In this document: piece by piece, positions 1-64,000 of the stretch
Layout: each line of letters starts with the position of its first letter
Numbering within the stretch: the stretch's first letter is position 1
NCBI GenBank assembly: GCA_944324315.1
Contig: CALUVW010000001.1
Coordinates: 62,001-126,000 of the forward strand
Length of the DNA: 64,000 bases
Source: Candidatus Gastranaerophilales bacterium
GTDB taxonomy: Bacteria; Cyanobacteriota; Vampirovibrionia; Gastranaerophilales; Gastranaerophilaceae
Reading direction: 5' to 3'
Made by a program: the position numbers and the translations under genes
The notes under the pieces: model-generated
What the model was told of the DNA's origin: nothing
The model's database searches: none
Seen by the model: the letters and a program-made list of their open reading frames with translations, nothing else

Positions 1-851
1 TGATTTGTACCTCCCAAATCAGGAAGCCAGGTCTGAATATAAGTATTTTTTAATCCCCAATCTCTTATAGCGGAATTTACCTGCGGCATTGCACCCAGCT
101 TTGAAATAAGCATGTTTGTCGCAGAATTGTCAGATTCCGTAATCATCATTCGGGCAAGAGTGTCAATTGAATAACGTGAATTTGCCGCCTTGAACTGTAA
201 ACTTCCAGAACCTTCAGTTCTGTAATATTCAGTCAAAGGCATTTCATCATAAATTGTAAGATCATTTCGTTCAAGCGAACGGAAAAGTTCAACAAGCACA
301 GGAAGTTTAATTATACTTGCTGTCGGAAAGATTTCATTTGCGTTAATATCTGCAAAATTACCGTTCTGATAATCCCATACATAAATAGACGGATGAATAG
401 AAGGATACAGCGCCGCAAGATTTTTCAACTGACTTTCCAGTCCTGTAAGTTCCTTACCTTCTACAGGCACATCCATCAATGGCTTTTTAGTTTCAGCACC
501 TTCAAGAGATCTCTGTCCCAAAAACCAATGGTTAGAAAGATAATTTGAAGTCGGGAACAAAAGTTTATAATAATCAGCCCTTACTTCTTTATATGGAGTC
601 GGATTAAACATTAGCTTTGTGACTCTGTTAAACCCGTACGGCAAAACGGTAAACCCTAAAAGTGAAACAAATGCAACAGAAATAATTCTGTGAATTAAAT
701 TGTTACGTGCAACTTTTTTAGTATTAACAGTATGTCTCACACGAACAGGTTCATGGACTACTTTTACAGAAGCCGAATTAGTGTAAGTTGTATTATAATA
801 ATTAATCCTGTATTGCCGCCTGTCATACTGTCGTCTTGCTAATTCCGGCAT
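1..851 (-). CDS. Class A beta-lactamase-like serine hydrolase (partial, 3' end outside window)
   Basis: The reverse strand reads open from an ATG at 851 to the window edge, so the C-terminus is missing. After a basic N-terminus there is one membrane anchor (about residues 52-70, IIHR-ISVAFVSLLGF region). The serine-hydrolase motifs follow in order: SIIK within TASIIKLPVLVEL is the S-x-x-K active site, and SDN within TESDNSATN is the second motif. This is the class A beta-lactamase / PBP-like fold; the KTG motif would lie beyond the edge. The anchor predicts an enzyme facing the periplasm. Whether it hydrolyses beta-lactams or acts on peptidoglycan cannot be decided here. A GGGAGGA ribosome-binding site lies just upstream. 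The next gene is divergent. Confidence 0.85.
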   Translation of the reverse strand, partial: MPELARRQYDRRQYRINYYNTTYTNSASVKVVHEPVRVRHTVNTKKVARNNLIHRIISVAFVSLLGFTVLPYGFNRVTKLMFNPTPYKEVRADYYKLLFPTSNYLSNHWFLGQRSLEGAETKKPLMDVPVEGKELTGLESQLKNLAALYPSIHPSIYVWDYQNGNFADINANEIFPTASIIKLPVLVELFRSLERNDLTIYDEMPLTEYYRTEGSGSLQFKAANSRYSIDTLARMMITESDNSATNMLISKLGAMPQVNSAIRDWGLKNTYIQTWLPDLGGTN

Positions 852-984
852 AAAACAAATTTCCTCCCACAGGGTTTCAAGTAATTATATTTTACTTTAC
901 ATAAATTTAATTGGCAAGTCACTTTACATTTTTTTAAGATATAATAATGGAAGATAAGAAGGACGATAGGAGGGTAAACTGTTT

Positions 985-1296
985 ATGTCAGAAGATTGCA
1001 TTTTTTGTAAAATAATTAACGGGGATTTTAATACAGAATTTGTGTATGAAAACGAATATGTTGTGGTATTCAAAGATATCAACCCGAAAGCATCTGTACA
1101 TCTGCTTGTTGTTCCGAGAGTTCATGTTTCATCATTAAATGAGCTTGAGGACAAAAATCTTATGGGTGAATTGTTAGCGGCTGTCAGAGAAACAACTAAA
1201 AAAATAGGTTTAAAATCATATAAAACCTTGATTAATACAGGTAAAGAAGCAGGACAGGAAGTTTTTCACCTGCATATACATATTCTTGCAGATTAA
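985..1296 (+). CDS. HIT-family nucleotide hydrolase
   Basis: A 103-residue histidine-triad protein. The N-terminal CIFCKIINGDF is the usual HIT opening with the CxxC pair, and the catalytic triad HLHIHIL is at the extreme C-terminus. HIT proteins of this group (HINT/PKCI-like) hydrolyse AMP-lysine-type phosphoramidates and related nucleotides in the cytosol. The protein stops two residues after the triad, about ten residues earlier than the usual GGR-containing tail, so the last strand is missing or this lineage uses a shorter form. The ATG at 985 has an AGGAGG site upstream. It is not in an obvious operon: the next gene starts about 100 bp later with its own Shine-Dalgarno. Confidence 0.9.
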   Translation: MSEDCIFCKIINGDFNTEFVYENEYVVVFKDINPKASVHLLVVPRVHVSSLNELEDKNLMGELLAAVRETTKKIGLKSYKTLINTGKEAGQEVFHLHIHILAD

Positions 1297-1403
1297 ATTC
1301 AATGTAACAAAATATTAAAAATTCTAATATATCTCTAAAGAAAAAATTTTTTCTGTCGTAACACCTAAATGTATGTAGCCAGAGAAATTTAAAAGGAGTA
1401 TTT

Positions 1404-3279
1404 ATGGTAAAAGACATTAAAATGTTAGGTGCAAGGTTAGACAAAGAAAATATTAAATTGAGCAAGGAGTTGCCCCCCCCCCGACTGGTCAAAAGGCTGT
1501 CCTGAACGTATTTCAAGGCAAGTTGCCAATTACAGAAGATGTTAAAGATTTTCTTTCTTTATTTGATACAAAAAAAGACGGAATTATTGACGAAAAAGAA
1601 ATTATTACACTAAACAAAGTATTAAATGATCATGCCGGTAAAGACAAAGTTCTTGATAAGAATGAACTTTTACAAATATTTGGTCTTACACCGCAGTCAA
1701 AAAATGCAGATAAAATTTTTGAACAGTTTCAAACTGTTGTCCAAAGAGCTTCAAAATATTCTTCTCAAACCACAAAAACACTTGACCAAACAGGAAAGAA
1801 CACCGTACAGTAAACACATTTGAAGCAGATGGCAAAACTATAAAAACAAGCGAAAAAAGTTATTATAAAAGAGGCGCCCTGCATAAAGATTATTACGAAG
1901 GTGCAAATCTTCAAAACAGACTTAACTATTTACCATCTGAAAGAACAGTATATGAAGATGATGGAAAAAACATTAAACAGGTTATTAAAAACCAGTTTAA
2001 TGAAAACGGCATTTTAATAGGACGTGAAGAATACAACAAAGACGGAAAACTTGTTGATAAAAAAGATTTCTCCAAAGTCGACGGTCATTTTGATGCATCA
2101 TATCAGGGTGGAAGAGGCGACTGCTACCTTCTTGCTGCAATAAACAGTTTAAGTGAAACAGAAGCAGGAGAAAAACTTCTTCAGCAAAATGTCAAGGAAA
2201 ATAAGGACGGAACTTATACAATAAACTTTCCAGGAGTAGCAATCGCACGTAAAACTTTAATCAGCGGCGAAGGTGGTGCAAATGTCCCGACAAAAGACGG
2301 TAAAAAATTGAAAAAACTTCCTGAAAATAAAGTCCATCTGACAGGAAATTATACAATAACACCAGAAGAACTTGAAGAAGCCTCAAAACTTGCAGGTAAA
2401 AAGTATTCCTCGGGAGATAAAGATGTTCTGCTTCTTGAACTGGCCTACGAAAAATACAGAGACGAAGTAATGGATACAATTGAGGATAACAATATAAAAC
2501 AAGAACAAACGCTCTATATAGCAGGACTTGATATGGGCTCCCAAACTGATAAAGGCGACTATTTAAGTGGTGGCGGATGCGACTCTGCAATATTTATACT
2601 GACAGGCAAACAAGCTGAGGCATATAATGTAAGCTCTAAAAATAAACCTGTATGCTACGTCGATTCCGACTTTAACATGCATGTACCGGATGAAAATAAC
2701 ATTATAAATAAAAAAGCAATGGCTGTGCACACAACTGTAGACGGAGCAGGAAGAAATGATAATCTGGATAAACTTCTTGATAAATTACGCCAAGACTCAA
2801 AAGACGGTAAAGTTGATAACTATGCAGCCACAGCAAGTTTTAAAGTTTCAAGTCAGGAAGTAAACGGTAAAATAATAGGAGGCGGCGGTCATGGACTTAG
2901 TGTTCTTAAAGTTACAGATGATACTGTAACCCTCTCAAATCCTTGGAGTCCGGAAGATCACATTGAAATGTCAATTGATGATTTCAAAAAATCATCATTC
3001 CACATGTCTTTAACAAAAGTAAACGAGAAATCAACAAATACGATAAATAAACCAAATTACACTATTCCAAAAGGTATGGGTTATACAACAATGATTAAAA
3101 ATGCATTAATAAAACAAGGAATTGAAGCAACAAAAGAAAATATTCAAAAAGCAAAAGCACAGTTTGAACAAGTAAATCCTGACGCAGTACACACATATAA
3201 CGGGAAAAAAGAAGCCTGGAAGGGTAATAAATTCCTTTATGTAAATGCGCAGGTATTTATACCAAACTTTAAATTATAA
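1404..3279 (+). pseudogene. EF-hand/calpain-like cysteine protease gene with two frameshifts
   Basis: ATG 1404 has an AAGGAG site but its frame stops at 1503-1505, after a run of ten C (1473-1482). Eleven or eight C would put it in frame with 1506-1810, which encodes an EF-hand loop (DTKKDGIIDEKE) and a weaker second one. A second shift near 1786-1811 is needed to enter the frame that then runs open to 3279. That part carries a calpain (C2) catalytic triad: Cys in QGGRGDCYLLAAI (codon 2122-2124), His in GGGGHGLSV (2890-2892) and Asn in SNPWS (2938-2940). The C-terminal 60 residues (GNKFLYVNAQVFIP) look LysM-like. No signal peptide is visible. Bacterial calpain-like proteases with calcium-binding motifs are known; the substrate is unknown. 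Either a recent pseudogene, a phase-variable gene caught off, or assembly errors. Confidence 0.75.
1473..1482 (+). repeat. Poly-C tract of ten inside the calpain-like gene
   Basis: Ten consecutive C bases in codons 24-27 of the frame that starts at 1404. Such a G/C run is very unlike the AT-rich surroundings. Only length 8 or 11 restores the reading frame, which is how simple-repeat contingency loci switch. An equally long run occurs at 28092-28101. Confidence 0.9.
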
Positions 3280-3317
3280 TATGTTTATTATATAATCATC
3301 CCATAATCATCAAGATG

Positions 3318-3363
3318 TTTTGTCATCCTGAATTTATTATTTAATAAATACAGGGTGACAAAA
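3318..3363. repeat. Intergenic inverted repeat, GTCATCCTGAA family
   Basis: TTTTGTCATCCTG ... CAGGGTGACAAAA forms a long imperfect hairpin with arms of roughly 20 bases. Related elements lie at 15205-15270, 39037-39096 and around 60960-60990, all between genes. It could also act as a transcription end for the preceding gene. Confidence 0.7.
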
Positions 3364-3390
3364 TATTAGTTTAAAAGAAAGGAACATAAA

Positions 3391-4242
3391 ATGAAAAACG
3401 GAATAGAAAACGGATATTACCATGAAATTACACCTGCAGGCTTCGGGATTGCTATAAAAGCAGGAAAAGTTTTATTTTCAAAGCAATCAGATTTCCAGAA
3501 AGTAGAAGTGTTTGAAACAGACTCTGATTTAGGCAGAGTTTTAACTCTTGATGATTTAATGATGACAACGGAAGGCGATGAATATCATTACCATGAAATG
3601 ATTTCACATATTCCAATGATGCACCACAAAAATCCTGAAAGTGTCCTTGTAATAGGCGGCGGCGACGGCGGTACGGTTAGAGAAGTACTTAAACACAAAT
3701 CAGTTAAAAAAGTTGTACTGGCTGAAATTGATGAAATGGTAATTGAGGCTTGTAAAGAATTTTTACCCACAATTTCATGCGGACTTTCTGACCCGAGAGT
3801 TGAAATAAAAGTCGGCGATGCTATTGAATTTATTAAAGATAAAAAGAATGAATACGATATAGTTTTAATTGATTCAACAGATCCTATGGGTCCTGGAGAA
3901 GGATTGTTTACGGAAGAGTTTTACACAAACGTAAAAAATTCTCTTAAAAAAGGCGGAATTGTTGCTGCACAATCAGAAAGTCCGTTTGTAAACAAAAAAG
4001 AAATCAAAAAAATGTATGATTTATTGAAAAAAGTATTTCCTGTCTGTTCGACATATACTTCAAATATTCCGACCTACCCCGGCGGTTACTGGGCTTGGGC
4101 ATTTTGTTCGGTTGATGTTGAACCTCTTTCGTATTTTGCACAGGACAGATATGAAGATATTGTAAAAACGTGTAAAATATATAACAAAGATTACCACAAT
4201 GCACGTTTTGCACTGCCAAACTATTTGAAAGAATTACTGTAG
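3391..4242 (+). CDS. speE: Spermidine synthase (polyamine aminopropyltransferase)
   Basis: A 283-residue cytosolic enzyme that transfers aminopropyl from decarboxylated S-adenosylmethionine to putrescine. The N-terminal beta-sheet domain is followed by the Rossmann fold with GGGDGG at residues 89-94, an acidic AEIDE after strand 2, GDA, and the catalytic IDSTDP at 160-165. Length is normal for the family. An AAAGGAA site precedes the ATG. No speD or arginine/ornithine decarboxylase is adjacent, so the substrate supply is encoded elsewhere. It appears to be a single-gene unit between two intergenic repeats. Confidence 0.95.
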   Translation: MKNGIENGYYHEITPAGFGIAIKAGKVLFSKQSDFQKVEVFETDSDLGRVLTLDDLMMTTEGDEYHYHEMISHIPMMHHKNPESVLVIGGGDGGTVREVLKHKSVKKVVLAEIDEMVIEACKEFLPTISCGLSDPRVEIKVGDAIEFIKDKKNEYDIVLIDSTDPMGPGEGLFTEEFYTNVKNSLKKGGIVAAQSESPFVNKKEIKKMYDLLKKVFPVCSTYTSNIPTYPGGYWAWAFCSVDVEPLSYFAQDRYEDIVKTCKIYNKDYHNARFALPNYLKELL

Positions 4243-4347
4243 AAGATGTAAAGATGCATAGACGTCAAGATGCCTAGTCCGTTTGGTGCGCAAAGCGCGC
4301 GTAAAAGACTTTGCCTCTATTCATCTAAGCCTCTTTGCATCTGCTTG
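4243..4347. repeat. Intergenic repeat with inverted ends (AAGATGTAAAGATGCATAGA family)
   Basis: Immediately after speE, AGATGCATAGACG near 4250 is mirrored by CTTTGCATCT near 4330-4340, with an inner TGCGCAAAGCGCGC hairpin. The left end shares about 20 bases (GAAGATGTAAAGATGCATAG) with 44508-44527. It looks like a small mobile or REP-like element, and may also end speE transcription because T-rich sequence follows. Confidence 0.5.
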
Positions 4348-4392
4348 TTTTTTTATGTTAAAATATACACATATTAATTGTGAGGGAGAAAA

Positions 4393-5766
4393 ATGTCAGT
4401 CATCATAATGATTTTGCTTATAGGACTTTTAATTCTTGTCCATGAACTCGGACATTTGTTAACTGCTTTGCTTTTCAAGGTTAAAGTTGACAAATTCGGC
4501 ATAGGTCTGCCGATTGGTCCGACGCTCTGGGAAAAGAAAGTCGGGAATATTACCCTTATTGTTCATGCATTTTTATTCGGCGGCTATGTTTCATTTCCTG
4601 ACGATGACAAGGAATCAGATCTTCCGCAAAATTCTCCCGAACGTTTGATGAACAAACCTGCTTGGCAGAGAGCAATTATATTTTCTGCCGGAGTTATGGC
4701 AAATGTAATTTGTGCTTATGTGCTTGTACTTTTGACGGCATTACTGTGGGGACACCTTCCATCCGGACATTTTGATACATACGTAAAAGATATTGTTGCC
4801 GAAAAAGATGCCAGCGTTTGGCAATCAGGCATGCAAAAAGGTGACAAAATCATAGAAATTAACGGTTCACCTGTCGACAGAAAATACACATTAAATCTTT
4901 ATGCAATGTATAGTGCCTCTTTTGATGGCAAGGTCAATGCAACTCAAGCAGAACAAAATTTTGAAAAGTTAAAAAAATTAAATCCTGCGCTTAAAAAAGA
5001 TGAAATTATCTCCAAAGGTATCACTGTCAAATTACCGGCGCAACAGGATGAAGGTAAAACAATTCTAAGTAAAAATGTTTTAAATGTTGTTGAATTATAC
5101 AATCCAAAAGAAACAAAATTATCAGATGTACAAATTAAATTGCGTGATAAATTAACAGGTAAATATTTTATTGATGCTGACGGAACATACACTCTCAATG
5201 ATCTTGCTTATGCATTCACAGACGGCAGAAAACCTCTGGAAATCAAAGTTTTACGCAATAATAAAATTATCCCCTTAAAAACAATCTATTCAAACAAAGA
5301 CGGTTTAATAGGAATTACCTACGAACAAAAGGAAACCCTGGTAAAAATAACAGGAATAAAATCAGCATTATGTGAAAGTTACAATTATATATATAATGAA
5401 ACAAAATCAATGTTAATTGTCTTGAAGCAATTATTTACAGGCAAAATTCCGTTAAAAAATATGCATGGAGTTGTACTTATTACCAAAATGGGTGGTGATA
5501 TTATAAACAGCGACGGAATTTTCTACGGCATATTGTTAACAGCCGTAATATCAATGAATCTGGCAATTTTAAATATCTTGCCTATACCAGCGCTTGACGG
5601 CGGGCATTTATTATTTTTACTAATTGAAAAAATTCAGGGGAAACCTGTTGATGAAGAAGTCTCAAACAAAATAATGACAGTCTTTTTCTCACTGTTAATA
5701 CTTCTTCTGGTATTTGTATTATTCAACGATATATACGTACTGGTCAAACCTTTGTTTGTGAAATAA
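4393..5766 (+). CDS. rseP: Site-2 zinc metalloprotease, RseP family
   Basis: A 457-residue multi-pass inner-membrane protease. The first membrane helix carries HELGH at residues 17-21 (zinc ligands and catalytic Glu) and the C-terminal helix carries LDGGH at 401-405, the second catalytic motif. A PDZ-like domain (about residues 130-330, with VWQSGMQKGDKIIEINGSPV) sits between them and is longer than in E. coli. Family members cut membrane-bound regulators or remnant signal peptides. There is no dxr, cdsA or bamA next to it, unlike the common arrangement; dxr is 30 kb away in this window. A GAGGGAG site precedes the ATG. Confidence 0.93.
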   Translation: MSVIIMILLIGLLILVHELGHLLTALLFKVKVDKFGIGLPIGPTLWEKKVGNITLIVHAFLFGGYVSFPDDDKESDLPQNSPERLMNKPAWQRAIIFSAGVMANVICAYVLVLLTALLWGHLPSGHFDTYVKDIVAEKDASVWQSGMQKGDKIIEINGSPVDRKYTLNLYAMYSASFDGKVNATQAEQNFEKLKKLNPALKKDEIISKGITVKLPAQQDEGKTILSKNVLNVVELYNPKETKLSDVQIKLRDKLTGKYFIDADGTYTLNDLAYAFTDGRKPLEIKVLRNNKIIPLKTIYSNKDGLIGITYEQKETLVKITGIKSALCESYNYIYNETKSMLIVLKQLFTGKIPLKNMHGVVLITKMGGDIINSDGIFYGILLTAVISMNLAILNILPIPALDGGHLLFLLIEKIQGKPVDEEVSNKIMTVFFSLLILLLVFVLFNDIYVLVKPLFVK

Positions 5767-5792
5767 ATACTTTATGACTTAATGAATTACCT

Positions 5793-5826
5793 AAGCCATT
5801 AGGCACTGTCTAATGGCTTTATTAAA
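5793..5826 (+). terminator. Hairpin terminator after rseP
   Basis: A perfect 10-bp stem AAGCCATTAG / CTAATGGCTT with a 7-base loop, followed by a TTATT stretch. It sits 27 bases after the rseP stop. The T tract is short, so termination strength is uncertain. Confidence 0.65.
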
Positions 5827-5832
5827 CAATAG

Positions 5833-5907
5833 TTTAAAGGTTTAGACTCTGAATCAAAGCAAATTGTATTCAGAATTATTAATGCTTTAGCAAATGAAAA
5901 TAAATAA
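5833..5907 (+). pseudogene. Possible C-terminal remnant of a small XRE-type regulator
   Basis: A 24-codon open stretch without a start (DSESKQIVFRIINALANENK, then TAA). It resembles the last residues of the small regulators in this window, such as the one ending at 31271 (EEIRLIYRILSAF). The rest of the gene is absent. This is a weak call based on resemblance only. Confidence 0.3.
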
Positions 5908-5913
5908 TTTAAT

Positions 5914-6069
5914 CTATTGTTTTTCTCTTTTAGTCATCTGAATTGAAAGATAACTCTCCATACTTAACAAAAAATGATTTAGATCTTCATTTGACAACGA
6001 AACCATTTTTTCAATTAAATCTTTACATTCTAAATTTCTTTCGTCAGCTTCATAAGTTTCATAAAAAAA
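5914..6069 (-). other. In-frame coding-like extension behind the TAG stop of the HEAT-repeat gene
   Basis: Downstream of the TAG at 6070-6072 the same reverse-strand frame stays open for 51 codons to a second TAG at 5914-5916. The residues look protein-like (DLIEKMVSLSNEDLNHFLL). The original protein may have been longer, with a premature stop, or this may be the tail of another decayed gene that is in frame by chance (one in three). Confidence 0.35.
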
Positions 6070-7239
6070 CTATAGTGCCCTAATTATTGCTTTTATATTT
6101 ATATCCGTTACCTTCAATAACGCAACAGTTCTTGCAGTTTCATCAAAGCTGTCTAATTTTTTTAGAACTTCTGCGGTTTTTAGAATAAGTGTCTGGTTAT
6201 TTGATTTTAAAAGTTCTCTAATTGTATATATGTCTTTTGCAAAATCAAGGGCTGTATAAACAAAAGGACTGTTTTCATTTAATTCTTCATTGATATAAGG
6301 TTCAAGTTCTTTATTATTAATGGTTTTTAACAATTTATGAATATCGTTAATTTCATTTTTTGTATCTTTATCTTCATCAAATAAATATTCGTCATTTTCC
6401 GTGAGTGTATTGAATTTTTCTTTTGCGTTCAGTAAAACAACAGCAGCTTTACTGTTATTTGAATAGTGTATAACTTTCTCAAACACCTCGTAGAGTTCAA
6501 AGTCAAAAACAATTGACAAATCTAAAATTTCACCGAGTCCGTTGATAATATAATTTAAAACCAGTAAACCGTCATTACTGTTGTTATCCAGAAGATCAAA
6601 TAAATTTTCAAGATAAGGAATTTCACCGGCTATATTCTCAGCCATAGGAGAATTTTTCATTGTATCAATTATCGCAGGAACAGCGTCTTTATTGCCGTAA
6701 GCAGTTAAAAATTTAACGGCAGCAAGTTTTTCAAAATCATCCCCGTTATTCAATCCGGCAATTGCGAGGTTGTATGATTCTTTAACATTCATAACTCCAA
6801 GGCTAATCGCACAATTTACCGCGAGATACTGATTATCAGAATGAGCATTTTTTCTTAAATACTCAATAGAAAGCGGATCCTGTATATAAGAAAAATATTT
6901 AGCGGCATAGGTCTTTTCTGCAATATTACCATTTTCAAGCTTAGCGAGCATTTCATCTGTTAAATCTTCATCTGCATATTTTACAAGAGAATTAACAATA
7001 AAATTTTCATAAGAAGGAGAATAATATTTCATAAAATACAAAAGATTACGGTAATTATTCCGGTCAACCTCATTACTTAAACGTTGTGCAACATTTTGTT
7101 TTACAAAATAAAAAAGGTAATCGTCATTTTCCACAAGTTCTTTAAACAATTCTGTATCACAATCATTGACAAGATGATTTGCTACTGCTTCATAATCCTT
7201 CTTATTTTTACCGGTAAGTTTTTTTAATTGTTCGTTCAT
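6070..7239 (-). CDS. HEAT-repeat-like protein of unknown function
   Basis: 389 residues, predicted almost entirely alpha-helical and acidic, without signal peptide or membrane segment. Helical pairs such as AEKTYAAKYFSYIQDPLSIEYL, NQYLAVNCAISLGVMNV and DFEKLAAVKFLTAYGNKDAV have the spacing of HEAT/PBS-lyase repeats, which build protein-binding solenoids. The partner is unknown. The gene stands alone, convergent with rseP. Its TAG stop is followed by an in-frame open stretch (see 5914-6069). A second HEAT protein is encoded at 43502. Confidence 0.8.
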   Translation of the reverse strand: MNEQLKKLTGKNKKDYEAVANHLVNDCDTELFKELVENDDYLFYFVKQNVAQRLSNEVDRNNYRNLLYFMKYYSPSYENFIVNSLVKYADEDLTDEMLAKLENGNIAEKTYAAKYFSYIQDPLSIEYLRKNAHSDNQYLAVNCAISLGVMNVKESYNLAIAGLNNGDDFEKLAAVKFLTAYGNKDAVPAIIDTMKNSPMAENIAGEIPYLENLFDLLDNNSNDGLLVLNYIINGLGEILDLSIVFDFELYEVFEKVIHYSNNSKAAVVLLNAKEKFNTLTENDEYLFDEDKDTKNEINDIHKLLKTINNKELEPYINEELNENSPFVYTALDFAKDIYTIRELLKSNNQTLILKTAEVLKKLDSFDETARTVALLKVTDINIKAIIRAL

Positions 7240-7311
7240 AATAAAGTCCTGCTTGCTCTTAATATCTTAACATAAATATATATTTTGTAAAAATAATAAA
7301 CTATATAACAA

Positions 7312-7349
7312 CATGAGGATGAGATACGCGAAGTATCCCCACCCTCATG
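7312..7349. other. Nested intergenic hairpin
   Basis: The outer arms CATGAGG / CCTCATG enclose a perfect GATAC-GCGAA-GTATC hairpin. It sits between the HEAT gene and the DprA-like gene on their shared strand, just after the latter's stop. There is no clear T tract on the reverse strand, so it may be a repeat element or mRNA 3' structure rather than a classic terminator. Confidence 0.45.
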
Positions 7350-7372
7350 ATTTATTACATCCAAACTTTTTA

Positions 7373-7984
7373 CTAATCCAAATAGAATACAGTAATAACT
7401 TTATGCCCTTCTTCAGCGTACTGAACGGCATTATGCAAAGTTTTACTTGTATGAGATAGGAAACAGATTAACTGATTGCAATCGTCAATAATTTCTCTGT
7501 TGCAGACTCTTGATGCATCAGCAAGTGTCATCATTGCACGGTCAGGGTGTTCAACAATATTCGGAACACCTATAAGCTGATTTTGAACGTCTGATGGCTG
7601 CTGGCCGATGGTCTGCGGCAAAATAACTTTTAATTTATCAGGGTTAGCTTTCATAGCACCGCGGATAGCTGCGGCGTTTGTTCCTGAAGAACCGCCTGAT
7701 GTAATGATTGTATTTCCTTGCATTACAAGAGCAGTTGTTAAAGTTTCAATCATCTGCTGGTGAGTAATCGGCAAATTTCGGCTTCCGATTATTGCAATTC
7801 TTTTTGCTGACTGCTGAATTGTTGCAAGTTCCATTGCAAGTTCATCTACTGTATCTGGTGAATCTGACGCCACTGTATCCATATCATCATCAATTGGCAC
7901 TACAATTGAACTTTGTTTTTCTTTATTTTCATCTTCAGATCCCATAAATACATTCATCTTGTCAAATTTCACCATTTTTCTCAC
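7373..7984 (-). CDS. DprA-like (SLOG-fold) nucleotide-binding protein
   Basis: 203 residues with an acidic variable N-terminus (about 1-60) followed by a Rossmann-like domain. IAIIGSRNLPI and TSGGSSGTNAAAIRGAM are the glycine-rich phosphate-binding segments of the DprA/LOG superfamily, and the C-terminus ends in VITVFYLD. Compact proteins with this ending are common in Cyanobacteria, where they are labelled 'DNA recombination-mediator protein A'. True DprA loads RecA on single-stranded DNA during uptake, but this short form lacks the extra domains, so its role is unproven. It is divergent from pcrA with about 70 bp between them. Confidence 0.8.
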   Translation of the reverse strand: MRKMVKFDKMNVFMGSEDENKEKQSSIVVPIDDDMDTVASDSPDTVDELAMELATIQQSAKRIAIIGSRNLPITHQQMIETLTTALVMQGNTIITSGGSSGTNAAAIRGAMKANPDKLKVILPQTIGQQPSDVQNQLIGVPNIVEHPDRAMMTLADASRVCNREIIDDCNQLICFLSHTSKTLHNAVQYAEEGHKVITVFYLD

Positions 7985-8057
7985 TTTCTGATTGCAATCT
8001 TTACGTTTTTAGTTTATGCTGATTATATCACAAAAATTTGATTTTGGGAATAGGGAT

Positions 8058-10646
8058 ATGGAAAATATACTGGAGAATCTTAACAAAGAGCAGAGAGAAG
8101 CAGTGCAGACCGTTCAAGGTCCTTTACTTGTGCTAGCCGGTGCAGGAAGCGGAAAAACAAAATTACTTACCTCAAGAATAGCTTACCTTATACAAAACGG
8201 CGTAAAACCACGTAACATTTTAGCAGTTACATTTACCAACAAAGCAGCAAAAGAGATGAAAGAGCGTCTCGGCAATATCTTAGGTGAAAATGTCGTTAAA
8301 TACATGTGGGTCGGAACTTTCCACGGCATTTGCGGAAGAATTTTGAGAGAAAATATTGAAAATTACAGCTTCCAGTCAGGCAAAAGACTTGATAAGAATT
8401 TTTCTATATATGATGAAAATGACAGTAATGCCGTAATTAAACAGGCTGTCAAAAAACTAAATCTTGACGACAAAGTTTATGCGCCAAAGCTAGTAAAAGC
8501 AGTAATTTCCAATGCAAAAAACAAAATGCAGGATGCATACACATTTGCAACTTTTGCAAGGGATTTCAAATCCCAGAAAATTGCCGCAATATATGAAGAA
8601 TATGAGAACACCTTAAACAATAACAACGCGATTGATTTTGACGATATGCTTATGCTGACCGTAAAACTTCTTGAGCAATGCAAAGACGTTCGACAATTGT
8701 ATTACGACAGATTTCAGCATATTCTGGTCGACGAGTTCCAGGATACCAACATGGCTCAATACAAGCTTATTAATATGTTATATGCCAATAACGAAAAAGA
8801 AATTCCTGATGAGCGCTCGCTTTGCGTTGTAGGAGATGTTGACCAATCCATTTACAGCTGGCGCGGCGCTGATTACACCATTATTTTGAATTTCCAGAAA
8901 GATTTTAAGAAAACAAAATTAATTAAGCTTGAACAGAATTACCGTTCGACAGCTAATATTTTGAATGTTGCAAACGCAATTATTGAGAACAATACAGAGC
9001 GTGTGGATAAAGTTCTTTATTCAAACAAAGGTGAAGGGGAGCTTATAGATTACTTTGAAGCGCAGGACGAAGCTGATGAAGCAAACTTTATTGCAAGCCG
9101 TATAAAACAGGATTCAGGCGGGGATTATAACCGTTATGCAATCCTTTACCGTACAAATTCACAATCCCGTGCACTTGAAGAAGCTTGCATGGCAGCAGGG
9201 ATTCCCTATAGAATTTATGGGGGCTTAAAATTCTACGATCGTAAGGAAATTAAAGATATTATCGCTTACTTGAAATTAATCTATAATCCTGATGATTCAC
9301 AGAGTTTCAGAAGAATTGTAAATGTTCCGAAACGCTCAATCGGAGATACTACAATTAAAAACCTGTCAGATTTTGCAGACAAAGAAGATATAAGCCTTTT
9401 TCAAGCATGCCAGAGAATTGAAGAAGCTATCGAAATTCCACCGAGGACAAGAGCAAAACTCCGCGATTTTTCACAGCTTATTTTGAAATTCAAAGATGCA
9501 GTAACATCTTATACTTTACAGGAATTTGTAACACTTGTAATTGAAAAAACAGGATATTTAGCAGAATTGCAATCACAAAATACTCCCGAAAGCGAAGCGG
9601 ATATTGAAAACCTGCAGGAACTTGTAAACGTTGCTGGCGAATTTGTTCCGGAAGAACCTGAAAACGCGCTCGGAGAGTTCCTACAGCAGGTGGCACTGGT
9701 TTCTGACCTTGACGGAATGGACGATATTGCAAACAATGTCACCTTAATGACTTTACACTCCGCAAAAGGTCTTGAATTTCCGGTAGTATTTCTTGCTGGG
9801 TGTGATGAAGGAGTTTTCCCGCATCAAAGAACATTCAATATCCCATCAGAAATGGAAGAAGAACGCCGTTTGATGTATGTAGGTGTTACACGTGCGGAAG
9901 AAAAATTATATCTGACATCTGCCAAGCGCCGTCAGATGTGGGGAGAATACAAATATTACAATCCTTCAAGATTTATTGATGAAATTCCGCGACAATTATT
10001 GAACTCTATCGGATTTGAAGGCTCCACAAGCGGGACATCAACCTTCCAAAATGCAGTATCAAAAGCTCGTACCGGCAAGTCGGACTTTTCATATTCCGCA
10101 GCCCAGGCTGACAGTTACGGATATATTAAGCCGTCAACAGGTTTCGGCAAAGGTTTTGTAGCCCCGACACGCGGACTTGCAACAGGAAAGCATATACAGC
10201 CGCAAAGCGGATTGCGAGCTGAGGGCGGTGCCAGCGCCGGTTCGCGTGAGCGAAATGAGAATGGCACAAGACCCGTTAATCACGAGCAACCAAGAAGAAC
10301 ACCTTCACGCACAATACTTGTAAAATCAAAAGAAAACAAAGAACGTGATGAGCAAAAAGTAAAAGAGTTCTTTAAAGATAATGCTATAAAAAGAATGCTT
10401 GAAGAAAAGAAGCAAAAAGAACGCATGCAACAACAGGCAGAAGCAGAACGCCAGAAAAAAATGGAAACAACACCACTGGTGGAATATGTATTTAACGAAG
10501 GTGAAAGAGTTTTCCATGACAAACTCGGTATAGGACATATAAAAGATGTAACACAGATCGGCGACAGCATGATGTACACTATAGATTTCGGACGTCAGGG
10601 GATAAAAGCCATGGATGCTGCCTATGCAAAACTGAAAAAGTTTTAA
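8058..10646 (+). CDS. pcrA: ATP-dependent DNA helicase, UvrD/PcrA family
   Basis: An SF1A 3'-5' helicase for repair and replication restart. Walker A AGAGSGKT is at residues 27-34, the DEFQDTN box II, QSIYSWRGAD (motif III) and QNYRST (motif IV) follow, then LMTLHSAKGLEF and VGVTRAEEKLYL (V and VI). A long polar linker (about 650-780) leads to a C-terminal KOW/Tudor-like module ending GIGHIKDVTQ...DFGRQGIK, the RNA-polymerase-binding tail of PcrA. The ATG at 8058 is preferred over the in-frame ATG at 8016 because the family starts right before NILENLNKEQ and a GGGAATAGGG stretch lies just upstream. It ends at a strong terminator. Confidence 0.95.
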   Translation: MENILENLNKEQREAVQTVQGPLLVLAGAGSGKTKLLTSRIAYLIQNGVKPRNILAVTFTNKAAKEMKERLGNILGENVVKYMWVGTFHGICGRILRENIENYSFQSGKRLDKNFSIYDENDSNAVIKQAVKKLNLDDKVYAPKLVKAVISNAKNKMQDAYTFATFARDFKSQKIAAIYEEYENTLNNNNAIDFDDMLMLTVKLLEQCKDVRQLYYDRFQHILVDEFQDTNMAQYKLINMLYANNEKEIPDERSLCVVGDVDQSIYSWRGADYTIILNFQKDFKKTKLIKLEQNYRSTANILNVANAIIENNTERVDKVLYSNKGEGELIDYFEAQDEADEANFIASRIKQDSGGDYNRYAILYRTNSQSRALEEACMAAGIPYRIYGGLKFYDRKEIKDIIAYLKLIYNPDDSQSFRRIVNVPKRSIGDTTIKNLSDFADKEDISLFQACQRIEEAIEIPPRTRAKLRDFSQLILKFKDAVTSYTLQEFVTLVIEKTGYLAELQSQNTPESEADIENLQELVNVAGEFVPEEPENALGEFLQQVALVSDLDGMDDIANNVTLMTLHSAKGLEFPVVFLAGCDEGVFPHQRTFNIPSEMEEERRLMYVGVTRAEEKLYLTSAKRRQMWGEYKYYNPSRFIDEIPRQLLNSIGFEGSTSGTSTFQNAVSKARTGKSDFSYSAAQADSYGYIKPSTGFGKGFVAPTRGLATGKHIQPQSGLRAEGGASAGSRERNENGTRPVNHEQPRRTPSRTILVKSKENKERDEQKVKEFFKDNAIKRMLEEKKQKERMQQQAEAERQKKMETTPLVEYVFNEGERVFHDKLGIGHIKDVTQIGDSMMYTIDFGRQGIKAMDAAYAKLKKF

Positions 10647-10687
10647 TATTTAGGAGTGAAAGTGGAATTGTTTATTTAAGATGCAAC

Positions 10688-10717
10688 AAAAAATTCAGCC
10701 TGATGGCTGAATTTTTT
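10688..10717. terminator. Bidirectional terminator between pcrA and a prepilin gene
   Basis: AAAAAATTCAGCC-TGAT-GGCTGAATTTTTT is a 13-bp perfect stem with A and T tracts on both sides, so it can end transcription from either of the two convergent genes. Confidence 0.9.
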
Positions 10718-10751
10718 CTATTTTCGTCGTCCCGAACTATTGTTACAATAT

Positions 10752-11492
10752 CTACAGCCACGGGTAACCATCAGGAATTTGCCAGCCGTTCATCTGAATT
10801 AACAATCCACAATATATGGAAGTATTGATTGATGATCCTTTTTGAGAACAAGCCCAATAACTACTGTCGTTCAAAAGTTTATCCATTGTCATATTATGAT
10901 CTATACCAAACATTCCAAATTTATTTGTACTAGCTTTCAGACTCATTACAAATATATCTTTGCTAATAGTATTAGGGGGTTGTTTACCGTTTATATCAAC
11001 ATACATTAAAATAGCGCCAATAGTATAAGTCCCACCGCCGCTATCGTATACTAATAATATCACATTAGAATTATTCAGGATAAATCTGTATGAATTATTT
11101 GTTGCCGACATATTAATAGGGGTTCCGTCATTTGCATACCACGTATAAAAACATTCCTGCGAGGCGCTTGCTCCGCTCCCGCAGTCAGTTACAACATTTA
11201 GATACGGAATCAAATATGTTTGCGCAAATGAATCCAGTCCATTCTTAAGAGAGGTATCATCGCCGTTTTCAGGATCTTTCGGTGTAAAATCCCATAGAGA
11301 AATATCCCCATGATCCTTCTGTGCCATTGTAAAAGCCTGCGCTAAAGTTGTATATGCTTTTTTTAACTGTGTTACTGTAACTTGCTTTTTGTAATTATTA
11401 ATAAGCACAGGCATTGTCATAGCCGCAACAACACCTATAATCCCAAGCGTGATTAATACCTCAGCCAATGTGAATGCATGTTTAGTTTTCAT
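10752..11492 (-). CDS. Type IV prepilin-like / pseudopilin protein
   Basis: 246 residues. The short basic leader MKTKHA is followed by FTLAEVLITLGIIGVVAAMTMP: prepilin peptidase would cut before Phe, and Glu5 is conserved. The hydrophobic N-terminal helix then continues into KKAYTTLAQAF and a C-terminal globular head with several Cys residues. Processed members are assembled into a pilus or type II secretion pseudopilus across the envelope. No pilus assembly ATPase is near. The gene faces a small regulator-like gene across a region with two phased palindromes (11518-11557). Two related genes are at 28243 and 30549. Confidence 0.88.
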   Translation of the reverse strand: MKTKHAFTLAEVLITLGIIGVVAAMTMPVLINNYKKQVTVTQLKKAYTTLAQAFTMAQKDHGDISLWDFTPKDPENGDDTSLKNGLDSFAQTYLIPYLNVVTDCGSGASASQECFYTWYANDGTPINMSATNNSYRFILNNSNVILLVYDSGGGTYTIGAILMYVDINGKQPPNTISKDIFVMSLKASTNKFGMFGIDHNMTMDKLLNDSSYWACSQKGSSINTSIYCGLLIQMNGWQIPDGYPWL

Positions 11493-11517
11493 TATTTCAA
11501 ATCCTATAATAACGATA

Positions 11518-11557
11518 TCTAATTATATAATTAGATAATACAATTATATAATTAGAT
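11518..11557. promoter_or_regulatory. Two operator-like direct repeats, 21 bp apart
   Basis: AATTATATAATTAGAT occurs at 11521-11536 and again at 11542-11557, and each contains a perfect palindrome; the first extends to TCTAATTATATAATTAGA (11518-11535). The 21-bp spacing is two helical turns, so a dimeric regulator could bind both copies on one DNA face. The site lies between the divergent prepilin and the small gene at 11589, which is a candidate binder by position only. Confidence 0.6.
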
Positions 11558-11588
11558 TGTCAAGTGTCTGTCAAGATATAGTAATGGA

Positions 11589-11822
11589 ATGAAAAATGAA
11601 TATATTTTGTCAAAAGACAACATAAGAAATACAATAAAACTTTTAACAGCATTTGAAGGTAAAACACTGACACGGTTAAAAGTTGATATCAACCACAAAT
11701 ACAATAAAACTGATTCTCTTGAAAACTTGACAAACAAGCTCAGAAACGGCACCATAAAAGTTTCTGAACTTCTGGAAGTGTTTGATATTCTTGGCTATGA
11801 AGTTGTTGTAAAAAAGAAATAA
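11589..11822 (+). CDS. Small regulator-like protein (probable HTH)
   Basis: 77 residues, Lys-rich, predicted all helical. The second half (NLTNKLRNGTIKVSELLEVFDILGYEVVV) resembles small bacterial DNA-binding proteins in which a helix pair is followed by 'xLGYEVV'. The family could not be named with certainty; DUF6471-like is a guess. It has a weak ribosome-binding site (GGA) and lies directly beside the phased palindromes shared with the divergent prepilin gene, which suggests autoregulation and control of the pilin. Confidence 0.65.
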   Translation: MKNEYILSKDNIRNTIKLLTAFEGKTLTRLKVDINHKYNKTDSLENLTNKLRNGTIKVSELLEVFDILGYEVVVKKK

Positions 11823-11851
11823 ATTACGAACTCCAGTATATTTTTTTAGTA

Positions 11852-12937
11852 CTAATCAAAAATTGCCCAGGAAGTATAGTTTCTGTCATCAATTTGTGGA
11901 TAATACTTGACATTTTTTCTAACTCTTACGACAAATGTTATTTCATCTAGATTAATTTCTTTTGGAAGAATTTTAAAAGCAAGTTTTTTATATGCTTTCA
12001 TTAATTGCTCATCGTACGAATCGGAATAAGTGTTTTCAAGCAATTTGACACTTTTTAAATTTCCGTTTTTCAAAATCGTAACTTCAAGCGCAATCGTTGT
12101 AGGTTTTATAGCTTTTGAGTATGGCGTTGCATAGTATATAATCCTTTCAACACTTCTTCTGTATGAATTTAAGGCTTCATACTTACTCTGTTTTAAAGGT
12201 TTTGCAGTAAATATAAACTGTAAATCTCTATCAGGTATAGATACATCAGGAATTGCAAAAGTATGGCTCTTTAATTTTTCTAAATAATATTTATCATACG
12301 CATCAGAGCCGCAAGATTGTAAGATTATAGCATCAACAACTTTTCCTTCTCTGTTTAGTCTTACATAAGTGTTTATTGTTTTTGTTTTAAAAGAGCTCCA
12401 TGGATTCAAACTCATATTAATTAAATCAGCTTCATCATCAATGGTTTTAATATATTTATTCAAAACTTCGTTATTTTTACCTGCTATATCAGAATTATCC
12501 TGAATAACGTTTTGAATTGGAATATCTGCTACATAAAAATGTTTTTTATTAATAATCATTTTATCAACATCACCTTTTGATATTGATTTTTTTTCATATA
12601 AATTGACAATAGCTCTGGATATTTCGTTACCAATATATTTTTTCGTTTTTATAGCATTATTAACTGTGTCATTTTCGGCAGATTTAATATTTGCAAAAGC
12701 AGCTATTATTGCATTATCAAACTCTTCTCCTCCTGATTGCAAAATTTTTAAATCTCCAACCTTTCCGTCATAAGTAATACTGTATGCAATACGTGCATTT
12801 GCAGGTTGTTGAAATTTATAAGACAAATTTGATTGCAAAACAAGATCAAAATCAGAATTTTGCGCACTAGTAACACGTGCATAACAGCATCCCGCAAATA
12901 ACAACATTATAAAAAATAAATAGAACCATTTTTTCAT
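11852..12937 (-). CDS. Secreted protein with three TonB C-terminal-like modules
   Basis: 361 residues with a signal peptide; LLFAGC could be a lipobox, so it may be a lipoprotein. Three segments show the TonB_C pattern 'strand-G-V-strand-LxSxGxxxxD-helix': about residues 47-87 (YDGKVGDLKILQSGGEEFD), 193-235 (NREGKVVDAIILQSCGSDAYD) and 280-340 (LKNGNLKSVKLLENTYSDSYD). It lacks the usual N-terminal membrane anchor plus proline-rich spacer of TonB. Function is unknown; binding to an outer-membrane or peptidoglycan partner is an inference. It is one of four TonB-like genes in the window. Confidence 0.7.
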   Translation of the reverse strand: MKKWFYLFFIMLLFAGCCYARVTSAQNSDFDLVLQSNLSYKFQQPANARIAYSITYDGKVGDLKILQSGGEEFDNAIIAAFANIKSAENDTVNNAIKTKKYIGNEISRAIVNLYEKKSISKGDVDKMIINKKHFYVADIPIQNVIQDNSDIAGKNNEVLNKYIKTIDDEADLINMSLNPWSSFKTKTINTYVRLNREGKVVDAIILQSCGSDAYDKYYLEKLKSHTFAIPDVSIPDRDLQFIFTAKPLKQSKYEALNSYRRSVERIIYYATPYSKAIKPTTIALEVTILKNGNLKSVKLLENTYSDSYDEQLMKAYKKLAFKILPKEINLDEITFVVRVRKNVKYYPQIDDRNYTSWAIFD

Positions 12938-12983
12938 ACATTAGCCCTCTTTTTTAAACATATTTAAACTAAAACAGCAACCT

Positions 12984-14411
12984 TTATTTAAAACGGCGCA
13001 TCATTTTCATGGCTTTGTTAATTGCATGCTTACCGAGTTTTCCATTGAAACCGCCCATACTGCCTAAATTTCCCATTTTACTCATATCCGGCATACTTCC
13101 CATTTTGCCGAACATACTTTTCATATCAGTCATGCCCTTCATCATCATACGCATACTGTCAAACTGTTTTATATATGTATTAATTTCCGCTAAATCCATA
13201 CCACAGCCTTTTGCAATACGTTTTTTGCGGCTTGTATTCATCAAATCCGGATTAGCACGTTCTTCAGGCGTCATACTGGATATAAAAACTTCCATTTTCT
13301 TAAATTGTTTTTCACCTTCATGCGAAATTTTATCTCTGTCGTCTTTGCCGATATTCAATCCCAACATTCCAAGCATATTGCCCATTGAACCGAATGCTTG
13401 CATCTGTTTTTGCATTTTCAAAAAGTCATTGTAAGAAAAATTATTCTTACTCATTTTTTCTTCAAGCTCACGCGCCTGCTTTTCGTCGAAAACTTCCTGA
13501 GCGCGTTCAACAAGCGAAACAATATCACCCATGCCGAGGATTCGCGTTGCCATACGTTCAGGATAAAAATCCTCAAGCGCGTTAAGTTTTTCTCCGGTTC
13601 CTGTTAATTTAATCGGTTTTCCAGTACAATAAGAAACGCTTAATGCAGCTCCGCCTCGGCTGTCACCATCAAGTTTTGTCAAAACAAGACCTGTCAGACC
13701 TAATTGTGCATCAAAATTTTCTGCAACGTTAACAGCTTCCTGACCTGTCATGGCATCAATTACAAGGAGTTTTTCAGTAGGTTTAAAAATCCTGTCGATT
13801 AATAAAAGTTCCGCCATCATATCAGTATCAATCTGTAAACGTCCTGCCGTGTCGAGTATTAATGTATTAAATCCATTCTGATTTGCATAATCAATTGCTC
13901 CACGAACAATTTGTTGTACATCTTTACAATCCGAAATCGTGAAAACTTCATTTTCAATTTCTTTACCCAATGTCTGTAATTGCGAAATCGCAGCGGGTCT
14001 ATAAACGTCACAAGCAACAAGCAGTGGGTTCCTGCCTTCTTTTTTTAGCTTAACGGCAAGTTTTGCAGATGATGTGGTTTTTCCGGAACCTTGAAGCCCA
14101 AGCATCATTATTAAATTCGGATTTCCTGAAAAATCAAGCGGTTTTTGATCTGTTCCGAGGAGATTGACAAGTTCATCATGCACAATTTTTATTAGTTGCT
14201 GTGAAGGATCAACACCCTCAAGGACTTTCTCACCTTCCGCCTTGTCTTTAATTGATGAAATAAAAGCTTTAACAACACGTAAATTCACATCTGCATCAAG
14301 AAGCGCTCGCCTTATTTCACGCAAAGCCTCTTGCATGTTATCCTGTGTGAGTTCATTTCCTCTTGTTTTACTAATTATTTCCCGTAATTTATCACTTAAG
14401 CTGTCAAACAT
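12984..14411 (-). CDS. ffh: Signal recognition particle GTPase Ffh
   Basis: 475 residues. The N-domain four-helix bundle is followed by the G domain with GLQGSGKTT (105-113), DTAGRLQ, TKLDGDSRGGAAL and then the methionine-rich M domain (about 300-475; MRMMMKGMTDMKSMFGKMG) that binds 4.5S RNA and signal sequences. Together with FtsY it targets inner-membrane proteins. An SRP RNA gene was not seen in the window. The downstream gene on the same strand is the TonB-like protein, 46 bp away, so co-transcription is possible. Confidence 0.97.
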   Translation of the reverse strand: MFDSLSDKLREIISKTRGNELTQDNMQEALREIRRALLDADVNLRVVKAFISSIKDKAEGEKVLEGVDPSQQLIKIVHDELVNLLGTDQKPLDFSGNPNLIMMLGLQGSGKTTSSAKLAVKLKKEGRNPLLVACDVYRPAAISQLQTLGKEIENEVFTISDCKDVQQIVRGAIDYANQNGFNTLILDTAGRLQIDTDMMAELLLIDRIFKPTEKLLVIDAMTGQEAVNVAENFDAQLGLTGLVLTKLDGDSRGGAALSVSYCTGKPIKLTGTGEKLNALEDFYPERMATRILGMGDIVSLVERAQEVFDEKQARELEEKMSKNNFSYNDFLKMQKQMQAFGSMGNMLGMLGLNIGKDDRDKISHEGEKQFKKMEVFISSMTPEERANPDLMNTSRKKRIAKGCGMDLAEINTYIKQFDSMRMMMKGMTDMKSMFGKMGSMPDMSKMGNLGSMGGFNGKLGKHAINKAMKMMRRFK

Positions 14412-14430
14412 AATTGAATTATATCACAAA

Positions 14431-14778
14431 TTAATCATCATCGTCATCACTTGCAGTGATATTGTTAGGATCAATGTCCGTTTTGAAATCATCTTTATGT
14501 TTATCCAAATAAGCTTCACGCCATACCCAAATAGGGAAAGATACAGGGAATGTCAACATAGTAACAACAGCTAAAAATCCTTTTTTAAAACCGGGTTTTT
14601 TATAATTTTCATTTTCCGGCGCCATTATATCATGATCGCCGATATCTTCGCCGGCTCCAAAATTCACATGATCGGCAACTGATTGAGAAATATTATCAGG
14701 ATTACTCTGGACAAATTCTTTTGTAGTATTATAAATATTTTTTTTAACTGTAGCTGTCGTAATCGGTAATATGCGCAT
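14431..14778 (-). CDS. Small membrane protein of unknown function
   Basis: 115 residues from the ATG at 14778, chosen because AAAGGA lies at the right distance; the upstream in-frame ATG at 14805 has no such site. There is one hydrophobic segment (about 76-96, GFLAVVTMLTFPVSFPIWVW) and a very acidic C-terminus (ASDDDDD). The family is not recognised. It lies 19 bp upstream of ffh on the same strand and may be co-transcribed with it. Confidence 0.6.
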   Translation of the reverse strand: MRILPITTATVKKNIYNTTKEFVQSNPDNISQSVADHVNFGAGEDIGDHDIMAPENENYKKPGFKKGFLAVVTMLTFPVSFPIWVWREAYLDKHKDDFKTDIDPNNITASDDDDD

Positions 14779-14938
14779 CTTTGCTTCCTTTACAAATTCT
14801 TTCATAAATTATAAGTCGAAAAATAAATACTTATGCTACTTTGATAGTAAAAATTTTACATAATTTTACAAACCTCTGAATAAAAACATCATACATTTTT
14901 ATGATTTCATTTAAGATTTGGTTTGCTAATATATAACC

Positions 14939-15011
14939 ATACTCCTTAGAGAACTAAGATACACATATCCCTAATCAACAGCTATGCACTTCTAGTACAT
15001 AGCTTTTTTTT
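14939..15011 (+). ncRNA. Candidate small RNA ending in a strong terminator
   Basis: The stretch has two hairpins: CTTAG-AGAA-CTAAG near 14945-14958 and the terminator AGCTATG...CATAGCT (14980-15003) followed by eight T. A -10-like TATAAC/TAATAT lies at 14927-14937. No open reading frame fits and no gene on this strand precedes it, so a stand-alone transcript of about 70 nt is plausible. The -35 element is poor, and it could instead be a relic of a lost gene's end. Confidence 0.35.
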
Positions 15012-15091
15012 GGAGCGTAGCCTCTCCACCAGTCATTCAGGTTTTGCATAATCTTTTATGGTCTTAACTAAAGAAGGAGCGTAGCTGCTCC
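15012..15091. repeat. Two copies of the GGAGCGTAGC short hairpin repeat
   Basis: GGAGCGTAGCCTCTCC at 15012 and GGAGCGTAGCTGCTCC at 15076 each fold into a 5-bp stem. Two more copies, embedded in a longer repeat, lie at 60838 and 61036. The first copy abuts the terminator T tract. Confidence 0.6.
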
Positions 15092-15204
15092 ATAAATCAA
15101 TTAAACTTGCTCAGGGGTTTACAGATATTTTTTAGCACCTTATTGCTATTGTAGACTACCAAACTTTCAGGCTTATATCGCAGTTTACACTAAAAAGAAC
15201 AAAA

Positions 15205-15270
15205 CGTCACCCTGAACTTGTTTCAGGGGCTTATAAATAGGAAGATTCCGAAACAAGTTCGGAATGACAT
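15205..15270. repeat. Compound intergenic repeat, GTCATYCYGAA family
   Basis: CGTCACCCTGAACTTGTTTCAGGG is followed by ATTCCGAAACAAGTTCGGAATGACA, the inverted counterpart. The pair forms two alternative hairpins. Between 15012 and the tRNA at 15381 nothing coding is visible; the region is repeat-rich intergenic sequence. Confidence 0.7.
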
Positions 15271-15380
15271 TATGACTGTTTTTTGAGAATATCGGGTGAA
15301 AACTGCAATATAAGTCCCTTTAATACCTACTTGACAAGAAAAATTTATTACATACAATAGAATACATCCGACAACTGTAT

Positions 15381-15470
15381 GGAGGAGTGCCAGAGCGGTT
15401 GATTGGAGCAGTCTTGAAAACTGTCGTACGTTCACGCGTACCGTGGGTTCGAATCCCACCTCCTCCTCCA
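15381..15470 (+). tRNA. tRNA-Ser (anticodon UGA), CCA encoded
   Basis: A 90-nt class II tRNA. The acceptor GGAGGAG pairs with CTCCTCC, the anticodon loop is CTTGAAA, the long variable arm is GTACGTTCACGCGTAC, and the T arm is GTGGG-TTCGAAT-CCCAC. The 3' CCA is encoded. By this folding the discriminator base is U rather than the G73 normal for bacterial tRNA-Ser. UGA anticodon reads UCA and, by wobble, UCG/UCU codons. Confidence 0.95.
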
Positions 15471-15473
15471 TTT

Positions 15474-15508
15474 AAAAAGCCCGAACCATAAATGTTTCGG
15501 GCTTTTAA
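15474..15508 (+). terminator. Terminator after tRNA-Ser
   Basis: AAAAAGCCCGAA ... TTCGGGCTTTT is an 11-bp stem with a short T run, starting four bases after the tRNA. Confidence 0.85.
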
Positions 15509-15635
15509 TATTATATACCATGTGCATTCTGTGTGTATTAAACCAGACATTTCAATCCTGTACGGTTAAAATGATTTTACCCCTTAAAGTGGCTTTGTGT
15601 TTAGGTTTTAACCTGCCGGAAGTTTTTTCTTAAGG

Positions 15636-15663
15636 TTGGAAAACGATTTCTTTTAAATATAAT
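15636..15663 (+). promoter_or_regulatory. Sigma-70-type promoter for the gene at 15682
   Basis: TTGGAA (15636-15641) and TATAAT (15658-15663) with a 16-bp spacer. The ATG follows 18 bp later with a GAGG ribosome-binding site in between. Confidence 0.7.
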
Positions 15664-15681
15664 AAGGCATGAGGTATATTC

Positions 15682-15915
15682 ATGGTACAAATTCCAATCA
15701 GAATTATTGCAGAGAGTGCAAAATTAACAGCACTTGCAAGAGTAGATGTTGTTAAGGCTTTACAGAATATCAGGGGTAAATACAAGACTAAAAAAGAGGC
15801 GGATTCAATATTTTTAGATCTGTATAATTCAGGAATGCTTTTACCTAAAGTTTATCAATTCCTTGGAAGCATTTCTGTCGGCACACTTCACCGCTGGCTA
15901 TTATTTAATAGTTAA
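15682..15915 (+). CDS. Small HTH protein resembling a transposase DNA-binding domain
   Basis: 77 residues. The pattern 'KTKKEADSIFLDLYNSGMLLP...LGSISVGTLHRW' is typical of the N-terminal DNA-binding region of Mu-type DDE transposases, where a helix-turn-helix ends in a Leu-x-Arg-Trp segment. Nothing of the catalytic domain follows, so this is either a transposase fragment or a domesticated stand-alone regulator. It has a good promoter and ribosome-binding site, which argues against plain decay. The neighbourhood (tRNA, toxin-antitoxin genes, repeats) is accessory. Confidence 0.6.
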   Translation: MVQIPIRIIAESAKLTALARVDVVKALQNIRGKYKTKKEADSIFLDLYNSGMLLPKVYQFLGSISVGTLHRWLLFNS

Positions 15916-16049
15916 TTGTGGCTTAGTAGTAGCGCTTGTAGATTTAAACCAAGATAAGCTAAGTTATATACTTGTCTTTCTGTAGTGTCTAAATACTGTC
16001 TAACAGTAATTCCACTGGGTAACTTAAAATATTTTGAAATAATTCTCAT
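15912..16049 (-). CDS. Possible 45-residue small protein
   Basis: A reverse-strand frame from ATG 16049 to TAA 15912 reads MRIISKYFKLPSGITVRQYL... and looks protein-like, ending close to the stop of the facing gene. The ribosome-binding site is weak (AGGGA, somewhat far). No family is recognised. The remaining sequence between 15916 and 16132 shows nothing else. Confidence 0.3.
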   Translation of the reverse strand: MRIISKYFKLPSGITVRQYLDTTERQVYNLAYLGLNLQALLLSHN

Positions 16050-16132
16050 TAGATATTTTTTCCCTATGCATTTATATAAATTATTTTTTATCTAAGAAAT
16101 TGTCTATTTGTTACAAAACATATTTATACAAT

Positions 16133-16161
16133 TGAAATTTATAACAATCTTTGTTATTATA
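16133..16161 (+). promoter_or_regulatory. parDE promoter with embedded operator
   Basis: TTGAAA (16133-16138), 17-bp spacer, TATTAT (16156-16161). A perfect 7-3-7 inverted repeat, ATAACAA-TCT-TTGTTAT (16142-16158), lies between the two boxes and overlaps the -10, as expected for repression by a ribbon-helix-helix antitoxin. Confidence 0.75.
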
Positions 16162-16192
16162 GAGGTATATATTGCTATATATGAGGTATTTT

Positions 16193-16429
16193 ATGAACAT
16201 ATCTTTAACACCGACATTAGAAAAATTTGTACAGGATAAAGTTGCATCCGGACTTTATAATTCCGTCAGTGAAGTTATCAGAGAAGCTTTAAGAATGATG
16301 GCTTCTAGAGATAAAATCTCTCAAGAAAGAATTGCACAGTTAAATAAAGAGATTGAAGAAGGTTGGAACGATACCGTAATTTTAGACGGACATTCGGCTA
16401 TGGAAAAACTGATTAAAAAATATGAATGA
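16193..16429 (+). CDS. parD: ParD-type ribbon-helix-helix antitoxin
   Basis: 78 residues. ISLTPTLEKFVQDKVASG and NSVSEVIREALRMM form the beta strand and two helices of the ParD/CopG DNA-binding dimer; the C-terminal half (EEGWNDTVILDG) is the toxin-neutralising tail. The start at 16193 is chosen over upstream in-frame ATGs (16172, 16181) because the family begins MNISLTP and GAGG is correctly placed. It overlaps the toxin gene by 8 bp. It should repress its own promoter with ParE as corepressor. Confidence 0.92.
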   Translation: MNISLTPTLEKFVQDKVASGLYNSVSEVIREALRMMASRDKISQERIAQLNKEIEEGWNDTVILDGHSAMEKLIKKYE

Positions 16430-16724
16430 TTTAGAACTTGAAATTACAAGTAAAGCATATAATGACATTGAAATAATTTCGGATTACATTGCCAAAGACA
16501 ATAAAACTGCTGCAACAAAATTTGTAAAATTATTTTACAAAACATTTAAAACTTTATGTAAGCATCCTTATCTTGGTAAATCAAGAGAAGATTTTACATA
16601 TTTGGATGTAAAATTTTATATTGTTAAAAAGAATTATTTGATTATTTATAGAATTATTGATAACAAAATATTGAGGATATTGAGAATTTTAACGACTTAT
16701 CAAGATGTTTGTTCAATCCTGTAA
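16422..16724 (+). CDS. parE: ParE/RelE-superfamily toxin
   Basis: 100 residues. ITSKAYNDIEIISDYIAKDN, FYKTFKTLCKHPYLGKSR and the C-terminal strands YLIIYRIIDNKILRILRILTTYQD follow the ParE fold (helical hairpin followed by a beta sheet). ParE-type toxins inhibit DNA gyrase; RelE-type ones cut mRNA, and pairing with ParD favours the first. Translation is coupled to parD by an 8-bp overlap. Confidence 0.9.
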   Translation: MNDLELEITSKAYNDIEIISDYIAKDNKTAATKFVKLFYKTFKTLCKHPYLGKSREDFTYLDVKFYIVKKNYLIIYRIIDNKILRILRILTTYQDVCSIL

Positions 16725-16789
16725 TACTCAGACTCTATGTCAAAAATAATCAAACTGACTGTTTATTTATATTTTGATTTTTTATAATT

Positions 16790-17764
16790 ATGAAAGTAAA
16801 TCCAAATACAAAAAAGTACTGCCACACGACATTCACTAGTTACAATAAAATTGATAAAAATACAGGATTTTCTACAAGTTCTTCTTTTTATCATGATTTT
16901 CCGGTTTTACAAAAAGCAACAAAAATTATTGAAAAAGAATTTCCTGATGGAACTGATATTTTTATATACGCAGGCTCAAACGGAGAAGAAGCTCTATCTG
17001 TCAACACTCTTTTAAACAAACATAGGAAATATAAAATTTATTCACTTGACATATCTAAAGAAGCTGTAGATTTTGCAAATAATAAAATTTTTGCAATACA
17101 TCCTCTTGCGGAAGACGGTTTTTTACTAAACCAAAATAATTATGGTTACAAAAAAGTCTTAAGCACTATTTTTCATAAAAATTTTACCGAAATAAAGAAA
17201 CCACAAACTTCAATTGATAATGTCACAGATTTCATATATACTATAACATTCGGAGATGTAAATCTATATCCTCAAAGATACTTTGTTCCAAATAAACCTT
17301 TTATTAAAAATATAAATTTTTTAATTGGAGACATAAATGATATAGATATGCTTAATAAAAAAGAAAGTGCAGGTGCAATTTTTTTCAGAAATGCTGTTTA
17401 TCAGATTACAAAAAATGACTTAACAGGGGTTTTACAATATGGTGACAGTCCAAACATTGAAATAAATAGAAAAAGAATTATCCAAGAGCTTATTAAAAAA
17501 GTTTACAACACATTAAAAATAAACGGGATATTTGTACTTGGCAATCACTTGCAGGAACACTTGTATATTGCAGACAAATCAATTCCATTAAACGAAACTA
17601 TTCCGGTTGATGAAGCAAGAAATTTACGTTTTATGAAAAAACACCCGCTTATAGAAATCCTGACAATGAACGGGAAATTCAAACCATTGTATGAATCAGT
17701 AATTCAAGGATTAAGTAAAAATAACTCGCTTAAAATTCCGCTAATCTGGCAAAAAATAAAATAA
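16790..17764 (+). CDS. CheR-like SAM-dependent methyltransferase
   Basis: 324 residues. IFIYAGSNGEEALSVNTLL matches the CheR motif I ('GCSTGEEPYSLA'), YSLDISKEAVDFANN is motif II, and GAIFFRNAVYQIT corresponds to the 'FCRNVxxYF' motif; LKINGIFVLGNH is the post-II strand. CheR methylates glutamates of chemoreceptors, but no receptor, CheA or CheB is nearby and the N-terminal CheR helical domain is replaced by an unrelated stretch ending FTSYNKIDKNTGF. Substrate unknown. No Shine-Dalgarno is visible; TATAAT lies one base before the ATG, so the start may be slightly downstream. Confidence 0.7.
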   Translation: MKVNPNTKKYCHTTFTSYNKIDKNTGFSTSSSFYHDFPVLQKATKIIEKEFPDGTDIFIYAGSNGEEALSVNTLLNKHRKYKIYSLDISKEAVDFANNKIFAIHPLAEDGFLLNQNNYGYKKVLSTIFHKNFTEIKKPQTSIDNVTDFIYTITFGDVNLYPQRYFVPNKPFIKNINFLIGDINDIDMLNKKESAGAIFFRNAVYQITKNDLTGVLQYGDSPNIEINRKRIIQELIKKVYNTLKINGIFVLGNHLQEHLYIADKSIPLNETIPVDEARNLRFMKKHPLIEILTMNGKFKPLYESVIQGLSKNNSLKIPLIWQKIK

Positions 17765-17781
17765 TCAATGTTTTTCAATTG

Positions 17782-18387
17782 TTAGTTAATTTTGTCACTT
17801 TTTTCTTCTATAAACCAATCAATAAGGGGCTTTTTTTCTCCAAACGAAAATTTAAACCCTTTCTCAAAATCAGGATCCGTTAAAAATTCATAGCTTACAT
17901 TAAAAGCTACAGGCTCTTCATCAACTCCTAAATTTTTAAATTTTTCCGCTGAAATTTTATTTCCGCCATCCTCCATCACATTAGAATAATTGAAACCGTC
18001 AAAACAGCAAAAAGGCGCTTTAATTTTGCCATCGTTTGCTTGAGTAAGCAACCCGAAAGTTCTGCAAATAATCCCTCTATATTCATAAACCGAACAGACA
18101 TTATCTATTAAAAACGGACAATCATACTTAAATTTCTCACCTTTAAATTCAGACTTTTGCTGACGGATTTTGTTAATATTATCAGCTATAATTTTTTTTG
18201 TTTTAATATCAAGTTGCCATAACCCTAGCATCAAATAATCCATTTCAATTTTAGAATACGGAAATTGTGCATTTTTACAACACATTCCGCAGCCTTTTTT
18301 ACAAAATATATAAGGCTTTTGTTTTTCAAAAAATTTATTTAATTTATCGTTTACAAATCGTAAATAATTAAGATAATTTTTTAACAT
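17782..18387 (-). CDS. YkgJ-family cysteine-cluster protein
   Basis: 201 residues. CKKGCGMCCKNAQFP at about 29-43 is the CxxxCxxCC cluster of the YkgJ (UPF0153) family, and CPFLIDNVCSVYEYRGIICRTFG supplies further Cys residues; together they are thought to bind zinc or an iron-sulfur centre. The molecular function of the family is not established. A lone gene, convergent with the CheR-like gene. Confidence 0.85.
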   Translation of the reverse strand: MLKNYLNYLRFVNDKLNKFFEKQKPYIFCKKGCGMCCKNAQFPYSKIEMDYLMLGLWQLDIKTKKIIADNINKIRQQKSEFKGEKFKYDCPFLIDNVCSVYEYRGIICRTFGLLTQANDGKIKAPFCCFDGFNYSNVMEDGGNKISAEKFKNLGVDEEPVAFNVSYEFLTDPDFEKGFKFSFGEKKPLIDWFIEEKSDKIN

Positions 18388-18445
18388 TTAAAAAATTATT
18401 TAACCATAACTCAAATTTAAAGTCAATGATTTTAAGTGAATTGAC

Positions 18446-18763
18446 TTACACAGAAAGTAATTTTAAACCGGTAATACCTGTTACAATAAGTCCGATACAT
18501 AAAATACGCATTACGGTAACGGGCTCTTTAAACAACAAAATTCCCAATATTACAGTACCTAATGTTCCGATTCCTGTCCAAACTGCATAAGCAGTTCCGA
18601 GCGGGAGATTTTTTAAAGCAAGAGCCAAAAAATAAAAACTTGCTATCATACAAATTACTGTAAATACGGAGACAAAAGGCTGTGTAAAACCGTTAGAAAA
18701 CTTTAAACCTATAGCCCAGCTTACTTCAAATAATCCAGCAATTAGCAAATGAATCCATTCCAT
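18446..18763 (-). CDS. sugE: SMR-family guanidinium exporter SugE/Gdx
   Basis: 105 residues with four membrane helices. Glu13 in LFEVSWAIGLKFSNG is the conserved proton/substrate site, and FEVSWA plus the GTAYAVWTGIGTLG loop is the SugE (Gdx) subtype rather than the EmrE multidrug subtype. Gdx proteins exchange guanidinium for protons. The start at 18763 has AAGGAAC six bases upstream; the in-frame ATG at 18778 has none. A guanidine-I riboswitch directly precedes it, which independently supports the substrate. Confidence 0.93.
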   Translation of the reverse strand: MEWIHLLIAGLFEVSWAIGLKFSNGFTQPFVSVFTVICMIASFYFLALALKNLPLGTAYAVWTGIGTLGTVILGILLFKEPVTVMRILCIGLIVTGITGLKLLSV

Positions 18764-18788
18764 TGTTGTTCCTTTCATATAATTTTAT

Positions 18789-18899
18789 AGCCCGAAAGAT
18801 ATTTGATAAATATCTCCCGGGCTTTTATCCTTCCGTGTACAAGGGAAATTCCCTTGCGTTTTCTCTCGGACCAGCCGGAATATCCCGCGGAACCCTAGA
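18789..18899 (-). promoter_or_regulatory. Guanidine-I (ykkC subtype 1) riboswitch
   Basis: Read on the reverse strand, the leader carries the conserved blocks in order: CTAGGGTTCCG, CTGGTCCGAGAGAAAAC, ACACGGAAGGATAAAAGC and CCCGGGAGA, then the 3' hairpin arm closing with CGGGCT. These are the signature segments of the guanidine-I aptamer. A -10 box TATAAT lies at 18936-18931, placing the transcription start about 25-30 bases before the aptamer. No T tract follows the last hairpin and the ribosome-binding site is about 10 bases further on, so control may be translational or through anti-termination not obvious by eye. Confidence 0.93.
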
Positions 18900-18968
18900 A
18901 AACTTTTTTATTTTAATATTAATTAAAAATATTATAACATAAATTATTAATATCTTTTTCTATATTTT

Positions 18969-20489
18969 TTACAGGTCAACATCTGACTCTTTTATAGGAG
19001 CACCTATTACACGTTCAAGTTCTGCTGCGTTTATGTTGTAATTAAGAAGGTTTGAATAGTAGTCAAGCTGTGCGTTAAGGTATGAATTTTCAGCATCTTT
19101 AAATTCTATTGCATCTCCAAGACCTACCTGATATCTTCTGAATGCCTGATATTGGCGTTCTTTTGCCTGCTGCAGCGCAAGTTTTGATACTCCTAAGCTG
19201 TCGTGTGAATTTAAAAGGCTTATGTAAGCACTTTTTACTTCAAGATAGACATTTTGTCTTTGCTGTTCGTAATCTGCAACGGCTTTTTTGTAAGTTGCGT
19301 TTGCTTCATCAACCTGTTTTTTCAAAAGCATTAAGTTTAAAGCAGTATAGTTAAGCTGAACTCCGAACTGGTATCCGTAATCCGCATCAATTTGGCGTCC
19401 GCCTTGATTGTATGAACCGAAAGCACTGATATCAGGTGTAAATGCCCTTTTTGCACTGCGTACGTTCATTTCTGCAGCGTCCATTTGTTTTTTAGCTGAT
19501 AAAAGTGCAGGACGAGATGCTTCTGCTGTTGCAAGAAGGTCTTTAAAGTTAACATCATATTTTTTAGTATTTAATTTATCTTTCAATACAACGTTTTCAA
19601 GTTCTGGAATACCTACGGAATTTGCGAGTTCCGCGGCAGCAAGTTCTAGAGTATTTTTTGCTTTAATAAGGTTTACTTTGGCGTTGCCTAAGTTATATTC
19701 TGCTGTTGTTACATCTATTTTGGCTTTTCTTCCTATTTCGTACTGTGCTTTTGCCTGTTTTAGCTGTAATTCAAAATCTTTTACGGTATCTTCGTAAACT
19801 GTTTTTTGAATTTCTGCAAAAACAAGGTTGTAATATGCGACTTTTACATTATAAATTACAAGTTCAATACTTGTTTCTGCATCGTATCTAGAAGCTTCAA
19901 ATGTCCTTTTTGCAGAATCCGCGAATGATTTTGTTTTACCGAAGTCGAAAAGCAGCATATTTGCAGATATTTGCGGCATATAATACATGTTGTATTTTTG
20001 ATTCATATTGCGCATAAAGGCACTTGACATTGTCATAAACATGTCGTTTCTTGAATAGTTAACTCCTGCGCTCAGGGTCGGAAAATAATTTGACCACGCT
20101 TGTCCTATTCGTGATTTATATATTTCTGCATTACTTATTGCTGACATAATTGTCGGGTGATGAGTTATTGCAAGTTTTATACAGTCGCTCAAAGTTACTT
20201 CCCCGTTCATATCAGTGTATTCAATTTTACTGTTTATTGTCGGGAACTTGGTTTCATACATGCCTTCGGCTTCTTTTGAAGTTTCTTGTTTGGTTTTTGC
20301 ATTTTCTTTATTTTGTTTTTTCTGGCGTCTTAAATTTATTTTTTTTGTCTTTTCTGGTTTTACAATATGAACTTTTTCTTCTTTTTCTTTTTTTGCAACT
20401 TTATTAAGAGGAACTTCTGCGGCAAAAGCGTAGTTGCCGAAAGTTGCTAATATTGAATATATTAAAAATTGATTTATAAACTTTTTCAT
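18969..20489 (-). CDS. TolC-family outer-membrane efflux protein
   Basis: 506 residues with a signal peptide (cleavage near AFAAE), a basic Lys/Glu-rich linker, then two repeated OEP domains with long coiled-coil helices ([42 protein letters not shown]). Family members trimerise into a channel through the outer membrane and periplasm. Third gene of the RND operon; its ATG overlaps the pump stop by 4 bp. The charged linker before the first helix is longer than usual. Confidence 0.93.
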
Positions 20490-23400
20490 TTTTCAGCATA
20501 CTCCAAATCTTTTTCGGTTATGTCCTGTTTGGGGAATTTGTCAACAAATTCCTGAATAATTACGTAAAATGCCGGTGTTAAAACTGCACCTATTGTTGCT
20601 GCGGCAACCATACCGCCAAATACTGTTGAACCAACTGATATTCTTGAATTTGCGCCCGCTCCTGATGCAAAAAGCATAGGTAGAACACCGATAACAAATG
20701 CCAACTCTGTCATCATAATAGCTCTGAAACGAAGTTTTGCGGCTTTGACAGCTGCTTCTTTCACAGGAAGCCCATACTTTTCATGTTCTTCTTTTGCAAA
20801 CTCAACAATCAAAATTGACTGTTTTGCAGCAAGACCTATTAATGTAATCATACCAACCTGTGAATAGATATCAAATGATTGATTAATCATCATCTGGAAT
20901 ATCAATGCGCCAAGGGCAGCAATTGGAGAAATCAAAAGAACTGCAATCGGTATTGTAAAACTTTCATAAAGTGCGACAAGGAACAAGTATACAAACACAA
21001 GTGCCATTGTAACAATAATAATGGTTTGTCCTGATGCTTCACGTTCTTGCGCTGAAGTTCCAGACCAATCAAAGGTAATATCGGACGGGAGAACTTTTCT
21101 TGCAACGCTTTCCATAGCATTCATAGCTTCGCCGGAACTTTTGCCTGCAGCTTCCTGCCCCTGAATTTGTACAGATTTATAAAGATTATATCTGGTAATA
21201 GATGCTGTTCCTATGGTTTGTTTAAGCTTAACTACAGAAAGTATCGGCACCATTACTCCGTTTGTATTTTTTACATAAATTCCGGACAAATCTGTTGCAG
21301 TGTTTCTAAAATCACTTTCTGCCTGCATTTGAACCTTAAATACCCTGTCGTATTTATTAAAATCGTTTATGTAATATGTTCCGAGCATTGATGCTAGTGT
21401 TGAATAAAGTTCCTGCAAATCAATACTCTGTGCCATTGCTTTTTCGTAGTCAATTTCCAGTGTATATTGCGGAACGTTTGCCTGGAAGTTTGTATATACA
21501 CTTGAAAGCGATGGATCTTGATTTGCTGCCTGAATAAGTTTGTTCGCCCAGCTTTCAAGTTCCTGCGGAGTGTATTCTCCCTGCGACAGCATCTGAAATT
21601 CAAAGCCGCCGAGCATACTCATACCGCTGATTGCAGGAGGTGAAAATACAACTATTGAAGCTTCTTTTGTTTTTGAAGCTATTGCTCTTATCCTGCTCAA
21701 AATTGCAGTATGAGAAAGATCTGTCGGCCGTCCTTCTATCTTTCTTTTTACCCAGTCAACAGGCGAAATTTTTCTGTCGGCATAGTCATCGAGTGAAATA
21801 ATTGCTGTTGCCGTATTTGTAGCACCATTGCCGCCGAAGAGCATCAGTCTTTTTTCATCGACCCCTTCGAGATTTCTTATCTGCTCTATTAATCTTAGCC
21901 CTACATCTTCAGTTCTTGAAAGTGATGCCCCGTCAGGAAGTGTAATACTTGCAAGCAAAACTCCCTGATCCTCATCCGGAATAAAGCCTGTCGGAACCAT
22001 TTTGAAAGATATAAGTGTCAGTAAAACAAGCGATACATAAAGAATTATTGTTTTCTTTTTATCATGTACAAATAAGTTAACATATTCAATATAAAAATCT
22101 TCTGCTTTTGCAAAAAATTTGTTGAAATCTTCTATAACAACAGCTGTTTTGCGTTTAATTCTTTCAATTATATGATCAACATGGATTAAAAATTCAGGTT
22201 TACTTAAATCTTCACTTTTATGTTCTTTTTTGCCTAAGAAATGTGAGCACATTGCAGGAGATAATGTCAGTGCACAAATGGCAGAAATGGCAATTGATAC
22301 TGCGATACACACTGCAAATTGCTTATACATAACACCTGTCATTCCGCCCATAAATATAATCGGGACAAATACCGCCATTAAAACAAGAGCCATTGCAACA
22401 AGTGCTGAACCTACTTCTTCCATTGTCAGTTGAGTTGCAATTACAGCTGATTTTCCTTCTTCAAGATGTCGTTTTACGTTTTCTATAACAACAATAGCAT
22501 CGTCTACTACAACACCTACCGCAAGTACAAGTGCAAACAGCGATAACAGGTTTATACTCATATTTAATGCTTTTAGAGCAATAAATGTGCCTATAAGTGA
22601 TACGGGAATTGTTACGCAGGGTACGAGCGTTGCCATTGCATCACCAAGAAACAGAAAGATGATAATTACAACGATAACACCTGTCAAAAGTATTGTAAAT
22701 TCTACTTCCTTCATTGACTCATGGATGTAATCGGAGTCATCTTTTATAATTTGGATTTGCAAACCGTTATCTAGTCGTGAATTTATTTCTCCGAGTTTTT
22801 GCTTAACAGCTTTAGAAAGATTTAAAATATTAGCATCGGAAAGTTGTGACACCATAATCAGTGCGGCAGGTTTTCCGTTTACCGTACCTAAAGTCGAGTA
22901 TGATGACGAGCCTAATTCAACTCTTGCAATATCTTTTAGTCTGACTTTGCTGCCGTCCATATTGGAACGGATTATTATATTTTCAAATTCTTCAACATCG
23001 GATAATCTGCCTTTTGATTTCAGAGTAAGCTGCAGAGCCTGCTCATCATCTGTCGGGCGGGCGCCTAAAGAGCCTGCCGTTACCTGCGTATTTTGTGCAA
23101 CAACCGCATTTTTAACATCGGTTGTAGAAATATTCAGACCTGCCATTTTTTGCGGATCAAGCCAAATTCTCATAGAATAATCGCCTGAACCGAATACATC
23201 AATATCCGCAACCCCTTCTACACGTTTCAATTCGTCTTTGATGTAAATTGAACCGTAGTTCGTCATGTCAAGCTGTGACCAGTGTCCGGACACGGGATAA
23301 ATATTTAGGATAATCGCACCTGAACCGGATGTTCTGCTCAGAGCTGTTACACCTGTCCTTTGCACTTCCTCAGGCAATTGAGAAAGAACCTGCTGGATCC

Positions 23401-23749
23401 TGTTCTGCACGTTCATCAAGTTGACGTTTTTATCAGTACCGACTTTAAAATACATATTCAAAGAATATGAGCCGTCATAAGATGTTGATGACATGTATGA
23501 GAGGTTTTCAACACCGTTTAATTTATTTTCCAAAACCGTTGCAATAGAAGATTCTATAACTTCTGCGTTAGCACCTGTATATGAGGCTGAAACTCTGACC
23601 TGAGGCGGGGTTACGTCAGGGTAGTTTTCCTGTTTTAACGTAGACATTGAGATTAAACCCATAATGACTATACAAACGGATATTACAAGTGCAAATCTCG
23701 GTTTCCTTATAAAAAAGTAAAGTTTATTTATATCAAAAATTCTTTTCAT
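20486..23749 (-). CDS. RND efflux pump, AcrB-like (HAE1 type)
   Basis: 1087 residues, two six-helix bundles and large periplasmic loops. TM4 carries [16 protein letters not shown], the proton-relay Asp pair, and the porter domain contains [14 protein letters not shown], typical of hydrophobe/amphiphile exporters. A central insertion (about 505-555; [19 protein letters not shown]) lies on the cytoplasmic side between the halves. Exports hydrophobic drugs, dyes or bile-type compounds with the adjacent adaptor and TolC-like channel. Overlaps the adaptor gene by one base. Confidence 0.95.
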
Positions 23750-24915
23750 TATTTACCCGCATTTAGATTTTTAATGTATTCTTCATTATCAATGATTTTT
23801 AATTTTTGCCCTTCTGCAGCTATATTTTGAATACCTGAAACTACAACAATGTCATTGTAATCAAGTCCGCTTTCTACTATCCAGTTATTATTTACGCTGT
23901 TAGAAACTTCAATATCTTTACGGACAGCTTTATTATCCTTTACAACCCAGACATAATAGCCGCTCATAGGGTCACCTTTAGTGCAGGATTGAGGAATTGT
24001 CATATAATCAATTACTTTTGAAGCTGTAAGTTTTACTTTCATATAATTGCCGGGGACAAGCCAGCCTTTTGTGTTGTCAAATACAGCACGCATACTGATA
24101 GAACCCGAATTTTTGTCTATTTTATTATCTACAAAGTCAATAGTTCCTGTTTTGTCGTACCATTGACCGCCGTCAAACTGTACCTTAACCTGAACATCTT
24201 TAAATTTATTGCTTGCCCGTAAAAGATTTACGTAATCATCACCTTTAAGACTAAATGAAACATATACAGGATTTGTGCTTGAAATATTAACAAGCGAACC
24301 GGATGTTGCTGTTACATAGTTTCCTTCGGTTATATTAACTTTCCCGATACGTCCGTCTATCGGAGATTTTATATCTGTGTAGCTTAAATTTACTTTGGCA
24401 AGTTCATACTGCTGTCTTGCCGCATCCAAAAGTGCTTTGTTCTGATTACGTGTTGCAAGACTCTGGTCAACATCAGAACGGCTAATCAAATCTTCTTTTA
24501 TAAGCGCGTTTGCCCTGTTTAATTCCTGCTGTGCATTTTTCAAAAGGGCACTATACTGATTGACGTTTGCAAGAGAATTATTTACCTCAATCTGGTATTC
24601 TCTCGGGTCTATTTTAAATATAAGCTGTCCTTTTTTTACAAAATCGCCTTCTTTAAAATATTTTTTTATAAGAAATCCCGGGACCCTTGCAACAATGTCA
24701 ACAGAATATTTTGCCTCAACTCTTCCGGTTGCCTCTGCAGAGACATTAACTTTTTCTGTATGAGGAGTATCTACAACTACCTCTTTCGGCATAAGCATTG
24801 CCTGACGTTGAATTAAAGCCGCAATTTGTCCTGATATTTTATTATAAATAATAGGTACAATGATTATAAGTAAAATACCTATTCCAACTTTTTTTCTCGT
24901 TATTTTAAATTTCAT
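23749..24915 (-). CDS. RND efflux periplasmic adaptor (membrane fusion protein)
   Basis: 388 residues: an N-terminal membrane anchor (about 8-26), a lipoyl-like half ([32 protein letters not shown]), an alpha hairpin ([21 protein letters not shown]), the second lipoyl half ([21 protein letters not shown]) and beta-barrel/membrane-proximal domains. It bridges pump and channel. First gene of the three-gene operon. No TetR/MarR regulator is adjacent; the upstream region to 25076 is AT-rich and holds the promoter for this operon, but no clear box pair was found. Confidence 0.93.
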
Positions 24916-25076
24916 TATTCGTTCTCTCCAACTTAAAAAGGTAAAAATCCCCTAATTTAATATTAAACTATTTCAAAATTCTTGTAAATAAAAATACTGT
25001 AATTATCAATCTCATGGTCGATTATTGATTTTATTCAAGGTTTTAAATGAAATCATTTTATTAAGGAATGTAAAAG

Positions 25077-25105
25077 TTGATAAATTCCGGATATAACATT
25101 ATAAT
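25077..25105 (+). promoter_or_regulatory. Leaderless-type promoter for the nucleotidyltransferase
   Basis: TTGATA (25077-25082), 17-bp spacer, TATAAT (25100-25105), then only six bases (TTAGTT) before ATG 25112. The transcription start would coincide with the A of the start codon, and there is no Shine-Dalgarno. Confidence 0.75.
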
Positions 25106-25111
25106 TTAGTT

Positions 25112-25774
25112 ATGGAATTTGATCTTGAAATATGGCTTCAAAAATTTACAAAGAAATTATTTGACGTATTTAACAGACGTATAAAATTTGTCGGCCTTCA
25201 AGGAAGTTACAAACGCGGAGAAGCAGATAAAAACAGTGATATTGATATAGTTATAATTCTTGACAAACTTTCTTTTGAAGATTTGACAGAATATAAAAAA
25301 ATTGTCAATTCCATGCCTTTTGCCGAAAAAGTATGCGGTTTTATCTCCGGAGAAAAAGAAATTTATAATTGGCCTAAATTTGATTTGTTCCAGCTGCTAA
25401 ACGATACAGTATCTCTGCATGGTGATTTGCTTGATTTCATTCCTATTATAAAACGTAATGATATACTTGACTCAATAAAAATTAATACTGCCAATCTATA
25501 CCATCAGATGTGCCACGGATACCTGTTTGACGATAATAAATCAGAAGTGCTTTATCAGGGCTACAAATCCGCTTTTTTCATATTACAGGCAATTTTTTAT
25601 GCTACACACAGTGAATATCCCGGATCAAAAAAAGAACTTGTTGAACTGCTTGATGGAGAGGATAGAGAGGTATTGCTTGTCAATATAAATTGGGACTCTC
25701 TAAATATATCAGAAAATACAGATTTTTATTATGAAAAAATTATAAAATGGGCAGCAAAACATATTAATCTTTAG
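25112..25774 (+). CDS. MNT-type nucleotidyltransferase with C-terminal helical domain
   Basis: 220 residues. GLQGSYKRGEADKNSDIDIV (about 27-46) is the pol-beta nucleotidyltransferase motif GSxxRGxxxxxSDID; the third catalytic Asp is probably in KFDLFQL. The C-terminal half (about 115-200) is a HEPN-like helical bundle, giving the same two-domain order as aminoglycoside nucleotidyltransferases and MNT/HEPN toxin-antitoxin pairs, here in one chain. The substrate is unknown; resistance cannot be assumed. The last 11 bp overlap the convergent gene. Confidence 0.82.
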   Translation: MEFDLEIWLQKFTKKLFDVFNRRIKFVGLQGSYKRGEADKNSDIDIVIILDKLSFEDLTEYKKIVNSMPFAEKVCGFISGEKEIYNWPKFDLFQLLNDTVSLHGDLLDFIPIIKRNDILDSIKINTANLYHQMCHGYLFDDNKSEVLYQGYKSAFFILQAIFYATHSEYPGSKKELVELLDGEDREVLLVNINWDSLNISENTDFYYEKIIKWAAKHINL

Positions 25775-27899
25775 AAGAAGCCGTTTTTGCATTCAGATTT
25801 ATATCTTTTTTAAGTTCCTCAATAAATTCAGGTTTATACATAAAACCGAGATGTCCGCCGTTACTTAGCAAAACAGTTTTGTTACCTGTACATATTTTCA
25901 GCTTTTTTAACTGATTGCTGTTTGTAAGATAATCATCCAGAGAGTGATATATTTTATAATTAGAACTTTTTTGTAAAAAGTCTTGCAAAGAAAGCAAATC
26001 AGAGGCAAAATTCAAATCATCAATCGTATTATAATTTTTGCCGAGCAGATATTTTTCTGCATAATCTCTGTAATTCATGTTATTAATCTTATTATATATG
26101 TCAGCAGGCTTATTTTTTGGAGTTTTTTCAAGTGTAAAAATCAGATCGGAAAGTTTTTGGTGCATAATAAACCCTGTGATAAGTTTACCTTCTTCTTCCG
26201 TAAATGGGAGAGTTTCAATATCAAATTTTTCTTTCGAATCTTTCATGTCAACAAGCTGTATTACCTTTGAAGCAGTAAGAGCAACCCGTCTTTTTAAATC
26301 ATTAGGATTTTTGTTCCATTCCTCACCGTTTTTATCAACTTGTTCCATAGCATAAATCAGGTTAACTGGCGGACAAACAGAGATGTATTTTGTAATATTT
26401 AAAGTATTATTATGAAATTCTTTATCAGCGATAAAAATAGTTGTTAAAGCTCCGAATGAAGTACCGAAAAGAGTCTTTTCGCCAAACTTACAGTTATATT
26501 TATTTTCAAGCGAATTAATTATTTTCGTTGTAACAAGCCTTAAATAATCCGCATCTTGAGAAGGAATACCAGGTTTGTATTCATCTGGCATACTGTTTAC
26601 AAATTCCCATTGAAAATGGCTGCCCTGAATTATTACAGAATACCCCTCATCATAAAAAATTTTTGCCAGAACAACAGAATGATGCGAGTTTATACCTTCA
26701 CCAATTGACGGATAAATTATTGCAAGCGGAGAATTTTTGTCTTTTTGTAATATATATCTGAATTTGTAATCCGATTTTTCCGGAGTAACATTAATCTTGC
26801 CGGTTTTTATACGTTTGTTGAAACATCTGTTCCAAACAGAAAGTTCATTCCAGACAGATTCATCCACTTCCGGCAAATCAAACAGAGCAGTACGCATGGA
26901 ATCTACTACAGGAGATTGCGGTTTAAAATCATACAAAATCATATCCGCCATAAGCTGCGAGTTTTCGGAATTGTAACTTTTTAAAATAATATTATCAATA
27001 TTTGCACCGCCTTTTATAATTTCCGCAACTGTTAATTTGCCATCCTGATTATCCGTTTCAAGTGTTTTAAGCTGTGCTTTATCTCTCAAATCTGACGAAT
27101 TGTTATCGACAAGTTCAATATTATTATCCTTATTCTGTTCTTTTTCCACCTCTTTATATCCGGAGAGCAAAACATCTTTTCTGTCAAGGTTCTGACATTT
27201 TATATAATTATCAAGACCGTACATTTTTCGTGCAATTTCATACGGGTCTGCATAGGTTGATTCTATCATTTTTATAAGAGGCTGAATATATGAAGTTCTG
27301 TTTACGGTTAATCCTGCCTTGACCATTGCTAATACGGGAGTTCCGACATAAGTTGTTGGATTAAGTGATGTATCCAATATCTTTCCTGCAATCCCTCTTG
27401 CTGTTGTTCCGTTCATAACAGGCAGAACTATATATGAACCGGAATTGCATTTACATTTTGTTAAAGCTTGCTCCATATCCTCGTTGCAAGGTTCAATTTT
27501 AAAAAGACTTTTTGCAGGATCAAACATTCCGCCGAGTCCTATTGTAGTATTTGTCAAAAATCTTACGGTCTCAGTACCGGACGTTTTAAAATCTTTTTGA
27601 ATAAGAGTGCTCACAAGCCGTTTGGGATACTCAATATTTTTATAAGCACTCTGTATTCTATCTATTCCATATTCGGGAAGAATTGACGACCAGAGTATAT
27701 GAACAGGTTTTATGGCATACTTATTTAACCCGAGATTAAACGCAAAAATTTTTCTGTTGATTTTTTCATATTTGTCAGGCCCGAGATAAATATAAGCATA
27801 ATCGGGATATTTACTCTGCTGCTTTATTAATTCTTCTGTAAACGATATATTTTGAGCATACAACAATAAAATAAAGAGAATTAATATTTTTTTTAACAT
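25764..27899 (-). CDS. MlaA-like lipid-transport domain fused to an alpha/beta-hydrolase
   Basis: 711 residues with a signal peptide. Residues 35-235 match MlaA/VacJ: YEKINRKIFAFNLGLNKYAIKPV, RFLTNTTIGLGGMFDPA and GSYIVLPVMNGTTARG. MlaA removes phospholipids from the outer leaflet of the outer membrane. After a polar linker (240-340), residues 370-700 look like a secreted alpha/beta-hydrolase: the nucleophile elbow GTSFGA has Ser481 and GGHLGF supplies His683. No lipobox Cys is visible, unlike typical MlaA. The domain combination suggests extraction and hydrolysis of lipid by one protein (inference). No mlaBCDEF genes are nearby. Confidence 0.82.
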   Translation of the reverse strand: MLKKILILFILLLYAQNISFTEELIKQQSKYPDYAYIYLGPDKYEKINRKIFAFNLGLNKYAIKPVHILWSSILPEYGIDRIQSAYKNIEYPKRLVSTLIQKDFKTSGTETVRFLTNTTIGLGGMFDPAKSLFKIEPCNEDMEQALTKCKCNSGSYIVLPVMNGTTARGIAGKILDTSLNPTTYVGTPVLAMVKAGLTVNRTSYIQPLIKMIESTYADPYEIARKMYGLDNYIKCQNLDRKDVLLSGYKEVEKEQNKDNNIELVDNNSSDLRDKAQLKTLETDNQDGKLTVAEIIKGGANIDNIILKSYNSENSQLMADMILYDFKPQSPVVDSMRTALFDLPEVDESVWNELSVWNRCFNKRIKTGKINVTPEKSDYKFRYILQKDKNSPLAIIYPSIGEGINSHHSVVLAKIFYDEGYSVIIQGSHFQWEFVNSMPDEYKPGIPSQDADYLRLVTTKIINSLENKYNCKFGEKTLFGTSFGALTTIFIADKEFHNNTLNITKYISVCPPVNLIYAMEQVDKNGEEWNKNPNDLKRRVALTASKVIQLVDMKDSKEKFDIETLPFTEEEGKLITGFIMHQKLSDLIFTLEKTPKNKPADIYNKINNMNYRDYAEKYLLGKNYNTIDDLNFASDLLSLQDFLQKSSNYKIYHSLDDYLTNSNQLKKLKICTGNKTVLLSNGGHLGFMYKPEFIEELKKDINLNAKTASSKD

Positions 27900-27987
27900 A
27901 ATATCCTGACTTTTTCTGATTGGCTATTTATCAATTTTATTGTTTTCCACTAATAAAGAAACTTCATTACTCATAAGGATATTTTTT

Positions 27988-28111
27988 ATGATGAGTTTAA
28001 GTCTTGACAAATTCCGAAAAATCGTAAATAATAAATTTAGTTAAGAAGAAAAGGAGTTTGAAAATGAATAGAGAAGATGCTTTCAGGATTGCCCCCCCCC
28101 CGAAAAGTTAA
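27988..28111 (+). other. Two micro-ORFs, the second broken by a poly-C tract
   Basis: ATG 27988 (AAGGA upstream) encodes 18 residues to TAA 28044. ATG 28064 has a strong AAAAGGAG site and reads MNREDAFRIAPPPKS before a stop at 28109-28111; ten C (28092-28101) lie inside it. With eleven or eight C the frame runs on without a stop into the prepilin frame below, but through intergenic repeat sequence that does not look like protein. These may be leader peptides or remnants of a lost gene. Confidence 0.4.
28092..28101 (+). repeat. Second poly-C tract of ten
   Basis: Ten C in the context TTG-C10-GA, the same length and the same immediate flanks as the run at 1473-1482. See findings for the competing explanations. 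Confidence 0.85.
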
Positions 28112-28161
28112 GTATAATCACATTTTTCAGAAATTTTAGAAATTATTTTTGTTTTAATATC

Positions 28162-28239
28162 TTCCTTCCCTTTTTAGGGAAGGATAAGAGGATGGGAACA
28201 AATCCATACCCACCCCGACCCTCCCTAATAAGGGAGGGT
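28162..28239. repeat. Intergenic hairpin repeats; the second sequesters the prepilin ribosome-binding site
   Basis: CTTCCCTTTTTAGGGAAG and the perfect ACCCTCCCT-AATA-AGGGAGGGT (28218-28239). The right arm GGGAGGG is also the Shine-Dalgarno of the ATG at 28243. A related C/G-rich repeat is at 44459-44495. Confidence 0.6.
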
Positions 28240-28242
28240 GGT

Positions 28243-29031
28243 ATGCTTATAGACACCTCTGGGAATATTCGTCGACCCGCTTTTACTCTGGCAGAAGTTC
28301 TCATCACCCTGGGTATAATCGGTGTCGTTGCGGCGATGACGATGCCTGTAATTATTACGAATTATCAAAAAAGTCAAACTGTCAACCGTTTAAAAAAAGC
28401 ATATTCTGAGATAAGTCAGGCTATCAGAATGGCTGAAAATGAATATGGAACTCTGGATTCATGGGATTTTTCTTATATCACAGAGCCACAGGAAAAAGTT
28501 AACTATTTTGCAGAAAACTATTTGTTCCCTAACATAAAAACTCTAAAACGCTGTTCTCCTTCATCAGACGAATGCTGGGCAGATACATACACTATAGACG
28601 GAAATGAAAGTTATCTAATGCTTGAAGATACGACAGGCAGAAATTCATTTATTGCAGCATCAGGATACTCGGTATTTTACTGGCTTCATGGGGCAAACGG
28701 CGCAGGTGACGGCGGCTGGTTCTGGATTGATATAAACGGATTACAAAAACCAAACAAAATAGGTAAAGATGTTTTTCCGTTTCTGATGAGCTGGGGACCA
28801 CATCCTCAGGGAAATTATGATTGTCAGGAAAGAAAATTAGGCCTATTTCCTGCAGGCCTTGAATGTAAGTCATCCTCATTTAGTTATGATGAACTAATTA
28901 ACGGCTCTGGTTCAAGTGATACAGCAGGATTTAATTGTAAAAAAGGTTCAAACGGATCAAGAGCCGGCGGTTATTGCGGAGCACTTATTATGTACGAAGG
29001 ATGGAAAATCGGGAAAGATTATCCGTGGTAA
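28243..29031 (+). CDS. Type IV prepilin-like protein
   Basis: 262 residues from ATG 28243, chosen because GGGAGGG lies just upstream and it leaves a normal-length leader (MLIDTSGNIRRPA) before the cleavage site A/FTLAEVLITLGIIGVV; the longer frame from 28192 would run through a repeat. A hydrophobic helix, KKAYSEISQAI and a Cys-containing head with WFWIDINGLQKPNKIGKDVF follow, as in the prepilin at 10752 (VDINGKQPP). Expected to be processed by a prepilin peptidase and assembled in a pilus or pseudopilus. Ends at a terminator. Confidence 0.83.
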   Translation: MLIDTSGNIRRPAFTLAEVLITLGIIGVVAAMTMPVIITNYQKSQTVNRLKKAYSEISQAIRMAENEYGTLDSWDFSYITEPQEKVNYFAENYLFPNIKTLKRCSPSSDECWADTYTIDGNESYLMLEDTTGRNSFIAASGYSVFYWLHGANGAGDGGWFWIDINGLQKPNKIGKDVFPFLMSWGPHPQGNYDCQERKLGLFPAGLECKSSSFSYDELINGSGSSDTAGFNCKKGSNGSRAGGYCGALIMYEGWKIGKDYPW

Positions 29032-29040
29032 AAGTTACAA

Positions 29041-29067
29041 AAAAGGCTTTCATAAATGAAAGCCTTT
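29041..29067. terminator. Bidirectional terminator
   Basis: AAGGCTTTCAT-AA-ATGAAAGCCTT, with six T on the reverse strand and three on the forward. It separates the prepilin from the convergent gene at 29104. Confidence 0.75.
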
Positions 29068-29103
29068 CAAATTTTAAATTTTCAGTAATCTGAAAAATAA
29101 CTC

Positions 29104-29604
29104 TTATAAGCCCAATGCATACTTGTTGCTTACAGAAATCATATCCATTGTGTTAAAAATATTCTGTTGTGTACTCTGAATTGAATCTGCTCTGTCAGAT
29201 ATACTTGCAAGTTGTGTCTGGTATCCTTGCGCCGCCTCTATTTTTGATTTATCTCCTGAATTAAGCATTTTTTGAATTTCTACAGAAATATTATCAATAA
29301 TATCATCCAATGTATCGGTTGACGATACTGTTACACCAACTGTTGATGCAAGTTCTTTAGCTTCTGACATAAGCTCTTGTTCTGATGAATTACCTCCTTG
29401 TTTTTCCTGATATCCGCTATTATTCTGATGCCGCGCTGCCTGAGCCTGCGCAATCAAAATTTGTGCCTGTGCTTCCGATGTTACCGTTGACGGATCAATG
29501 CCCAAAGCTTCCAATTGTTGTTTTGTTGAAGCACTTAATTCGTCACTTTTATAGGTCGAAACCGCTGCAGCCTGTGAATGGCTTATTGAACTTATTGATG
29601 ACAT
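29104..29604 (-). CDS. Ser/Gln/Ala-rich protein of unknown function
   Basis: 166 residues from ATG 29604, which has AAAAGGAT at a suitable distance; another ATG two codons upstream is too close to that site. No signal peptide or membrane segment. It is helical and low in aromatic residues, with heptad-like stretches (SEAQAQILIAQAQAARH; IQKMLNSGDKSKIEAAQGYQ) and a C-terminus MDMISVSNKYALGL. The composition recalls flagellar-hook or secreted filament-type proteins, but no family was recognised. Confidence 0.6.
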   Translation of the reverse strand: MSSISSISHSQAAAVSTYKSDELSASTKQQLEALGIDPSTVTSEAQAQILIAQAQAARHQNNSGYQEKQGGNSSEQELMSEAKELASTVGVTVSSTDTLDDIIDNISVEIQKMLNSGDKSKIEAAQGYQTQLASISDRADSIQSTQQNIFNTMDMISVSNKYALGL

Positions 29605-29818
29605 ACACATATCCTTTTTTGTTTTGTATTTTCTATCTTTTTAATGATTTTCAAAAAAAAGTCAATAAAATCAGTTCAAAATAAATGTCGGTATTGTAAT
29701 AAAAAACTTTATATATTTTCAGAAGATTTTTACATTTCTTAAATAAAACAGATAATAAAAAGGCAGAAATTTTTAGTAATTATATATTTATGATATGATG
29801 TAAAAAAGGGGTATATTA

Positions 29819-30559
29819 ATGAAGAAGATTCTTATATTGTGTTTTTTAATATTTTTGTCGGCTTATAATGTTCATGCAGCTGAGTATATTAAAGTGAAGC
29901 CGGAATTTTTAACTGCTTCTCAAAGCAGCAGCTACGAAAAAGTTAATGAAACTCTCGCAATTATTTTCAACAAAATTAAACCTGAAATAAAAACGTCAAA
30001 ATATCCTAAGTATTATCACGATTTTACATTGATAAAAGATGACGGAACTCAAAACAAAGCTTATCATTATGTTAAATATTCAGGCGCTGAATTGATTTAT
30101 AACACTGACACAAACGAATTAAAATTTGTTTCATTCAGACGTCCGGAACTTATGAAATGCAGAATCATATATGATTATCCGTCAGGCAAATTTCATGCTG
30201 TACAAATCTTTGTCTCTGACAAAGAATCTTTTGTCTACAGTCCTGACGGGAAATATGTTGATTACGAACCTTATGTGAAAGAAGTCAAAGAAAAGGTAAT
30301 TAAAAACTGGAAAGTGCCGCCAAGAAAACAAATAGATATCCTTGCAAAGGGACAAAAAGATTTACTTGTTCAAATGGCGTTGACAATCGGCAGAGACGGA
30401 CATGTAAAAAAATGCAAAATATTAAAATCGTCTAAAATAAAAGCATTAGAGGATAATGCAGCTGCAGCAGTCAGATCTGCCGCACCTTTTAAACCGTTTC
30501 CTGATAACTTTTTCAACGAAGAACTTGTTATAATTCTAAATTTTAATTTCAGTTTATGA
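29819..30559 (+). CDS. Secreted TonB C-terminal-like protein
   Basis: 246 residues with a signal peptide (cleavage after VHA). Residues 20-150 are an unrecognised beta-rich region. Residues 155-246 match TonB_C: YVKEVKEKVIKNWKVPPRKQ, VQMALTIGRDGHVKKCKILK and NAAAAVRSAAPFKPFP. TonB normally carries inner-membrane energy to outer-membrane receptors, but here the domain is on a soluble exported protein with no ExbBD or receptor nearby. AT-rich sequence of 215 bp upstream shows no other gene. It overlaps the end of the facing pilin remnant. Confidence 0.75.
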   Translation: MKKILILCFLIFLSAYNVHAAEYIKVKPEFLTASQSSSYEKVNETLAIIFNKIKPEIKTSKYPKYYHDFTLIKDDGTQNKAYHYVKYSGAELIYNTDTNELKFVSFRRPELMKCRIIYDYPSGKFHAVQIFVSDKESFVYSPDGKYVDYEPYVKEVKEKVIKNWKVPPRKQIDILAKGQKDLLVQMALTIGRDGHVKKCKILKSSKIKALEDNAAAAVRSAAPFKPFPDNFFNEELVIILNFNFSL

Positions 30560-31083
30560 TATCTTTTTTTAAATCGTATGCACCCTCTTCTGTTACTATG
30601 CAATTATTATCAGGAACTATTTTAGGAATCTCCGTATTTGAGTTGCTTAATCTGAATCCGAAAACATCATGTCCCCATTTGTTTGGCCTTTTTTTCCCGT
30701 TTACATCAACATAGAAATTGGCAGGAGAGCCCATTATATTTGCCGGAATATTGCTGCCATATAGAAATAAAATTATTCCGTCGGGTAAAACATAAGATGT
30801 TGAATTATTTTCTAGTGATGATCTATACATCCCCGAACAGGCTCCCGTAAGCCCTAAAGATTGTTGATCCGTATATTCAGGGACACATCCGTCTGTAAAA
30901 ATATGACCTCTGCAAATTTTTATTGGTCTTAACCTTTTTTCAAAAGCTTCTTTTAACAGCGGGCATTCACTGCCTTGATGCCCTTCTCCAAAACTTCCGT
31001 AATGACAGTTCGTAGGAAATCCTAAATCATAAAATGCCAGATTATAAGCTTGTGATATCGCAGAATAGGCTTTTTTGAAACCG
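30549..31083 (-). pseudogene. 5'-truncated prepilin-like gene
   Basis: The frame from about 31083 downwards starts at KKAYSAISQAYNLAFYDLG, which in the intact prepilins follows the N-terminal helix, and continues through the Cys-rich head to PANFYVDVNGKKRPNKWGHDVFGF. The prepilin leader and FTLAEVLITLGI helix are gone; the upstream residues of the open frame (FLYFTNRFKVIIHI...) are antisense to the regulator fragment and not pilin. It therefore cannot be exported or processed. It meets the regulator fragment head to head. Confidence 0.8.
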
Positions 31084-31271
31084 GTTTGTATCATCCTTCT
31101 GATGAGAATTTGGAAAAAATAGCAAAAGTTCTTGATGTTGAGCCTTATCAACTTTATATGTATAATCACCTTAAACCTGTTAGTGAAATAAAGAAAAATC
31201 TGCATAAGATTATAGATAATGCAAGTGACGAAGAAATTAGACTAATATATCGTATATTATCAGCATTTTAG
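31077..31271 (+). pseudogene. 5'-truncated XRE-family regulator
   Basis: The forward frame reads ETGLYHPSDENLEKIAKVLDVEPYQL, the last helix of a Cro/CI-type HTH domain plus a C-terminal helical tail (NASDEEIRLIYRILSAF). The first three HTH helices are missing. Compare the intact gene at 37622 (ETGRGFMTLVTLEKLAKVLNVELYEI). The gene stops four bases past the end of the convergent TonB-like gene. Confidence 0.8.
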
Positions 31272-32189
31272 TGTATTGATATTTCATAATTACCGTTGTT
31301 TATTTTAAAATTCATACGGATTGTTTCGCCATTATATCCGGAAGGCGGAGGATTAAATCTCGGAACACTCATAAGCATATAATAAACACTGTCGTTTAAA
31401 GCTTTATTAGAGGATTCTTTTGAAAATTTTCTGTTTATTAATTTGCCTGTCTTGTCTATAGAAAATTGGATTGAACACTCACCGGAGCCTGTTATACTGC
31501 CTACCGCAAATTTAGAAAATAAAGCCGCACGCAAATTGTTTTTATATCTGAGCATTTCAGGGCTGTTCGGGTTATAAACCGGTTTTGAAGGTTGTTGAAC
31601 TATCGGCTGCGAGACTGTCTTTTCTTTAACTTGAACAGGCCGCACAGGTTCTGTTTTAACAGTTTTTGGAGACAAATCAATCTTTTTAGGCTCAGAAACC
31701 TTAGGTTTTTGACCACTGACGGACTTTGGCTGTTCTCTTACTATCCTAATTTTTTTTTTGCTGTGGAGTAGAAGTCTCCATCTGTCTAAAATATTCTATA
31801 GGGTTTGATACCGCCGGTTGAGGTTGTGGCTTTGTTTCTGTTGTTTTAGGTTGATATAAAGGCGTATCATCCCATATTTTATTAATATCCGGAATCTTTT
31901 TTGTCACAACCGGCTGCTTTTTCGTCTGTTTTGCAGTATCGGCTTTATCATTTACCGGTGTTTTCCCTATAGGAATCATCCAGATAATTATTGACAGAAT
32001 AAGACAAAACGCAAAAAATATTCTTGAAATAGTTTCTGACTTTTGTTCTATAGTCAAAGGTTGTCTAGCTTTAGGAGCACTAGCCTGTTTTGTACTCTTT
32101 TCTTCTATATAGTCAAAAGTGTTATTTCCGCAATCACAATATGCGACTTTATGTTTGTATTCAGCTTTACATTCTCTGCATCTGTACAT
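31268..32189 (-). pseudogene. Zinc-ribbon/TonB-like protein gene, frame broken at an A10 tract
   Basis: ATG 32189 opens a frame with a small zinc ribbon (CRECKAEYKHKVAYCDCG), a membrane helix (about 56-74, IFFAFCLILSIIIWMIPIG) and a proline-rich spacer, ending at TAG 31746 just after ten A (reverse strand 31759-31750). With nine A the frame continues as KKIRIVREQPKS into the open frame 31745-31268, which ends in a TonB_C-like domain (GSGECSIQFSIDKTGKLINRK). The restored product would be about 306 residues with a TonB layout. Last gene of the operon starting at 35699. Polymerase slippage on the A tract could still yield full-length protein. Confidence 0.75.
31750..31759 (-). repeat. Poly-A tract of ten (coding strand) in the TonB-like gene
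   Basis: Ten A on the reverse strand between CAGC and TTAGG. Removing one base joins the two halves of the gene; adding one does not (TAG follows). A runs of nine or more are known slippage sites for RNA polymerase. Confidence 0.85.
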
Positions 32190-32196
32190 AACAAAA

Positions 32197-32376
32197 TTAT
32201 CTTATCACAAATAATCCTAATTTATAAACAGCAAAAATAATTAATGCAATTAATAGCATTATAATGATTATTGCTGTCTGTCTTATAATATCAAAATCAT
32301 TTTTTGCCTTCATAAATTTAAAGACAAAAGGAAATTCTAAAATAAAGAAAAGCACAATACAAATTATCTTAAACAC
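32197..32376 (-). CDS. 59-residue membrane protein (GTG start)
   Basis: GTG 32376 directly follows the TAA of the preceding gene and has CGGAG eight bases upstream. The product MFKIICIVLFFILEF...ends LGLFVIR and has two hydrophobic segments (about 3-20 and 35-52) around a short polar loop (MKAKNDFDIIRQ). No family is recognised. It sits between the two TonB-like genes of the operon with gaps of 0 and 7 bp, so it is probably a real component of the system. Confidence 0.6.
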   Translation of the reverse strand: MFKIICIVLFFILEFPFVFKFMKAKNDFDIIRQTAIIIIMLLIALIIFAVYKLGLFVIR

Positions 32377-32517
32377 TTATTTACTCCGTTTAAATATAAT
32401 ATTTTCCAACTTTATAGTCTTATGCATTTTAGGATTTATTTTCGCTGTAACAAGAGTTGCAACTCCAAGAATTGCAATAGTAACAATACATATAATTATA
32501 ATTTTTGTAATATTCAT
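32377..32517 (-). CDS. 46-residue single-span membrane protein
   Basis: ATG 32517 overlaps the TGA of the upstream gene (TGATG), and AAAGGG is correctly placed inside that gene, so translation is coupled. One N-terminal helix (KIIIICIVTIAILGVATLV) is followed by a basic tail (NPKMHKTIKLENIIFKRSK). No family is recognised. Confidence 0.6.
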   Translation of the reverse strand: MNITKIIIICIVTIAILGVATLVTAKINPKMHKTIKLENIIFKRSK

Positions 32518-33371
32518 CAATATACTACCCTTTCATAATCAGAAAAATCATTAGGAGTTGAATATCTTTCCTGCGTACCAATTAAGAAAATCCCTGTTAC
32601 AACTGTTGATGTTCTTTGTGTTCCTTTCGGAAAATTAAGAATAGGTTTTCTTTGTAAATTTGAAATAGCAGGTTTCACTCTGTCTCTTGCAACATTCATA
32701 AAATTTGGGTTAGAACATTCAACTTTGATATTTGAAATGTTTCCGAATTTATCAACAACAAATGTGAACAAAAATATTGTTCCGAGAGGAGCATAATCTA
32801 TTTGAGAATCCCGCATAATCTGATTTTGAAGGTTACTCCTCCACTTATTCCAGGCAATTATTTCTTCCTGTTCTGTCATATAAGGATTTTTATTTTCCTG
32901 TTTTGGCTGAGTTTTCTGCACTTGCACAGGCTTCTGCGGTTTCGGCTCGGGTTTAACCTCAGGTTTCGGTTCCTCTGCCTGTTCTGTCTGCTCAATTATT
33001 CTTTGAAGCAACTCAAGCTGGGAACTATCCTGAGACGTTGTTTCAGGCTTAACTTTAACCTCTTTTTTTTCAGGTTTAACTATTTCCTGTTGTATATATT
33101 TTATTTGTTCACGAATAGGAGCTTCTTCTTTTATTTTAATTTCTTTTGTTTGTTCCGGAATAGAGGGCTCAACAATATTTTGAGTTTTTTGTTCGATTTT
33201 CTGCGGTGAACTTACAGGAATATTTTTAGTCATTAATGTATCGCTTATACGCGTAAGTTGAAAGTCTGCATCCTCAATAATCATCGGTTGATGCATCTCG
33301 GGATGAAGTTTAATAGTACATATAGTAACTATTATAAATAAAATTATTGTTACAACTTTCAAAAAATCCAT
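32517..33371 (-). CDS. TonB-like energy-transducer protein
   Basis: 284 residues with TonB architecture: an N-terminal inner-membrane helix (4-20), a long Pro/Glu/Lys spacer (about 55-165; PEVKPEPKPQKPVQVQ) to cross the periplasm, and a C-terminal domain (175-284; WNKWRSNLQNQIMRDSQID, FLFTFVVDKFGNISNIKVE). TonB transmits proton-motive force through ExbB/ExbD to outer-membrane transporters; none of those is encoded here, and the neighbours are a VWA and an FHA-like protein. It may be a structural envelope-spanning protein rather than a true TonB. Confidence 0.75.
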   Translation of the reverse strand: MDFLKVVTIILFIIVTICTIKLHPEMHQPMIIEDADFQLTRISDTLMTKNIPVSSPQKIEQKTQNIVEPSIPEQTKEIKIKEEAPIREQIKYIQQEIVKPEKKEVKVKPETTSQDSSQLELLQRIIEQTEQAEEPKPEVKPEPKPQKPVQVQKTQPKQENKNPYMTEQEEIIAWNKWRSNLQNQIMRDSQIDYAPLGTIFLFTFVVDKFGNISNIKVECSNPNFMNVARDRVKPAISNLQRKPILNFPKGTQRTSTVVTGIFLIGTQERYSTPNDFSDYERVVY

Positions 33372-33373
33372 AA

Positions 33374-34993
33374 CTAATCTTTATCTACTTTTGCCAGCAA
33401 TTCGTCACAAGCGTATATATCGAACTTTGTCTGGCTGAGCATCATTGTTTCAGCTATCAAAAGAGCTGTAGGAACAAGTGCAGCTACCAAACTTAAAAAT
33501 ATACCCTGCATATCTCCGCCGATTTCTGTCATAAAATAAGATACGTTCATTGCAAATTCAATAAATATAATTGCACAGGCAATAGCAAGCGAACGATTTT
33601 TTTCAGAATTTAATCTTCTGACACCTTCCAGCCCGTATATCGTAACTCCATGGTGCTGGTAGTCAGAAAATCCGTCCTGTTTTATTACCTGTGAGCCCTG
33701 AACTTTTTTCGTACAGAAAAATGCATTTACAAAAGAGAAAAACGCAAAAATAATCAAAAACGTCGCAAGTGTTAAAAACACAGGGCTTATTCTCAAACCT
33801 GAAATTCTTACCCATCCTGCCGCTTCGGGAAAACACATAGCAAGAGTATTTGAAACACCGTATGCAAGAAATGGCGCTGTTAATATACCAACAACTGTTT
33901 CACCCACAGATTTAAGCTGAAGGTTAAACATTTTATCTTTTATATATTGCAGTTTTGAATTACTTAAGCTGTTAATGTATCTTTCAATCCACTGTCTGTA
34001 AGACTTAATGACACTTTCAAAATCTTCTCTATATTCGTATTTGTCAAGAGTCATTGTCCATTCTACACCGTTGCATTTGAAATATCCGCAGCTTATTGCA
34101 AGAACAGCCATTATACCAGAGAAAAAGAATGATATAAATATCGCAAAAGTCATAAAATCATTCAAATTCATATAATAAACAAGATTTACAACATAAACTC
34201 CAAGTACAAATATCAATGAAAAAATAAGCATAAAACTCTGACCGAGCTTTGCAGACTTTGACATTTCTTTTTGAATATTACTTTGAAGATACAGGTAAAT
34301 ACCCTGTTTCAATAACAGACAAATTCCATAAATCAAAATGGTATATACACCCCAGACTTTAATATTTGTCGGCAGATGAAGAAAATTTGCAGACTCTTTT
34401 ATTTCAAGCCCCATGAGGTAATTTGATACACCGAATGCACAAACCATTGCACTTAAAAACATTGCAATATGGAGGAAAATACTTGTTTTTGAATTGGTTG
34501 AAAGTTTTTGTTTCAAATCATTTATATGGAATGCAACCTGTTTAATTATAGCAACACGTGCATTTTCAAGATCTTCCTTCTGTTTTTCAAGCTTAACTTT
34601 AGTAACCGCATTAACATCTTTCCCGTAAAGCCCTTTTATATCATCTTCTGTCAAATCTTCCTTACCGATAGATGTAATTGTTTTTGAATGAACTTGCTGC
34701 GCAGCTTCTTCAATCAGCCTTACGCTTACAAACTCATCTGTACCGCCAAACATAAGCTTGCATACATTTCTTACTTCGACTCTTTTTATAGGCTGCCCTT
34801 TAAAAAGGACTTTATCACTTTGAAAAGTATTGATTATTAAACATTTATTTTCAACAGCATTATACTGAAGCGTCAATAATATGTCGAAATTCAGTTTTAA
34901 AATAACGTCGCAATTAGCATTTGTGCCGATATTTATTACATCTTTATTTTTAAATACTTTTTCACCCTGTGATGTTGATATAACTATTGTCAT
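33374..34993 (-). CDS. FHA-like domain protein with multiple membrane helices
   Basis: 539 residues. The first 90 residues look like a degenerate FHA beta sandwich (KDVINIGTNANCDVIL; LFKGQPIKRVEVRNVCKLMFGG), although the usual phosphothreonine-binding Ser/His pair is not obvious. A charged helical linker (110-165) leads to about eight membrane segments in two groups (about 170-300 and 380-530) split by a cytosolic helical loop (DKYEYREDFESVIKSYRQW). Overall family not recognised. The product starts 31 bp behind the VWA gene and 2 bp before the TonB-like gene, so the three are co-expressed. Confidence 0.65.
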   Translation of the reverse strand: MTIVISTSQGEKVFKNKDVINIGTNANCDVILKLNFDILLTLQYNAVENKCLIINTFQSDKVLFKGQPIKRVEVRNVCKLMFGGTDEFVSVRLIEEAAQQVHSKTITSIGKEDLTEDDIKGLYGKDVNAVTKVKLEKQKEDLENARVAIIKQVAFHINDLKQKLSTNSKTSIFLHIAMFLSAMVCAFGVSNYLMGLEIKESANFLHLPTNIKVWGVYTILIYGICLLLKQGIYLYLQSNIQKEMSKSAKLGQSFMLIFSLIFVLGVYVVNLVYYMNLNDFMTFAIFISFFFSGIMAVLAISCGYFKCNGVEWTMTLDKYEYREDFESVIKSYRQWIERYINSLSNSKLQYIKDKMFNLQLKSVGETVVGILTAPFLAYGVSNTLAMCFPEAAGWVRISGLRISPVFLTLATFLIIFAFFSFVNAFFCTKKVQGSQVIKQDGFSDYQHHGVTIYGLEGVRRLNSEKNRSLAIACAIIFIEFAMNVSYFMTEIGGDMQGIFLSLVAALVPTALLIAETMMLSQTKFDIYACDELLAKVDKD

Positions 34994-35024
34994 TAATTAC
35001 CTCTTAAATTCTTAAACTTTTTAA

Positions 35025-35699
35025 TTATCTTCCTAATGCATGAAGAAATCTTCTTATAGACTTGTCAATATTTTGTTCGGGAGAGACTATAAGGTGTTTT
35101 TCTCCAAGAACAGGAGTTAATTTTTCTTTTACAAGATCAAGTTTTGCCGGATGCGCATCCAAAAACATCATAGAAATATCAGGTGCATATTGTTTTACAT
35201 TTTTCACATTTTGCGGCAAAGTATTCCAGTTTATCTGTTTTTCTATTGCACCCTCATTTTCAAGATCTCCTATTACAACAACAGCCGGAATGTATCCGTT
35301 CTTTTTCATAGTCAAAGCATGTGAAAAAGCTTTTTTCAAACCAACACCGTAAGCCGTTCCGTAATCTTTTTCGTCATATTTTGTAAAGGCATCCATTGAT
35401 TTTGTAATTGTGCTTCCGTTCATCGGTCCGCCTTCATATATCAAATAGGCATCCTCAGAAACTCTTAGAATTTTCACCTGATCTTCTGGGTCTAACAGAT
35501 TACATATTTGACGCAATACCTTTTTCTGTTCAGGGAGCCGTTTTTGGTTTGACGCAGATGAATCAATTACAAAAATAACAGCTGCAGGATGAAAATCATC
35601 AACCTTTATCTGTTTTAATCCTGCCCAAATAAATTTTAGTGCAACCGATAATACAAGTATTAATAATCCTAATGTAACTAATCTTTTATTCAACTTCAT
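35025..35699 (-). CDS. Membrane-anchored von Willebrand factor A-domain protein
   Basis: 224 residues. An N-terminal membrane helix (about 8-27) is followed by a VWA domain: VIFVIDSSAS (42-50) is the MIDAS DxSxS metal site, a TITKSMDAFTKY segment may supply the MIDAS Thr, and VVVIGDLENEGA resembles the third MIDAS loop. VWA domains bind protein partners through a metal ion. First gene of the six-gene operon; its upstream region contains no clear promoter by eye. Confidence 0.82.
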   Translation of the reverse strand: MKLNKRLVTLGLLILVLSVALKFIWAGLKQIKVDDFHPAAVIFVIDSSASNQKRLPEQKKVLRQICNLLDPEDQVKILRVSEDAYLIYEGGPMNGSTITKSMDAFTKYDEKDYGTAYGVGLKKAFSHALTMKKNGYIPAVVVIGDLENEGAIEKQINWNTLPQNVKNVKQYAPDISMMFLDAHPAKLDLVKEKLTPVLGEKHLIVSPEQNIDKSIRRFLHALGR

Positions 35700-35838
35700 T
35701 ATTGTACCTGAATAGACTATTTTTTATCTTAAGAATAATATATCATACTTTGATTGTTACTGCAACATCATACTAAAGTTAAAAATTATTTGTAATAACA
35801 CTTTATCCGTGCTTTTTGTTTATATTATAATAAATTAT

Positions 35839-36939
35839 ATGGAAAATAAGAAGAGAAAAATAAGCATCATAGGTTCTACAGGATCTATCGGAACTCAGGC
35901 TCTGGAAGTTATTGAAAAATTAAGAGATAAGTTTGAAATTATTGCACTTGCAGGGGGGCACAACAAAGAGCTTTTGCAAAAACAGGCTGAAAAATTTAAT
36001 CCCAAATACACTTGTCTTGGAGAAGAAGGTCTGGAAAAAATTTGTTCTGACAAAGAAAATGATATAATACTTGTTGCCTGCTCGGGAAAAATCGGGCTTA
36101 AACCTACTTTAACCGCTATAAAAAACGGTATTGATATTGCACTTGCGAATAAAGAAACTCTTGTTATGGCAGGAGATATCGTAATGAATGAAGCAAAAAA
36201 ATACGGTGTTAATATTATTCCCGTAGACAGTGAACACTGCGCAATTCACCAGTGTATAAAAGATATTAATCAGGTTGATAAATTAATTATTACGGCTTCT
36301 GGCGGTCCTTTCCTTCACAAATCAGTTGAAGATATGAAAAATGCAACGGTTGAACAAACCCTGGCGCATCCGCGCTGGAATATGGGTAAAAAAATTACGG
36401 TTGACAGCGCCACTTTAATGAACAAAGGTCTTGAAATTATTGAAGCTCATCATTTATTCGGGTTTGACTATGATAACATTGATGTAGTTGTACACCCACA
36501 GAGTATTGTACATTCTGCAATAGAATACGTGGACGGAAGTGTAATCGCACAGTTAGGACTTCCGAGCATGCATATACCTATTCAGTACGCAATTACTTAT
36601 CCTGAAAGATTTGCAGGTATTAAATCAAAAAGCTTCAGTTTCTCAGATATTGCAAGGCTGGATTTTGAAAAACCTGATTACGAAAAATTCCCCACCGTAA
36701 AACTTGCATACAAAATGGGAAAACTTGGCGGTACTGCAACTGCTTGTATGAATGCTGCAAATGAAGAAGCAGTATTTGCTTTCCTTGACGGCAAAATAAA
36801 ACTTTACAATATATATGAAATTACAAAGAAAATGTGCGATGAACATGAAGTTATAAACAATCCTACAATAGATGAAATTTTCGCAGTTGATAAACAAATC
36901 CGCCAAAAAACAAAAAATTATATTGCAGGATTAAAATAA
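35839..36939 (+). CDS. dxr: 1-deoxy-D-xylulose 5-phosphate reductoisomerase
   Basis: 366 residues, second step of the MEP isoprenoid pathway (DXP to MEP, NADPH-dependent). GSTGSIGTQ is the NADPH motif; VDSEHCAIHQC holds the metal ligands; ASGGPFL and HPRWNMGKKITVDSATLMNKGLE are the substrate-binding signatures. The start at 35839 is preferred to the in-frame 35809 because the protein family begins just before KISIIGSTGS. There is no Shine-Dalgarno; TATAAT (35826-35831) lies seven bases before the ATG, implying a leaderless mRNA. ispE is at 54010. Confidence 0.96.
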   Translation: MENKKRKISIIGSTGSIGTQALEVIEKLRDKFEIIALAGGHNKELLQKQAEKFNPKYTCLGEEGLEKICSDKENDIILVACSGKIGLKPTLTAIKNGIDIALANKETLVMAGDIVMNEAKKYGVNIIPVDSEHCAIHQCIKDINQVDKLIITASGGPFLHKSVEDMKNATVEQTLAHPRWNMGKKITVDSATLMNKGLEIIEAHHLFGFDYDNIDVVVHPQSIVHSAIEYVDGSVIAQLGLPSMHIPIQYAITYPERFAGIKSKSFSFSDIARLDFEKPDYEKFPTVKLAYKMGKLGGTATACMNAANEEAVFAFLDGKIKLYNIYEITKKMCDEHEVINNPTIDEIFAVDKQIRQKTKNYIAGLK

Positions 36940-36972
36940 AAAAAAGATATGGAAACTGAAATTTCCATATCT
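36938..36972 (-). terminator. Terminator for the reverse-strand gene at 37015
   Basis: AGATATGGAAA / TTTCCATATCT stem with a 6-base loop; on the reverse strand it is followed by eight T. It overlaps the dxr stop codon. Confidence 0.8.
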
Positions 36973-37014
36973 CGGTGTGATTTGTTCAATTAACATTTTT
37001 TGAGAATATTAAAT

Positions 37015-37461
37015 TTAATACCACCAGAAACGATTGTATCCCGGATGTACATGCAAATATTTATCTGTACATATAAAAGCATAAGATTCATAAGCTCTTG
37101 AACCGGGATTATTTATTCCGAACCATTGTTTGCCGACTTTTCTGCCTGAAACAACTTTGTTATCATTAGCATCAAGTCCCGTATATGAAATTGTTTTAGC
37201 ATAATTTGATCTGCAATCAATGTAAGAAGATGTTGTCAGTGTCCAAATTTCTCTTCCGTAAGCCTTGTCTAAAGGTACACTTTTTGCAAGATATTTTGTT
37301 GTATAATTATATGCTCCGTAAGTCGAAGCAGGTCTTATACTATCAACATCAATATAATGTCCCTCTCCTATCTGAATCCAATTTTTTGCAAATACAGGAA
37401 CTGAAGTCATTGCAATAAGAGCAAACACCAAAAAAGCTTTAACGCAACTGTTCTTTTTCAT
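37015..37461 (-). CDS. Secreted protein resembling surface-adhesin E domain
   Basis: 148 residues from ATG 37461 (AAGGA nine bases upstream; the ATG three codons earlier abuts that site). Signal peptide with cleavage after VFA. The mature part (NWIQIGEGHYIDVDSIRP..., RSNYAKTISYTGLDANDNKVVSG) has the layout of small periplasmic proteins of the Adhesin_E type: an early 'W-I-x-I' strand, 'IDVDSI', and a pair of Cys (CRSNYA; FICTDKY) that may form a disulfide. Function unknown. Divergent from an XRE regulator across an operator-rich region. Confidence 0.65.
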   Translation of the reverse strand: MKKNSCVKAFLVFALIAMTSVPVFAKNWIQIGEGHYIDVDSIRPASTYGAYNYTTKYLAKSVPLDKAYGREIWTLTTSSYIDCRSNYAKTISYTGLDANDNKVVSGRKVGKQWFGINNPGSRAYESYAFICTDKYLHVHPGYNRFWWY

Positions 37462-37511
37462 AAAAACCATTCCTTTCTTATTTCACGTTAAAAAATTATA
37501 TAACAGGTATA

Positions 37512-37603
37512 GTTTAATATATTAAATGTATTATGTCAATAGGTTTAATATATAGATTTATAGATTTGGTATATTTGAAATTCAATAAATCCAAAAATAT
37601 AAT
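37512..37603. promoter_or_regulatory. Promoter and operator-like repeats for the XRE gene
   Basis: TTGAAA (37575-37580), 17-bp spacer and TATAAT (37598-37603) form a canonical promoter towards 37622. Upstream, GTTTAATATAT occurs at 37512 and 37543, 31 bp (three turns) apart, the first copy inside the palindrome TTTAATATATTAAA (37513-37526). These sit between the divergent secreted-protein and regulator genes. Confidence 0.65.
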
Positions 37604-37621
37604 TTTATTAACAGAAAAACC

Positions 37622-37948
37622 ATGAAAACAGAAATTAACAAAAAATTAGGGAAACGCATTCAATATTTACGGTTACAAAGAGGATTAAGTCAGGAAAAAC
37701 TCGCCGAAGCAATTGATATAGCAACTACATCATTGAGTTATGTTGAAACCGGAAGAGGATTCATGACACTTGTGACGCTTGAAAAATTGGCAAAAGTTCT
37801 TAATGTGGAATTGTACGAAATCTTTAAGTTTTCAAGTATGACAACAAATGAAGAAATGTATAATTATATAATTTCAAAACTCGATATTATAAAAAATGAT
37901 GATGAAAAAATAAAAATGGTCTACAATCTGTTCAAAAATCTATTATAA
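37622..37948 (+). CDS. XRE-family transcriptional regulator
   Basis: 108 residues. A complete Cro/CI-type HTH (LGKRIQYLRLQRGLSQEKLAEAIDIATTSLSYVETGRG..., residues 6-65) is followed by a helical C-terminal tail (residues 75-108) that may dimerise. The truncated gene at 31077 has the same plan. It probably regulates itself and the divergent secreted-protein gene through the repeats at 37512-37554. No Shine-Dalgarno is evident. Confidence 0.9.
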   Translation: MKTEINKKLGKRIQYLRLQRGLSQEKLAEAIDIATTSLSYVETGRGFMTLVTLEKLAKVLNVELYEIFKFSSMTTNEEMYNYIISKLDIIKNDDEKIKMVYNLFKNLL

Positions 37949-38059
37949 ACTCTATCATATTATTTTATACATAATGAAATAAGTTTTTATAATATTTTTG
38001 TACTATAATATTTATACAGAAAAATATTACAGTCGGATTAAGGGAGATATAATAAAATT

Positions 38060-39013
38060 ATGGGAAAAAACAGAATAGGAATTGATGTAGGCGGAACTAA
38101 CGTTAAAATTGCTCTTGTTAACGACAAAGGTGAAATTAAATATTCAAACTCTGTTCCGACACGCGCGGAAATGGGTTATGAATATACTGTTAACAATATA
38201 AAACAGGCTATTCATGATTTATTAAAAGAGACTAAATTGTCTACAAAAGATATTGAAGGTATCGGTTTTGGATTTCCCGGACAGGTTGATTACAAAGCAG
38301 GTATTGTAAGAAATGCTCCTAATATTCCCGGCTGGGTTGAAGTACCGATTGCAAAATTGATTGAGGATGAATTTAATATACCTACACGTGTTGACAACGA
38401 CGTTAGATGTGCAGCGTTGGGAGAACTCAATTACGGAGCCGGAAAAGGTTGCGAAAATCTTATCTGCATAACAGTAGGTACAGGTATAGGCTCAGGGCTT
38501 ATCGTAAACGGAAAACTTGTCAGAGGAGCCTCAAATGCGGCAGGAGAAATCGGGCATATAAAACTCCAGATGCATGACGGGCCTTTATGCGGCTGCGGTG
38601 ATACCGGATGTTTGGAAGCTTTTGCATCAGGTCCTTCAATCGTCGCTATGGCAAACGATTACATAAAAGGAGGCAAATCCGCAAAATTCCGCGAAATGGC
38701 AGAAGGCAGCGCAATTACTCCATTTATTGTCTGTGAAGCGGCAAAAGCAGGCGATCCTGTTGCTCAAAGAATTTTTACAATTATGGGTGAATACATAGGA
38801 ATAGGCATGGCAAGTGTTGTTAACCTTTTAAATCCTGAAAAAATTATTGTCGGCGGCGGAGTTGCAGACGCAGGAGATTTCTTGCTTACACCGCTAAAAG
38901 AAACTCTTTTGAAACGTGCAATGAAAGTTGCCGGTTCTGTTGTGGAAGTGGTTCCGGCACAACTAGGAAATACGGCAGGCGTTATCGGCGCAAGCTTATT
39001 GATTGAAAGCTAA
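38060..39013 (+). CDS. ROK-family sugar kinase (glucokinase-like)
   Basis: 317 residues. IGIDVGGTNVKIALV is the ATP phosphate-binding motif, VDNDVRCAALGE holds the catalytic Asp, TVGTGIGSGLIV is phosphate 2, and the ROK zinc motif is CGCGDTGCLEAFASG. Bacterial ROK members of this length usually phosphorylate glucose; fructose or N-acetylmannosamine cannot be ruled out. A GGGAGA site is upstream. A monocistronic gene ending before an intergenic repeat. Confidence 0.9.
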   Translation: MGKNRIGIDVGGTNVKIALVNDKGEIKYSNSVPTRAEMGYEYTVNNIKQAIHDLLKETKLSTKDIEGIGFGFPGQVDYKAGIVRNAPNIPGWVEVPIAKLIEDEFNIPTRVDNDVRCAALGELNYGAGKGCENLICITVGTGIGSGLIVNGKLVRGASNAAGEIGHIKLQMHDGPLCGCGDTGCLEAFASGPSIVAMANDYIKGGKSAKFREMAEGSAITPFIVCEAAKAGDPVAQRIFTIMGEYIGIGMASVVNLLNPEKIIVGGGVADAGDFLLTPLKETLLKRAMKVAGSVVEVVPAQLGNTAGVIGASLLIES

Positions 39014-39036
39014 AAGTGAAAAATCTTTTTTTCTTT

Positions 39037-39096
39037 TGTCATCCTGAATTTATTTCAGGATCTCACATAGATTCTGAACCAGGTTCAGAATGACGT
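39037..39096. repeat. Compound intergenic repeat, GTCATCCTGAA family
   Basis: GTCATCCTGAATTTATTTCAGGATCT followed by ATTCTGAACCAGGTTCAGAATGAC: two hairpins in tandem, and their outer GTCAT/ATGAC ends also pair. Same family as 3318 and 15205. Confidence 0.75.
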
Positions 39097-39124
39097 AGTT
39101 GGCAAAAAATAAAAAATAAATTAT

Positions 39125-40081
39125 ATGGCAATATACTTTTTTTACGGCGAAGAAGATTATAATATCGAACAGGAAATCGGGAAACTCAAAAAAGGACTCG
39201 ATAAAAATTTTCTTGAAATGTCTTTCAAAACTTATGACAATCCGAAATTCCCCGATTTAATATCTATCCTTCGTTCACAGCCGATGATGTTCGGAAAGAT
39301 GCTCATTGTAATCAATTGTCTTGATTATTTTTCCAAAACTTTTGAAGATAAAGAGATTAAAGAAATAGAATCAGCTCTTGAAGGGAACAGTGAAAACCTT
39401 GATATAGTCTTTGCTGCACAGCTTCCAAGAAATGAAGGCAAAAAACTTGACAGCCGTAAAAAATTTTTCAAACTTCTGAAAAAATATAATGCAATCGAAT
39501 GTGCTGTTATTCCGACTTATAAAACAGCAGAGCTTGAAAGCTGGATTATTAAACAAGGCAAGTCTAAAGGGATAAAGCTTGATAAAAATGCCCTTACTGC
39601 AATAATTTCTCAGATTGGCAATAATCTCCGCCAGATAGACAGTGAACTTGATAAACTCAAACTTTTCGCCTACCCGAAAGATATTGTGACTTCTGATATG
39701 GTTCGTGAAATTTGTATTTCTAATGAAGATTTGTTTGCTTTTTCGGATTTTTTAATGGAAAACCAAAAGGACAGAGCGCTCCTGGAATATCGAAAACTTC
39801 TCGATACAAGATACCCGCTTGAAATTTTGTCTACATTACAGACAATGCTCAGACGCTGGATAATTCTTAAAGCAAAATCGCAAAGTGCAACGCCGATGGA
39901 ACTTTCCAGAATGACAGGTATGCATGAATATGTTGTCAAATTAACCTTGCAGAAACTGAAAAAAAATAATTTAAAAGATTTAGTCAAGCTAAAAGAAAAT
40001 TTGACAGATGCGGAATACAGGATTAAATCAGGACTAGCGCTTGACGTTGAAAAAGAGGTGGAAAATGCACTCTTTAGATGA
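39125..40081 (+). CDS. holA: DNA polymerase III delta subunit
   Basis: 318 residues. FFYGEEDYNIEQEIGKL opens the AAA-like domain, DIVFAAQLPRNEGKKLDSRKKFFKLLKKY and LESWIIKQGKSKGIKLDKNAL are typical HolA segments, and the C-terminal helical collar contains LLDTRYPLEILSTLQTMLRRW. Delta opens the beta clamp within the clamp loader. It overlaps holB, the partner delta' subunit. No Shine-Dalgarno is apparent at the ATG. Confidence 0.92.
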   Translation: MAIYFFYGEEDYNIEQEIGKLKKGLDKNFLEMSFKTYDNPKFPDLISILRSQPMMFGKMLIVINCLDYFSKTFEDKEIKEIESALEGNSENLDIVFAAQLPRNEGKKLDSRKKFFKLLKKYNAIECAVIPTYKTAELESWIIKQGKSKGIKLDKNALTAIISQIGNNLRQIDSELDKLKLFAYPKDIVTSDMVREICISNEDLFAFSDFLMENQKDRALLEYRKLLDTRYPLEILSTLQTMLRRWIILKAKSQSATPMELSRMTGMHEYVVKLTLQKLKKNNLKDLVKLKENLTDAEYRIKSGLALDVEKEVENALFR

Positions 40082-40925
40082 ACAATATCCATTTTTAATG
40101 AAATATTTTAATAACGGAATATCTTCACAAAGCCGTCAAATAGCACATTGTATTCTGTTTTACGGATCCGATATTCAATCACAGTACGATTTAGCACTGG
40201 AAATTGCAAGAATGCTAAACTGTACCGGAGACCATACAAAAACTTGCCAATGCCTTAATTGCCGGTGGATAAGAGAAAATAATCATCCGGCTGTTTTAAC
40301 AATCTCAAAAGTTGATAACAAACCTTCTGATGATACATCCAAAACAGTTATTTCAATTGATCAGGCAAGAATGATTAAAAACGATTTACTTGTAACTTCA
40401 GATTACCATAGGGTTTTAATATTTTGCGATAAAGACAAAGAAGGAAACGTTCAGGGACTTAATCAGCAGAATTTTCAGGCTGATGCTGCAAACGCTTTAT
40501 TAAAAACTTTTGAAGAACCGCCTTCTAACACAACATTTATATTTCTTACAAAAGACAAATCCGATATGATTACAACAGTTGTTTCCCGTGCACAGTGCTT
40601 TTATGTACCGTCCATGAAAGATGAGAACAGAGATTTTTCGCTTGTAAAAGATGCTATGGACGGATATCTGGAACTTAATCGTGATGAAGTTCTTGATTTT
40701 AATGACAAAATTCTTGATATCGCAAAAATGGTTGAGCCTTTGGAAGTTTTTACCCAGATGCAGAATTATATAGAAGCACTTTTAAAATCAAATCTTGATA
40801 ATTTATCTTTAAAGGTAAAATTGATTTCCGATATCAAATCTGTTGAGACTGCTAAAAAAGAATATCGTCTGAATATGAATATTCAAACGATAATTGAAAC
40901 ACTGAGCTTCAAGTTAATATTATAA
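40065..40925 (+). CDS. holB: DNA polymerase III delta' subunit
   Basis: 286 residues from ATG 40065 (GAGG upstream), overlapping holA by 17 bp. CILFYGSDIQSQYDLALEIAR replaces the Walker A site, as delta' does not need ATP hydrolysis. The zinc module is CTGDHTKTCQCLNC. ANALLKTFEEPPSNTTFIFLT and VVSRAQCF are the sensor and SRC-like signatures. Clamp-loader component; coupled translation with holA fits its stoichiometry. Confidence 0.92.
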   Translation: MHSLDEQYPFLMKYFNNGISSQSRQIAHCILFYGSDIQSQYDLALEIARMLNCTGDHTKTCQCLNCRWIRENNHPAVLTISKVDNKPSDDTSKTVISIDQARMIKNDLLVTSDYHRVLIFCDKDKEGNVQGLNQQNFQADAANALLKTFEEPPSNTTFIFLTKDKSDMITTVVSRAQCFYVPSMKDENRDFSLVKDAMDGYLELNRDEVLDFNDKILDIAKMVEPLEVFTQMQNYIEALLKSNLDNLSLKVKLISDIKSVETAKKEYRLNMNIQTIIETLSFKLIL

Positions 40926-40926
40926 T

Positions 40927-41145
40927 TCAGGAATTAAGAAGCTCATCTATCTTTTTTTCTTCAAACAGGTCATAAATTTTATTTATGTGTTCAGTCATTC
41001 TCTCTATAATAAGCCCTAAGTTTTGTACTTCATGATTTTCTTCATTAGCATCAACATAGGATTGTGCAAGTTCAAGCAAGCCCTTCATTTCATTAGCTGC
41101 AGTTTCAATAATTCCGACAGTTTCAAGATTTTGTTGATAATTCAT
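40927..41145 (-). CDS. Small helical protein of unknown function
   Basis: 72 residues from ATG 41145, which has GGAGG at the right distance. Acidic, two predicted amphipathic helices (VGIIETAANEMKGLLELAQSY; LGLIIERMTEHINKIYDLFEE). No membrane segment or Cys. Not recognised. It is divergent from the small HTH gene at 41258 and shares with it the operator-like repeats at 41195-41244. Confidence 0.65.
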   Translation of the reverse strand: MNYQQNLETVGIIETAANEMKGLLELAQSYVDANEENHEVQNLGLIIERMTEHINKIYDLFEEKKIDELLNS

Positions 41146-41194
41146 TTTCGTACCTCCAATATTAATATACATTAATTAAATCGGTGTGTAAATA

Positions 41195-41251
41195 ACCCAA
41201 ATGGGTATAAAATATACCGATTGGAAATTATACTTACCGAATGGCTATTAT
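41195..41251. promoter_or_regulatory. Three phased operator-like sites over a leaderless promoter
   Basis: ACCCAAATGGGT (41195-41206), ACCGATTGG (41216-41224) and ACCGAATGG (41236-41244) share ACC-N-A-NN-GG and begin about 20-21 bp apart. The third overlaps the spacer of the promoter whose -10 box TATTAT (41246-41251) lies six bases before ATG 41258. Confidence 0.65.
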
Positions 41252-41257
41252 ATTAGT

Positions 41258-41461
41258 ATGATAAAAAATATGTTAGCTGAGTATATGTTAGAAAAAGATG
41301 TCGAGAAACGGGATATTACAAAATTAACCAAAATCGACAGACATGTCTTAAACAGAATTTATAAAAAGAAAACTAAAAGCATAACTTTTGAAAATTTAAA
41401 CAAGCTTTGCTTCGCTCTTGACTGCACACCGAACGATCTGTTCAGGTATATACCTGACTAA
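41258..41461 (+). CDS. Small Cro/CI-type HTH regulator
   Basis: 67 residues from ATG 41258; an in-frame ATG at 41201 would add residues that overlap the operator sites and is rejected. The protein is one HTH domain: RDITKLTKIDRHVLNRIYKKKTKSITFENLNKLCFALDCTPNDLFRYIPD, the HTH_26 type. Position beside three phased sites indicates autoregulation and control of the divergent gene at 40927. Confidence 0.85.
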   Translation: MIKNMLAEYMLEKDVEKRDITKLTKIDRHVLNRIYKKKTKSITFENLNKLCFALDCTPNDLFRYIPD

Positions 41462-41479
41462 TTACTTATTTTAACAAAA

Positions 41480-41508
41480 TTGCTTTAATATTACCTCTCA
41501 AATATAAT
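41480..41508 (+). promoter_or_regulatory. Leaderless-type promoter of the sensor kinase
   Basis: TTGCTT (41480-41485), 17-bp spacer, TATAAT (41503-41508), then six bases (ATTGTT) to ATG 41515. No Shine-Dalgarno. Same geometry as the promoter at 25077. Confidence 0.7.
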
Positions 41509-41514
41509 ATTGTT

Positions 41515-43173
41515 ATGAAAAAATTTGATATTTTCAGACAGTTTAGGGATGCTGTTATAATAATCAACAAAAAACAGGAAGTAGTTTACAGAAACCATAC
41601 TTTTAAAAGATGGTTTAAGGATTTTACAAATATAAAAAAATTGTCGCATCATTCAAGCTTTGATATCTGCCCCATAAATTCCGACAATATTGAAGTCTAT
41701 TCCCCTATATATCATGCAATTATTTCAAAAGAAAACTTTTTCGCCAGAATTTCGTACCAATCAGAATTAAACAGAATTTTTTATTACGATCTGCAGGCAG
41801 TCAAAAAAGGAACTTACACAATAATATTCTTTACTGATGTAAGTGCTCAAAACAAACTTAACGATGTTTACAAAGAAAATGAAAAATTAAAAGAAGAAAT
41901 CATAAAATTAACCGAAGAAAATGATGACCTTCAAAAAATTAAACAGAAAGCACAGAGCCAGGCTATCCGAATTGCCCTCATAAACAAAGTTTCCAACACA
42001 ATACGAGAAAGTATTGATATATCAAAAATTCTCCGTTCAGCACTAAAAGAACTTGCCGTAATGTTCAGCGCATATAAAGCATATTACGCAAAAAACGAAA
42101 AAAATATCTTTGTGATTGAAGAAGTGTACGGACTAAAAAAATCAAAAATGCCTTCTCAAGTACAATTTGACGAAAAAACAATGAAAACCATTGAAGCAAA
42201 AGAGATTGCAGTCTGCAACACTTTAACGGAATATAACAATGCTAAACCTTTTAAACAGCCGGTATTAAGAATAATTATCCCTGTCCATCACATGCAAAAC
42301 CTAACCGGCGTCATAGTTTTACTGAGTTATCAAAAACGGGAATTAAACGAAGAAATAGAAATTCTTGAAGCAATTTCATCGCAGCTATCAAACGCAATTA
42401 CCCGCGCAGAACTTTATCAGAAAAATATTGAAACAGTAAAAGAATTAAAAAATACATTAAAAGAATTGAAAGAAACTCAAATTCAGTTAATAAATTCCGA
42501 AAAAATGGCATCTCTCGGCCAGCTTGTAGCAGGGGTTGCCCATGAAATTAATACTCCGGTAGCATCAATAAAGTCAAATAACGCAATAGTCTCAAAGCTT
42601 CTCAACTCAATACAGGACACCGAATTAAAAGAAATGCTCACAGACATTAACGAAATTGATAGAGAAGCAGTCACAAGAATCAGCAATATAGTAACATCTC
42701 TCAAAAAATTTGTTCGTCTGGATGAAGCAGAATTGCAGGAAGCTGACATAAATAAAGAGCTTGATTTGACTCTGGAACTTATCAGGCACGAAACAAAAAA
42801 CAGAATAGAAATCATAAAAAATTACGGCAAAATTCCCGTGATTAAATGTTTTCCAAACATGTTAAATCAGGTGTTTACGAATATTTTAATTAACGCATGC
42901 CAATCAATTGATGGAAACGGAAAAATTACAATAACTACAGAATTTAAGAATAAAAAGCTCATTGTAAAAATCAAAGATACCGGCAAAGGGATACCCCAAA
43001 ATCAGCTCAATAAGATATTTACAGCAGGTTTTACAACAAAAGCTTCCGGGGTAGGTACAGGACTTGGACTTGCAATTTGTACCAAAATAATAGAAAAGCA
43101 TAATGGTGAAATTATTGTAAACAGTGAAGTTGGCAAGGGCAGCGAGTTTATTATTACTATCTGTAGTGGGTAA
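41515..43173 (+). CDS. Soluble PAS/GAF-type sensor histidine kinase
   Basis: 552 residues without membrane segments. A PAS-like N-terminus (1-120), a coiled coil (120-155), a GAF-like domain (160-300), a second coiled coil, then HisKA with His343 in VAGVAHEINTPVASIKS and the HATPase domain with NILINACQSI (N box), IKDTGKGIP (G1) and GVGTGLGLAI (G2). The HEINTP H-box is typical of cyanobacterial hybrid-free kinases. No response regulator is adjacent, so the partner is encoded elsewhere. Confidence 0.92.
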   Translation: MKKFDIFRQFRDAVIIINKKQEVVYRNHTFKRWFKDFTNIKKLSHHSSFDICPINSDNIEVYSPIYHAIISKENFFARISYQSELNRIFYYDLQAVKKGTYTIIFFTDVSAQNKLNDVYKENEKLKEEIIKLTEENDDLQKIKQKAQSQAIRIALINKVSNTIRESIDISKILRSALKELAVMFSAYKAYYAKNEKNIFVIEEVYGLKKSKMPSQVQFDEKTMKTIEAKEIAVCNTLTEYNNAKPFKQPVLRIIIPVHHMQNLTGVIVLLSYQKRELNEEIEILEAISSQLSNAITRAELYQKNIETVKELKNTLKELKETQIQLINSEKMASLGQLVAGVAHEINTPVASIKSNNAIVSKLLNSIQDTELKEMLTDINEIDREAVTRISNIVTSLKKFVRLDEAELQEADINKELDLTLELIRHETKNRIEIIKNYGKIPVIKCFPNMLNQVFTNILINACQSIDGNGKITITTEFKNKKLIVKIKDTGKGIPQNQLNKIFTAGFTTKASGVGTGLGLAICTKIIEKHNGEIIVNSEVGKGSEFIITICSG

Positions 43174-43501
43174 TAATTATGAATTTTTATTACAGAATTG
43201 ATTTTAATATAATTGAAAGACACCAATTATTAGAAAAACAAATGCTACTTTTTTATAATTTTCTTTGATGAATTGAGACAAAACATGAAAAATATGTTAT
43301 ATTATAATTATAAAGTGTCAGTTTTACCCTTAAAGAAAAATTAACCCATAACTGCACTGAAAAAAGTAAAAGATGATTAAAAATTTTTGAAGTTAATAAA
43401 AATTAATATAAGTAGGTAAAAAAGGCAATATTTTATTCTGAATATTTTTAATAAAAATATAGTGTGTAGAATTGAAATATTGTGTGTCGGAGGAAAATTT
43501 C
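43174..43501 (+). other. Intergenic region and likely long 5' leader of the HEAT gene
   Basis: AT-rich, without a plausible gene. TATATTATAAT near 43298-43308 could be the -10 of a promoter with TTGAGA at 43273, though the spacing is not ideal. If used, the mRNA would carry a leader of about 190 nt. AGTGTGTAGAATTGAAAT and TTGTGTGTCGGAGG close to the start codon share a short GTGTGT motif. No riboswitch was recognised. Confidence 0.35.
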
Positions 43502-44362
43502 ATGACAATTAGTGTGAACAGCAAGAAAAAACAAGTTAAAAAATCTTTTGAAGAATTATTGACAGATCTTAAAACTAGTAATTCAGAGAAAGTCAGATAT
43601 AATGCTGCGCGTGTTCTTGGTGAAATGGGTGATTCCAAAGCCGTTGAACCGTTAATTGATGTTTTAAAACATGACAAAAACGGTTCGGTTAGACTTTATG
43701 CAGCACGTGCACTCGGCGAACTTGGTGATTCTAAAGCTACCGTACATTTGATTGAATCTTTACGCGAAGACAGAAACGTAGATGTTAGAGTTCGTGCAGC
43801 ACGTGCTTTAGGACGTTTGGGCGGTGAAATTGTGGTTGAACCGCTTGTAGAAGCCCTAAACGACGAAAACCCTCAAGTTTGTATCACAGCAACAGATGCT
43901 TTGATTGAAATCGGTGATGTCGCAACAGATGCTTTAATTGCTTCACTTGACCATGAAAAAGTTAATGTAAGATGCGATGCGACAAGAGCATTGGGTGAAA
44001 TCGGCAATAAAAAAGCTGTTGATAAGGTAATTAATATGTTGTACGACGAATGGGTTAACGTAAGAATTTACGCTGTAACTTCACTCGGCAAATTAAACGA
44101 TACAAAAGCAGTTCCGGCATTGATTGATGTTATGAAAAATCGTAATGAAAATGAACTTGTAAGAGCAGGTGCTGCTGCCGCATTAGGAGTACTTCGCGAT
44201 CAGCGTGCATTGCTTCCTTTGAGAGAATTAATTATGGAAGCTGAAGAGCTCGGTGAATTGGAAGATACTGCTCTTAAATCATTCAAAAAAATCATGGCTG
44301 CAAACTGGCAGTCAATTCCTGGAGCTACTGCTCAAAAGAAACCAGCAAATACTTTTGCATAA
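43502..44362 (+). CDS. HEAT/PBS-lyase repeat protein
   Basis: 286 residues from ATG 43502 (GGAGG upstream; an in-frame start at 43472 lacks one). About seven 31-residue repeats of the type VRYNAARVLGEMGDSKAVEPLIDVL and VRVRAARALGRLGG, the pattern of phycocyanobilin-lyase HEAT repeats (CpcE/NblB-like). In non-photosynthetic bacteria such proteins serve as interaction scaffolds. No lyase substrate is expected here. Ends with an excellent terminator. Confidence 0.9.
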   Translation: MTISVNSKKKQVKKSFEELLTDLKTSNSEKVRYNAARVLGEMGDSKAVEPLIDVLKHDKNGSVRLYAARALGELGDSKATVHLIESLREDRNVDVRVRAARALGRLGGEIVVEPLVEALNDENPQVCITATDALIEIGDVATDALIASLDHEKVNVRCDATRALGEIGNKKAVDKVINMLYDEWVNVRIYAVTSLGKLNDTKAVPALIDVMKNRNENELVRAGAAAALGVLRDQRALLPLRELIMEAEELGELEDTALKSFKKIMAANWQSIPGATAQKKPANTFA

Positions 44363-44392
44363 ATTTAATCTTTTCATACAAACAAAAAGGAT

Positions 44393-44430
44393 AAAACCGG
44401 CTTTAAAATTTAAAGCCGGTTTTGTTTTTA
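44393..44430 (+). terminator. Strong terminator after the HEAT-repeat gene
   Basis: AAAACCGGCTTTAAA / TTTAAAGCCGGTTTT is a perfect stem of about 15 bp, followed by GTTTTT. Confidence 0.92.
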
Positions 44431-44458
44431 TTTTTTATTATAACCGCATTACTTCATT

Positions 44459-44530
44459 CCCTCTCCTATGGGAGAAGGGGCAGGGGTGAGGACAGATAAA
44501 TAGAAGCGAAGATGTAAAGATGCATAGAGG
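44459..44530. repeat. Two dispersed repeat fragments
   Basis: CCCTCTCCTATGGGAGAAGGGGC (44459-44481) is a C/G-rich hairpin of the kind also seen at 28162-28239. GAAGATGTAAAGATGCATAGAGG (44508-44530) matches the left end of the element at 4243. The rest of the gap to 44653 shows no gene. Confidence 0.5.
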
Positions 44531-44653
44531 CAAAGCTGTTATCAATAATAAATTTTGTCGCAATTTTACTTAAATAGCTATTGAAACTAGCCTGTCCTCC
44601 TGTCTTCCTGACATCTGTTAGCTATAGCAATTATGCGATTGATTGCGGACAGT

Positions 44654-45439
44654 CTACTTGAAATAGTATTCAATTTCTGTATCAAGGTCAAGTTTTTTTG
44701 CACCTGAACGAAAAATTCTTGATTTCAAACCCATTTTTGCAAGACGGTATTTCAAACTTACTGCAAGAACGCCAAGCCCGTATTTGCATGAACGGACAAA
44801 GTTTATTGAAGAGGCTTCCTTAAAATATTTTGTCGGGCAGGAAACTTCACCTATTTTAAAATTGTTGTAAAATAAAAGCGCTATCATTTCATTATCAAAA
44901 ATAAAATCGTCATCACATTCAGCAAGCGGCAATTTTTCTAGCACCTCTTTTGTAAATCCCCTAAATCCAGTGTGATATTCTGTTAAATTTTCACCCGTAA
45001 ATATATTTTCAAACCATGTTAAAAATTTGTTTGCCACAAACTTGTATAAAGGCATACCGCCTTTTAATGCGGAATTTCCGAGCATTCTTGAAGCAAGCAC
45101 TGCATCATACTGACCGAATGCCATCATACAAACAATTGCCGGAATAAGTTTAGGGGTATACTGATAATCAGGATGAAGCATTACTACAATATCCGCGCCG
45201 GCTTTCAATGCAGCTTTATAGCAGGATTTTTGGTTCCCTCCGTATCCCTTATTTTCCTTATGCACAATGGTTGTTATGTTTAATTCTTTGGAAACAAGTT
45301 TTGTATTATCCTGAGAATTATCGTCTACAAGAATTACCTCATCGACAAAATCCTTATAAATTTCATCATAAGTCTGTTTCAAGGTTTTTTCAGCGTTATA
45401 CGCCGGCATTATTACAACAACTTTTTTATTATTAATCAT
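44654..45439 (-). CDS. Family 2 glycosyltransferase (polyprenyl-phosphate sugar transferase-like)
   Basis: 261 residues, GT-A fold. VVIMPAYNAEKTL opens the nucleotide-sugar domain, VDEVILVDDNSQDNT and VVMLHPDYQYTPKLI carry the acidic metal-binding residues, and FTKEVLEKLPLAECDDDFIFDNEM is the acceptor loop. No membrane helices at the C-terminus. Resembles dolichyl/undecaprenyl-phosphate mannose synthases; substrate uncertain. A lone gene downstream of hpf, separated by a terminator. Confidence 0.88.
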   Translation of the reverse strand: MINNKKVVVIMPAYNAEKTLKQTYDEIYKDFVDEVILVDDNSQDNTKLVSKELNITTIVHKENKGYGGNQKSCYKAALKAGADIVVMLHPDYQYTPKLIPAIVCMMAFGQYDAVLASRMLGNSALKGGMPLYKFVANKFLTWFENIFTGENLTEYHTGFRGFTKEVLEKLPLAECDDDFIFDNEMIALLFYNNFKIGEVSCPTKYFKEASSINFVRSCKYGLGVLAVSLKYRLAKMGLKSRIFRSGAKKLDLDTEIEYYFK

Positions 45440-45454
45440 AATTTTATTATATAC

Positions 45455-45488
45455 AAAAAAAGAAGGCTTTTTAAAAGCCCTCTTTTTT
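45455..45488 (-). terminator. Terminator after hpf
   Basis: AAAAAGAGGGCTTTTAAAAAGCCTTCTTTTTTT on the reverse strand: an approximately 8-bp stem with one mismatch and a seven-T tract, 9 bp behind the hpf stop. Confidence 0.8.
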
Positions 45489-45496
45489 CAAAAAAT

Positions 45497-45853
45497 TTAT
45501 TCTTCAACAGCCGGTTCTTCTACTTTTGCTTCTGTTCTTATTGAAGACTTATCAGAACCTATGCTTTTATCTTTAAACTTTTGAACCTGTCTTGCAAGTT
45601 TATCGGCAAGCAAATCAATACTTTCATACATTGATTCACCGGCTTCCTCACAGCGGACAACACCCGTGTTCATTTTACAGCTGACTTCTGCAACGTGCTT
45701 GCCGGAAGCAGCAGGGTTTTTAATAACCGACAAAACAACATCAATTCCCTGAATTTGGTCATAATGAGCTGCGACTTTGCCAAATTTTTCTTTTACATAA
45801 GCCTTAATAGCGTCTGTAATTTCAATGTTTCTGCCGTTAACGTAAATGTGCAT
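45497..45853 (-). CDS. hpf: Ribosome hibernation factor HPF/RaiA (short form)
   Basis: 118 residues. IYVNGRNIEITDAIKAYVKEKFGKV and ESIDLLADKLARQVQKFKD frame the beta-alpha-beta domain that sits in the ribosomal mRNA channel. The long C-terminal dimerisation domain of long HPF is absent; an acidic tail (EAKVEEPAVEE) replaces it. So this is the short type, although Cyanobacteria normally carry the long form. GGAGG is well placed before the ATG. Confidence 0.92.
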   Translation of the reverse strand: MHIYVNGRNIEITDAIKAYVKEKFGKVAAHYDQIQGIDVVLSVIKNPAASGKHVAEVSCKMNTGVVRCEEAGESMYESIDLLADKLARQVQKFKDKSIGSDKSSIRTEAKVEEPAVEE

Positions 45854-45953
45854 GTGGAACCTCCTATAACATACTGCTTGTATATTATAACATATATTTT
45901 AGGATTTTTAAAGCCTTTTTCGGCATATTGCAAAAAATATTTATTAAAAGGAA

Positions 45954-46157
45954 TTAATCTTCAATAATAAACTGCTGCAATTCAACATTTGGAGTGCCGA
46001 TAACACGCACCAATTCAAGTACAGAGGCTTTCATCTGACATTTTTGTGAAGAGCCGCTAAAGAAATCTTTATAAAAACATCCTTCACAATTACAACCTCT
46101 TTTATAACATTCCAAAGCTGTTGGTGTCCATCTTCTGACTGCTACAGCTCTGCCCAT
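45954..46157 (-). CDS. Small cysteine-rich protein
   Basis: 67 residues from ATG 46157; a TTG at 46175 with GTGGAG upstream is an alternative start. CYKRGCNCEGCFYKDFF has four Cys (C-x4-C-x-C-x2-C) and a fifth follows in SQKCQMKASVLELVRVIGTPN, suggesting a metal-binding knuckle or iron-sulfur site followed by a helix. No family recognised. It follows an apparently structured 5' leader. Confidence 0.65.
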   Translation of the reverse strand: MGRAVAVRRWTPTALECYKRGCNCEGCFYKDFFSGSSQKCQMKASVLELVRVIGTPNVELQQFIIED

Positions 46158-46316
46158 ATCCCTACTTCTAAACAATTTATATAATCTCCACTTTAACTAT
46201 CTTACCCAAGTACGGCAAAATCGCCAGATATATTAATCTGTCAAAATCCCCTTGTCTGAGGCGCTCTCACCTCTCCGTCCTTAATTACATTATAGAAAAT
46301 AAGGGAATTATTTCAA
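46158..46316 (-). promoter_or_regulatory. Promoter and structured ~125-nt leader of the Cys-rich gene
   Basis: On the reverse strand TTGAAA (46316-46311), a 16-bp spacer and TATAAT (46294-46289) predict a start near 46282. The leader is richer in G than its surroundings and can fold into GAGGTGAGAGCGCCTC, CAGAT-TAATAT-ATCTG and GGC-GATTTT-GCC. It matches no riboswitch class known to me. The remaining gap 46317-46508 shows no gene. Confidence 0.5.
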
Positions 46317-46508
46317 GGGAAGAACATGAGATTATGAACATTTGTAACAAACCTTATAATCTTAGCAGTACAGCGGTTTTTCAAAAGTCAATCATGTCTA
46401 AAATGAGTCTGTAACATGATTTTCAGATTTTTAATCATGCAAACATGCTCACTCCATGGTTTTTCATGATTTAAAATTTTATTAAGAATTGTAAAAGATT
46501 TAATATAC

Positions 46509-46531
46509 ATGCCTGTTTTAGGCATGCCAGA
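46509..46531 (-). other. Hairpin behind mntP
   Basis: GGCATGCC-TAAAACA-GGCATGT on the reverse strand starts two bases after the mntP stop. No proper T tract follows, so it is a weak terminator or a 3' stabilising hairpin. Confidence 0.5.
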
Positions 46532-47074
46532 TTACAAAATCACTGCTTTTATTGCCAGTAATACCAGTATAACCCCGCCTGAAATTTCAAGATATTTTGA
46601 AGGCAGTTTTTTAAAACCGCTGCCCGCCCAAAATCCTGCAACAGACATAAAAAATGAAGTAAAACCAATTAAACAAGCTGATAACATTAAAGGGGATTTA
46701 GTCAAATTAAGACTTACTCCAGATGCCAGAGCATCAATGCTTGTAGCCAGTCCCATGCCGATAAGACATTTTAGGCCGATACAGCAAATGCTTTCTTCTT
46801 TTTCATTAAACGCTTCATATATAAATTTCACACCTAAAGCAAAAAATATTGTAAAAACAAGCCACTTACCATAAGGTTCTACAAATTCGCTTATTGCACC
46901 GGTGAAAAAATATCCGATACAAGGCATAATTCCTTGTGACAAGCCCATAGTAAATGCAAGAGCAAGAGAATTTTTTACTCTGTTATGTGTAAAAATAAGT
47001 CCTTGTGAAAACGAAACAACAAAGCAGTCAACGCCTAATGCTATTGCCAACAGTAAAATTTCTATGAAATGCAA
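46532..47074 (-). CDS. mntP: MntP-family manganese efflux pump
   Basis: 180 residues, six membrane helices in two repeats. The repeated acidic motifs ALGVDCFVVSFSQGL (helix 1) and ATSIDALASGVSL (helix 4) each contain the Asp used for Mn(II) transport. Its start lies inside the end of the upstream gene (13-bp overlap), so the usual yybP-ykoY manganese riboswitch is not directly in front of it. Substrate assignment rests on the family. Confidence 0.9.
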   Translation of the reverse strand: MHFIEILLLAIALGVDCFVVSFSQGLIFTHNRVKNSLALAFTMGLSQGIMPCIGYFFTGAISEFVEPYGKWLVFTIFFALGVKFIYEAFNEKEESICCIGLKCLIGMGLATSIDALASGVSLNLTKSPLMLSACLIGFTSFFMSVAGFWAGSGFKKLPSKYLEISGGVILVLLAIKAVIL

Positions 47075-48486
47075 ACTTCTACCTCAAATAATCTGTGCCA
47101 CGGAAATTTGTAATTTATTTCATATTTTTCCCCGAATTTTTCAAAAATCCTATCCTCAAACGGTTTTATCAATCGTTTAATTTCTTTTTCATCCGGTTTT
47201 AAAAGCTTTTGACGTACATTTGCCTGGTAAGCCCAATCATCAAGAAATCGAACGGTCTGCAATTGTTTAAATAGTGAAGAGTGAAGAGTGAAGGACGAAG
47301 GGTTTGAATGGTATTTCACGACTGCTGAACAAATAAGGCTGCCAAGCGTATTTGCGGACGTATTCCACGCTGCATACCCGTAAAAATTTTCATCAAAATC
47401 AGTTTCAAATAATTTTTCAACGAATGCGTTATCCGCTCCGTTTGCAAATCTTACATCTGCAATCATATAAGGTTTATCAGGTTGTTTCCATAAACTGCCG
47501 AAAGGCTCAGTCAGAATTTTCATAACAATCTCGCCCTGATGCTCTTTAAAATTATTAACATAAAGCACAATATCTGCTTCATCATATTTACAAACCGTAC
47601 ATCCTGCAAGTTCTATCTGTCCTCTCACAGACTGCTCAATTGAGACATCTTCATAATTTGAAATTAAATCTTTACAAGACGGTTCAAGAAATACAGGCGC
47701 TATCTTAAGTGAAGGGTGAAGGGTGAAGGGTGAAGAGCTTGTATCGCCTGCATTTTTGGCAAGAAATGTTTGAAACGAATGTTTTCCTGTATAAAACTCA
47801 TTTACTGCCCGCGCTAAAAGCGTCAGAGGTATTTCATCTGCTCCTGTTTTTACAAATCCGCCAAGTTTTTCAAGCTCCTGTGCCTCCTGAACATTAAGTC
47901 CGTATTCTGCACAATCATCTTTTGAAAAAACAAGCGTATTAAAAAAATCTCCCCACTTTAAATATGTTTTATTTATCTCAAAATTTCTTTTTCGTGTAGA
48001 GAGATAATCCTCAAGAATTTCTGCAGGAATATCACTTTTTAACGGGCTGCCATTTTTATGAGTATTGTATGAATATTCAAAAATCTTTTTGCCCCACAAA
48101 TTCCAATACTCTTTTTCTTCTTCATTTATATTGTTATTTGAAATCCTCATAATACTTGAAAACGCATAAATTTTAGCATTCTTTTCCTTTAGTATTATTT
48201 TAAGATTTTCAACTCTTTCTTTTATTTGCTCTAATGTATCTTCACAGCGCCTTGATGAAATCAGCCCCCCGTATGCAAGTGTATCAAGCGCTAAAACAAT
48301 AGCATCAACTTGAGGCAAGGCTTTCATCCATTCAAAAATTTTATCGGTATCTGCATATTTTGCCAGATCCCCGAGCCATTCCCTCTCAGGCATAAATAAC
48401 TTTATATTTCCGTCAATTGCGCATATCTGCTCCGGCAAGGTATAACATACAGGTCTGTTATCTATAGGTACAAAAGCTATGTTCAT
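47062..48486 (-). CDS. DUF4127-family protein
   Basis: 474 residues from ATG 48486. IAFVPIDNRPVCYTLP and LDTLAYGGLISSR are the family hallmarks ('PLDDRP' and 'DxLAYGG'). DUF4127 proteins are cytosolic and have been linked to sugar or cell-wall degradation by context only; the reaction is unknown. The upstream in-frame ATG at 48567 is rejected because it would overlap the divergent ubiE gene. A short internal repeat is visible in the DNA (GTGAAGGGTGAAGGGTGAA at 47709-47731, echoed at 47277). Confidence 0.85.
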   Translation of the reverse strand: MNIAFVPIDNRPVCYTLPEQICAIDGNIKLFMPEREWLGDLAKYADTDKIFEWMKALPQVDAIVLALDTLAYGGLISSRRCEDTLEQIKERVENLKIILKEKNAKIYAFSSIMRISNNNINEEEKEYWNLWGKKIFEYSYNTHKNGSPLKSDIPAEILEDYLSTRKRNFEINKTYLKWGDFFNTLVFSKDDCAEYGLNVQEAQELEKLGGFVKTGADEIPLTLLARAVNEFYTGKHSFQTFLAKNAGDTSSSPFTLHPSLKIAPVFLEPSCKDLISNYEDVSIEQSVRGQIELAGCTVCKYDEADIVLYVNNFKEHQGEIVMKILTEPFGSLWKQPDKPYMIADVRFANGADNAFVEKLFETDFDENFYGYAAWNTSANTLGSLICSAVVKYHSNPSSFTLHSSLFKQLQTVRFLDDWAYQANVRQKLLKPDEKEIKRLIKPFEDRIFEKFGEKYEINYKFPWHRLFEVEVCIS

Positions 48487-48534
48487 AAACTTATTATATG
48501 TTAAGATTAGAATTAAACAAAAAAGGTAACAATT

Positions 48535-49218
48535 ATGACACAAAATAAAATTGATAAATCTCCTCAAACAATACAGACAATGTTTAATATAATTGCCGAT
48601 AAATATGATTTAATAAATAATATTATGTCACTAGGGGCACATAAATATATTAAATATAAAAGTATTAAAAATCTTGATATTAAGCCAAACGCAAAGGTTA
48701 TTGACTTATGCTGCGGGACAGGAGACTTATGCAATATAGTAAAAAAATTACACCCTGATTCAAATGTCACCGGAATTGACTTTTCCGACAATATGCTTGA
48801 AATAGCAAGACAAAAAAATGTAAATAATAAAATTTTATATTTTCAAGGCGATGTTACAAATCTGCCTTATGAAGATAATTCCTTTGACACAGTAACAATG
48901 GCATTCGGGCTTCGAAATATAGCAAACCCCGAAAAAGCAGTCGAAGAAGTATACAGAATTTTAAAACCGCAAGGTAAATTTTTACATATTGACTTTGGTG
49001 AAAAAAATTGTTTAAGCAGAATATATAATATTTTCACAAAAATAACATCAAAAATTTTAACTGAAAACAACTCTGCATACGAATATCTGATACAATCAAA
49101 AAATATATTTCCTTCACCTGAAGACTTAATCAAAGACTTTGAACGCAAAGGATTTATCAGGGAAAAAAGACAGGATTATCTTTTCGGGGTAATTTCATCA
49201 CAGATTATGACAAAATAG
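48535..49218 (+). CDS. ubiE: Demethylmenaquinone methyltransferase
   Basis: 227 residues. VQTMFNIIADKYDLINNIMSLG is the UbiE/MenG opening, VIDLCCGTGDL is the SAM site and FDTVTMAFGLRNIANPEKA the second signature. Catalyses the last C-methylation of menaquinone (or the equivalent quinone step). Other men genes are not in the window. AAAAAGG precedes the ATG. Confidence 0.94.
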   Translation: MTQNKIDKSPQTIQTMFNIIADKYDLINNIMSLGAHKYIKYKSIKNLDIKPNAKVIDLCCGTGDLCNIVKKLHPDSNVTGIDFSDNMLEIARQKNVNNKILYFQGDVTNLPYEDNSFDTVTMAFGLRNIANPEKAVEEVYRILKPQGKFLHIDFGEKNCLSRIYNIFTKITSKILTENNSAYEYLIQSKNIFPSPEDLIKDFERKGFIREKRQDYLFGVISSQIMTK

Positions 49219-49222
49219 CTAA

Positions 49223-50245
49223 TTAGAGCATTTTATATTTACTTCCGCCCTGTATAGAATCCGAAATACCTCTGAATGACATCTCTAGAAGATAGTCGAT
49301 AGCATCTTGAGTTTCGTAAGCAATATGAGGCGTTATAATAACATTTGGCAATTTTGCAAGCTCAAGAACCGTCTGCGTCTCCTTAACACATGTCATATCT
49401 TCTCCAAGTTTTTGAGAATATTGATTACACTTAAACGCAGCTTCTTCACAGGTCACAACATCAACAGCGGCACCTTTTATTTTATCTTCAGTAATAGCAT
49501 TCTTTAAAGCAAAAATATCAACAAGCTCTCCCCTTGATGTATTTATAAAATATGCGTCAGATTTCATCATATTAAATTGCTTCTCCGAAAACATATGAAA
49601 ATTATCGCCGGTATAAGGCAAATGCAAAGATATAATATCCGATTCCTTTATTAAACTTTCAAAGCTTTTATATTCAACATCCAAAAAATTAATCAGTTCT
49701 TGTTTTTCTTTAATATCGTATGCAATAACATTCATTCCGAAAGCTCTTGCAAGTTTGCAGACACTCACACCAATAGCTCCGGTTCCGACAACTCCAAGTG
49801 TAAGCTTTGAGATATCACGACCTACAAATGAGCTGCAAGAATTATTTTCTAAAACATATTTAGATGCAGGAACAATTTTTCTGGTAAGTGCAAGTATCAA
49901 ACCAATAGTAAATTGAGCCACTGATTTTGCACCGTAATTTTCAACATTAACAACATCAATATTTTTTTTAATTGCAGCTTTATGGTTTATATGGTCAATT
50001 CCTGTTGAACGTGTTGAAATAATGCGTAAATTTTTAAATGCATTTATCACGTTTTCAGTAACTTCAGAATTTATAAACACACTTATAACAGAAGTTTGTT
50101 CAAGCTGCTGGGGTGAAAGTTTTTTTACTGTTTCGTCATTTAAACTTTCCGAAAAAAATGTAATATCAAAATTTTCCAGTTCATGTGTCTTAAAAAAATT
50201 TTTTTCAGTTTCACGAAAATCAAAAAGTAACATCTTTATTGCCAT
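49223..50245 (-). CDS. D-2-hydroxyacid dehydrogenase (D-lactate dehydrogenase-like)
   Basis: 340 residues from ATG 50245, preceded by AAGGAGG. NAD-binding GVVGTGAIGVSVCKLARAFGM, DIISLHLPYT, the catalytic-Arg segment INTSRGELVDI and Glu/His at GAAVDVVTCEE and PNVIITPHIAYET identify the family. Closest in pattern to D-LDH enzymes that reduce pyruvate at the end of fermentation; 2-ketoacid preference is not provable. Convergent with ubiE. Confidence 0.9.
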   Translation of the reverse strand: MAIKMLLFDFRETEKNFFKTHELENFDITFFSESLNDETVKKLSPQQLEQTSVISVFINSEVTENVINAFKNLRIISTRSTGIDHINHKAAIKKNIDVVNVENYGAKSVAQFTIGLILALTRKIVPASKYVLENNSCSSFVGRDISKLTLGVVGTGAIGVSVCKLARAFGMNVIAYDIKEKQELINFLDVEYKSFESLIKESDIISLHLPYTGDNFHMFSEKQFNMMKSDAYFINTSRGELVDIFALKNAITEDKIKGAAVDVVTCEEAAFKCNQYSQKLGEDMTCVKETQTVLELAKLPNVIITPHIAYETQDAIDYLLEMSFRGISDSIQGGSKYKML

Positions 50246-50391
50246 TAAAATATTCCTCCTTTCGGTATTATCAAGCAAATAACTATTTATTCTATTACAC
50301 AAAAGTGCATAGTTGCAGAATAAATTAATTAATAAAAAGTTGAATGAAAAACGGTAAAAAAAAGTTTATTCTAAAACTGAAAGGAAAAATT

Positions 50392-50874
50392 ATGAAACAC
50401 GATTTGATAATACGAGAACCTGATTTATATTTTGACAGTATTCATAATGAATTGAATAACTTTCTCAGAGATACCCTTCTTGTTCATTCAATGGCAAATC
50501 CCCTTAATATGAAAAAAAATTCCGTATGGCGTCCTGCAATAGAAGTCAAACAAAACGACAAAAATTATAAAGTAAAAGTGCAGCTTCCAGGAGTCAATAA
50601 AGACGATATAGAAGTTGAATTGGACAATGATTTTATGACAATTTCCGCTGAAATTAAAGAAGAAGCGGAAGAAAAAGAAGAAAAAGCAAAAAATGAACGC
50701 TACCATACATCTGAATTTCGATACGGCAGATATCAAAGAACAATTTCATTTGACCAGCCTGTCAAGCCCGACGAAAGCACTGCAGTTTATGATAAAGGTA
50801 TTTTAACAATTACAATACCAAAAGTTCAAACAGAAAATAAAGAACCCAAAAAACTTGAAATAAAAGAAAAATAA
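50392..50874 (+). CDS. Small heat-shock protein, Hsp20/alpha-crystallin
   Basis: 160 residues from ATG 50392 (AAAGGA upstream; an in-frame ATG at 50344 lacks a site). The alpha-crystallin domain runs from WRPAIEVKQNDKNYKVKVQLPGVNKDDIEVELDNDFMTISAEI to GRYQRTISFDQPV and DKGILTITIPK, with the C-terminal tail KKLEIKEK replacing the usual IxI motif by LEI. ATP-independent holdase. No CIRCE element was noticed upstream. Confidence 0.93.
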   Translation: MKHDLIIREPDLYFDSIHNELNNFLRDTLLVHSMANPLNMKKNSVWRPAIEVKQNDKNYKVKVQLPGVNKDDIEVELDNDFMTISAEIKEEAEEKEEKAKNERYHTSEFRYGRYQRTISFDQPVKPDESTAVYDKGILTITIPKVQTENKEPKKLEIKEK

Positions 50875-51104
50875 GTTTCGTATCTCAAAGCCGGATTATC
50901 CGAGATATTTTCGGGCCCGGGGCTGTAGTATCGTATTATTACAGTGTATTCGAAGCAGATGATAGTGATAATCTGCATAATTCCCGGGGAATTAGCGGCG
51001 GGATACGGACGGTTACCGGACGGGTGAAACTTTATGAAAATGATGATTATATAAAAACTGATTTTCATACAAAGCTAAAGCGCATCGACGCAAATCTCGG
51101 ATGA
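50859..51104 (+). pseudogene. Start-less coding remnant of foreign composition
   Basis: A frame without start codon stays open for 81 codons to TGA 51102-51104 and reads like protein (GPGAVVSYYYSVFEADDSDN, then GISGGIRTVTGRVKLYENDD and KRIDANLG). Codons such as GGG, CCC, CGG and CCG are rare in neighbouring genes, so the piece may be the 3' end of a transferred gene. The DNA also contains hairpins (GCAGAT...ATCTGC; AATTCCCGGGGAATT), so a structured RNA ending at the next terminator is the alternative. Confidence 0.45.
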
Positions 51105-51118
51105 TGGTAATCGATAAA

Positions 51119-51167
51119 CAAGACACGGGGTGCAGCAATAGTCGCATTCCGTGTCTTTTTATTTTTT
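51119..51167 (+). terminator. Strong terminator
   Basis: AAGACACGG ... CCGTGTCTT with a 20-base loop, followed by TTTATTTTTT. It ends whatever is transcribed through 50875-51118 and overlaps the end of the convergent LuxR-like gene. Confidence 0.85.
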
Positions 51168-51374
51168 AGTTTTAAGACCTAAAATATAACACGCGTTCAC
51201 CCTATTTTTTGATTTTAATTTAACAAAAACATTAGCTAAAATGATTTTAATTAAACTTGAACTTACTTCCAATTCTGACGCGATATCAGAATTAGTATAC
51301 CCCGCAGCCATTAATTTTACTATTCTGCTTTCCCTTGCAGTTAGTTTATTTTTTATATCTTCAATAAATTCCAA
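51159..51374 (-). CDS. Stand-alone LuxR-type HTH protein
   Basis: 71 residues consisting only of a GerE/LuxR DNA-binding domain: LTARESRIVKLMAAGYTNSDIASELEVSSSLIKIILANVFVKLKSKNR. No receiver or ligand domain is attached. It diverges from an XRE gene with about 66 bp between them, and repeated TTCTATATAT elements lie in that gap. Small lone GerE proteins often act as accessory or antagonist regulators. Confidence 0.85.
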   Translation of the reverse strand: MEFIEDIKNKLTARESRIVKLMAAGYTNSDIASELEVSSSLIKIILANVFVKLKSKNRVNACYILGLKTKK

Positions 51375-51391
51375 TTTATCCTCTGAAATAG

Positions 51392-51442
51392 TTCTATATA
51401 TAGGAATGATTACTTACATTCTAACATTAAAATTCTATATAT
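51392..51442. promoter_or_regulatory. Operator-like repeats between LuxR-like and XRE genes
   Basis: TTCTATATAT occurs at 51392-51401 and 51433-51442, 41 bp (about four turns) apart. The first is part of TTCTATATATAGGAA, nearly palindromic. The second overlaps ATG 51441 itself, so binding there would block transcription or translation of the XRE gene. Confidence 0.5.
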
Positions 51443-51716
51443 GCAACCAAAAATAACTAAAAGAGAAAAAATACTATTAGATACTATATCTAAAGTTATA
51501 AAAATAAAAAGAAACGAAAAAAATAAATCACAAAGAACTCTTTCTTATGAATATGGATTGCAAAAATCATTTTTAAGCAGAATTGAAAATGCTCAAAATG
51601 AACCAAAATTATTCAACATTTGGAAAATTTCAGAAGCATTAGGATTAAAACCATCAGAATTTTTTATGCTTATAGAAAAAGAATTGCCAAAAAATTTTAA
51701 TTTAACTGACATTTAA
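51441..51716 (+). CDS. XRE-family transcriptional regulator
   Basis: 91 residues. HTH region KNKSQRTLSYEYGLQKSFLSRIENAQNEPKLFNIWKISEALGLKPSEFF (28-76). No Shine-Dalgarno; AT-rich TTCTATAT directly precedes the ATG, so the mRNA may be nearly leaderless. Divergent from the LuxR-like gene. Confidence 0.85.
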   Translation: MQPKITKREKILLDTISKVIKIKRNEKNKSQRTLSYEYGLQKSFLSRIENAQNEPKLFNIWKISEALGLKPSEFFMLIEKELPKNFNLTDI

Positions 51717-51766
51717 TCCTCTGTTATACTTAAATTTCTTAATATAATTCCTTTCAAATAAACCTT

Positions 51767-53092
51767 TTATTCACTGACATATTTTATAAGTTTTCTAACA
51801 TCTTTGTTCCACAAACCGTTCCAGTTACGGATAATTACATCAGCCGGTGTTATACCGTTAAGTGTATATTCCTTTATTGCATCAAGATATTTTTCTTCTC
51901 CTGTATCCAGTCCTATAAGTGATTTTTCGGCTATATACAAAATCTCTTTTGCAATATCTTTGACAAAATATTTACCTATTTTTGCATTCAGAGCACTTTT
52001 TGGCACATTGAATCTTAACTCCGAAAAATCCGGATACTCAAAAGTCTTAAACAGTTCTTCAATTTCATTCATAGCCGAATGACTGTATAAAATTCCTTTG
52101 TAAATCGCAAGAATTGAATATTGCAGTCCTTTGCCGGAACAATCATGATTTCTTATTTCTATAAAATTACGCAAACGAACCTCAGGGAAATAAAGATTGG
52201 CATGAAGTTTAAAATCATCTATATTTGCGCTAAAATCTTCAAACCCATTGTCTATAAATTCAGAAAAATTGAGTTTACCGTTTAAAGGTATTGCGCCGGA
52301 TTCACGATTTATAAATATCATAGGCGAATCAAAAACGTAATCAATATATTCCTCAAACGAAAATCTATCATCAATCTGACCGACAAACCCGCATCTGTCA
52401 TTATCGGTGTTAAGCCAGCTTAATGCACGAAAACTTTTATAACCTGTTTCAACCCCGCCGCGTATCGGAGAATTTGCAAACATAGCGGTCATAAAAGGAA
52501 CAAGTTTGTTTGCAACACGAAATTTGTTCATTGCATCTTCTTCATTTTCAAAATCTATGCAGCATTGAATACCGGCTGTCTCACGCATCATCACGTCAGA
52601 CAAAATCCCCCAGAGATATTTTGCCATTATATGGTATCTTTTTTTAGGTATAAGATTAATTGACTTATGCGTTGAAAAAGGTGAAACACCGTAGTTTAAA
52701 AGGCTTATTCCAAACTTATCCAAAACACACGCCATTTCTTTATTAAGTTTTTCAATCTTATTTTTAATTTCGTCAATCATAAACTCAGGTTTTAAACTTA
52801 ATTCAATCTGACATCCAGGCTCAAGGGTAATGGTATTGTGTCCCTGCTTAAGCCCTATTATATTGTAATCGTCTGTTATGTAATCCCAATTTTCTTCTTT
52901 TGCAAAATTTCTTAAAAAATTACACACGCCAAATTCTGATGAATAATCTGCTGCTTTAGAAGTTACGGAAAAAATCGGAAGTCTTTCATATTCAATACCG
53001 ATTTTATGCTCAACCGCCGGCTTACAGCCGTCTTTAAACAGTTTTAATATTTCTTTTTTATCCAATTTTTCCTGTATATGAGTATTAGTCAC
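51767..53092 (-). CDS. Glutamate-cysteine ligase (GCS2/plant-type)
   Basis: 441 residues. IGIEYERLPIF, TITLEPGCQIELSLKPE and VMMRETAGIQCCIDF are the ATP/glutamate-binding signatures of the plant/alphaproteobacterial gamma-glutamylcysteine synthetase group, and RLRNFIEIRNHDC comes near the C-terminal catalytic region. Makes gamma-glutamylcysteine from ATP, Glu and Cys. No gshB is next to it, so glutathione may be completed elsewhere or gamma-glutamylcysteine used directly. Divergent from rsmA. Confidence 0.85.
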   Translation of the reverse strand: MTNTHIQEKLDKKEILKLFKDGCKPAVEHKIGIEYERLPIFSVTSKAADYSSEFGVCNFLRNFAKEENWDYITDDYNIIGLKQGHNTITLEPGCQIELSLKPEFMIDEIKNKIEKLNKEMACVLDKFGISLLNYGVSPFSTHKSINLIPKKRYHIMAKYLWGILSDVMMRETAGIQCCIDFENEEDAMNKFRVANKLVPFMTAMFANSPIRGGVETGYKSFRALSWLNTDNDRCGFVGQIDDRFSFEEYIDYVFDSPMIFINRESGAIPLNGKLNFSEFIDNGFEDFSANIDDFKLHANLYFPEVRLRNFIEIRNHDCSGKGLQYSILAIYKGILYSHSAMNEIEELFKTFEYPDFSELRFNVPKSALNAKIGKYFVKDIAKEILYIAEKSLIGLDTGEEKYLDAIKEYTLNGITPADVIIRNWNGLWNKDVRKLIKYVSE

Positions 53093-53182
53093 ATTTACCC
53101 CCTATCCAATTATAACATCCACAAAATTATCAAAAAACTTTTGTTAAAACATTTACCTGTGTGTGGTATTATTATAGGTAAG

Positions 53183-54013
53183 ATGAACTACTACGAACGG
53201 GCAAAATTCTTCAGAACTAAAAAGAGACTCGGACAAAACTTTTTGATAGACGGGCAGACAATTTCCGATATCATTGATTTTGCGAATATACAACCGGATG
53301 ATACAGTAATTGAAATCGGACCGGGTGTAGGCTTTGTAACAGAACAGCTTGTAAAGCATGCCAAAAAAGTTATTGCAATTGAACTTGATGAAGAAGCAAT
53401 AAAAGAACTCAAAAAACTTAATGCACCAAATCTTGAAATTATACATAACGATATTTTAAAACAGGATTTATCTGAACTTTGCGAAGGTAAAGTTAAAGTC
53501 GTTGCAAATATTCCATATTACATTACAAGCCCGATTATTGCCCATTTACTCGGAGAAGTCGATGATTTAAGCAACAAAAACAGAAATAAAATCACAGATA
53601 TTCTGCTTATGGTTCAGGAAGAAGTTGCAAGAAGAATGGCCGCAGATGAAAGTTCATCAGGAAAACAATACGGACTTTTAACAATCCTGTCACAATTCTG
53701 GGCTGATGTGAAAATTATGAAACTTGTCGGCAGACGCTCTTTTTATCCGGCTCCAAAAGTTAATTCGGCTCTTGTCAAATTAAAGGTCAGAGAAAAACCT
53801 CTTCTTGATTTAACGGATTACACTCATTTCAGAAAAACAGTAAAAGCAGGATTCTCACAGAGAAGAAAGAATATTAAAAATTGCCTTCTTTCTGCAGGTT
53901 TCTCAAAAGAAAAAATTCAACAAGCACTTTCTACACTGGGAATTAATGAAAATATCAGAGGGGAAAAGCTTTCTATTGAAACTTTCGGAAAACTTTCGGA
54001 GACTCTAAAATGA
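53183..54013 (+). CDS. rsmA: 16S rRNA dimethyladenosine transferase
   Basis: 276 residues from ATG 53183; the in-frame 53078 start overlaps the divergent gene. FRTKKRLGQNFLIDGQ and VIEIGPGVGFVTEQL form the SAM site, ANIPYYITSPI is the catalytic NxPY, and GRRSFYPAPKVNSALVKL is the target-binding segment. Dimethylates the two adjacent adenines near the 3' end of 16S rRNA. Overlaps ispE by 4 bp (ATGA), a common pairing in bacteria. Confidence 0.95.
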   Translation: MNYYERAKFFRTKKRLGQNFLIDGQTISDIIDFANIQPDDTVIEIGPGVGFVTEQLVKHAKKVIAIELDEEAIKELKKLNAPNLEIIHNDILKQDLSELCEGKVKVVANIPYYITSPIIAHLLGEVDDLSNKNRNKITDILLMVQEEVARRMAADESSSGKQYGLLTILSQFWADVKIMKLVGRRSFYPAPKVNSALVKLKVREKPLLDLTDYTHFRKTVKAGFSQRRKNIKNCLLSAGFSKEKIQQALSTLGINENIRGEKLSIETFGKLSETLK

Positions 54014-54822
54014 AAATCAAAATTCAATGTCCGGCAAAAATTAATTTAAGCTTGAAAGTAACGGGCAAACGTGATGACGGATTTCATAACATAGAAAGCA
54101 TTATGCAAACCATAAATCTTTATGATTATTTGACAATCGGTGTTGAATCCGCAGAGAAATTTGAAATTAAACTTTCAGGCAATAGCAAAGAAATTCCTTA
54201 TAACGAAAAAAACCTTGTCTATAAAGCCTCAATGCTTTTTATTGAGCACTCAAATCTTTCTCCGCATAAAATTGAAATATATATAGACAAAAATATTCCT
54301 GTAGCAGCAGGTTTAGCCGGAGGAAGTACAGATGCGGCAGGCACACTTTTCGGATTAAATGAATTATTCGGCACGCCACTATCTAAAAAAGAACTACACA
54401 CTCTTTGCGCAAAACTTGGCTCTGACTTAAATTTCTGTCTTGAAGGCGGAAGGCAGATGACTAAAGGCAGGGGTGAAATTCTTGAAAAACTGTCTTTTGA
54501 ACCTATGAAAATTTCTTTGATTAAACCTGAAAATCTGGGAATCAGTGCAAAAGAAGCTTACACAAAATTTTCTGATAAACTAGCCTCAAAATTCCAATCA
54601 CAATACGGAAAAAGAGAAGAATTTAAAAATGATCTCGAATGGGCACTTATAGACGATTATATTGAATTAGAAAAGATAAAAAAATTATATACGAAATCAA
54701 TAATGTCAGGTTCAGGCTCAACGTATTTTACAATTGATGAACAGTTTAATCCTTTAGACGGCTATTGGATAAAAAATAATTTGCAGGCAATATCTGAAGG
54801 CATAAAAAAAGTTCCTCTTTAA
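54010..54822 (+). CDS. ispE: 4-diphosphocytidyl-2-C-methyl-D-erythritol kinase
   Basis: 270 residues, GHMP kinase. CPAKINLSLKVTGKRDDGFH is the N-terminal substrate motif, PVAAGLAGGSTDAA (97-110) the ATP loop, and IMSGSGSTYF the third motif. Fourth step of the MEP pathway; dxr at 35839 is the second. Translationally coupled to rsmA. Ends at a strong terminator. Confidence 0.95.
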   Translation: MKIKIQCPAKINLSLKVTGKRDDGFHNIESIMQTINLYDYLTIGVESAEKFEIKLSGNSKEIPYNEKNLVYKASMLFIEHSNLSPHKIEIYIDKNIPVAAGLAGGSTDAAGTLFGLNELFGTPLSKKELHTLCAKLGSDLNFCLEGGRQMTKGRGEILEKLSFEPMKISLIKPENLGISAKEAYTKFSDKLASKFQSQYGKREEFKNDLEWALIDDYIELEKIKKLYTKSIMSGSGSTYFTIDEQFNPLDGYWIKNNLQAISEGIKKVPL

Positions 54823-54837
54823 AAGAGGAACTTTTTT
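54804..54837. terminator. Bidirectional terminator after ispE
   Basis: AAAGTTCCTCTTT-(AA)-AAGAGGAACTTT with A and T tracts on both sides. Overlaps the last ispE codons and serves the convergent gene at 54850 as well. Confidence 0.9.
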
Positions 54838-54849
54838 CGATTAAACAAA

Positions 54850-56397
54850 TTATTTAACTATTACAGGTACATTGTCATTACAATCCTGTTTGTATTTTAC
54901 TGCTTCTGTAGGACTTCCAGTATATTTTGTATATTTTACTTTTGGTGTTCCGGAAGACTTGCCGTCTGTTTGTCCATCACAATTCAATTCAATTTGTGCA
55001 TCTTTAAGCAGTAACAATTCAGGATGTTTTTTAACTAATTTTTCATCTGCGAGTAAATCAGCAAAATCTGAATATACCCTCATTGTTTCGCCTACTTTAG
55101 GCATTGTATTTAATGAAAAATCAGTTATACCGTGTTTAAGTTTTTCAGCATGAACATAGGCTCTTAAAACTTTTCCATCAGGCTTTTTACCGTTTATAGA
55201 TTTTACTTTTGCAAGTGTAACCTTTGTCCAATCATCTCCGAGTCTTACCTTATGGTCACAAAAATCTGACTGCCATCTTTCTTCAGGACATGGTTGAGGT
55301 TCGGGTTCGACAGGCTGTATCGGCTTAACTACCGTATCATTTGCCGGTGGAACAGAAGGTTTATCCGGTTCTGATGGTTCATGAGCTGTCGGTTGAACAG
55401 GTTTAGCACCAGGTTCATAAACTCTTGCTTCTTTATTACCTTTGTCTTTAATTAGTGCGGCGGCTGCAATACCAACAGCTGCACCGACTCCTGCACCTAT
55501 TAGTGAACCGTTTGTACTTGCTGCTGCTGATGCGGCGGCTGCAGAAGAAGAAGATGATGATGATGAACTTCCGCCTGCAACGGCTGAATCTGCTGCAGCT
55601 GCTGCTGATGCGGCGGCTGCGGCTGCAGAACTGCCAAATAACGGACCTGCAGCAACTCCGGCTGCAACACCTGCACCTATAGCAAGACCGCGATAAAGAT
55701 TTGTATTATCTCTTTCATAACCGATATTTGATTTTTTAGCAATATTTTTAATTACATTTGCATTTACTCCTTCATCTTGAGCAACTTTACGTCTTTCTTT
55801 CAAACTTAAATAATAGTTTTCGGTTTCACCTTCAATTGTATGAGTATTTGCAAATTGTACAGCTTTTGCCTTAAATTTATCGCTTGAAAAATTACCGTTT
55901 TCATCATAAAAATCATTTCTGTGTTCTTCAATATATGTTCTGGTTTTTCTTCCTTTAATATATTCATTTTCAACAAGCTGGGCATTTGCTTTTCGTCTTG
56001 CTTCACGTCTGCTTAAGCCTTCATTTCGGTATTGTTCTACAAGCTGTTTTTTCTGTTCTTTACGTTCTTTTTCTGCCGCTCTATAAGCTTCTTTGTCCAT
56101 AAAAACCGTAGTCCCTTGAGAACGTTCTTTATAATATTCATTTTTTACATAATTCTTAGCAGCTTTGTCTGCTTCTTTTTCAGACTTAGTATCTCTGCCA
56201 TCAGAATAACCGTAATTCAAAAATTCTTTTTTTACTTGTTCCTGAGCTTCTTTGCGATCAGATTTGAATGCCAGTTCTCTTTGAATTTCGTTGTTTAATT
56301 TTTCTTTGTCTTGTTTTGATTTGTCAACAGGATTTGTTACTGTTGAATTTTTTGTTGTTTGAGTAAAAATACCATCAACTTTTGTTACTTCTGCCAT
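54850..56397 (-). CDS. Large charged protein with glycine-zipper helices and LysM-like tail
   Basis: 515 residues from ATG 56397 (AGGGG upstream). Residues 1-210 are highly charged and helical (ERKEQKKQLVEQYRNEG; SRREARRKANAQLVE). Residues 220-320 hold two glycine-zipper segments (GLAIGAGVAAGVAAGPLFG; GSLIGAGVGAAVGIAAAALI) separated by an Ala/Ser/Gly low-complexity stretch with a nine-Ser run. A Pro-rich linker (330-370) leads to a C-terminal domain resembling the LysM-like tails of this lineage (VRLGDDWTKVTLAKVKSING, GKVLRAYVHAEKLKHGI). No signal peptide. Function unknown; membrane insertion or pore-type behaviour is conceivable for glycine zippers. Confidence 0.6.
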   Translation of the reverse strand: MAEVTKVDGIFTQTTKNSTVTNPVDKSKQDKEKLNNEIQRELAFKSDRKEAQEQVKKEFLNYGYSDGRDTKSEKEADKAAKNYVKNEYYKERSQGTTVFMDKEAYRAAEKERKEQKKQLVEQYRNEGLSRREARRKANAQLVENEYIKGRKTRTYIEEHRNDFYDENGNFSSDKFKAKAVQFANTHTIEGETENYYLSLKERRKVAQDEGVNANVIKNIAKKSNIGYERDNTNLYRGLAIGAGVAAGVAAGPLFGSSAAAAAASAAAAADSAVAGGSSSSSSSSSAAAASAAASTNGSLIGAGVGAAVGIAAAALIKDKGNKEARVYEPGAKPVQPTAHEPSEPDKPSVPPANDTVVKPIQPVEPEPQPCPEERWQSDFCDHKVRLGDDWTKVTLAKVKSINGKKPDGKVLRAYVHAEKLKHGITDFSLNTMPKVGETMRVYSDFADLLADEKLVKKHPELLLLKDAQIELNCDGQTDGKSSGTPKVKYTKYTGSPTEAVKYKQDCNDNVPVIVK

Positions 56398-56580
56398 TTT
56401 TTCCCCTTTCAATTTTCCCCGTGAAAAGAAAATTTAATTTTTAATATATCCCCTATACTTTTATTAAAAATTTTTCGGTTAAAAAATTGCATGATAAATA
56501 AAATTTTTCTTAACATTTGTTAACAAAAACCCCTCTGCAAGACTATTCACATGCAAAAAATTATAATGTAATATAAACTT

Positions 56581-57531
56581 ATGCCGGTATTAGAAATAAA
56601 AAATCTTAATTTGGGTTTTAACTGCGAATGCGGATTTCGTCAGGCTCTGTTTGATGTTTCATTTTCACTTGAAAAAGGTAAAATGCACGCTCTTGTCGGA
56701 GAATCCGGCTGCGGAAAAACAATCTCCGCAATGAGTATTTTAAAATTACTCCCCAAAACAGCTAAGATTACAGCCGGTGAAATATTTTTTCAAAATGAAA
56801 ATCTTTTAACACTTCCTGATAAAAAAATCCAAAATATAAGAGGAGCGAAAATAGCTCTTATACCGCAAGATCCAATGACATCCTTAAACCCTCTGTATAC
56901 CGTTGGGAATCAACTTCTTGAAGTAATAGAAATCCATCAGGGATTAAAAGGCAAACAAGCATTTCAAAAAGCAGTGGAAGCTCTTGAAGCAGTTCAAATT
57001 CCCTGTGCAGCGCAAAGAATGAACGCATATCCGCATGAGTTTTCAGGCGGAATGAAGCAGCGTGCAATAATTGCAATGGCTCTCGCATGTAATGCTGAAA
57101 TTTTAATTGCAGATGAACCGACAACAGCATTAGATGTTACAATTCAAGCACAGATTATGAAATTATTGAAGGAAATTCAAAATAATCATAATACTGCAAT
57201 TCTGTTGATAACACATGATTTAGCTCTCGTCGGAGAAAATTCTGACTACGTTTCTGTCATGTATGCAGGCAGAATTGTTGAGACTGCACCGTCTAAAGAA
57301 TTTTTTGATAATCCTAAACATCCCTATTCGATTGCGCTTCTTCGCTCGCTGCCTTCTAACAGAAATTTAAAACTTGAAACAATAAAAGGTCAGCCCCCAT
57401 CATTACAACAGGATATTTTCGGCTGCAGATTTCACCCCAGATGCAACAGATGTATGGATATTTGTACAAAAGAAGTTCCAATACTTGACAATGTCGGCGT
57501 CAACCATTATTGCGCCTGTTTTGCGAACTAA
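56581..57531 (+). CDS. Oligopeptide/dipeptide ABC transporter ATPase (DppD/OppD-like)
   Basis: 316 residues. Walker A LVGESGCGKT, Q loop IPQDPMTSLNP, signature FSGGMKQR, Walker B ILIADEPTTALD and the oligopeptide-family C-terminus GCRFHPRCNRCMDIC with its Cys cluster. Powers peptide or nickel import, but no permease, binding protein or DppF partner is adjacent, so it is an orphan. TATAAT lies 13 bp before the ATG, giving a leader of only about six bases, and there is no Shine-Dalgarno. Confidence 0.88.
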   Translation: MPVLEIKNLNLGFNCECGFRQALFDVSFSLEKGKMHALVGESGCGKTISAMSILKLLPKTAKITAGEIFFQNENLLTLPDKKIQNIRGAKIALIPQDPMTSLNPLYTVGNQLLEVIEIHQGLKGKQAFQKAVEALEAVQIPCAAQRMNAYPHEFSGGMKQRAIIAMALACNAEILIADEPTTALDVTIQAQIMKLLKEIQNNHNTAILLITHDLALVGENSDYVSVMYAGRIVETAPSKEFFDNPKHPYSIALLRSLPSNRNLKLETIKGQPPSLQQDIFGCRFHPRCNRCMDICTKEVPILDNVGVNHYCACFAN

Positions 57532-58640
57532 TCTTCTTTCTTTGTAACAACTCTTGAAAGATGAGTATTTTTTGCATTATTTGTTTTTCTTTCATCATAA
57601 AGAGCTTTTCCGATAAGTCCGACAAAGCCTAAAAATGCTGCACCGCCAATAATCCATGCCTTTTTATGACGTTCAAACAAATTTTTACCCTGTTGTGCGG
57701 CAATTTTTTGAATACTTTTATACCACGTTTTATCAGCAAAAATATCCTGCGAATTGTCATAAAAAATTCTATCTAAAGCTTTTTCGGCTTCTTTTGAATT
57801 ACCTTTATAAAATTCTTTGACAGTATCTTCAACAAAATCAGTGAATTTTTCGTATTTTGAGCTGTCGCCCATGTCGCTAATCGGAGTATCCGAACCAAAC
57901 AATATTCTTGATGGGCCTAATTTTTCAAGAAGCTGGTAAATTGTATTTTTATCCTGTTCTTTATTACGGAGACCTGTAATCCACGATAAATCCACATAAA
58001 GGTTTGATCTTCCGTTACTTACAGAATCAGCAATTTTATCAATAGTTTTAGTCATACGATCCGGAGAAGCTGCCAGATCAACATGATATAATACAACCGG
58101 TAATTTTGGATATTTTTCAGCAAGCTTAATAATTTGTTCAGGATCTGATTTGCCGTCTGTTACCGAATGGAATACACAGGCAAGACCGTTTTTTAATGCA
58201 AGTGACATATATTGCGAATACATATCAAAATTTTGTGCTATTGATTTTTGAGTATTGGTTGGATGAAATTTCATTCCTGCATAATCATGGTTTTTTATCA
58301 AAATCCCTATATACTCTGTGTCCTGTGTAATACCCGGCTGACATGATATCAAAGGATATAATTTTACCTTTCCGTTATTCTGCAGCCTTTCCATTGTTTC
58401 GGCAGAATCTTTTTCAGAAACGAATAAATCAGAGCCAAGCGGATTTAACCCTGATATATCGCTGATTAAAACTTTTTTAACATTATTATTTTCAAATATG
58501 CTATAAATATCTTTTATATCATAAGTACTTTTTGTATGCAGCAAATTATCATACATACTACCTATATGTGCCTGAGCGTCAAACTTCGCTCTTTGACCGG
58601 TAAATGATGGGCTGGTGTAATTTAATGACTGAATTTTCAT
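57528..58640 (-). CDS. Amidohydrolase-fold protein with C-terminal membrane helix
   Basis: 370 residues. After MKIQSLNYTSPSFTGQRAKF comes a TIM-barrel amidohydrolase_2-like domain: FDAQAHIG (strand 1), GMKFHP, CVFHSVTDG, LPVVLYHVD and RILFGSDTPI. The first metal-binding His of HxH is Gln here (DAQAH), so the metal site or activity may be altered. A membrane helix near the C-terminus (IIGGAAFLGFVGLIGKAL) would tether it. The N-terminal 'SPSFTG' motif looks lineage-specific. Overlaps the convergent ABC gene by 4 bp. Confidence 0.75.
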   Translation of the reverse strand: MKIQSLNYTSPSFTGQRAKFDAQAHIGSMYDNLLHTKSTYDIKDIYSIFENNNVKKVLISDISGLNPLGSDLFVSEKDSAETMERLQNNGKVKLYPLISCQPGITQDTEYIGILIKNHDYAGMKFHPTNTQKSIAQNFDMYSQYMSLALKNGLACVFHSVTDGKSDPEQIIKLAEKYPKLPVVLYHVDLAASPDRMTKTIDKIADSVSNGRSNLYVDLSWITGLRNKEQDKNTIYQLLEKLGPSRILFGSDTPISDMGDSSKYEKFTDFVEDTVKEFYKGNSKEAEKALDRIFYDNSQDIFADKTWYKSIQKIAAQQGKNLFERHKKAWIIGGAAFLGFVGLIGKALYDERKTNNAKNTHLSRVVTKKED

Positions 58641-58650
58641 ACCTTACTCC

Positions 58651-59307
58651 TTACATGAAAAACCATAAAATTATTTTTGCATATTTTGCAACAAATACAG
58701 CTGCAAAACTGAATATAAAATCGTACACAATTTTTATTCCGCTCTGAGCACAAATCCAACCGCTCATAAAAGCCCAGCCTTCGTGCTTCAAAGCAGCTAT
58801 AAAAAGCATATAAAGTATCCCGATTAAATGTATTGTCAAAACTCCGACCAATACTGCATGAAGCATATTTCTGTTAGTATAACCGCTTTTTAATATTGAG
58901 CCTGCAAAAAACACCGCGGGAATGTAACCCAGAATATACCCGAAACCGTATTCAAAAATATATTTAGGTCCTCCACCCAACGCAAAAACAGGTATAATAA
59001 AAAGACCTAATAGAATATATAAAAGAATGCTCGTAATACCATATCTCCGACCTAAAAATGCTCCGGTAAAAATAATTACGGGTATTTGAGGAATAAACTT
59101 ATAAGTATGAATATAATCATTTACAGATAAATCTGCACCGGAAAATAAACCGGCAGGAATTGTAAAGTGGCTTATATTAAGCTGCAAAAATGTTGCGAGG
59201 ATTATTAAAAATGTACAACAAAGCATTAAAAGCATACTACCGAACGTTAGTCTGATGCCTTCTATTTGTTTTTTTATAACCCTTAGTCTGGGGATTGCTT
59301 CTGTCAT
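58651..59307 (-). CDS. bioY: Biotin transporter substrate-binding protein BioY
   Basis: 218 residues with about six membrane helices. IPVIIFTGAFLGRRYGITSILLY and FGYILGYIPAVFFAG are BioY motifs. BioY is the S component of an ECF transporter for biotin; no EcfA or EcfT gene is near, so it shares a general energising module or works alone. Overlaps rimI by 4 bp. Confidence 0.9.
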   Translation of the reverse strand: MTEAIPRLRVIKKQIEGIRLTFGSMLLMLCCTFLIILATFLQLNISHFTIPAGLFSGADLSVNDYIHTYKFIPQIPVIIFTGAFLGRRYGITSILLYILLGLFIIPVFALGGGPKYIFEYGFGYILGYIPAVFFAGSILKSGYTNRNMLHAVLVGVLTIHLIGILYMLFIAALKHEGWAFMSGWICAQSGIKIVYDFIFSFAAVFVAKYAKIILWFFM

Positions 59308-59837
59308 AAGATACTTATTTTCCCTTTTAAATTTTCAACATTTTTTTCGTATTTTGACTTAAATTTATCGTAAAAAATATTTTCTGTCCACATTATCAAC
59401 GCATCTTCGTTATTATCCTGATAATAACCTTTACGGGTGCCAAGAGATTTTAATCCGTATTTTTCATATAATGATATTGCAGACTTGTTACTTATTCTAA
59501 CTTCAAGCGTAATAAATTTTGCCATATTTCGGTAACATTCTTCAATAATCTTTACAAATAATGCTTCACCTATATGTTTACGCCTGTGATTTGGAGAGAC
59601 CGCAATATTTGTTATATGCGCCTCCTCAAGGATTTGCCAGCATCCACAATAGCCTACCAGTACTCCATATTCATCAAATGCGCAAAAATATTTTGCAAGT
59701 TCATTAGAAAGTTCACTCAAAAACGAATCTTTTGACCAGTGATGACTGCCATAAACTTCGGATTCCATATTAATTACACTATCCAAGTCCGATTTTTCCA
59801 TCGGTTTTATCCTAACAGTCAGTATATCAGTTTCCAT
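59304..59837 (-). CDS. rimI: Ribosomal-protein-S18-alanine N-acetyltransferase-like GNAT protein
   Basis: 177 residues. VRIKPMEKSDLDSVINMESEVYGSHHW, ITNIAVSPNHRRKHIGEALF (acetyl-CoA loop) and NKSAISLYEKYGLKSLGTRKGYY are the RimI pattern. Acetylates the N-terminal Ala of S18, although RimI-like GNATs can have other targets. About 30 residues longer than typical at the C-terminus. First gene of the rimI-bioY pair. Confidence 0.85.
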   Translation of the reverse strand: METDILTVRIKPMEKSDLDSVINMESEVYGSHHWSKDSFLSELSNELAKYFCAFDEYGVLVGYCGCWQILEEAHITNIAVSPNHRRKHIGEALFVKIIEECYRNMAKFITLEVRISNKSAISLYEKYGLKSLGTRKGYYQDNNEDALIMWTENIFYDKFKSKYEKNVENLKGKISIL

Positions 59838-59897
59838 AATAAAATTGTAACATGCTCAAAAGTCAATGCAGATAATATATTAAATTTTGTTTAGCTC

Positions 59898-59926
59898 TTG
59901 ATAAAAGAGTCACAATATGGTATAAC
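59898..59926 (+). promoter_or_regulatory. Promoter of the GGDEF gene
   Basis: TTGATA (59898-59903), 17-bp spacer, TATAAC (59921-59926). The ATG follows at 59966, giving a leader of about 33 nt. Confidence 0.75.
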
Positions 59927-59965
59927 GAAAGAATAGAGAGGCTTACAAAAGTTTAGGTGTAAAAT

Positions 59966-60838
59966 ATGAAAAATATTGTTGTTTATACAGATAAAAATGA
60001 ATCAAAACTCGCAGATGTTCTGGCACAGATTGATGATACCAATGTTAGAATTGAAAATGCCGAAAATCTCAAAGATTACGAAACTCTAAACCCGGGACTT
60101 GTAGTTGTTGAAAGTGTTCCGAATATCAAAGATGTTTTAATGACAACAAAATTTAAAGCTCCTACACTTTTTGTCGGAGATGTTTTCAAAGGTACAACAG
60201 TCAGAGCGGTTATTTTTGATTTTATAAAAACTCCCGTTGACAATATGGAACTTGTAATAAGAGCTAATGCTCTATTGAAATACAAAGAGTTGAGAGATAA
60301 ATTAAAAGTTGTATCAACAACAGATGAATTAACAGGACTTCATAACAGAAAATATATGCAGGAACGTCTTGATCAGGAAATTTCCCGAGCACGACGTTAC
60401 GGAACCAAACTTTCCTGCCTGCTTTTTGACCTTGACTTTTTCAAAGTAGTAAACGATATTTACGGTTACGAATGGGGTGATGTTCTTCTTCGTTCTATCG
60501 CTGATAAATTAAAACAGCTTATCAGAAAAGAAGATATCCTTACCCGATACGGCGATGAAGAATTTTTACTTATCCTGCCTAATACTTCTGAAGAAAATGC
60601 ATTCTTGTTTGCAGAAAGATTTAGAAAAGATATTGAAAGAATGGAATTTATCCCTGCAGGTGAAGAAGAAAGACATCCGATTACAATATCAGGTGGAATT
60701 TCAACTTATCCTTGCATTGAAAATACTGAAGAAGATGCAAACACAATAATCCGTTATGCAGAACACGCATTATACAATGCTAAAAAACGCGGAAAAAATA
60801 AAATTGTTCAATTCTCACAATTAAACTTAGGCGAATAG
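59966..60838 (+). CDS. Receiver-like/GGDEF protein with altered GGDEF motif
   Basis: 290 residues. Residues 1-110 form a degenerate receiver-like domain lacking a clear phosphoacceptor context. The GGDEF domain follows: TTDELTGLHNRKYMQERLDQE, SCLLFDLDFFKVVNDIYGYEWGD and RYGDEEFLLILP. The active-site loop reads GDEEF (residues 196-200) where GG(D/E)EF is expected, so diguanylate cyclase activity is doubtful, while the RxxD inhibitory site (RKED) is in place. It may act as a c-di-GMP-binding effector. Confidence 0.88.
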   Translation: MKNIVVYTDKNESKLADVLAQIDDTNVRIENAENLKDYETLNPGLVVVESVPNIKDVLMTTKFKAPTLFVGDVFKGTTVRAVIFDFIKTPVDNMELVIRANALLKYKELRDKLKVVSTTDELTGLHNRKYMQERLDQEISRARRYGTKLSCLLFDLDFFKVVNDIYGYEWGDVLLRSIADKLKQLIRKEDILTRYGDEEFLLILPNTSEENAFLFAERFRKDIERMEFIPAGEEERHPITISGGISTYPCIENTEEDANTIIRYAEHALYNAKKRGKNKIVQFSQLNLGE

Positions 60839-61129
60839 GAGCGTAGCCGCTCCACCCATAATTGCTTACGACTATGCATAAGCCGCTTATTTAAGTATTC
60901 TTACATACTTAAAGATATTCTTGTTATCGCTTTGTTCGGGCAATGCACTCGGGTAGCATTGTCATTCCGAACTCGTTTCGGAATCTCCTTATCCCTCGCA
61001 CCTGTTTTGCTTTATATAAATTGATTACGTTAGAAGAAGCGTAGCCGCTCCATCTGTGACAGCTTACGGGATTGCATAAGACGCTTTTATAAGTGTTCTA
61101 AAATACTTAAAAGATATTATTATTGTCGC
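60838..61129. repeat. Tandem pair of ~95-bp repeats with an intervening GTCATTCCGAA element
   Basis: 60838-60930 and 61036-61129 align along their length: GGAGCGTAGCCGCTCCA / GAAGCGTAGCCGCTCCA at the left, GCATAAG...CGCTT in the middle, and TACTTAAAGATATT...GTTATCGC / TACTTAAAAGATATT...TTGTCGC at the right. Between them lies ATTGTCATTCCGAACTCGTTTCGGAATCT. The block starts inside the GGDEF stop codon and ends at the stop of the convergent gene; no gene is visible inside. Confidence 0.75.
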
Positions 61130-61885
61130 TTAGCTAACTGACTTCTGGTTAACCCCGTAGCCGAACATTGCAAAGTCGTATTTAATCGGATCTTCAGGAT
61201 CAAATTTACGTAAATTTTCAGTAATTTCCAGTACTGATTTAAAATCATTCGCATTACGTGTTAAAAGTCCCATTTCACGTGAAAGTCTAGCAACATGTGT
61301 GTCAAGAGGGATTAAAAGTTCAGAAGGTGTCATAAAATCCCACAAACCGAAATCCACAGGGCCCTTGCGCACCATCCAGCGAATATACATGCACATACGT
61401 TTCATTGCACTGCCCTTGCGTGCATCAGGTATCATAAACTTAAAACCCTGCGAGGTATTATCTTTTGCGTGTGAATAAAAATAATCAGTAATAGGAATAA
61501 ACATATTATCTTGAACAGGATTTTTATAGCCGTAGTTGAAAAGTTCTTCTAATCCGCCGCTTTTGGAATATAAATCCCTGAGTATAATAAAAATCTGTGC
61601 AAAATCTTCAGGTTTTCCGAAACGGTAATTAAAATCCCCGAGAATTTCCGGTTCAAAATTCAAGATAAAATTTAACGGCTCATTCTGCGCAATCTCAAAA
61701 AGAGTATCCAGTTTTTTTAAAAAAACTTCACGCCTGCCATAAGCCACAAGAGAGGCAATAAAACCTGCTATTTCAATATCTTTTTTTTCCGTAAATCTGT
61801 TCGGAACACGAACAGGATCGTCTTTTATAAAATCTGCTGTTTCATAAGTTTCAGCCAGTTTATCAATTTCGAGTTTAGTTATCAT
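61130..61885 (-). CDS. TIGR02757/DUF2400-family protein
   Basis: 251 residues. DPVRVPNRFTEKKDIEIAGFIASLVAYGRR, KGSAMKRMCMYIRWMVRK, DFGLWDFMTPSELLIPLDTHVARLSREMGL and DFAMFGYGV are the conserved blocks of this family of unknown function. The helix-hairpin-like LDTHVAR block is reminiscent of DNA glycosylase-type domains, which is only a hint. Its start overlaps tadA by 11 bp, so it is in the kinase-tadA operon. Confidence 0.88.
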   Translation of the reverse strand: MITKLEIDKLAETYETADFIKDDPVRVPNRFTEKKDIEIAGFIASLVAYGRREVFLKKLDTLFEIAQNEPLNFILNFEPEILGDFNYRFGKPEDFAQIFIILRDLYSKSGGLEELFNYGYKNPVQDNMFIPITDYFYSHAKDNTSQGFKFMIPDARKGSAMKRMCMYIRWMVRKGPVDFGLWDFMTPSELLIPLDTHVARLSREMGLLTRNANDFKSVLEITENLRKFDPEDPIKYDFAMFGYGVNQKSVS

Positions 61886-62300
61886 TTCGCAGCTCCTTGA
61901 AATAATCTTTTAATATCTTATCACATTCTTCTTCCATAATTCCGCCGTAAACTTTCATCTTTGAATTAGCAAGTTTTCTCACATCTATAACTGACCCTAA
62001 TGCCCCGTAGTTGTGGTCGTATGAGCCAAAATATACAGCTTTCATTCTTGCCGCAACTATCGCCCACGCGCACATCGGACATGGTTCGAGTGTCACATAC
62101 ATCTCGCAGTCATCCAGCCGCCAGCGGCCGAGTTTTTGTTCTGCTTCTCGTATGGCAAGAATTTCAGCATGTGCAGTTACATCCTGCGTTGTTTCTTTCT
62201 GGTTAAAAGTTTCCGCAATAACTTCATTATCTTTTATAATCAATGCTCCTACAGGAATTTCTCCCTTTGCTCTTTTAGCAAGTTTTACTGCGCGCTCCAT
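61875..62300 (-). CDS. tadA: tRNA adenosine(34) deaminase
   Basis: 141 residues. HAE (44-46) and PCPMC (73-77) supply the zinc ligands and catalytic Glu; GEIPVGALIIKDNEVIAE and YGALGSVIDV are further TadA blocks. Converts A34 to inosine in tRNA-Arg(ACG). The ATG follows the TAA of the upstream kinase gene directly, with GGAG inside that gene, so translation is coupled. Confidence 0.93.
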   Translation of the reverse strand: MERAVKLAKRAKGEIPVGALIIKDNEVIAETFNQKETTQDVTAHAEILAIREAEQKLGRWRLDDCEMYVTLEPCPMCAWAIVAARMKAVYFGSYDHNYGALGSVIDVRKLANSKMKVYGGIMEEECDKILKDYFKELRNDN

Positions 62301-63974
62301 TTATACAGTCTCCGAAACTTTAGCAAGTTTAAAAGTTAATTCAACACAAAAACCGCAGTTTTTATCACTATGCAATTCAATTTCACCGTTCATAGCTTCA
62401 ACCAAACCTTTTACGATAAATAAGCCCAAACCTGTGCCACGTGTAGTTCTTGTTGTATTATCATCAAGTCTTATAAATTTCTCAAACAATTTATTCAGTT
62501 TTTTAGGTGGGATAACTTCGCAATCATTTTTTACATATAACTTAACCGTATTTTCTGAAATTGCGGAATCTACAACTATTTTGGAACCTTCCGACGCATA
62601 CTTAGCAGCATTTTCCAGAAGATTAACAAACACTTGAAGCATCCTGTCTTTATCGGCGTCAACAAGCGGAAAATCTTCTCTCAGATTAAACACTATTTCC
62701 ATATTTCTTTTATTTTTAATTAAAATACGTGATTCTTCAAGGATTTCCGGTATCCAGACCTGTTCAGATTTTGTCCTTAAACGCATACCTTCGATATCAG
62801 GAATTGTAAGCAAATCTTCAATCAAACGTTTCAAACGTTCAGATTGCTCTTTTATTATTCTCAATGATTTTTGTCTTGTTTCCTCATCAATTTTAATATC
62901 CTGTCGCATTAATCTTGACGTGTAACCCTGAATGCTGGTCAAAGGAGTTCTGAGCTCATGGCTTACTGTATCAATAAGGTTTGAACGAAATTCGTTTAGC
63001 TGTTTTAATTCAACGTTATTTTTTTTCAATTGAATATAAGATTTATGAATCTCTGTTGCCATACGGTTAAATTCAAAAGCGAGGAATATAATTTCATGCG
63101 GCGTAAATGCAGTTGTCAAAAGTCTTATCTGACGCTCGTAATTACCTTTTGAAATAGCAATAATCCCTTTAAACAACTGTCTTATATTAATATAAAGATA
63201 GTACGTATATAATCCAACAACAAAAATAATTGCAAATGTTGCAAAAAGGCATGACAAAATAATTTTTAAACTGTTATTTGTAATCGCTTTTTTAGTAACT
63301 TTTTCTGTTGTATTAACTATAATTGTAATTTCAGGATCAACCTTTGAAACATATACAAGCGGCTGATTTTTTACATCACCGAAAATTACGGGTTTGTTCT
63401 TTTTCAATTTTTCCGGCAATAAAGAAATTGTTTTTTTGTAAGCTTCCGGTGTATAATTATGCTCTGCAATCAAGTCTCCGTCGCCTGTCAAAACATAAAT
63501 CTGCCTCTTATCATCTGCTATTGAACGAAACAATTCATCTTTTACTGCATCAAGTTTATATGTTGCGACCAGATACTGATTGTCAGAAATTTTGAGAGGA
63601 AACGTAGCTTTTTTATTAAGTGTGTTTTGTCTGTCAATATCTTGCAGTTTTGACTCATCAACAAGTTCCAAATCTTCACAATCAGGAAGAGTTTTCGCAA
63701 CAGAATCCAAATAAACATTCTTTGCTTTTTGAGTTGGGAAATATTGAAGTGCAAAAACAGCCTGTTCAAGATTACTAGTTACGGTTTTGTTAAAAAAATC
63801 AATCTCATCAGAAACCATATTAGCTATCAAAACAGCAGATTCTCGCAATTGATACCTCATGGACTGCTGGTTAATATTATTTATAATAAAACCGCTTATA
63901 GACATAGGAACAATTACGGCAAACACAAATACTATTGCAATCTGTTCAACAATCTTCAAATGTTTTCCAAACAT
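62301..63974 (-). CDS. Membrane sensor histidine kinase with extracytoplasmic domain
   Basis: 557 residues. Two membrane helices (about 13-35 and 228-252) bracket a periplasmic sensor that resembles a Cache domain (LPDCEDLELVDE; IYVLTGDGDLIAEHNY). A HAMP-like linker (255-305), HisKA with His339 in DTVSHELRTPLTSIQGY, and HATPase with NLLENAAKYA and GTGLGLFIVKGL follow. First visible gene of an operon with tadA; any response regulator would lie beyond the window edge. Confidence 0.92.
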   Translation of the reverse strand: MFGKHLKIVEQIAIVFVFAVIVPMSISGFIINNINQQSMRYQLRESAVLIANMVSDEIDFFNKTVTSNLEQAVFALQYFPTQKAKNVYLDSVAKTLPDCEDLELVDESKLQDIDRQNTLNKKATFPLKISDNQYLVATYKLDAVKDELFRSIADDKRQIYVLTGDGDLIAEHNYTPEAYKKTISLLPEKLKKNKPVIFGDVKNQPLVYVSKVDPEITIIVNTTEKVTKKAITNNSLKIILSCLFATFAIIFVVGLYTYYLYINIRQLFKGIIAISKGNYERQIRLLTTAFTPHEIIFLAFEFNRMATEIHKSYIQLKKNNVELKQLNEFRSNLIDTVSHELRTPLTSIQGYTSRLMRQDIKIDEETRQKSLRIIKEQSERLKRLIEDLLTIPDIEGMRLRTKSEQVWIPEILEESRILIKNKRNMEIVFNLREDFPLVDADKDRMLQVFVNLLENAAKYASEGSKIVVDSAISENTVKLYVKNDCEVIPPKKLNKLFEKFIRLDDNTTRTTRGTGLGLFIVKGLVEAMNGEIELHSDKNCGFCVELTFKLAKVSETV

Positions 63975-63979
63975 AAAAT

Positions 63980-64000
63980 CTAACCTTCACCGAACGGCGT
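63980..64000 (-). CDS. Possible 3' end of an upstream gene (window edge)
   Basis: On the reverse strand a frame from the window edge ends TPFGEG-TAG at 63980-63982, six bases before the kinase ATG. The AAGG of the kinase ribosome-binding site lies inside it. Too short to identify. Confidence 0.25.
   Translation of the reverse strand, partial: TPFGEG

Follow-up and report, generated by a model that had tools for sequence, protein, structure and literature searches.

The run of ten cytosines (C10) early in a calpain-like gene of a Candidatus Gastranaerophilales bacterium is probably (at a rough probability of 0.77) one of about 100 frame switches at the DNA level, that is, simple-sequence contingency loci, whose default setting is OFF. 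We infer slippage as the cause, together with switching within the population, expression of the switched genes and a lottery of surface structures. The earlier note on this DNA had seen in the run the classical design of a contingency locus. That view was supported by 97 C10 runs across the genome, by reading frames that depend on tract length and by the surface and pilus genes concerned, on a far larger scale and with the readable length being C11 rather than C10. A contingency locus isolated in one protease was rejected, since the tract occurs genome-wide. Homopolymeric contingency loci are themselves well known; what is new here are the number of loci, the motif in their flanks, the strand lock and the rule that the default is OFF.

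The calpain-like gene of the window

The analyzed stretch of 64,000 nucleotides (the window) contained two C10 runs. Its overlapping C7 matches numbered 8 versus a shuffle mean of 0.85, a count reached in 0 of 100 shuffles. All features given below lie on the plus strand. As the earlier note had described, a good start and ribosome-binding site stood before the first run: a Shine-Dalgarno-like AAGGAG (1393..1398) was followed by an ATG (1404-1406), by a pre-tract reading frame of 23 codons (1404..1472, MVKDIKMLGARLDKENIKLSKEL) and then by the C10 tract (1473..1482, flank ...AGTTG-C10-GA). Its account of the frames was also confirmed. As assembled, the frame from the ATG closed soon after the tract, at a TGA (1503-1505), and one extra base in the tract (C11) linked it to an EF-hand-like frame (1483..1813, stop at 1811-1813). 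A second shift near 1786-1811 was present in this assembly, which left the EF-hand frame separate from the calpain-like catalytic frame (1786..3279, 497 aa). No change in tract length repaired this second lesion.

The window gene matched EF-hand_1 with an E value of 0.001 and Peptidase_C2 with one of 4.6e-4, both under the Pfam cut-offs. The score for Peptidase_C2 (PF00648) was 19.8 bits in the window gene and 20.0 bits in the orthologue of another species (L062) versus a curated cut-off of 23.8. Because the score fell below the cut-off in both species, calpain is a resemblance only, and calpain-like is the furthest label that we allow. What the gene shares with calpain family C2 is the weak profile match and a plausible Cys/His/Asn set, namely Cys 2122-2124 in GDCYLL, His 2890-2892 in GHGLSVL and Asn 2938-2940 in NPWS, which we take to be the candidate catalytic triad. 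An AlphaFold model of the region built from two sequences was poor (mean pLDDT 44.5), and a PDB sequence search with the calpain-like protein gave no meaningful match.

The L062 orthologue carried C10 at the matching site, with the identical shift and with differing flanks, A instead of G preceding the run. Between the two copies, dN/dS was 0.18 for the pre-tract part, 0.35 for the EF-hand part and 0.19 for the catalytic part; in the same comparison it was 0.03-0.04 for neighboring genes, which from their sequences we presume to encode a HIT protein and a spermidine synthase. These values (0.18-0.35) suggest purifying selection on all three parts, so that the calpain-like gene would have been kept by selection while bearing C10, and they are compatible with a recent loss in the window lineage. 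About 0.39 kb of the L062 orthologue was missing from the window copy by blastn, in the zone of the second shift (1780..1813), and this shift was not found in L062. Because of these two differences the window copy may be partly decayed, newly damaged or mis-assembled. Decay or assembly error, which the earlier note had proposed for the second shift, thus gained support there. Extended to the whole gene, the proposal that it is simply a pseudogene is a serious candidate but an unlikely one. The missing segment and the second shift favor it, and the dN/dS values, the same C10 in L062 and the genome-wide rule described below argue against it. Decay fails as an explanation of the tract and may still account for the second shift. 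The earlier note had also counted equally broken orthologues against phase variation. L062 is literally broken in the same way at the tract; this does not overturn phase variation, because C10 is the OFF length throughout the genus and the gene appears to be under purifying selection. In the next-nearest homologues (37-46% identity), no run was found in the stretches fetched.

C10 runs are abundant in the genus and narrow in length

The window genome (G000) comprised 1,878,673 bases in 49 contigs and was 99.5% complete. Its 97 exact C10 runs, counted on both strands, compare with about 0.06 expected from base composition. Across the 33 genus genomes, the window genome included, exact C10 runs ranged from 0 to 169 per genome (median 44), with at least one in 29 of the 33. 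Outside the genus, C10 occurred in 8 of 25 genomes, with a maximum of 14. Prepilins were numerous in some of these genomes, with 125 N_methyl matches in the window genome and at least 150 in G026, and the C10-free genomes tested had few (18 in G013 and 10 in G027). Among IMG/VR viral contigs, motif-flanked runs numbered 0 for C10, 1 for C11 and 13 for C9, which we regard as background.

Lengths were concentrated at ten. In the 33 genus genomes the ratio of exact C9, C10 and C11 runs was 148:1621:150, so that C10 made up 1621 of 1919. The narrowness of this peak does not prove that the tracts are stable, because metagenome assemblies report the commonest allele and so sharpen peaks. The tight hold at ten nevertheless counts against a plain contingency switch. 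So does MutS1, which was found in 32 of the 33 genus genomes, the window genome included, and which should lower slippage. The very high rates of Campylobacter jejuni go with missing mismatch repair, according to the portion of PMC4235727 that was available; loss of mismatch repair was not supported as the cause here, given how widespread MutS1 is. The sole genus genome without a full-length MutS1 match was G013 (92% complete), which is also one of the C10-free genomes named above.

An assembly artefact, in which real tracts of 11 were assembled as 10, is extremely improbable. Poly-C/G tracts with a length of at least 8 are known to interrupt Illumina assemblies, as the accessible part of PMC4235727 states, and several tracts lay at contig ends. 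Against this, C9 and C11 runs were assembled in the same genomes and fitted the frame rule, and C10 was present in nearly all genomes of the genus. Several runs came to about 100 bases or less from a contig end, namely C19:34407, C25:20720, C27:12, C31:13836 and C38:21 (contig:position) in the window genome, and one on contig C71 and C72:45 in G021; such positions fit expectation if repeats or mixtures of lengths break assemblies. On contig C2 of the window genome (94036-109934), two pairs of tract loci had an equal spacing of 11,033 bp, and the members of one pair did not differ over 810 bp. This pattern suggests either a direct duplication of 11 kb or a repeat introduced in assembly.

Tract length decides the reading frame

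The C10 runs typically lay 20-90 nt 3' of a start codon, mostly in type IV prepilin genes. The second run of the window was of this kind: a pre-tract frame (28064..28091, MNREDAFRI) led into the tract (28092..28101, flank ATTG-C10-GA), and the leader and prepilin body behind it (28102..29031, RRPAFTLAEVLITLGIIGVV) became readable only when one base was added to the tract. In the window genome, the sequence around 95 of its 97 C10 runs was read (all except the contig-end loci C27:12 and C38:21), as was that around part of its C8, C9 and C11 runs. A C10 locus was called assignable when the run was entered from a Shine-Dalgarno-like start and was followed, in some frame, by a gene of at least 80 codons. 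Of 78 assignable loci, 72 needed +1 and 6 were in frame. A simple pattern found the prepilin motif in 67 of the 72. Of the 6 in-frame loci, 5 were non-prepilins, including a GT2 glycosyltransferase, and the remaining one was a prepilin whose start was ambiguous. The other C10 loci read were 4 short ORFs, all needing +1 and at least one of them truncated at the end of its contig, together with 13 that lacked an assignable start. In G026 and G007 together, 25 of 26 assigned C10 tracts needed +1 and 1 was in frame; one in-frame family was found in both species (L243 in the window genome, L160 in G026). In the window genome the tracts were entered in all three codon phases and in both coding senses, the coding strand of the 78 loci having C in 23 and G in 55.

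A uniform shift at a fixed length could also arise from programmed frameshifting, in which the tract in the DNA is unchanged at ten and a one-base slip of RNA polymerase or of the ribosome gives low-level expression of all the genes. The uniform +1 at C10 in the window genome and two relatives, the tight length and the presence of MutS1 would all suit such a mechanism. It predicts +1 at any tract length, however, and was examined with 20 loci listed as C11 (from G025, G026, G028, G031 and G032) and 20 listed as C9 (from G001, G004, G009 and G028), all from sister genomes and with G on both flanks; these loci were a non-random subset of the listed places in eight genomes. Among the 20 C11 loci, 17 were in frame, 1 needed +2 and 2 were unassigned. 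The C9 tracts in the 20 fetched loci needed +2 in 17 cases and any other shift in none, with 4 unassigned. C9 thus needed +2 in 17 of 17 assigned tracts and C11 needed no shift in 17 of 18. The sense of the run in the mRNA was also mixed, as counted above, while the replication strand was constant. Programmed slippage was largely rejected on these two grounds, and we consider it very improbable. A G13 run beside a gap was consistent with 11 modulo 3.

The same rule was seen in the window genome, with exceptions. Seven of its C11 tracts were read: 3 were in frame (with two of these truncated where the contig ends), another 3 needed +2 (L251, L252 and L255), and the seventh had no start by our rule, yet was spanned by an open frame matching FrhB. 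Among its C9 runs, 2 needed +2, one (C3:89073) had no real gene across it, and L145 needed +1 and appears to carry T in place of the first G. The C11 tracts in frame and the C9 tracts needing +2 indicate that the length of the DNA tract decides the frame (9, 10 and 11 giving +2, +1 and +0), with the ON length apparently fixed at 11; L251, L252, L255 and L145 depart from this.

The C strand follows the replichore

In the window genome, adjacent C10 runs had the same C strand in 61 of 62 pairs, while no more than 28 of 47 pairs had their genes on the same strand. Of the listed runs, the first 100 in G026 gave one switch of the C strand in 95 pairs, and the first 50 in G007 gave two in 47 pairs. 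GC skew was determined in G007 from 20 samples of 20 kb. In all 7 samples that contained a tract, its C strand coincided with the C-rich strand, and the skew changed sign in the same gaps as the tracts flipped, clearly at about 300-320 kb of contig C1 and less clearly at about 560-640 kb of contig C2. GC skew was used in place of dnaA, which sits away from the orientation switches and was rejected as an origin marker. Leading strands are usually G-rich, and the G10 strand was therefore taken as the leading strand. The C strand of the tract follows the replichore and not the gene. Homologous prepilins carried C10 in the window genome and G10 in G007 (C33:8278 and L171, 48% identity; contig C11, position 33517, and L232, 39% identity), as expected if the run must follow the replichore rather than the gene.

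The flanks on the C strand were alike in coding-C, coding-G and unrelated genes, with the motif RAATYG-C10-GA and often AGCT about 12 nt upstream. The motif was weaker in unrelated genes. Among the 27 C10 runs not called prepilin, which include some prepilins missed by the pattern or by a contig end, the immediate flanks were G|GA in 24, G|GC in 2 and A|TG in 1. These flanks raise the possibility that the run is part of a sequence-specific element, placed or maintained, and reset in length, by a dedicated enzyme, for example one acting at the fork in repair or in single-strand transposition. The alikeness of the flanks across gene classes, the high share of G|GA outside called prepilins, the strand lock and the set point of 10 are in its favor. 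The weaker motif in unrelated genes and the A before the L062 tract argue against it, as does the fact that no enzyme was identified and no empty site was found. Overall we hold this origin to be improbable. A cassette of fixed length inserted into intact genes could likewise produce a uniform +1, and no empty site for one was found among the sequences compared.

The proposed switch and its relation to known systems

In the length switch that we favor, each tract separates the start codon of a surface or pilus gene from the body of that gene. Eleven bases, or 11 modulo 3, bring the body into frame in the prepilins and the calpain-like gene. The usual length of 10 and the next shorter of 9 are both out of frame, so that the default would be OFF and most prepilins would be silent in most cells. 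In a minority of cells, slipped-strand replication errors would lengthen the tract to 11, and a cell with 11 would express the gene until the tract slipped back. At 11, translation of the prepilin would begin far upstream of its motif and give it a long leader, and with about 100 loci each cell would display a small set of prepilins of its own. The tract is kept in one orientation to replication, with C10 in genes on the lagging strand and G10 in genes on the leading strand; because of the strand lock, we read this orientation as pointing to a switch at DNA replication. Plain slippage leaves unexplained why ON is 11, never 9 or 10, in the prepilins and why the mode is 10 despite MutS1. A fuller proposal would be a genus-wide, replication-polarized lottery, in which RAATYG-C10-GA is strand-locked and actively held at ten, about 100 prepilins are one base short, and replication-linked +1 events switch on a few per cell. 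We put this forward tentatively and regard it as rather unlikely. If it were true, plain slippage would not suffice, and both the set point of the length and the strand lock would call for a dedicated mechanism. The strand lock and the fixed ten offer a testable link from replication polarity to the mutability of the tract.

The poly-G/poly-C loci of C. jejuni and Neisseria resemble the tracts described here in three respects: the genome is AT-rich and its surface genes carry a homopolymeric G/C run near their beginning, the length of the run sets the frame, and glycosyltransferases are among the targets. C. jejuni NCTC11168 has 29 poly-G/poly-C contingency loci with tracts of 7 or more, as given in the accessible part of PMC4965091. 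In contrast to the C. jejuni and Neisseria loci, there are about 100 loci here, and one relative has as many as 169 exact C10 runs. The lengths are concentrated at 10, nearly all prepilins have 11 as their ON length, the C strand is bound to the replichore, the flanking sequence is conserved and the genome has MutS1. Among the systems compared here, this would be the largest homopolymer phase-variable gene set by a wide margin, in an uncultured gut lineage. Multi-locus phase-variable genomes are apparently restricted to pathogens, according to the portion of the review PMC11868660 available. The surface phase variation treated there includes ON/OFF switching of surface structures, pili among them, which resembles the switching that we propose; unlike those pathogens, the bacterium studied here belongs to an uncultured Gastranaerophilales lineage, and the tracts thus bear on the question of whether multi-locus phase variation is confined to pathogens. 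In the open-licence literature, we found no paper joining Gastranaerophilales or Vampirovibrionia with phase variation, and nothing on phase variation by homopolymers or simple sequence repeats in metagenome-assembled genomes or uncultured gut bacteria; the available portions of PMC4040986 and PMC5877343 held nothing on tracts. Automatic annotation would call about 100 genes per such genome broken, when they are probably switched off instead.

Leaders and other genes behind the tracts

The tract prepilins scored above the cut-off for N_methyl (PF07963) in the genome profile search and shared the motif of type IV prepilins, FTLAEVLITLGIIG, with A before F in 58 of 72 and G in 14 of 72. They differed from most tract-less prepilins, with a leader of mostly 6 residues, in having 7-168 residues after the tract. 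In the leaders between tract and motif (for example at C5:17138, C7:64288 and C8:46912 of the window genome), the peptides VILNLFQDL, FLPLLGKDKRMG and SLIREG recurred; they resemble translated intergenic repeat elements, and the frame through them is nonetheless open. Other carriers of C10 and C11 runs in the window genome were genes for GT2 glycosyltransferases and a gene for an FrhB/FdhB-like protein (L144, L151, L132, L139 and L253), some of them in frame at C10.

Follow-up and report, generated by a model that had tools for sequence, protein, structure and literature searches.

A conserved VWA–FHA–TonB-arm operon in one Gastranaerophilales family and a candidate envelope-spanning complex

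RESULTS

Organisation of the operon

The window analysed here, a stretch of 64,000 nucleotides from a Candidatus Gastranaerophilales bacterium, carries on its minus strand an operon of envelope genes separated by gaps of 31, 2, -1, 0 and 7 bp, exactly as the original prediction had it. From the first gene to the last, its features are the following:

35025..35699 (-): VWA, 224 aa; N-terminal TM anchor and a VWA domain with complete MIDAS
33374..34993 (-): FHA-like membrane protein, 539 aa; FHA fold in the cytosol (residues 1-92), then a long helix and about eight membrane helices
32517..33371 (-): TB1, 284 aa; anchored by a TM segment, with a Pro-rich spacer and a C-terminal domain like those of TonB and TolA
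32377..32517 (-): S46, microprotein with one TM segment, similar to the anchor of TB1 and carrying a P-x-MHK motif
32197..32376 (-): S59, 59 aa; two-TM, GTG start
31746..32189 (-): ZR, 147 aa; CxxC...CxC zinc ribbon, TM, Pro-rich segment; the stop precedes the TonB domain
31750..31759 (-): A10 run shortly ahead of the stop codon of ZR; likeliest frame-change point in the window's genome
31268..31795 (-): C-terminal TonB domain of the sixth gene; its open frame is +1 with respect to ZR (TonB_2, PF13103, 1e-7)

Six intact genes had been predicted. Five of them were found at matching coordinates, but the sixth lies in two frames, with the ZR stop at 31746 and the TonB domain in +1. Both parts of the predicted zinc-ribbon/TonB protein are present, although not in the single ORF that had been claimed.

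Conservation and distribution

About 146 loci were compared, some of which are one contig present in two collections. In these partly redundant loci the VWA and FHA genes are adjacent 141 times, and the FHA and TB1 genes 146 times, with median gaps of 19 and 2 bp, respectively, and the recurrence of the core order in about 140 of them is far beyond chance. The first two genes are also co-inherited: all of the 153 genomes with the VWA, in a set of 241 order-level genomes, also have the FHA protein, and the VWA never occurs without it. Nine genomes with the FHA protein only are weak matches, and in the three of these that were checked the match is a stand-alone FHA-like protein of 99 aa. In genus g5, such a stand-alone protein (L260:7539-7838, L261:7387-7686, L263:342-641) is conserved and adjoins an EmrAB/TolC-type cassette, in genomes without the VWA.

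In the phylum sample 128 of the 386 genomes gave a match and, among the matches listed, all belong to one family. An incomplete genome of another family in the order sample (G020, 66% complete) has the set too, which may be a binning error. The best 80 matches in the genome collections are to Gastranaerophilales or to unnamed or uncultured bins, with a few titled as other genera, which we take to be mislabelled. Some variation was seen: the VWA is missing from six loci, the second arm from some and TB1 from one group (G104), and among the paralogous operons there are some with no VWA or no second arm. The constant core is VWA-FHA-TonB arm(s), in an order conserved across one Gastranaerophilales family. 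Gene-order conservation, to which the prediction had looked for support, is kept in the core, but S46 and S59 were not detected in all genera.

The VWA and FHA-like proteins

The predicted VWA domain was recognised by PF13519 (4e-7, over the Pfam cut-off), and its MIDAS motif is complete, the residues D46-S48-S50, T115 and D145 being invariant in an alignment of 17 VWA sequences. A search of the VWA sequence against the PDB gave no convincing match.

The 539-aa FHA-like protein had no Pfam or NCBIfam match in profile searches and its sequence no convincing match in the PDB, but its AlphaFold model (pLDDT 83) bears out the assignment, since the N-terminal sandwich matches the FHA domains of 6ccd and 3oun in the PDB (Foldseek, probability 1.00, TMt 0.73-0.77). 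The eight-helix membrane part gave no PDB match with Foldseek (TM-scores of at most 0.22 in the long alignments listed). Its core is strongly conserved, TAPFLAYGVSNTLAMCFPEAAGW, and E478, N482 and E514 are invariant in an alignment of 49 sequences. A search for carriage of the FHA protein by plasmids and phages gave no match, and an anti-phage defence system was rejected as an identity for the operon, the six proteins having no match among the PADLOC models.

What could the FHA domain do? The 49-sequence consensus does not retain the canonical GR, S and N, so that phosphothreonine binding appears unlikely for this domain, and the suggestion that the FHA module governs signalling is weakened by the same loss. 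In a signalling or sensing device the VWA would sense a periplasmic ligand, the FHA domain would recruit a cytosolic partner and the arms would only measure the distance to the wall. VWA and FHA are indeed common interaction modules, but with the canonical phosphothreonine site gone from the consensus, and with neither kinase nor phosphatase coded in the operon, we regard such a device as very improbable.

TonB-type arms and small proteins

TB1 has no Pfam match, but its C-terminal domain was modelled confidently and the top PDB matches of the model are TonB and TolA C-terminal domains, in agreement with the predicted TonB layout. The fold of TB1 is taken from this structure model, the profile comparison of its C-terminus with that of the sixth gene giving 20%. 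The TB1 profile also matches S46 (1.3e-4), which is kept in all 18 genomes examined, including a sister genus, and is under purifying selection (pN 0.27 vs pS 0.66). Homologues of S59 occupy the equivalent position in most congeneric loci. With genes that are ordered, conserved and co-inherited, and with an FHA domain confirmed by its fold, the proposal of an envelope gene set with two TonB-type arms is supported.

As in the TonB-ExbB-ExbD system, two proteins of the operon combine a TM segment, a Pro-rich spacer and a TonB-type C-terminus. Unlike that system, the operon has no ExbB/ExbD, and no Plug-domain match indicating a TonB-dependent receptor was found in its own genome (one of nine congeneric genomes gave a match). 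The absence of ExbB/ExbD, as predicted, is correct for the operon but not for the genome, which has one ExbB-ExbD-ExbD-TonB cluster.

The TolA-like C-terminal fold of TB1, with TolA domains among its top matches, and the lack of a Plug domain in the genome would also suit an envelope-integrity or outer-membrane-tethering system of the Tol-Pal type, whose TolA-like arms would give the envelope stability or bring about its constriction at division. We consider this unlikely: TolQR, TolB and Pal are absent from the operon, the set is missing from part of the order, which a housekeeping system would not be, and the VWA and FHA proteins, which are additional to Tol-Pal, would be left unexplained.

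A VirB10/TrbI-like partner

The original gene inventory was incomplete. A TrbI/VirB10-like protein is coded directly upstream of the VWA or FHA gene in about half of the loci and is present in 33 of the 33 congeneric genomes; this recurrent partner had been missed because in the window's genome its gene is relocated away from the operon, on another contig (C8), where it adjoins plsY. Of 14 members of the upstream family, 9 show similarity to the first half of PF03743 (best 1.1e-5), but they stay below the curated cut-off (25.1 bits vs 35 for member 1), and the protein differs from VirB10/TrbI in having an apparent signal peptide in place of an N-terminal TM anchor. A paralogue flanks the sole ExbB-ExbD-ExbD-TonB cluster of the window's genome; in L239 (G000:C3, 6321-10741) this single cluster has two proteins of the VirB10/TrbI-like family upstream.

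A minimal secretion or surface-assembly apparatus would assign the VirB10-like protein to a periplasmic channel, the FHA protein to a scaffold of the EssC/YscD kind and the TonB arms to gating struts. The TrbI similarity and the tightness of the operon speak for it, but it seems to us rather unlikely, as the operon has no ATPase, secretin or translocon gene, the TrbI score misses the cut-off and the VirB10-like protein lacks the N-terminal anchor. The loci read contained no other recognisable genes of type IV secretion.

The split sixth gene

The sixth gene is in two frames in 5 of the 33 congeneric genomes, namely the window's genome and four others (G164, G042, G023, G001); in most relatives ZR and the TonB domain share one frame. 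An apparent break in L199 was rejected as a further split, being caused by a masked N run. In the four other genomes the frames meet at TAT-GCC-AGG-C, where the window's genome has A10 instead. This stretch occurs in seven species, in three of which the gene is in one frame, and both its Ala codon GCC (11% usage) and its Arg codon AGG (10%) are invariant in all seven. By comparison, the codon is kept in just 5 of the 65 conserved degenerate columns of the TonB domain, all of them two-fold. In the three unsplit species a +1 shift at the stretch would hit a stop after two codons. Known +1 frameshift sites with a slow AGG codon have a pattern similar to GCC-AGG-C, and the codon-conserved site of the four species suggests programmed +1 frameshifting.

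Could the split mean that the gene has recently decayed, or that the A-rich spacer was misassembled, with no recoding at all? Species with the split are dispersed over the FHA tree, and the frame change in the window falls at A10, where indels are typical, so that decay or a false indel from assembly is possible in the window's sixth gene; the ORFs adjoining the operon also look truncated. Against this, the TonB domain is intact in the split species, with dN of 0.04-0.12 at near-saturated synonymous divergence and, in the pair G164-G042, both of which are split, a dN/dS of 0.04, as expected of purifying selection, and four of the splits fall at one site whose minor codons are invariant in seven species. 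For the split, we give decay or assembly error a little under an even chance.

Several other candidates were rejected. A dispersed repeat is not the source of the conserved TATGCCAGGC site, which occurs once per genome, in the sixth gene only. No downstream RNA stem that might stimulate frameshifting beats shuffled sequences in three split species, and no Rfam elements were found. On a single origin of the split the trees speak less clearly: the split species do not cluster in the FHA tree, and the sixth-gene trees are poorly supported.

Two ORFs adjoin the end of the operon. One, at 30549-31205 (-), is pilin-like and lacks its N-terminal FTLAEVLI signal; the other, at 31086-31271 (+), is XRE-like and truncated at the N-terminus.

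Comparison with the Agl-Glt machinery

No known operon matched the set. The closest described system is Agl-Glt of Myxococcus xanthus (PMC3169522, PMC12288465, PMC13104615). In that machinery FHA and TonB-type domains are found together in the inner-membrane transducer GltG (PF00498 + PF03544), alongside the membrane protein GltJ and the VWA adhesin CglB, and the claim that the operon has no described counterpart was for this reason too strong. Both systems have an inner-membrane FHA-domain protein, recognised in the operon by its fold and not by a PF00498 match. GltJ has a zinc-ribbon layout. The AglRQS motor consists of one ExbB-like and two ExbD-like subunits, the composition also found in the single ExbB-ExbD-ExbD cluster of the window's genome.

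The differences are equally clear. The FHA domain of the operon is carried by a polytopic protein with no TonB domain and the TonB arms are separate genes; the VWA is anchored in the inner membrane, whereas CglB is an outer-membrane lipoprotein; and the operon has no motor or other Glt genes. The AgmX/PglI C-terminal domain NF033768 reached 13.3 bits against a curated cut-off of 40. A search for an AglRQS-type motor led to the ExbB-ExbD-ExbD cluster, which adjoins its own TonB, and one for MglA gave PF00025 matches in open frames of 438-837 aa in the own genome, none of them of about 195 aa. Since the operon has neither FHA and TonB domains on one protein, as in GltG, nor NF033768 at its cut-off, we do not file it under Glt: judged by its sequence, it resembles Glt in parts yet is not a Glt system.

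DISCUSSION

We propose that the operon codes for a complex that is based in the inner membrane, spans the envelope and is peculiar to one Gastranaerophilales family, a Glt-like reduced transducer, and we give this reading a probability of about one half. The hub in the inner membrane would be the polytopic FHA protein; its degenerate FHA domain would act as a scaffold, and the conserved core of its membrane part (E478, N482, E514) is perhaps what is mechanically active. The two TonB/TolA-type arms, TB1 and the zinc-ribbon-TonB protein, would cross the periplasm toward the outer membrane or the peptidoglycan, and the inner-membrane-anchored VWA, with its MIDAS in the periplasm, would make a metal-dependent contact. 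The VirB10/TrbI-like protein may be the envelope-side partner, and S46 would be an anchor without an arm. Such a complex could transmit force or conformational change, with power coming from the FHA protein or, in trans, from the single ExbB-ExbD-ExbD motor of the genome, and its output may lie at the surface, for example in adhesion, export or the anchoring of the envelope.

The diderm envelope reported for the lineage (PMC4040986) counts in favour of an envelope-spanning complex, as do the conserved gene order, the co-inheritance, the FHA, TonB/TolA and VWA folds, the recurrent TrbI-like neighbour and the joint presence of FHA, TonB and VWA proteins in Glt. Counting against it are the lack of a motor gene in the operon and of any outer-membrane partner beyond the weak TrbI match, an FHA membrane core with no known homologue, and the paralogous operons that lack the VWA or the second arm.

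A bolder version of this proposal, which we hold to be doubtful, is an undescribed trans-envelope machine in which the unclassified membrane domain would replace ExbB/ExbD as motor or hub, and in which programmed +1 frameshifting (GCC-AGG-C) or poly-A slippage would set how much of one TonB arm is made, yielding both arm-bearing and armless forms of one anchor. As an envelope system, the proposed complex would be lineage-defining for common, mostly uncultured gut bacteria. It would have at its centre a conserved membrane domain that has neither a Pfam family nor a fold match in the PDB, and TonB-type force transmission would be extended to a receptor-less system. If the frame split is programmed, recoding would here control the number of envelope-spanning arms.

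At 29819-30559 (+) and 11852-12937 (-) the window codes for two proteins of secreted or lipoprotein type that have TonB_C domains and no TonB anchor layout, and small TM proteins with the P-x-MHK motif of TB1 and S46 lie upstream of a TrbI-like gene in two other loci (L038:4905-5195 and L045:7340-7519).
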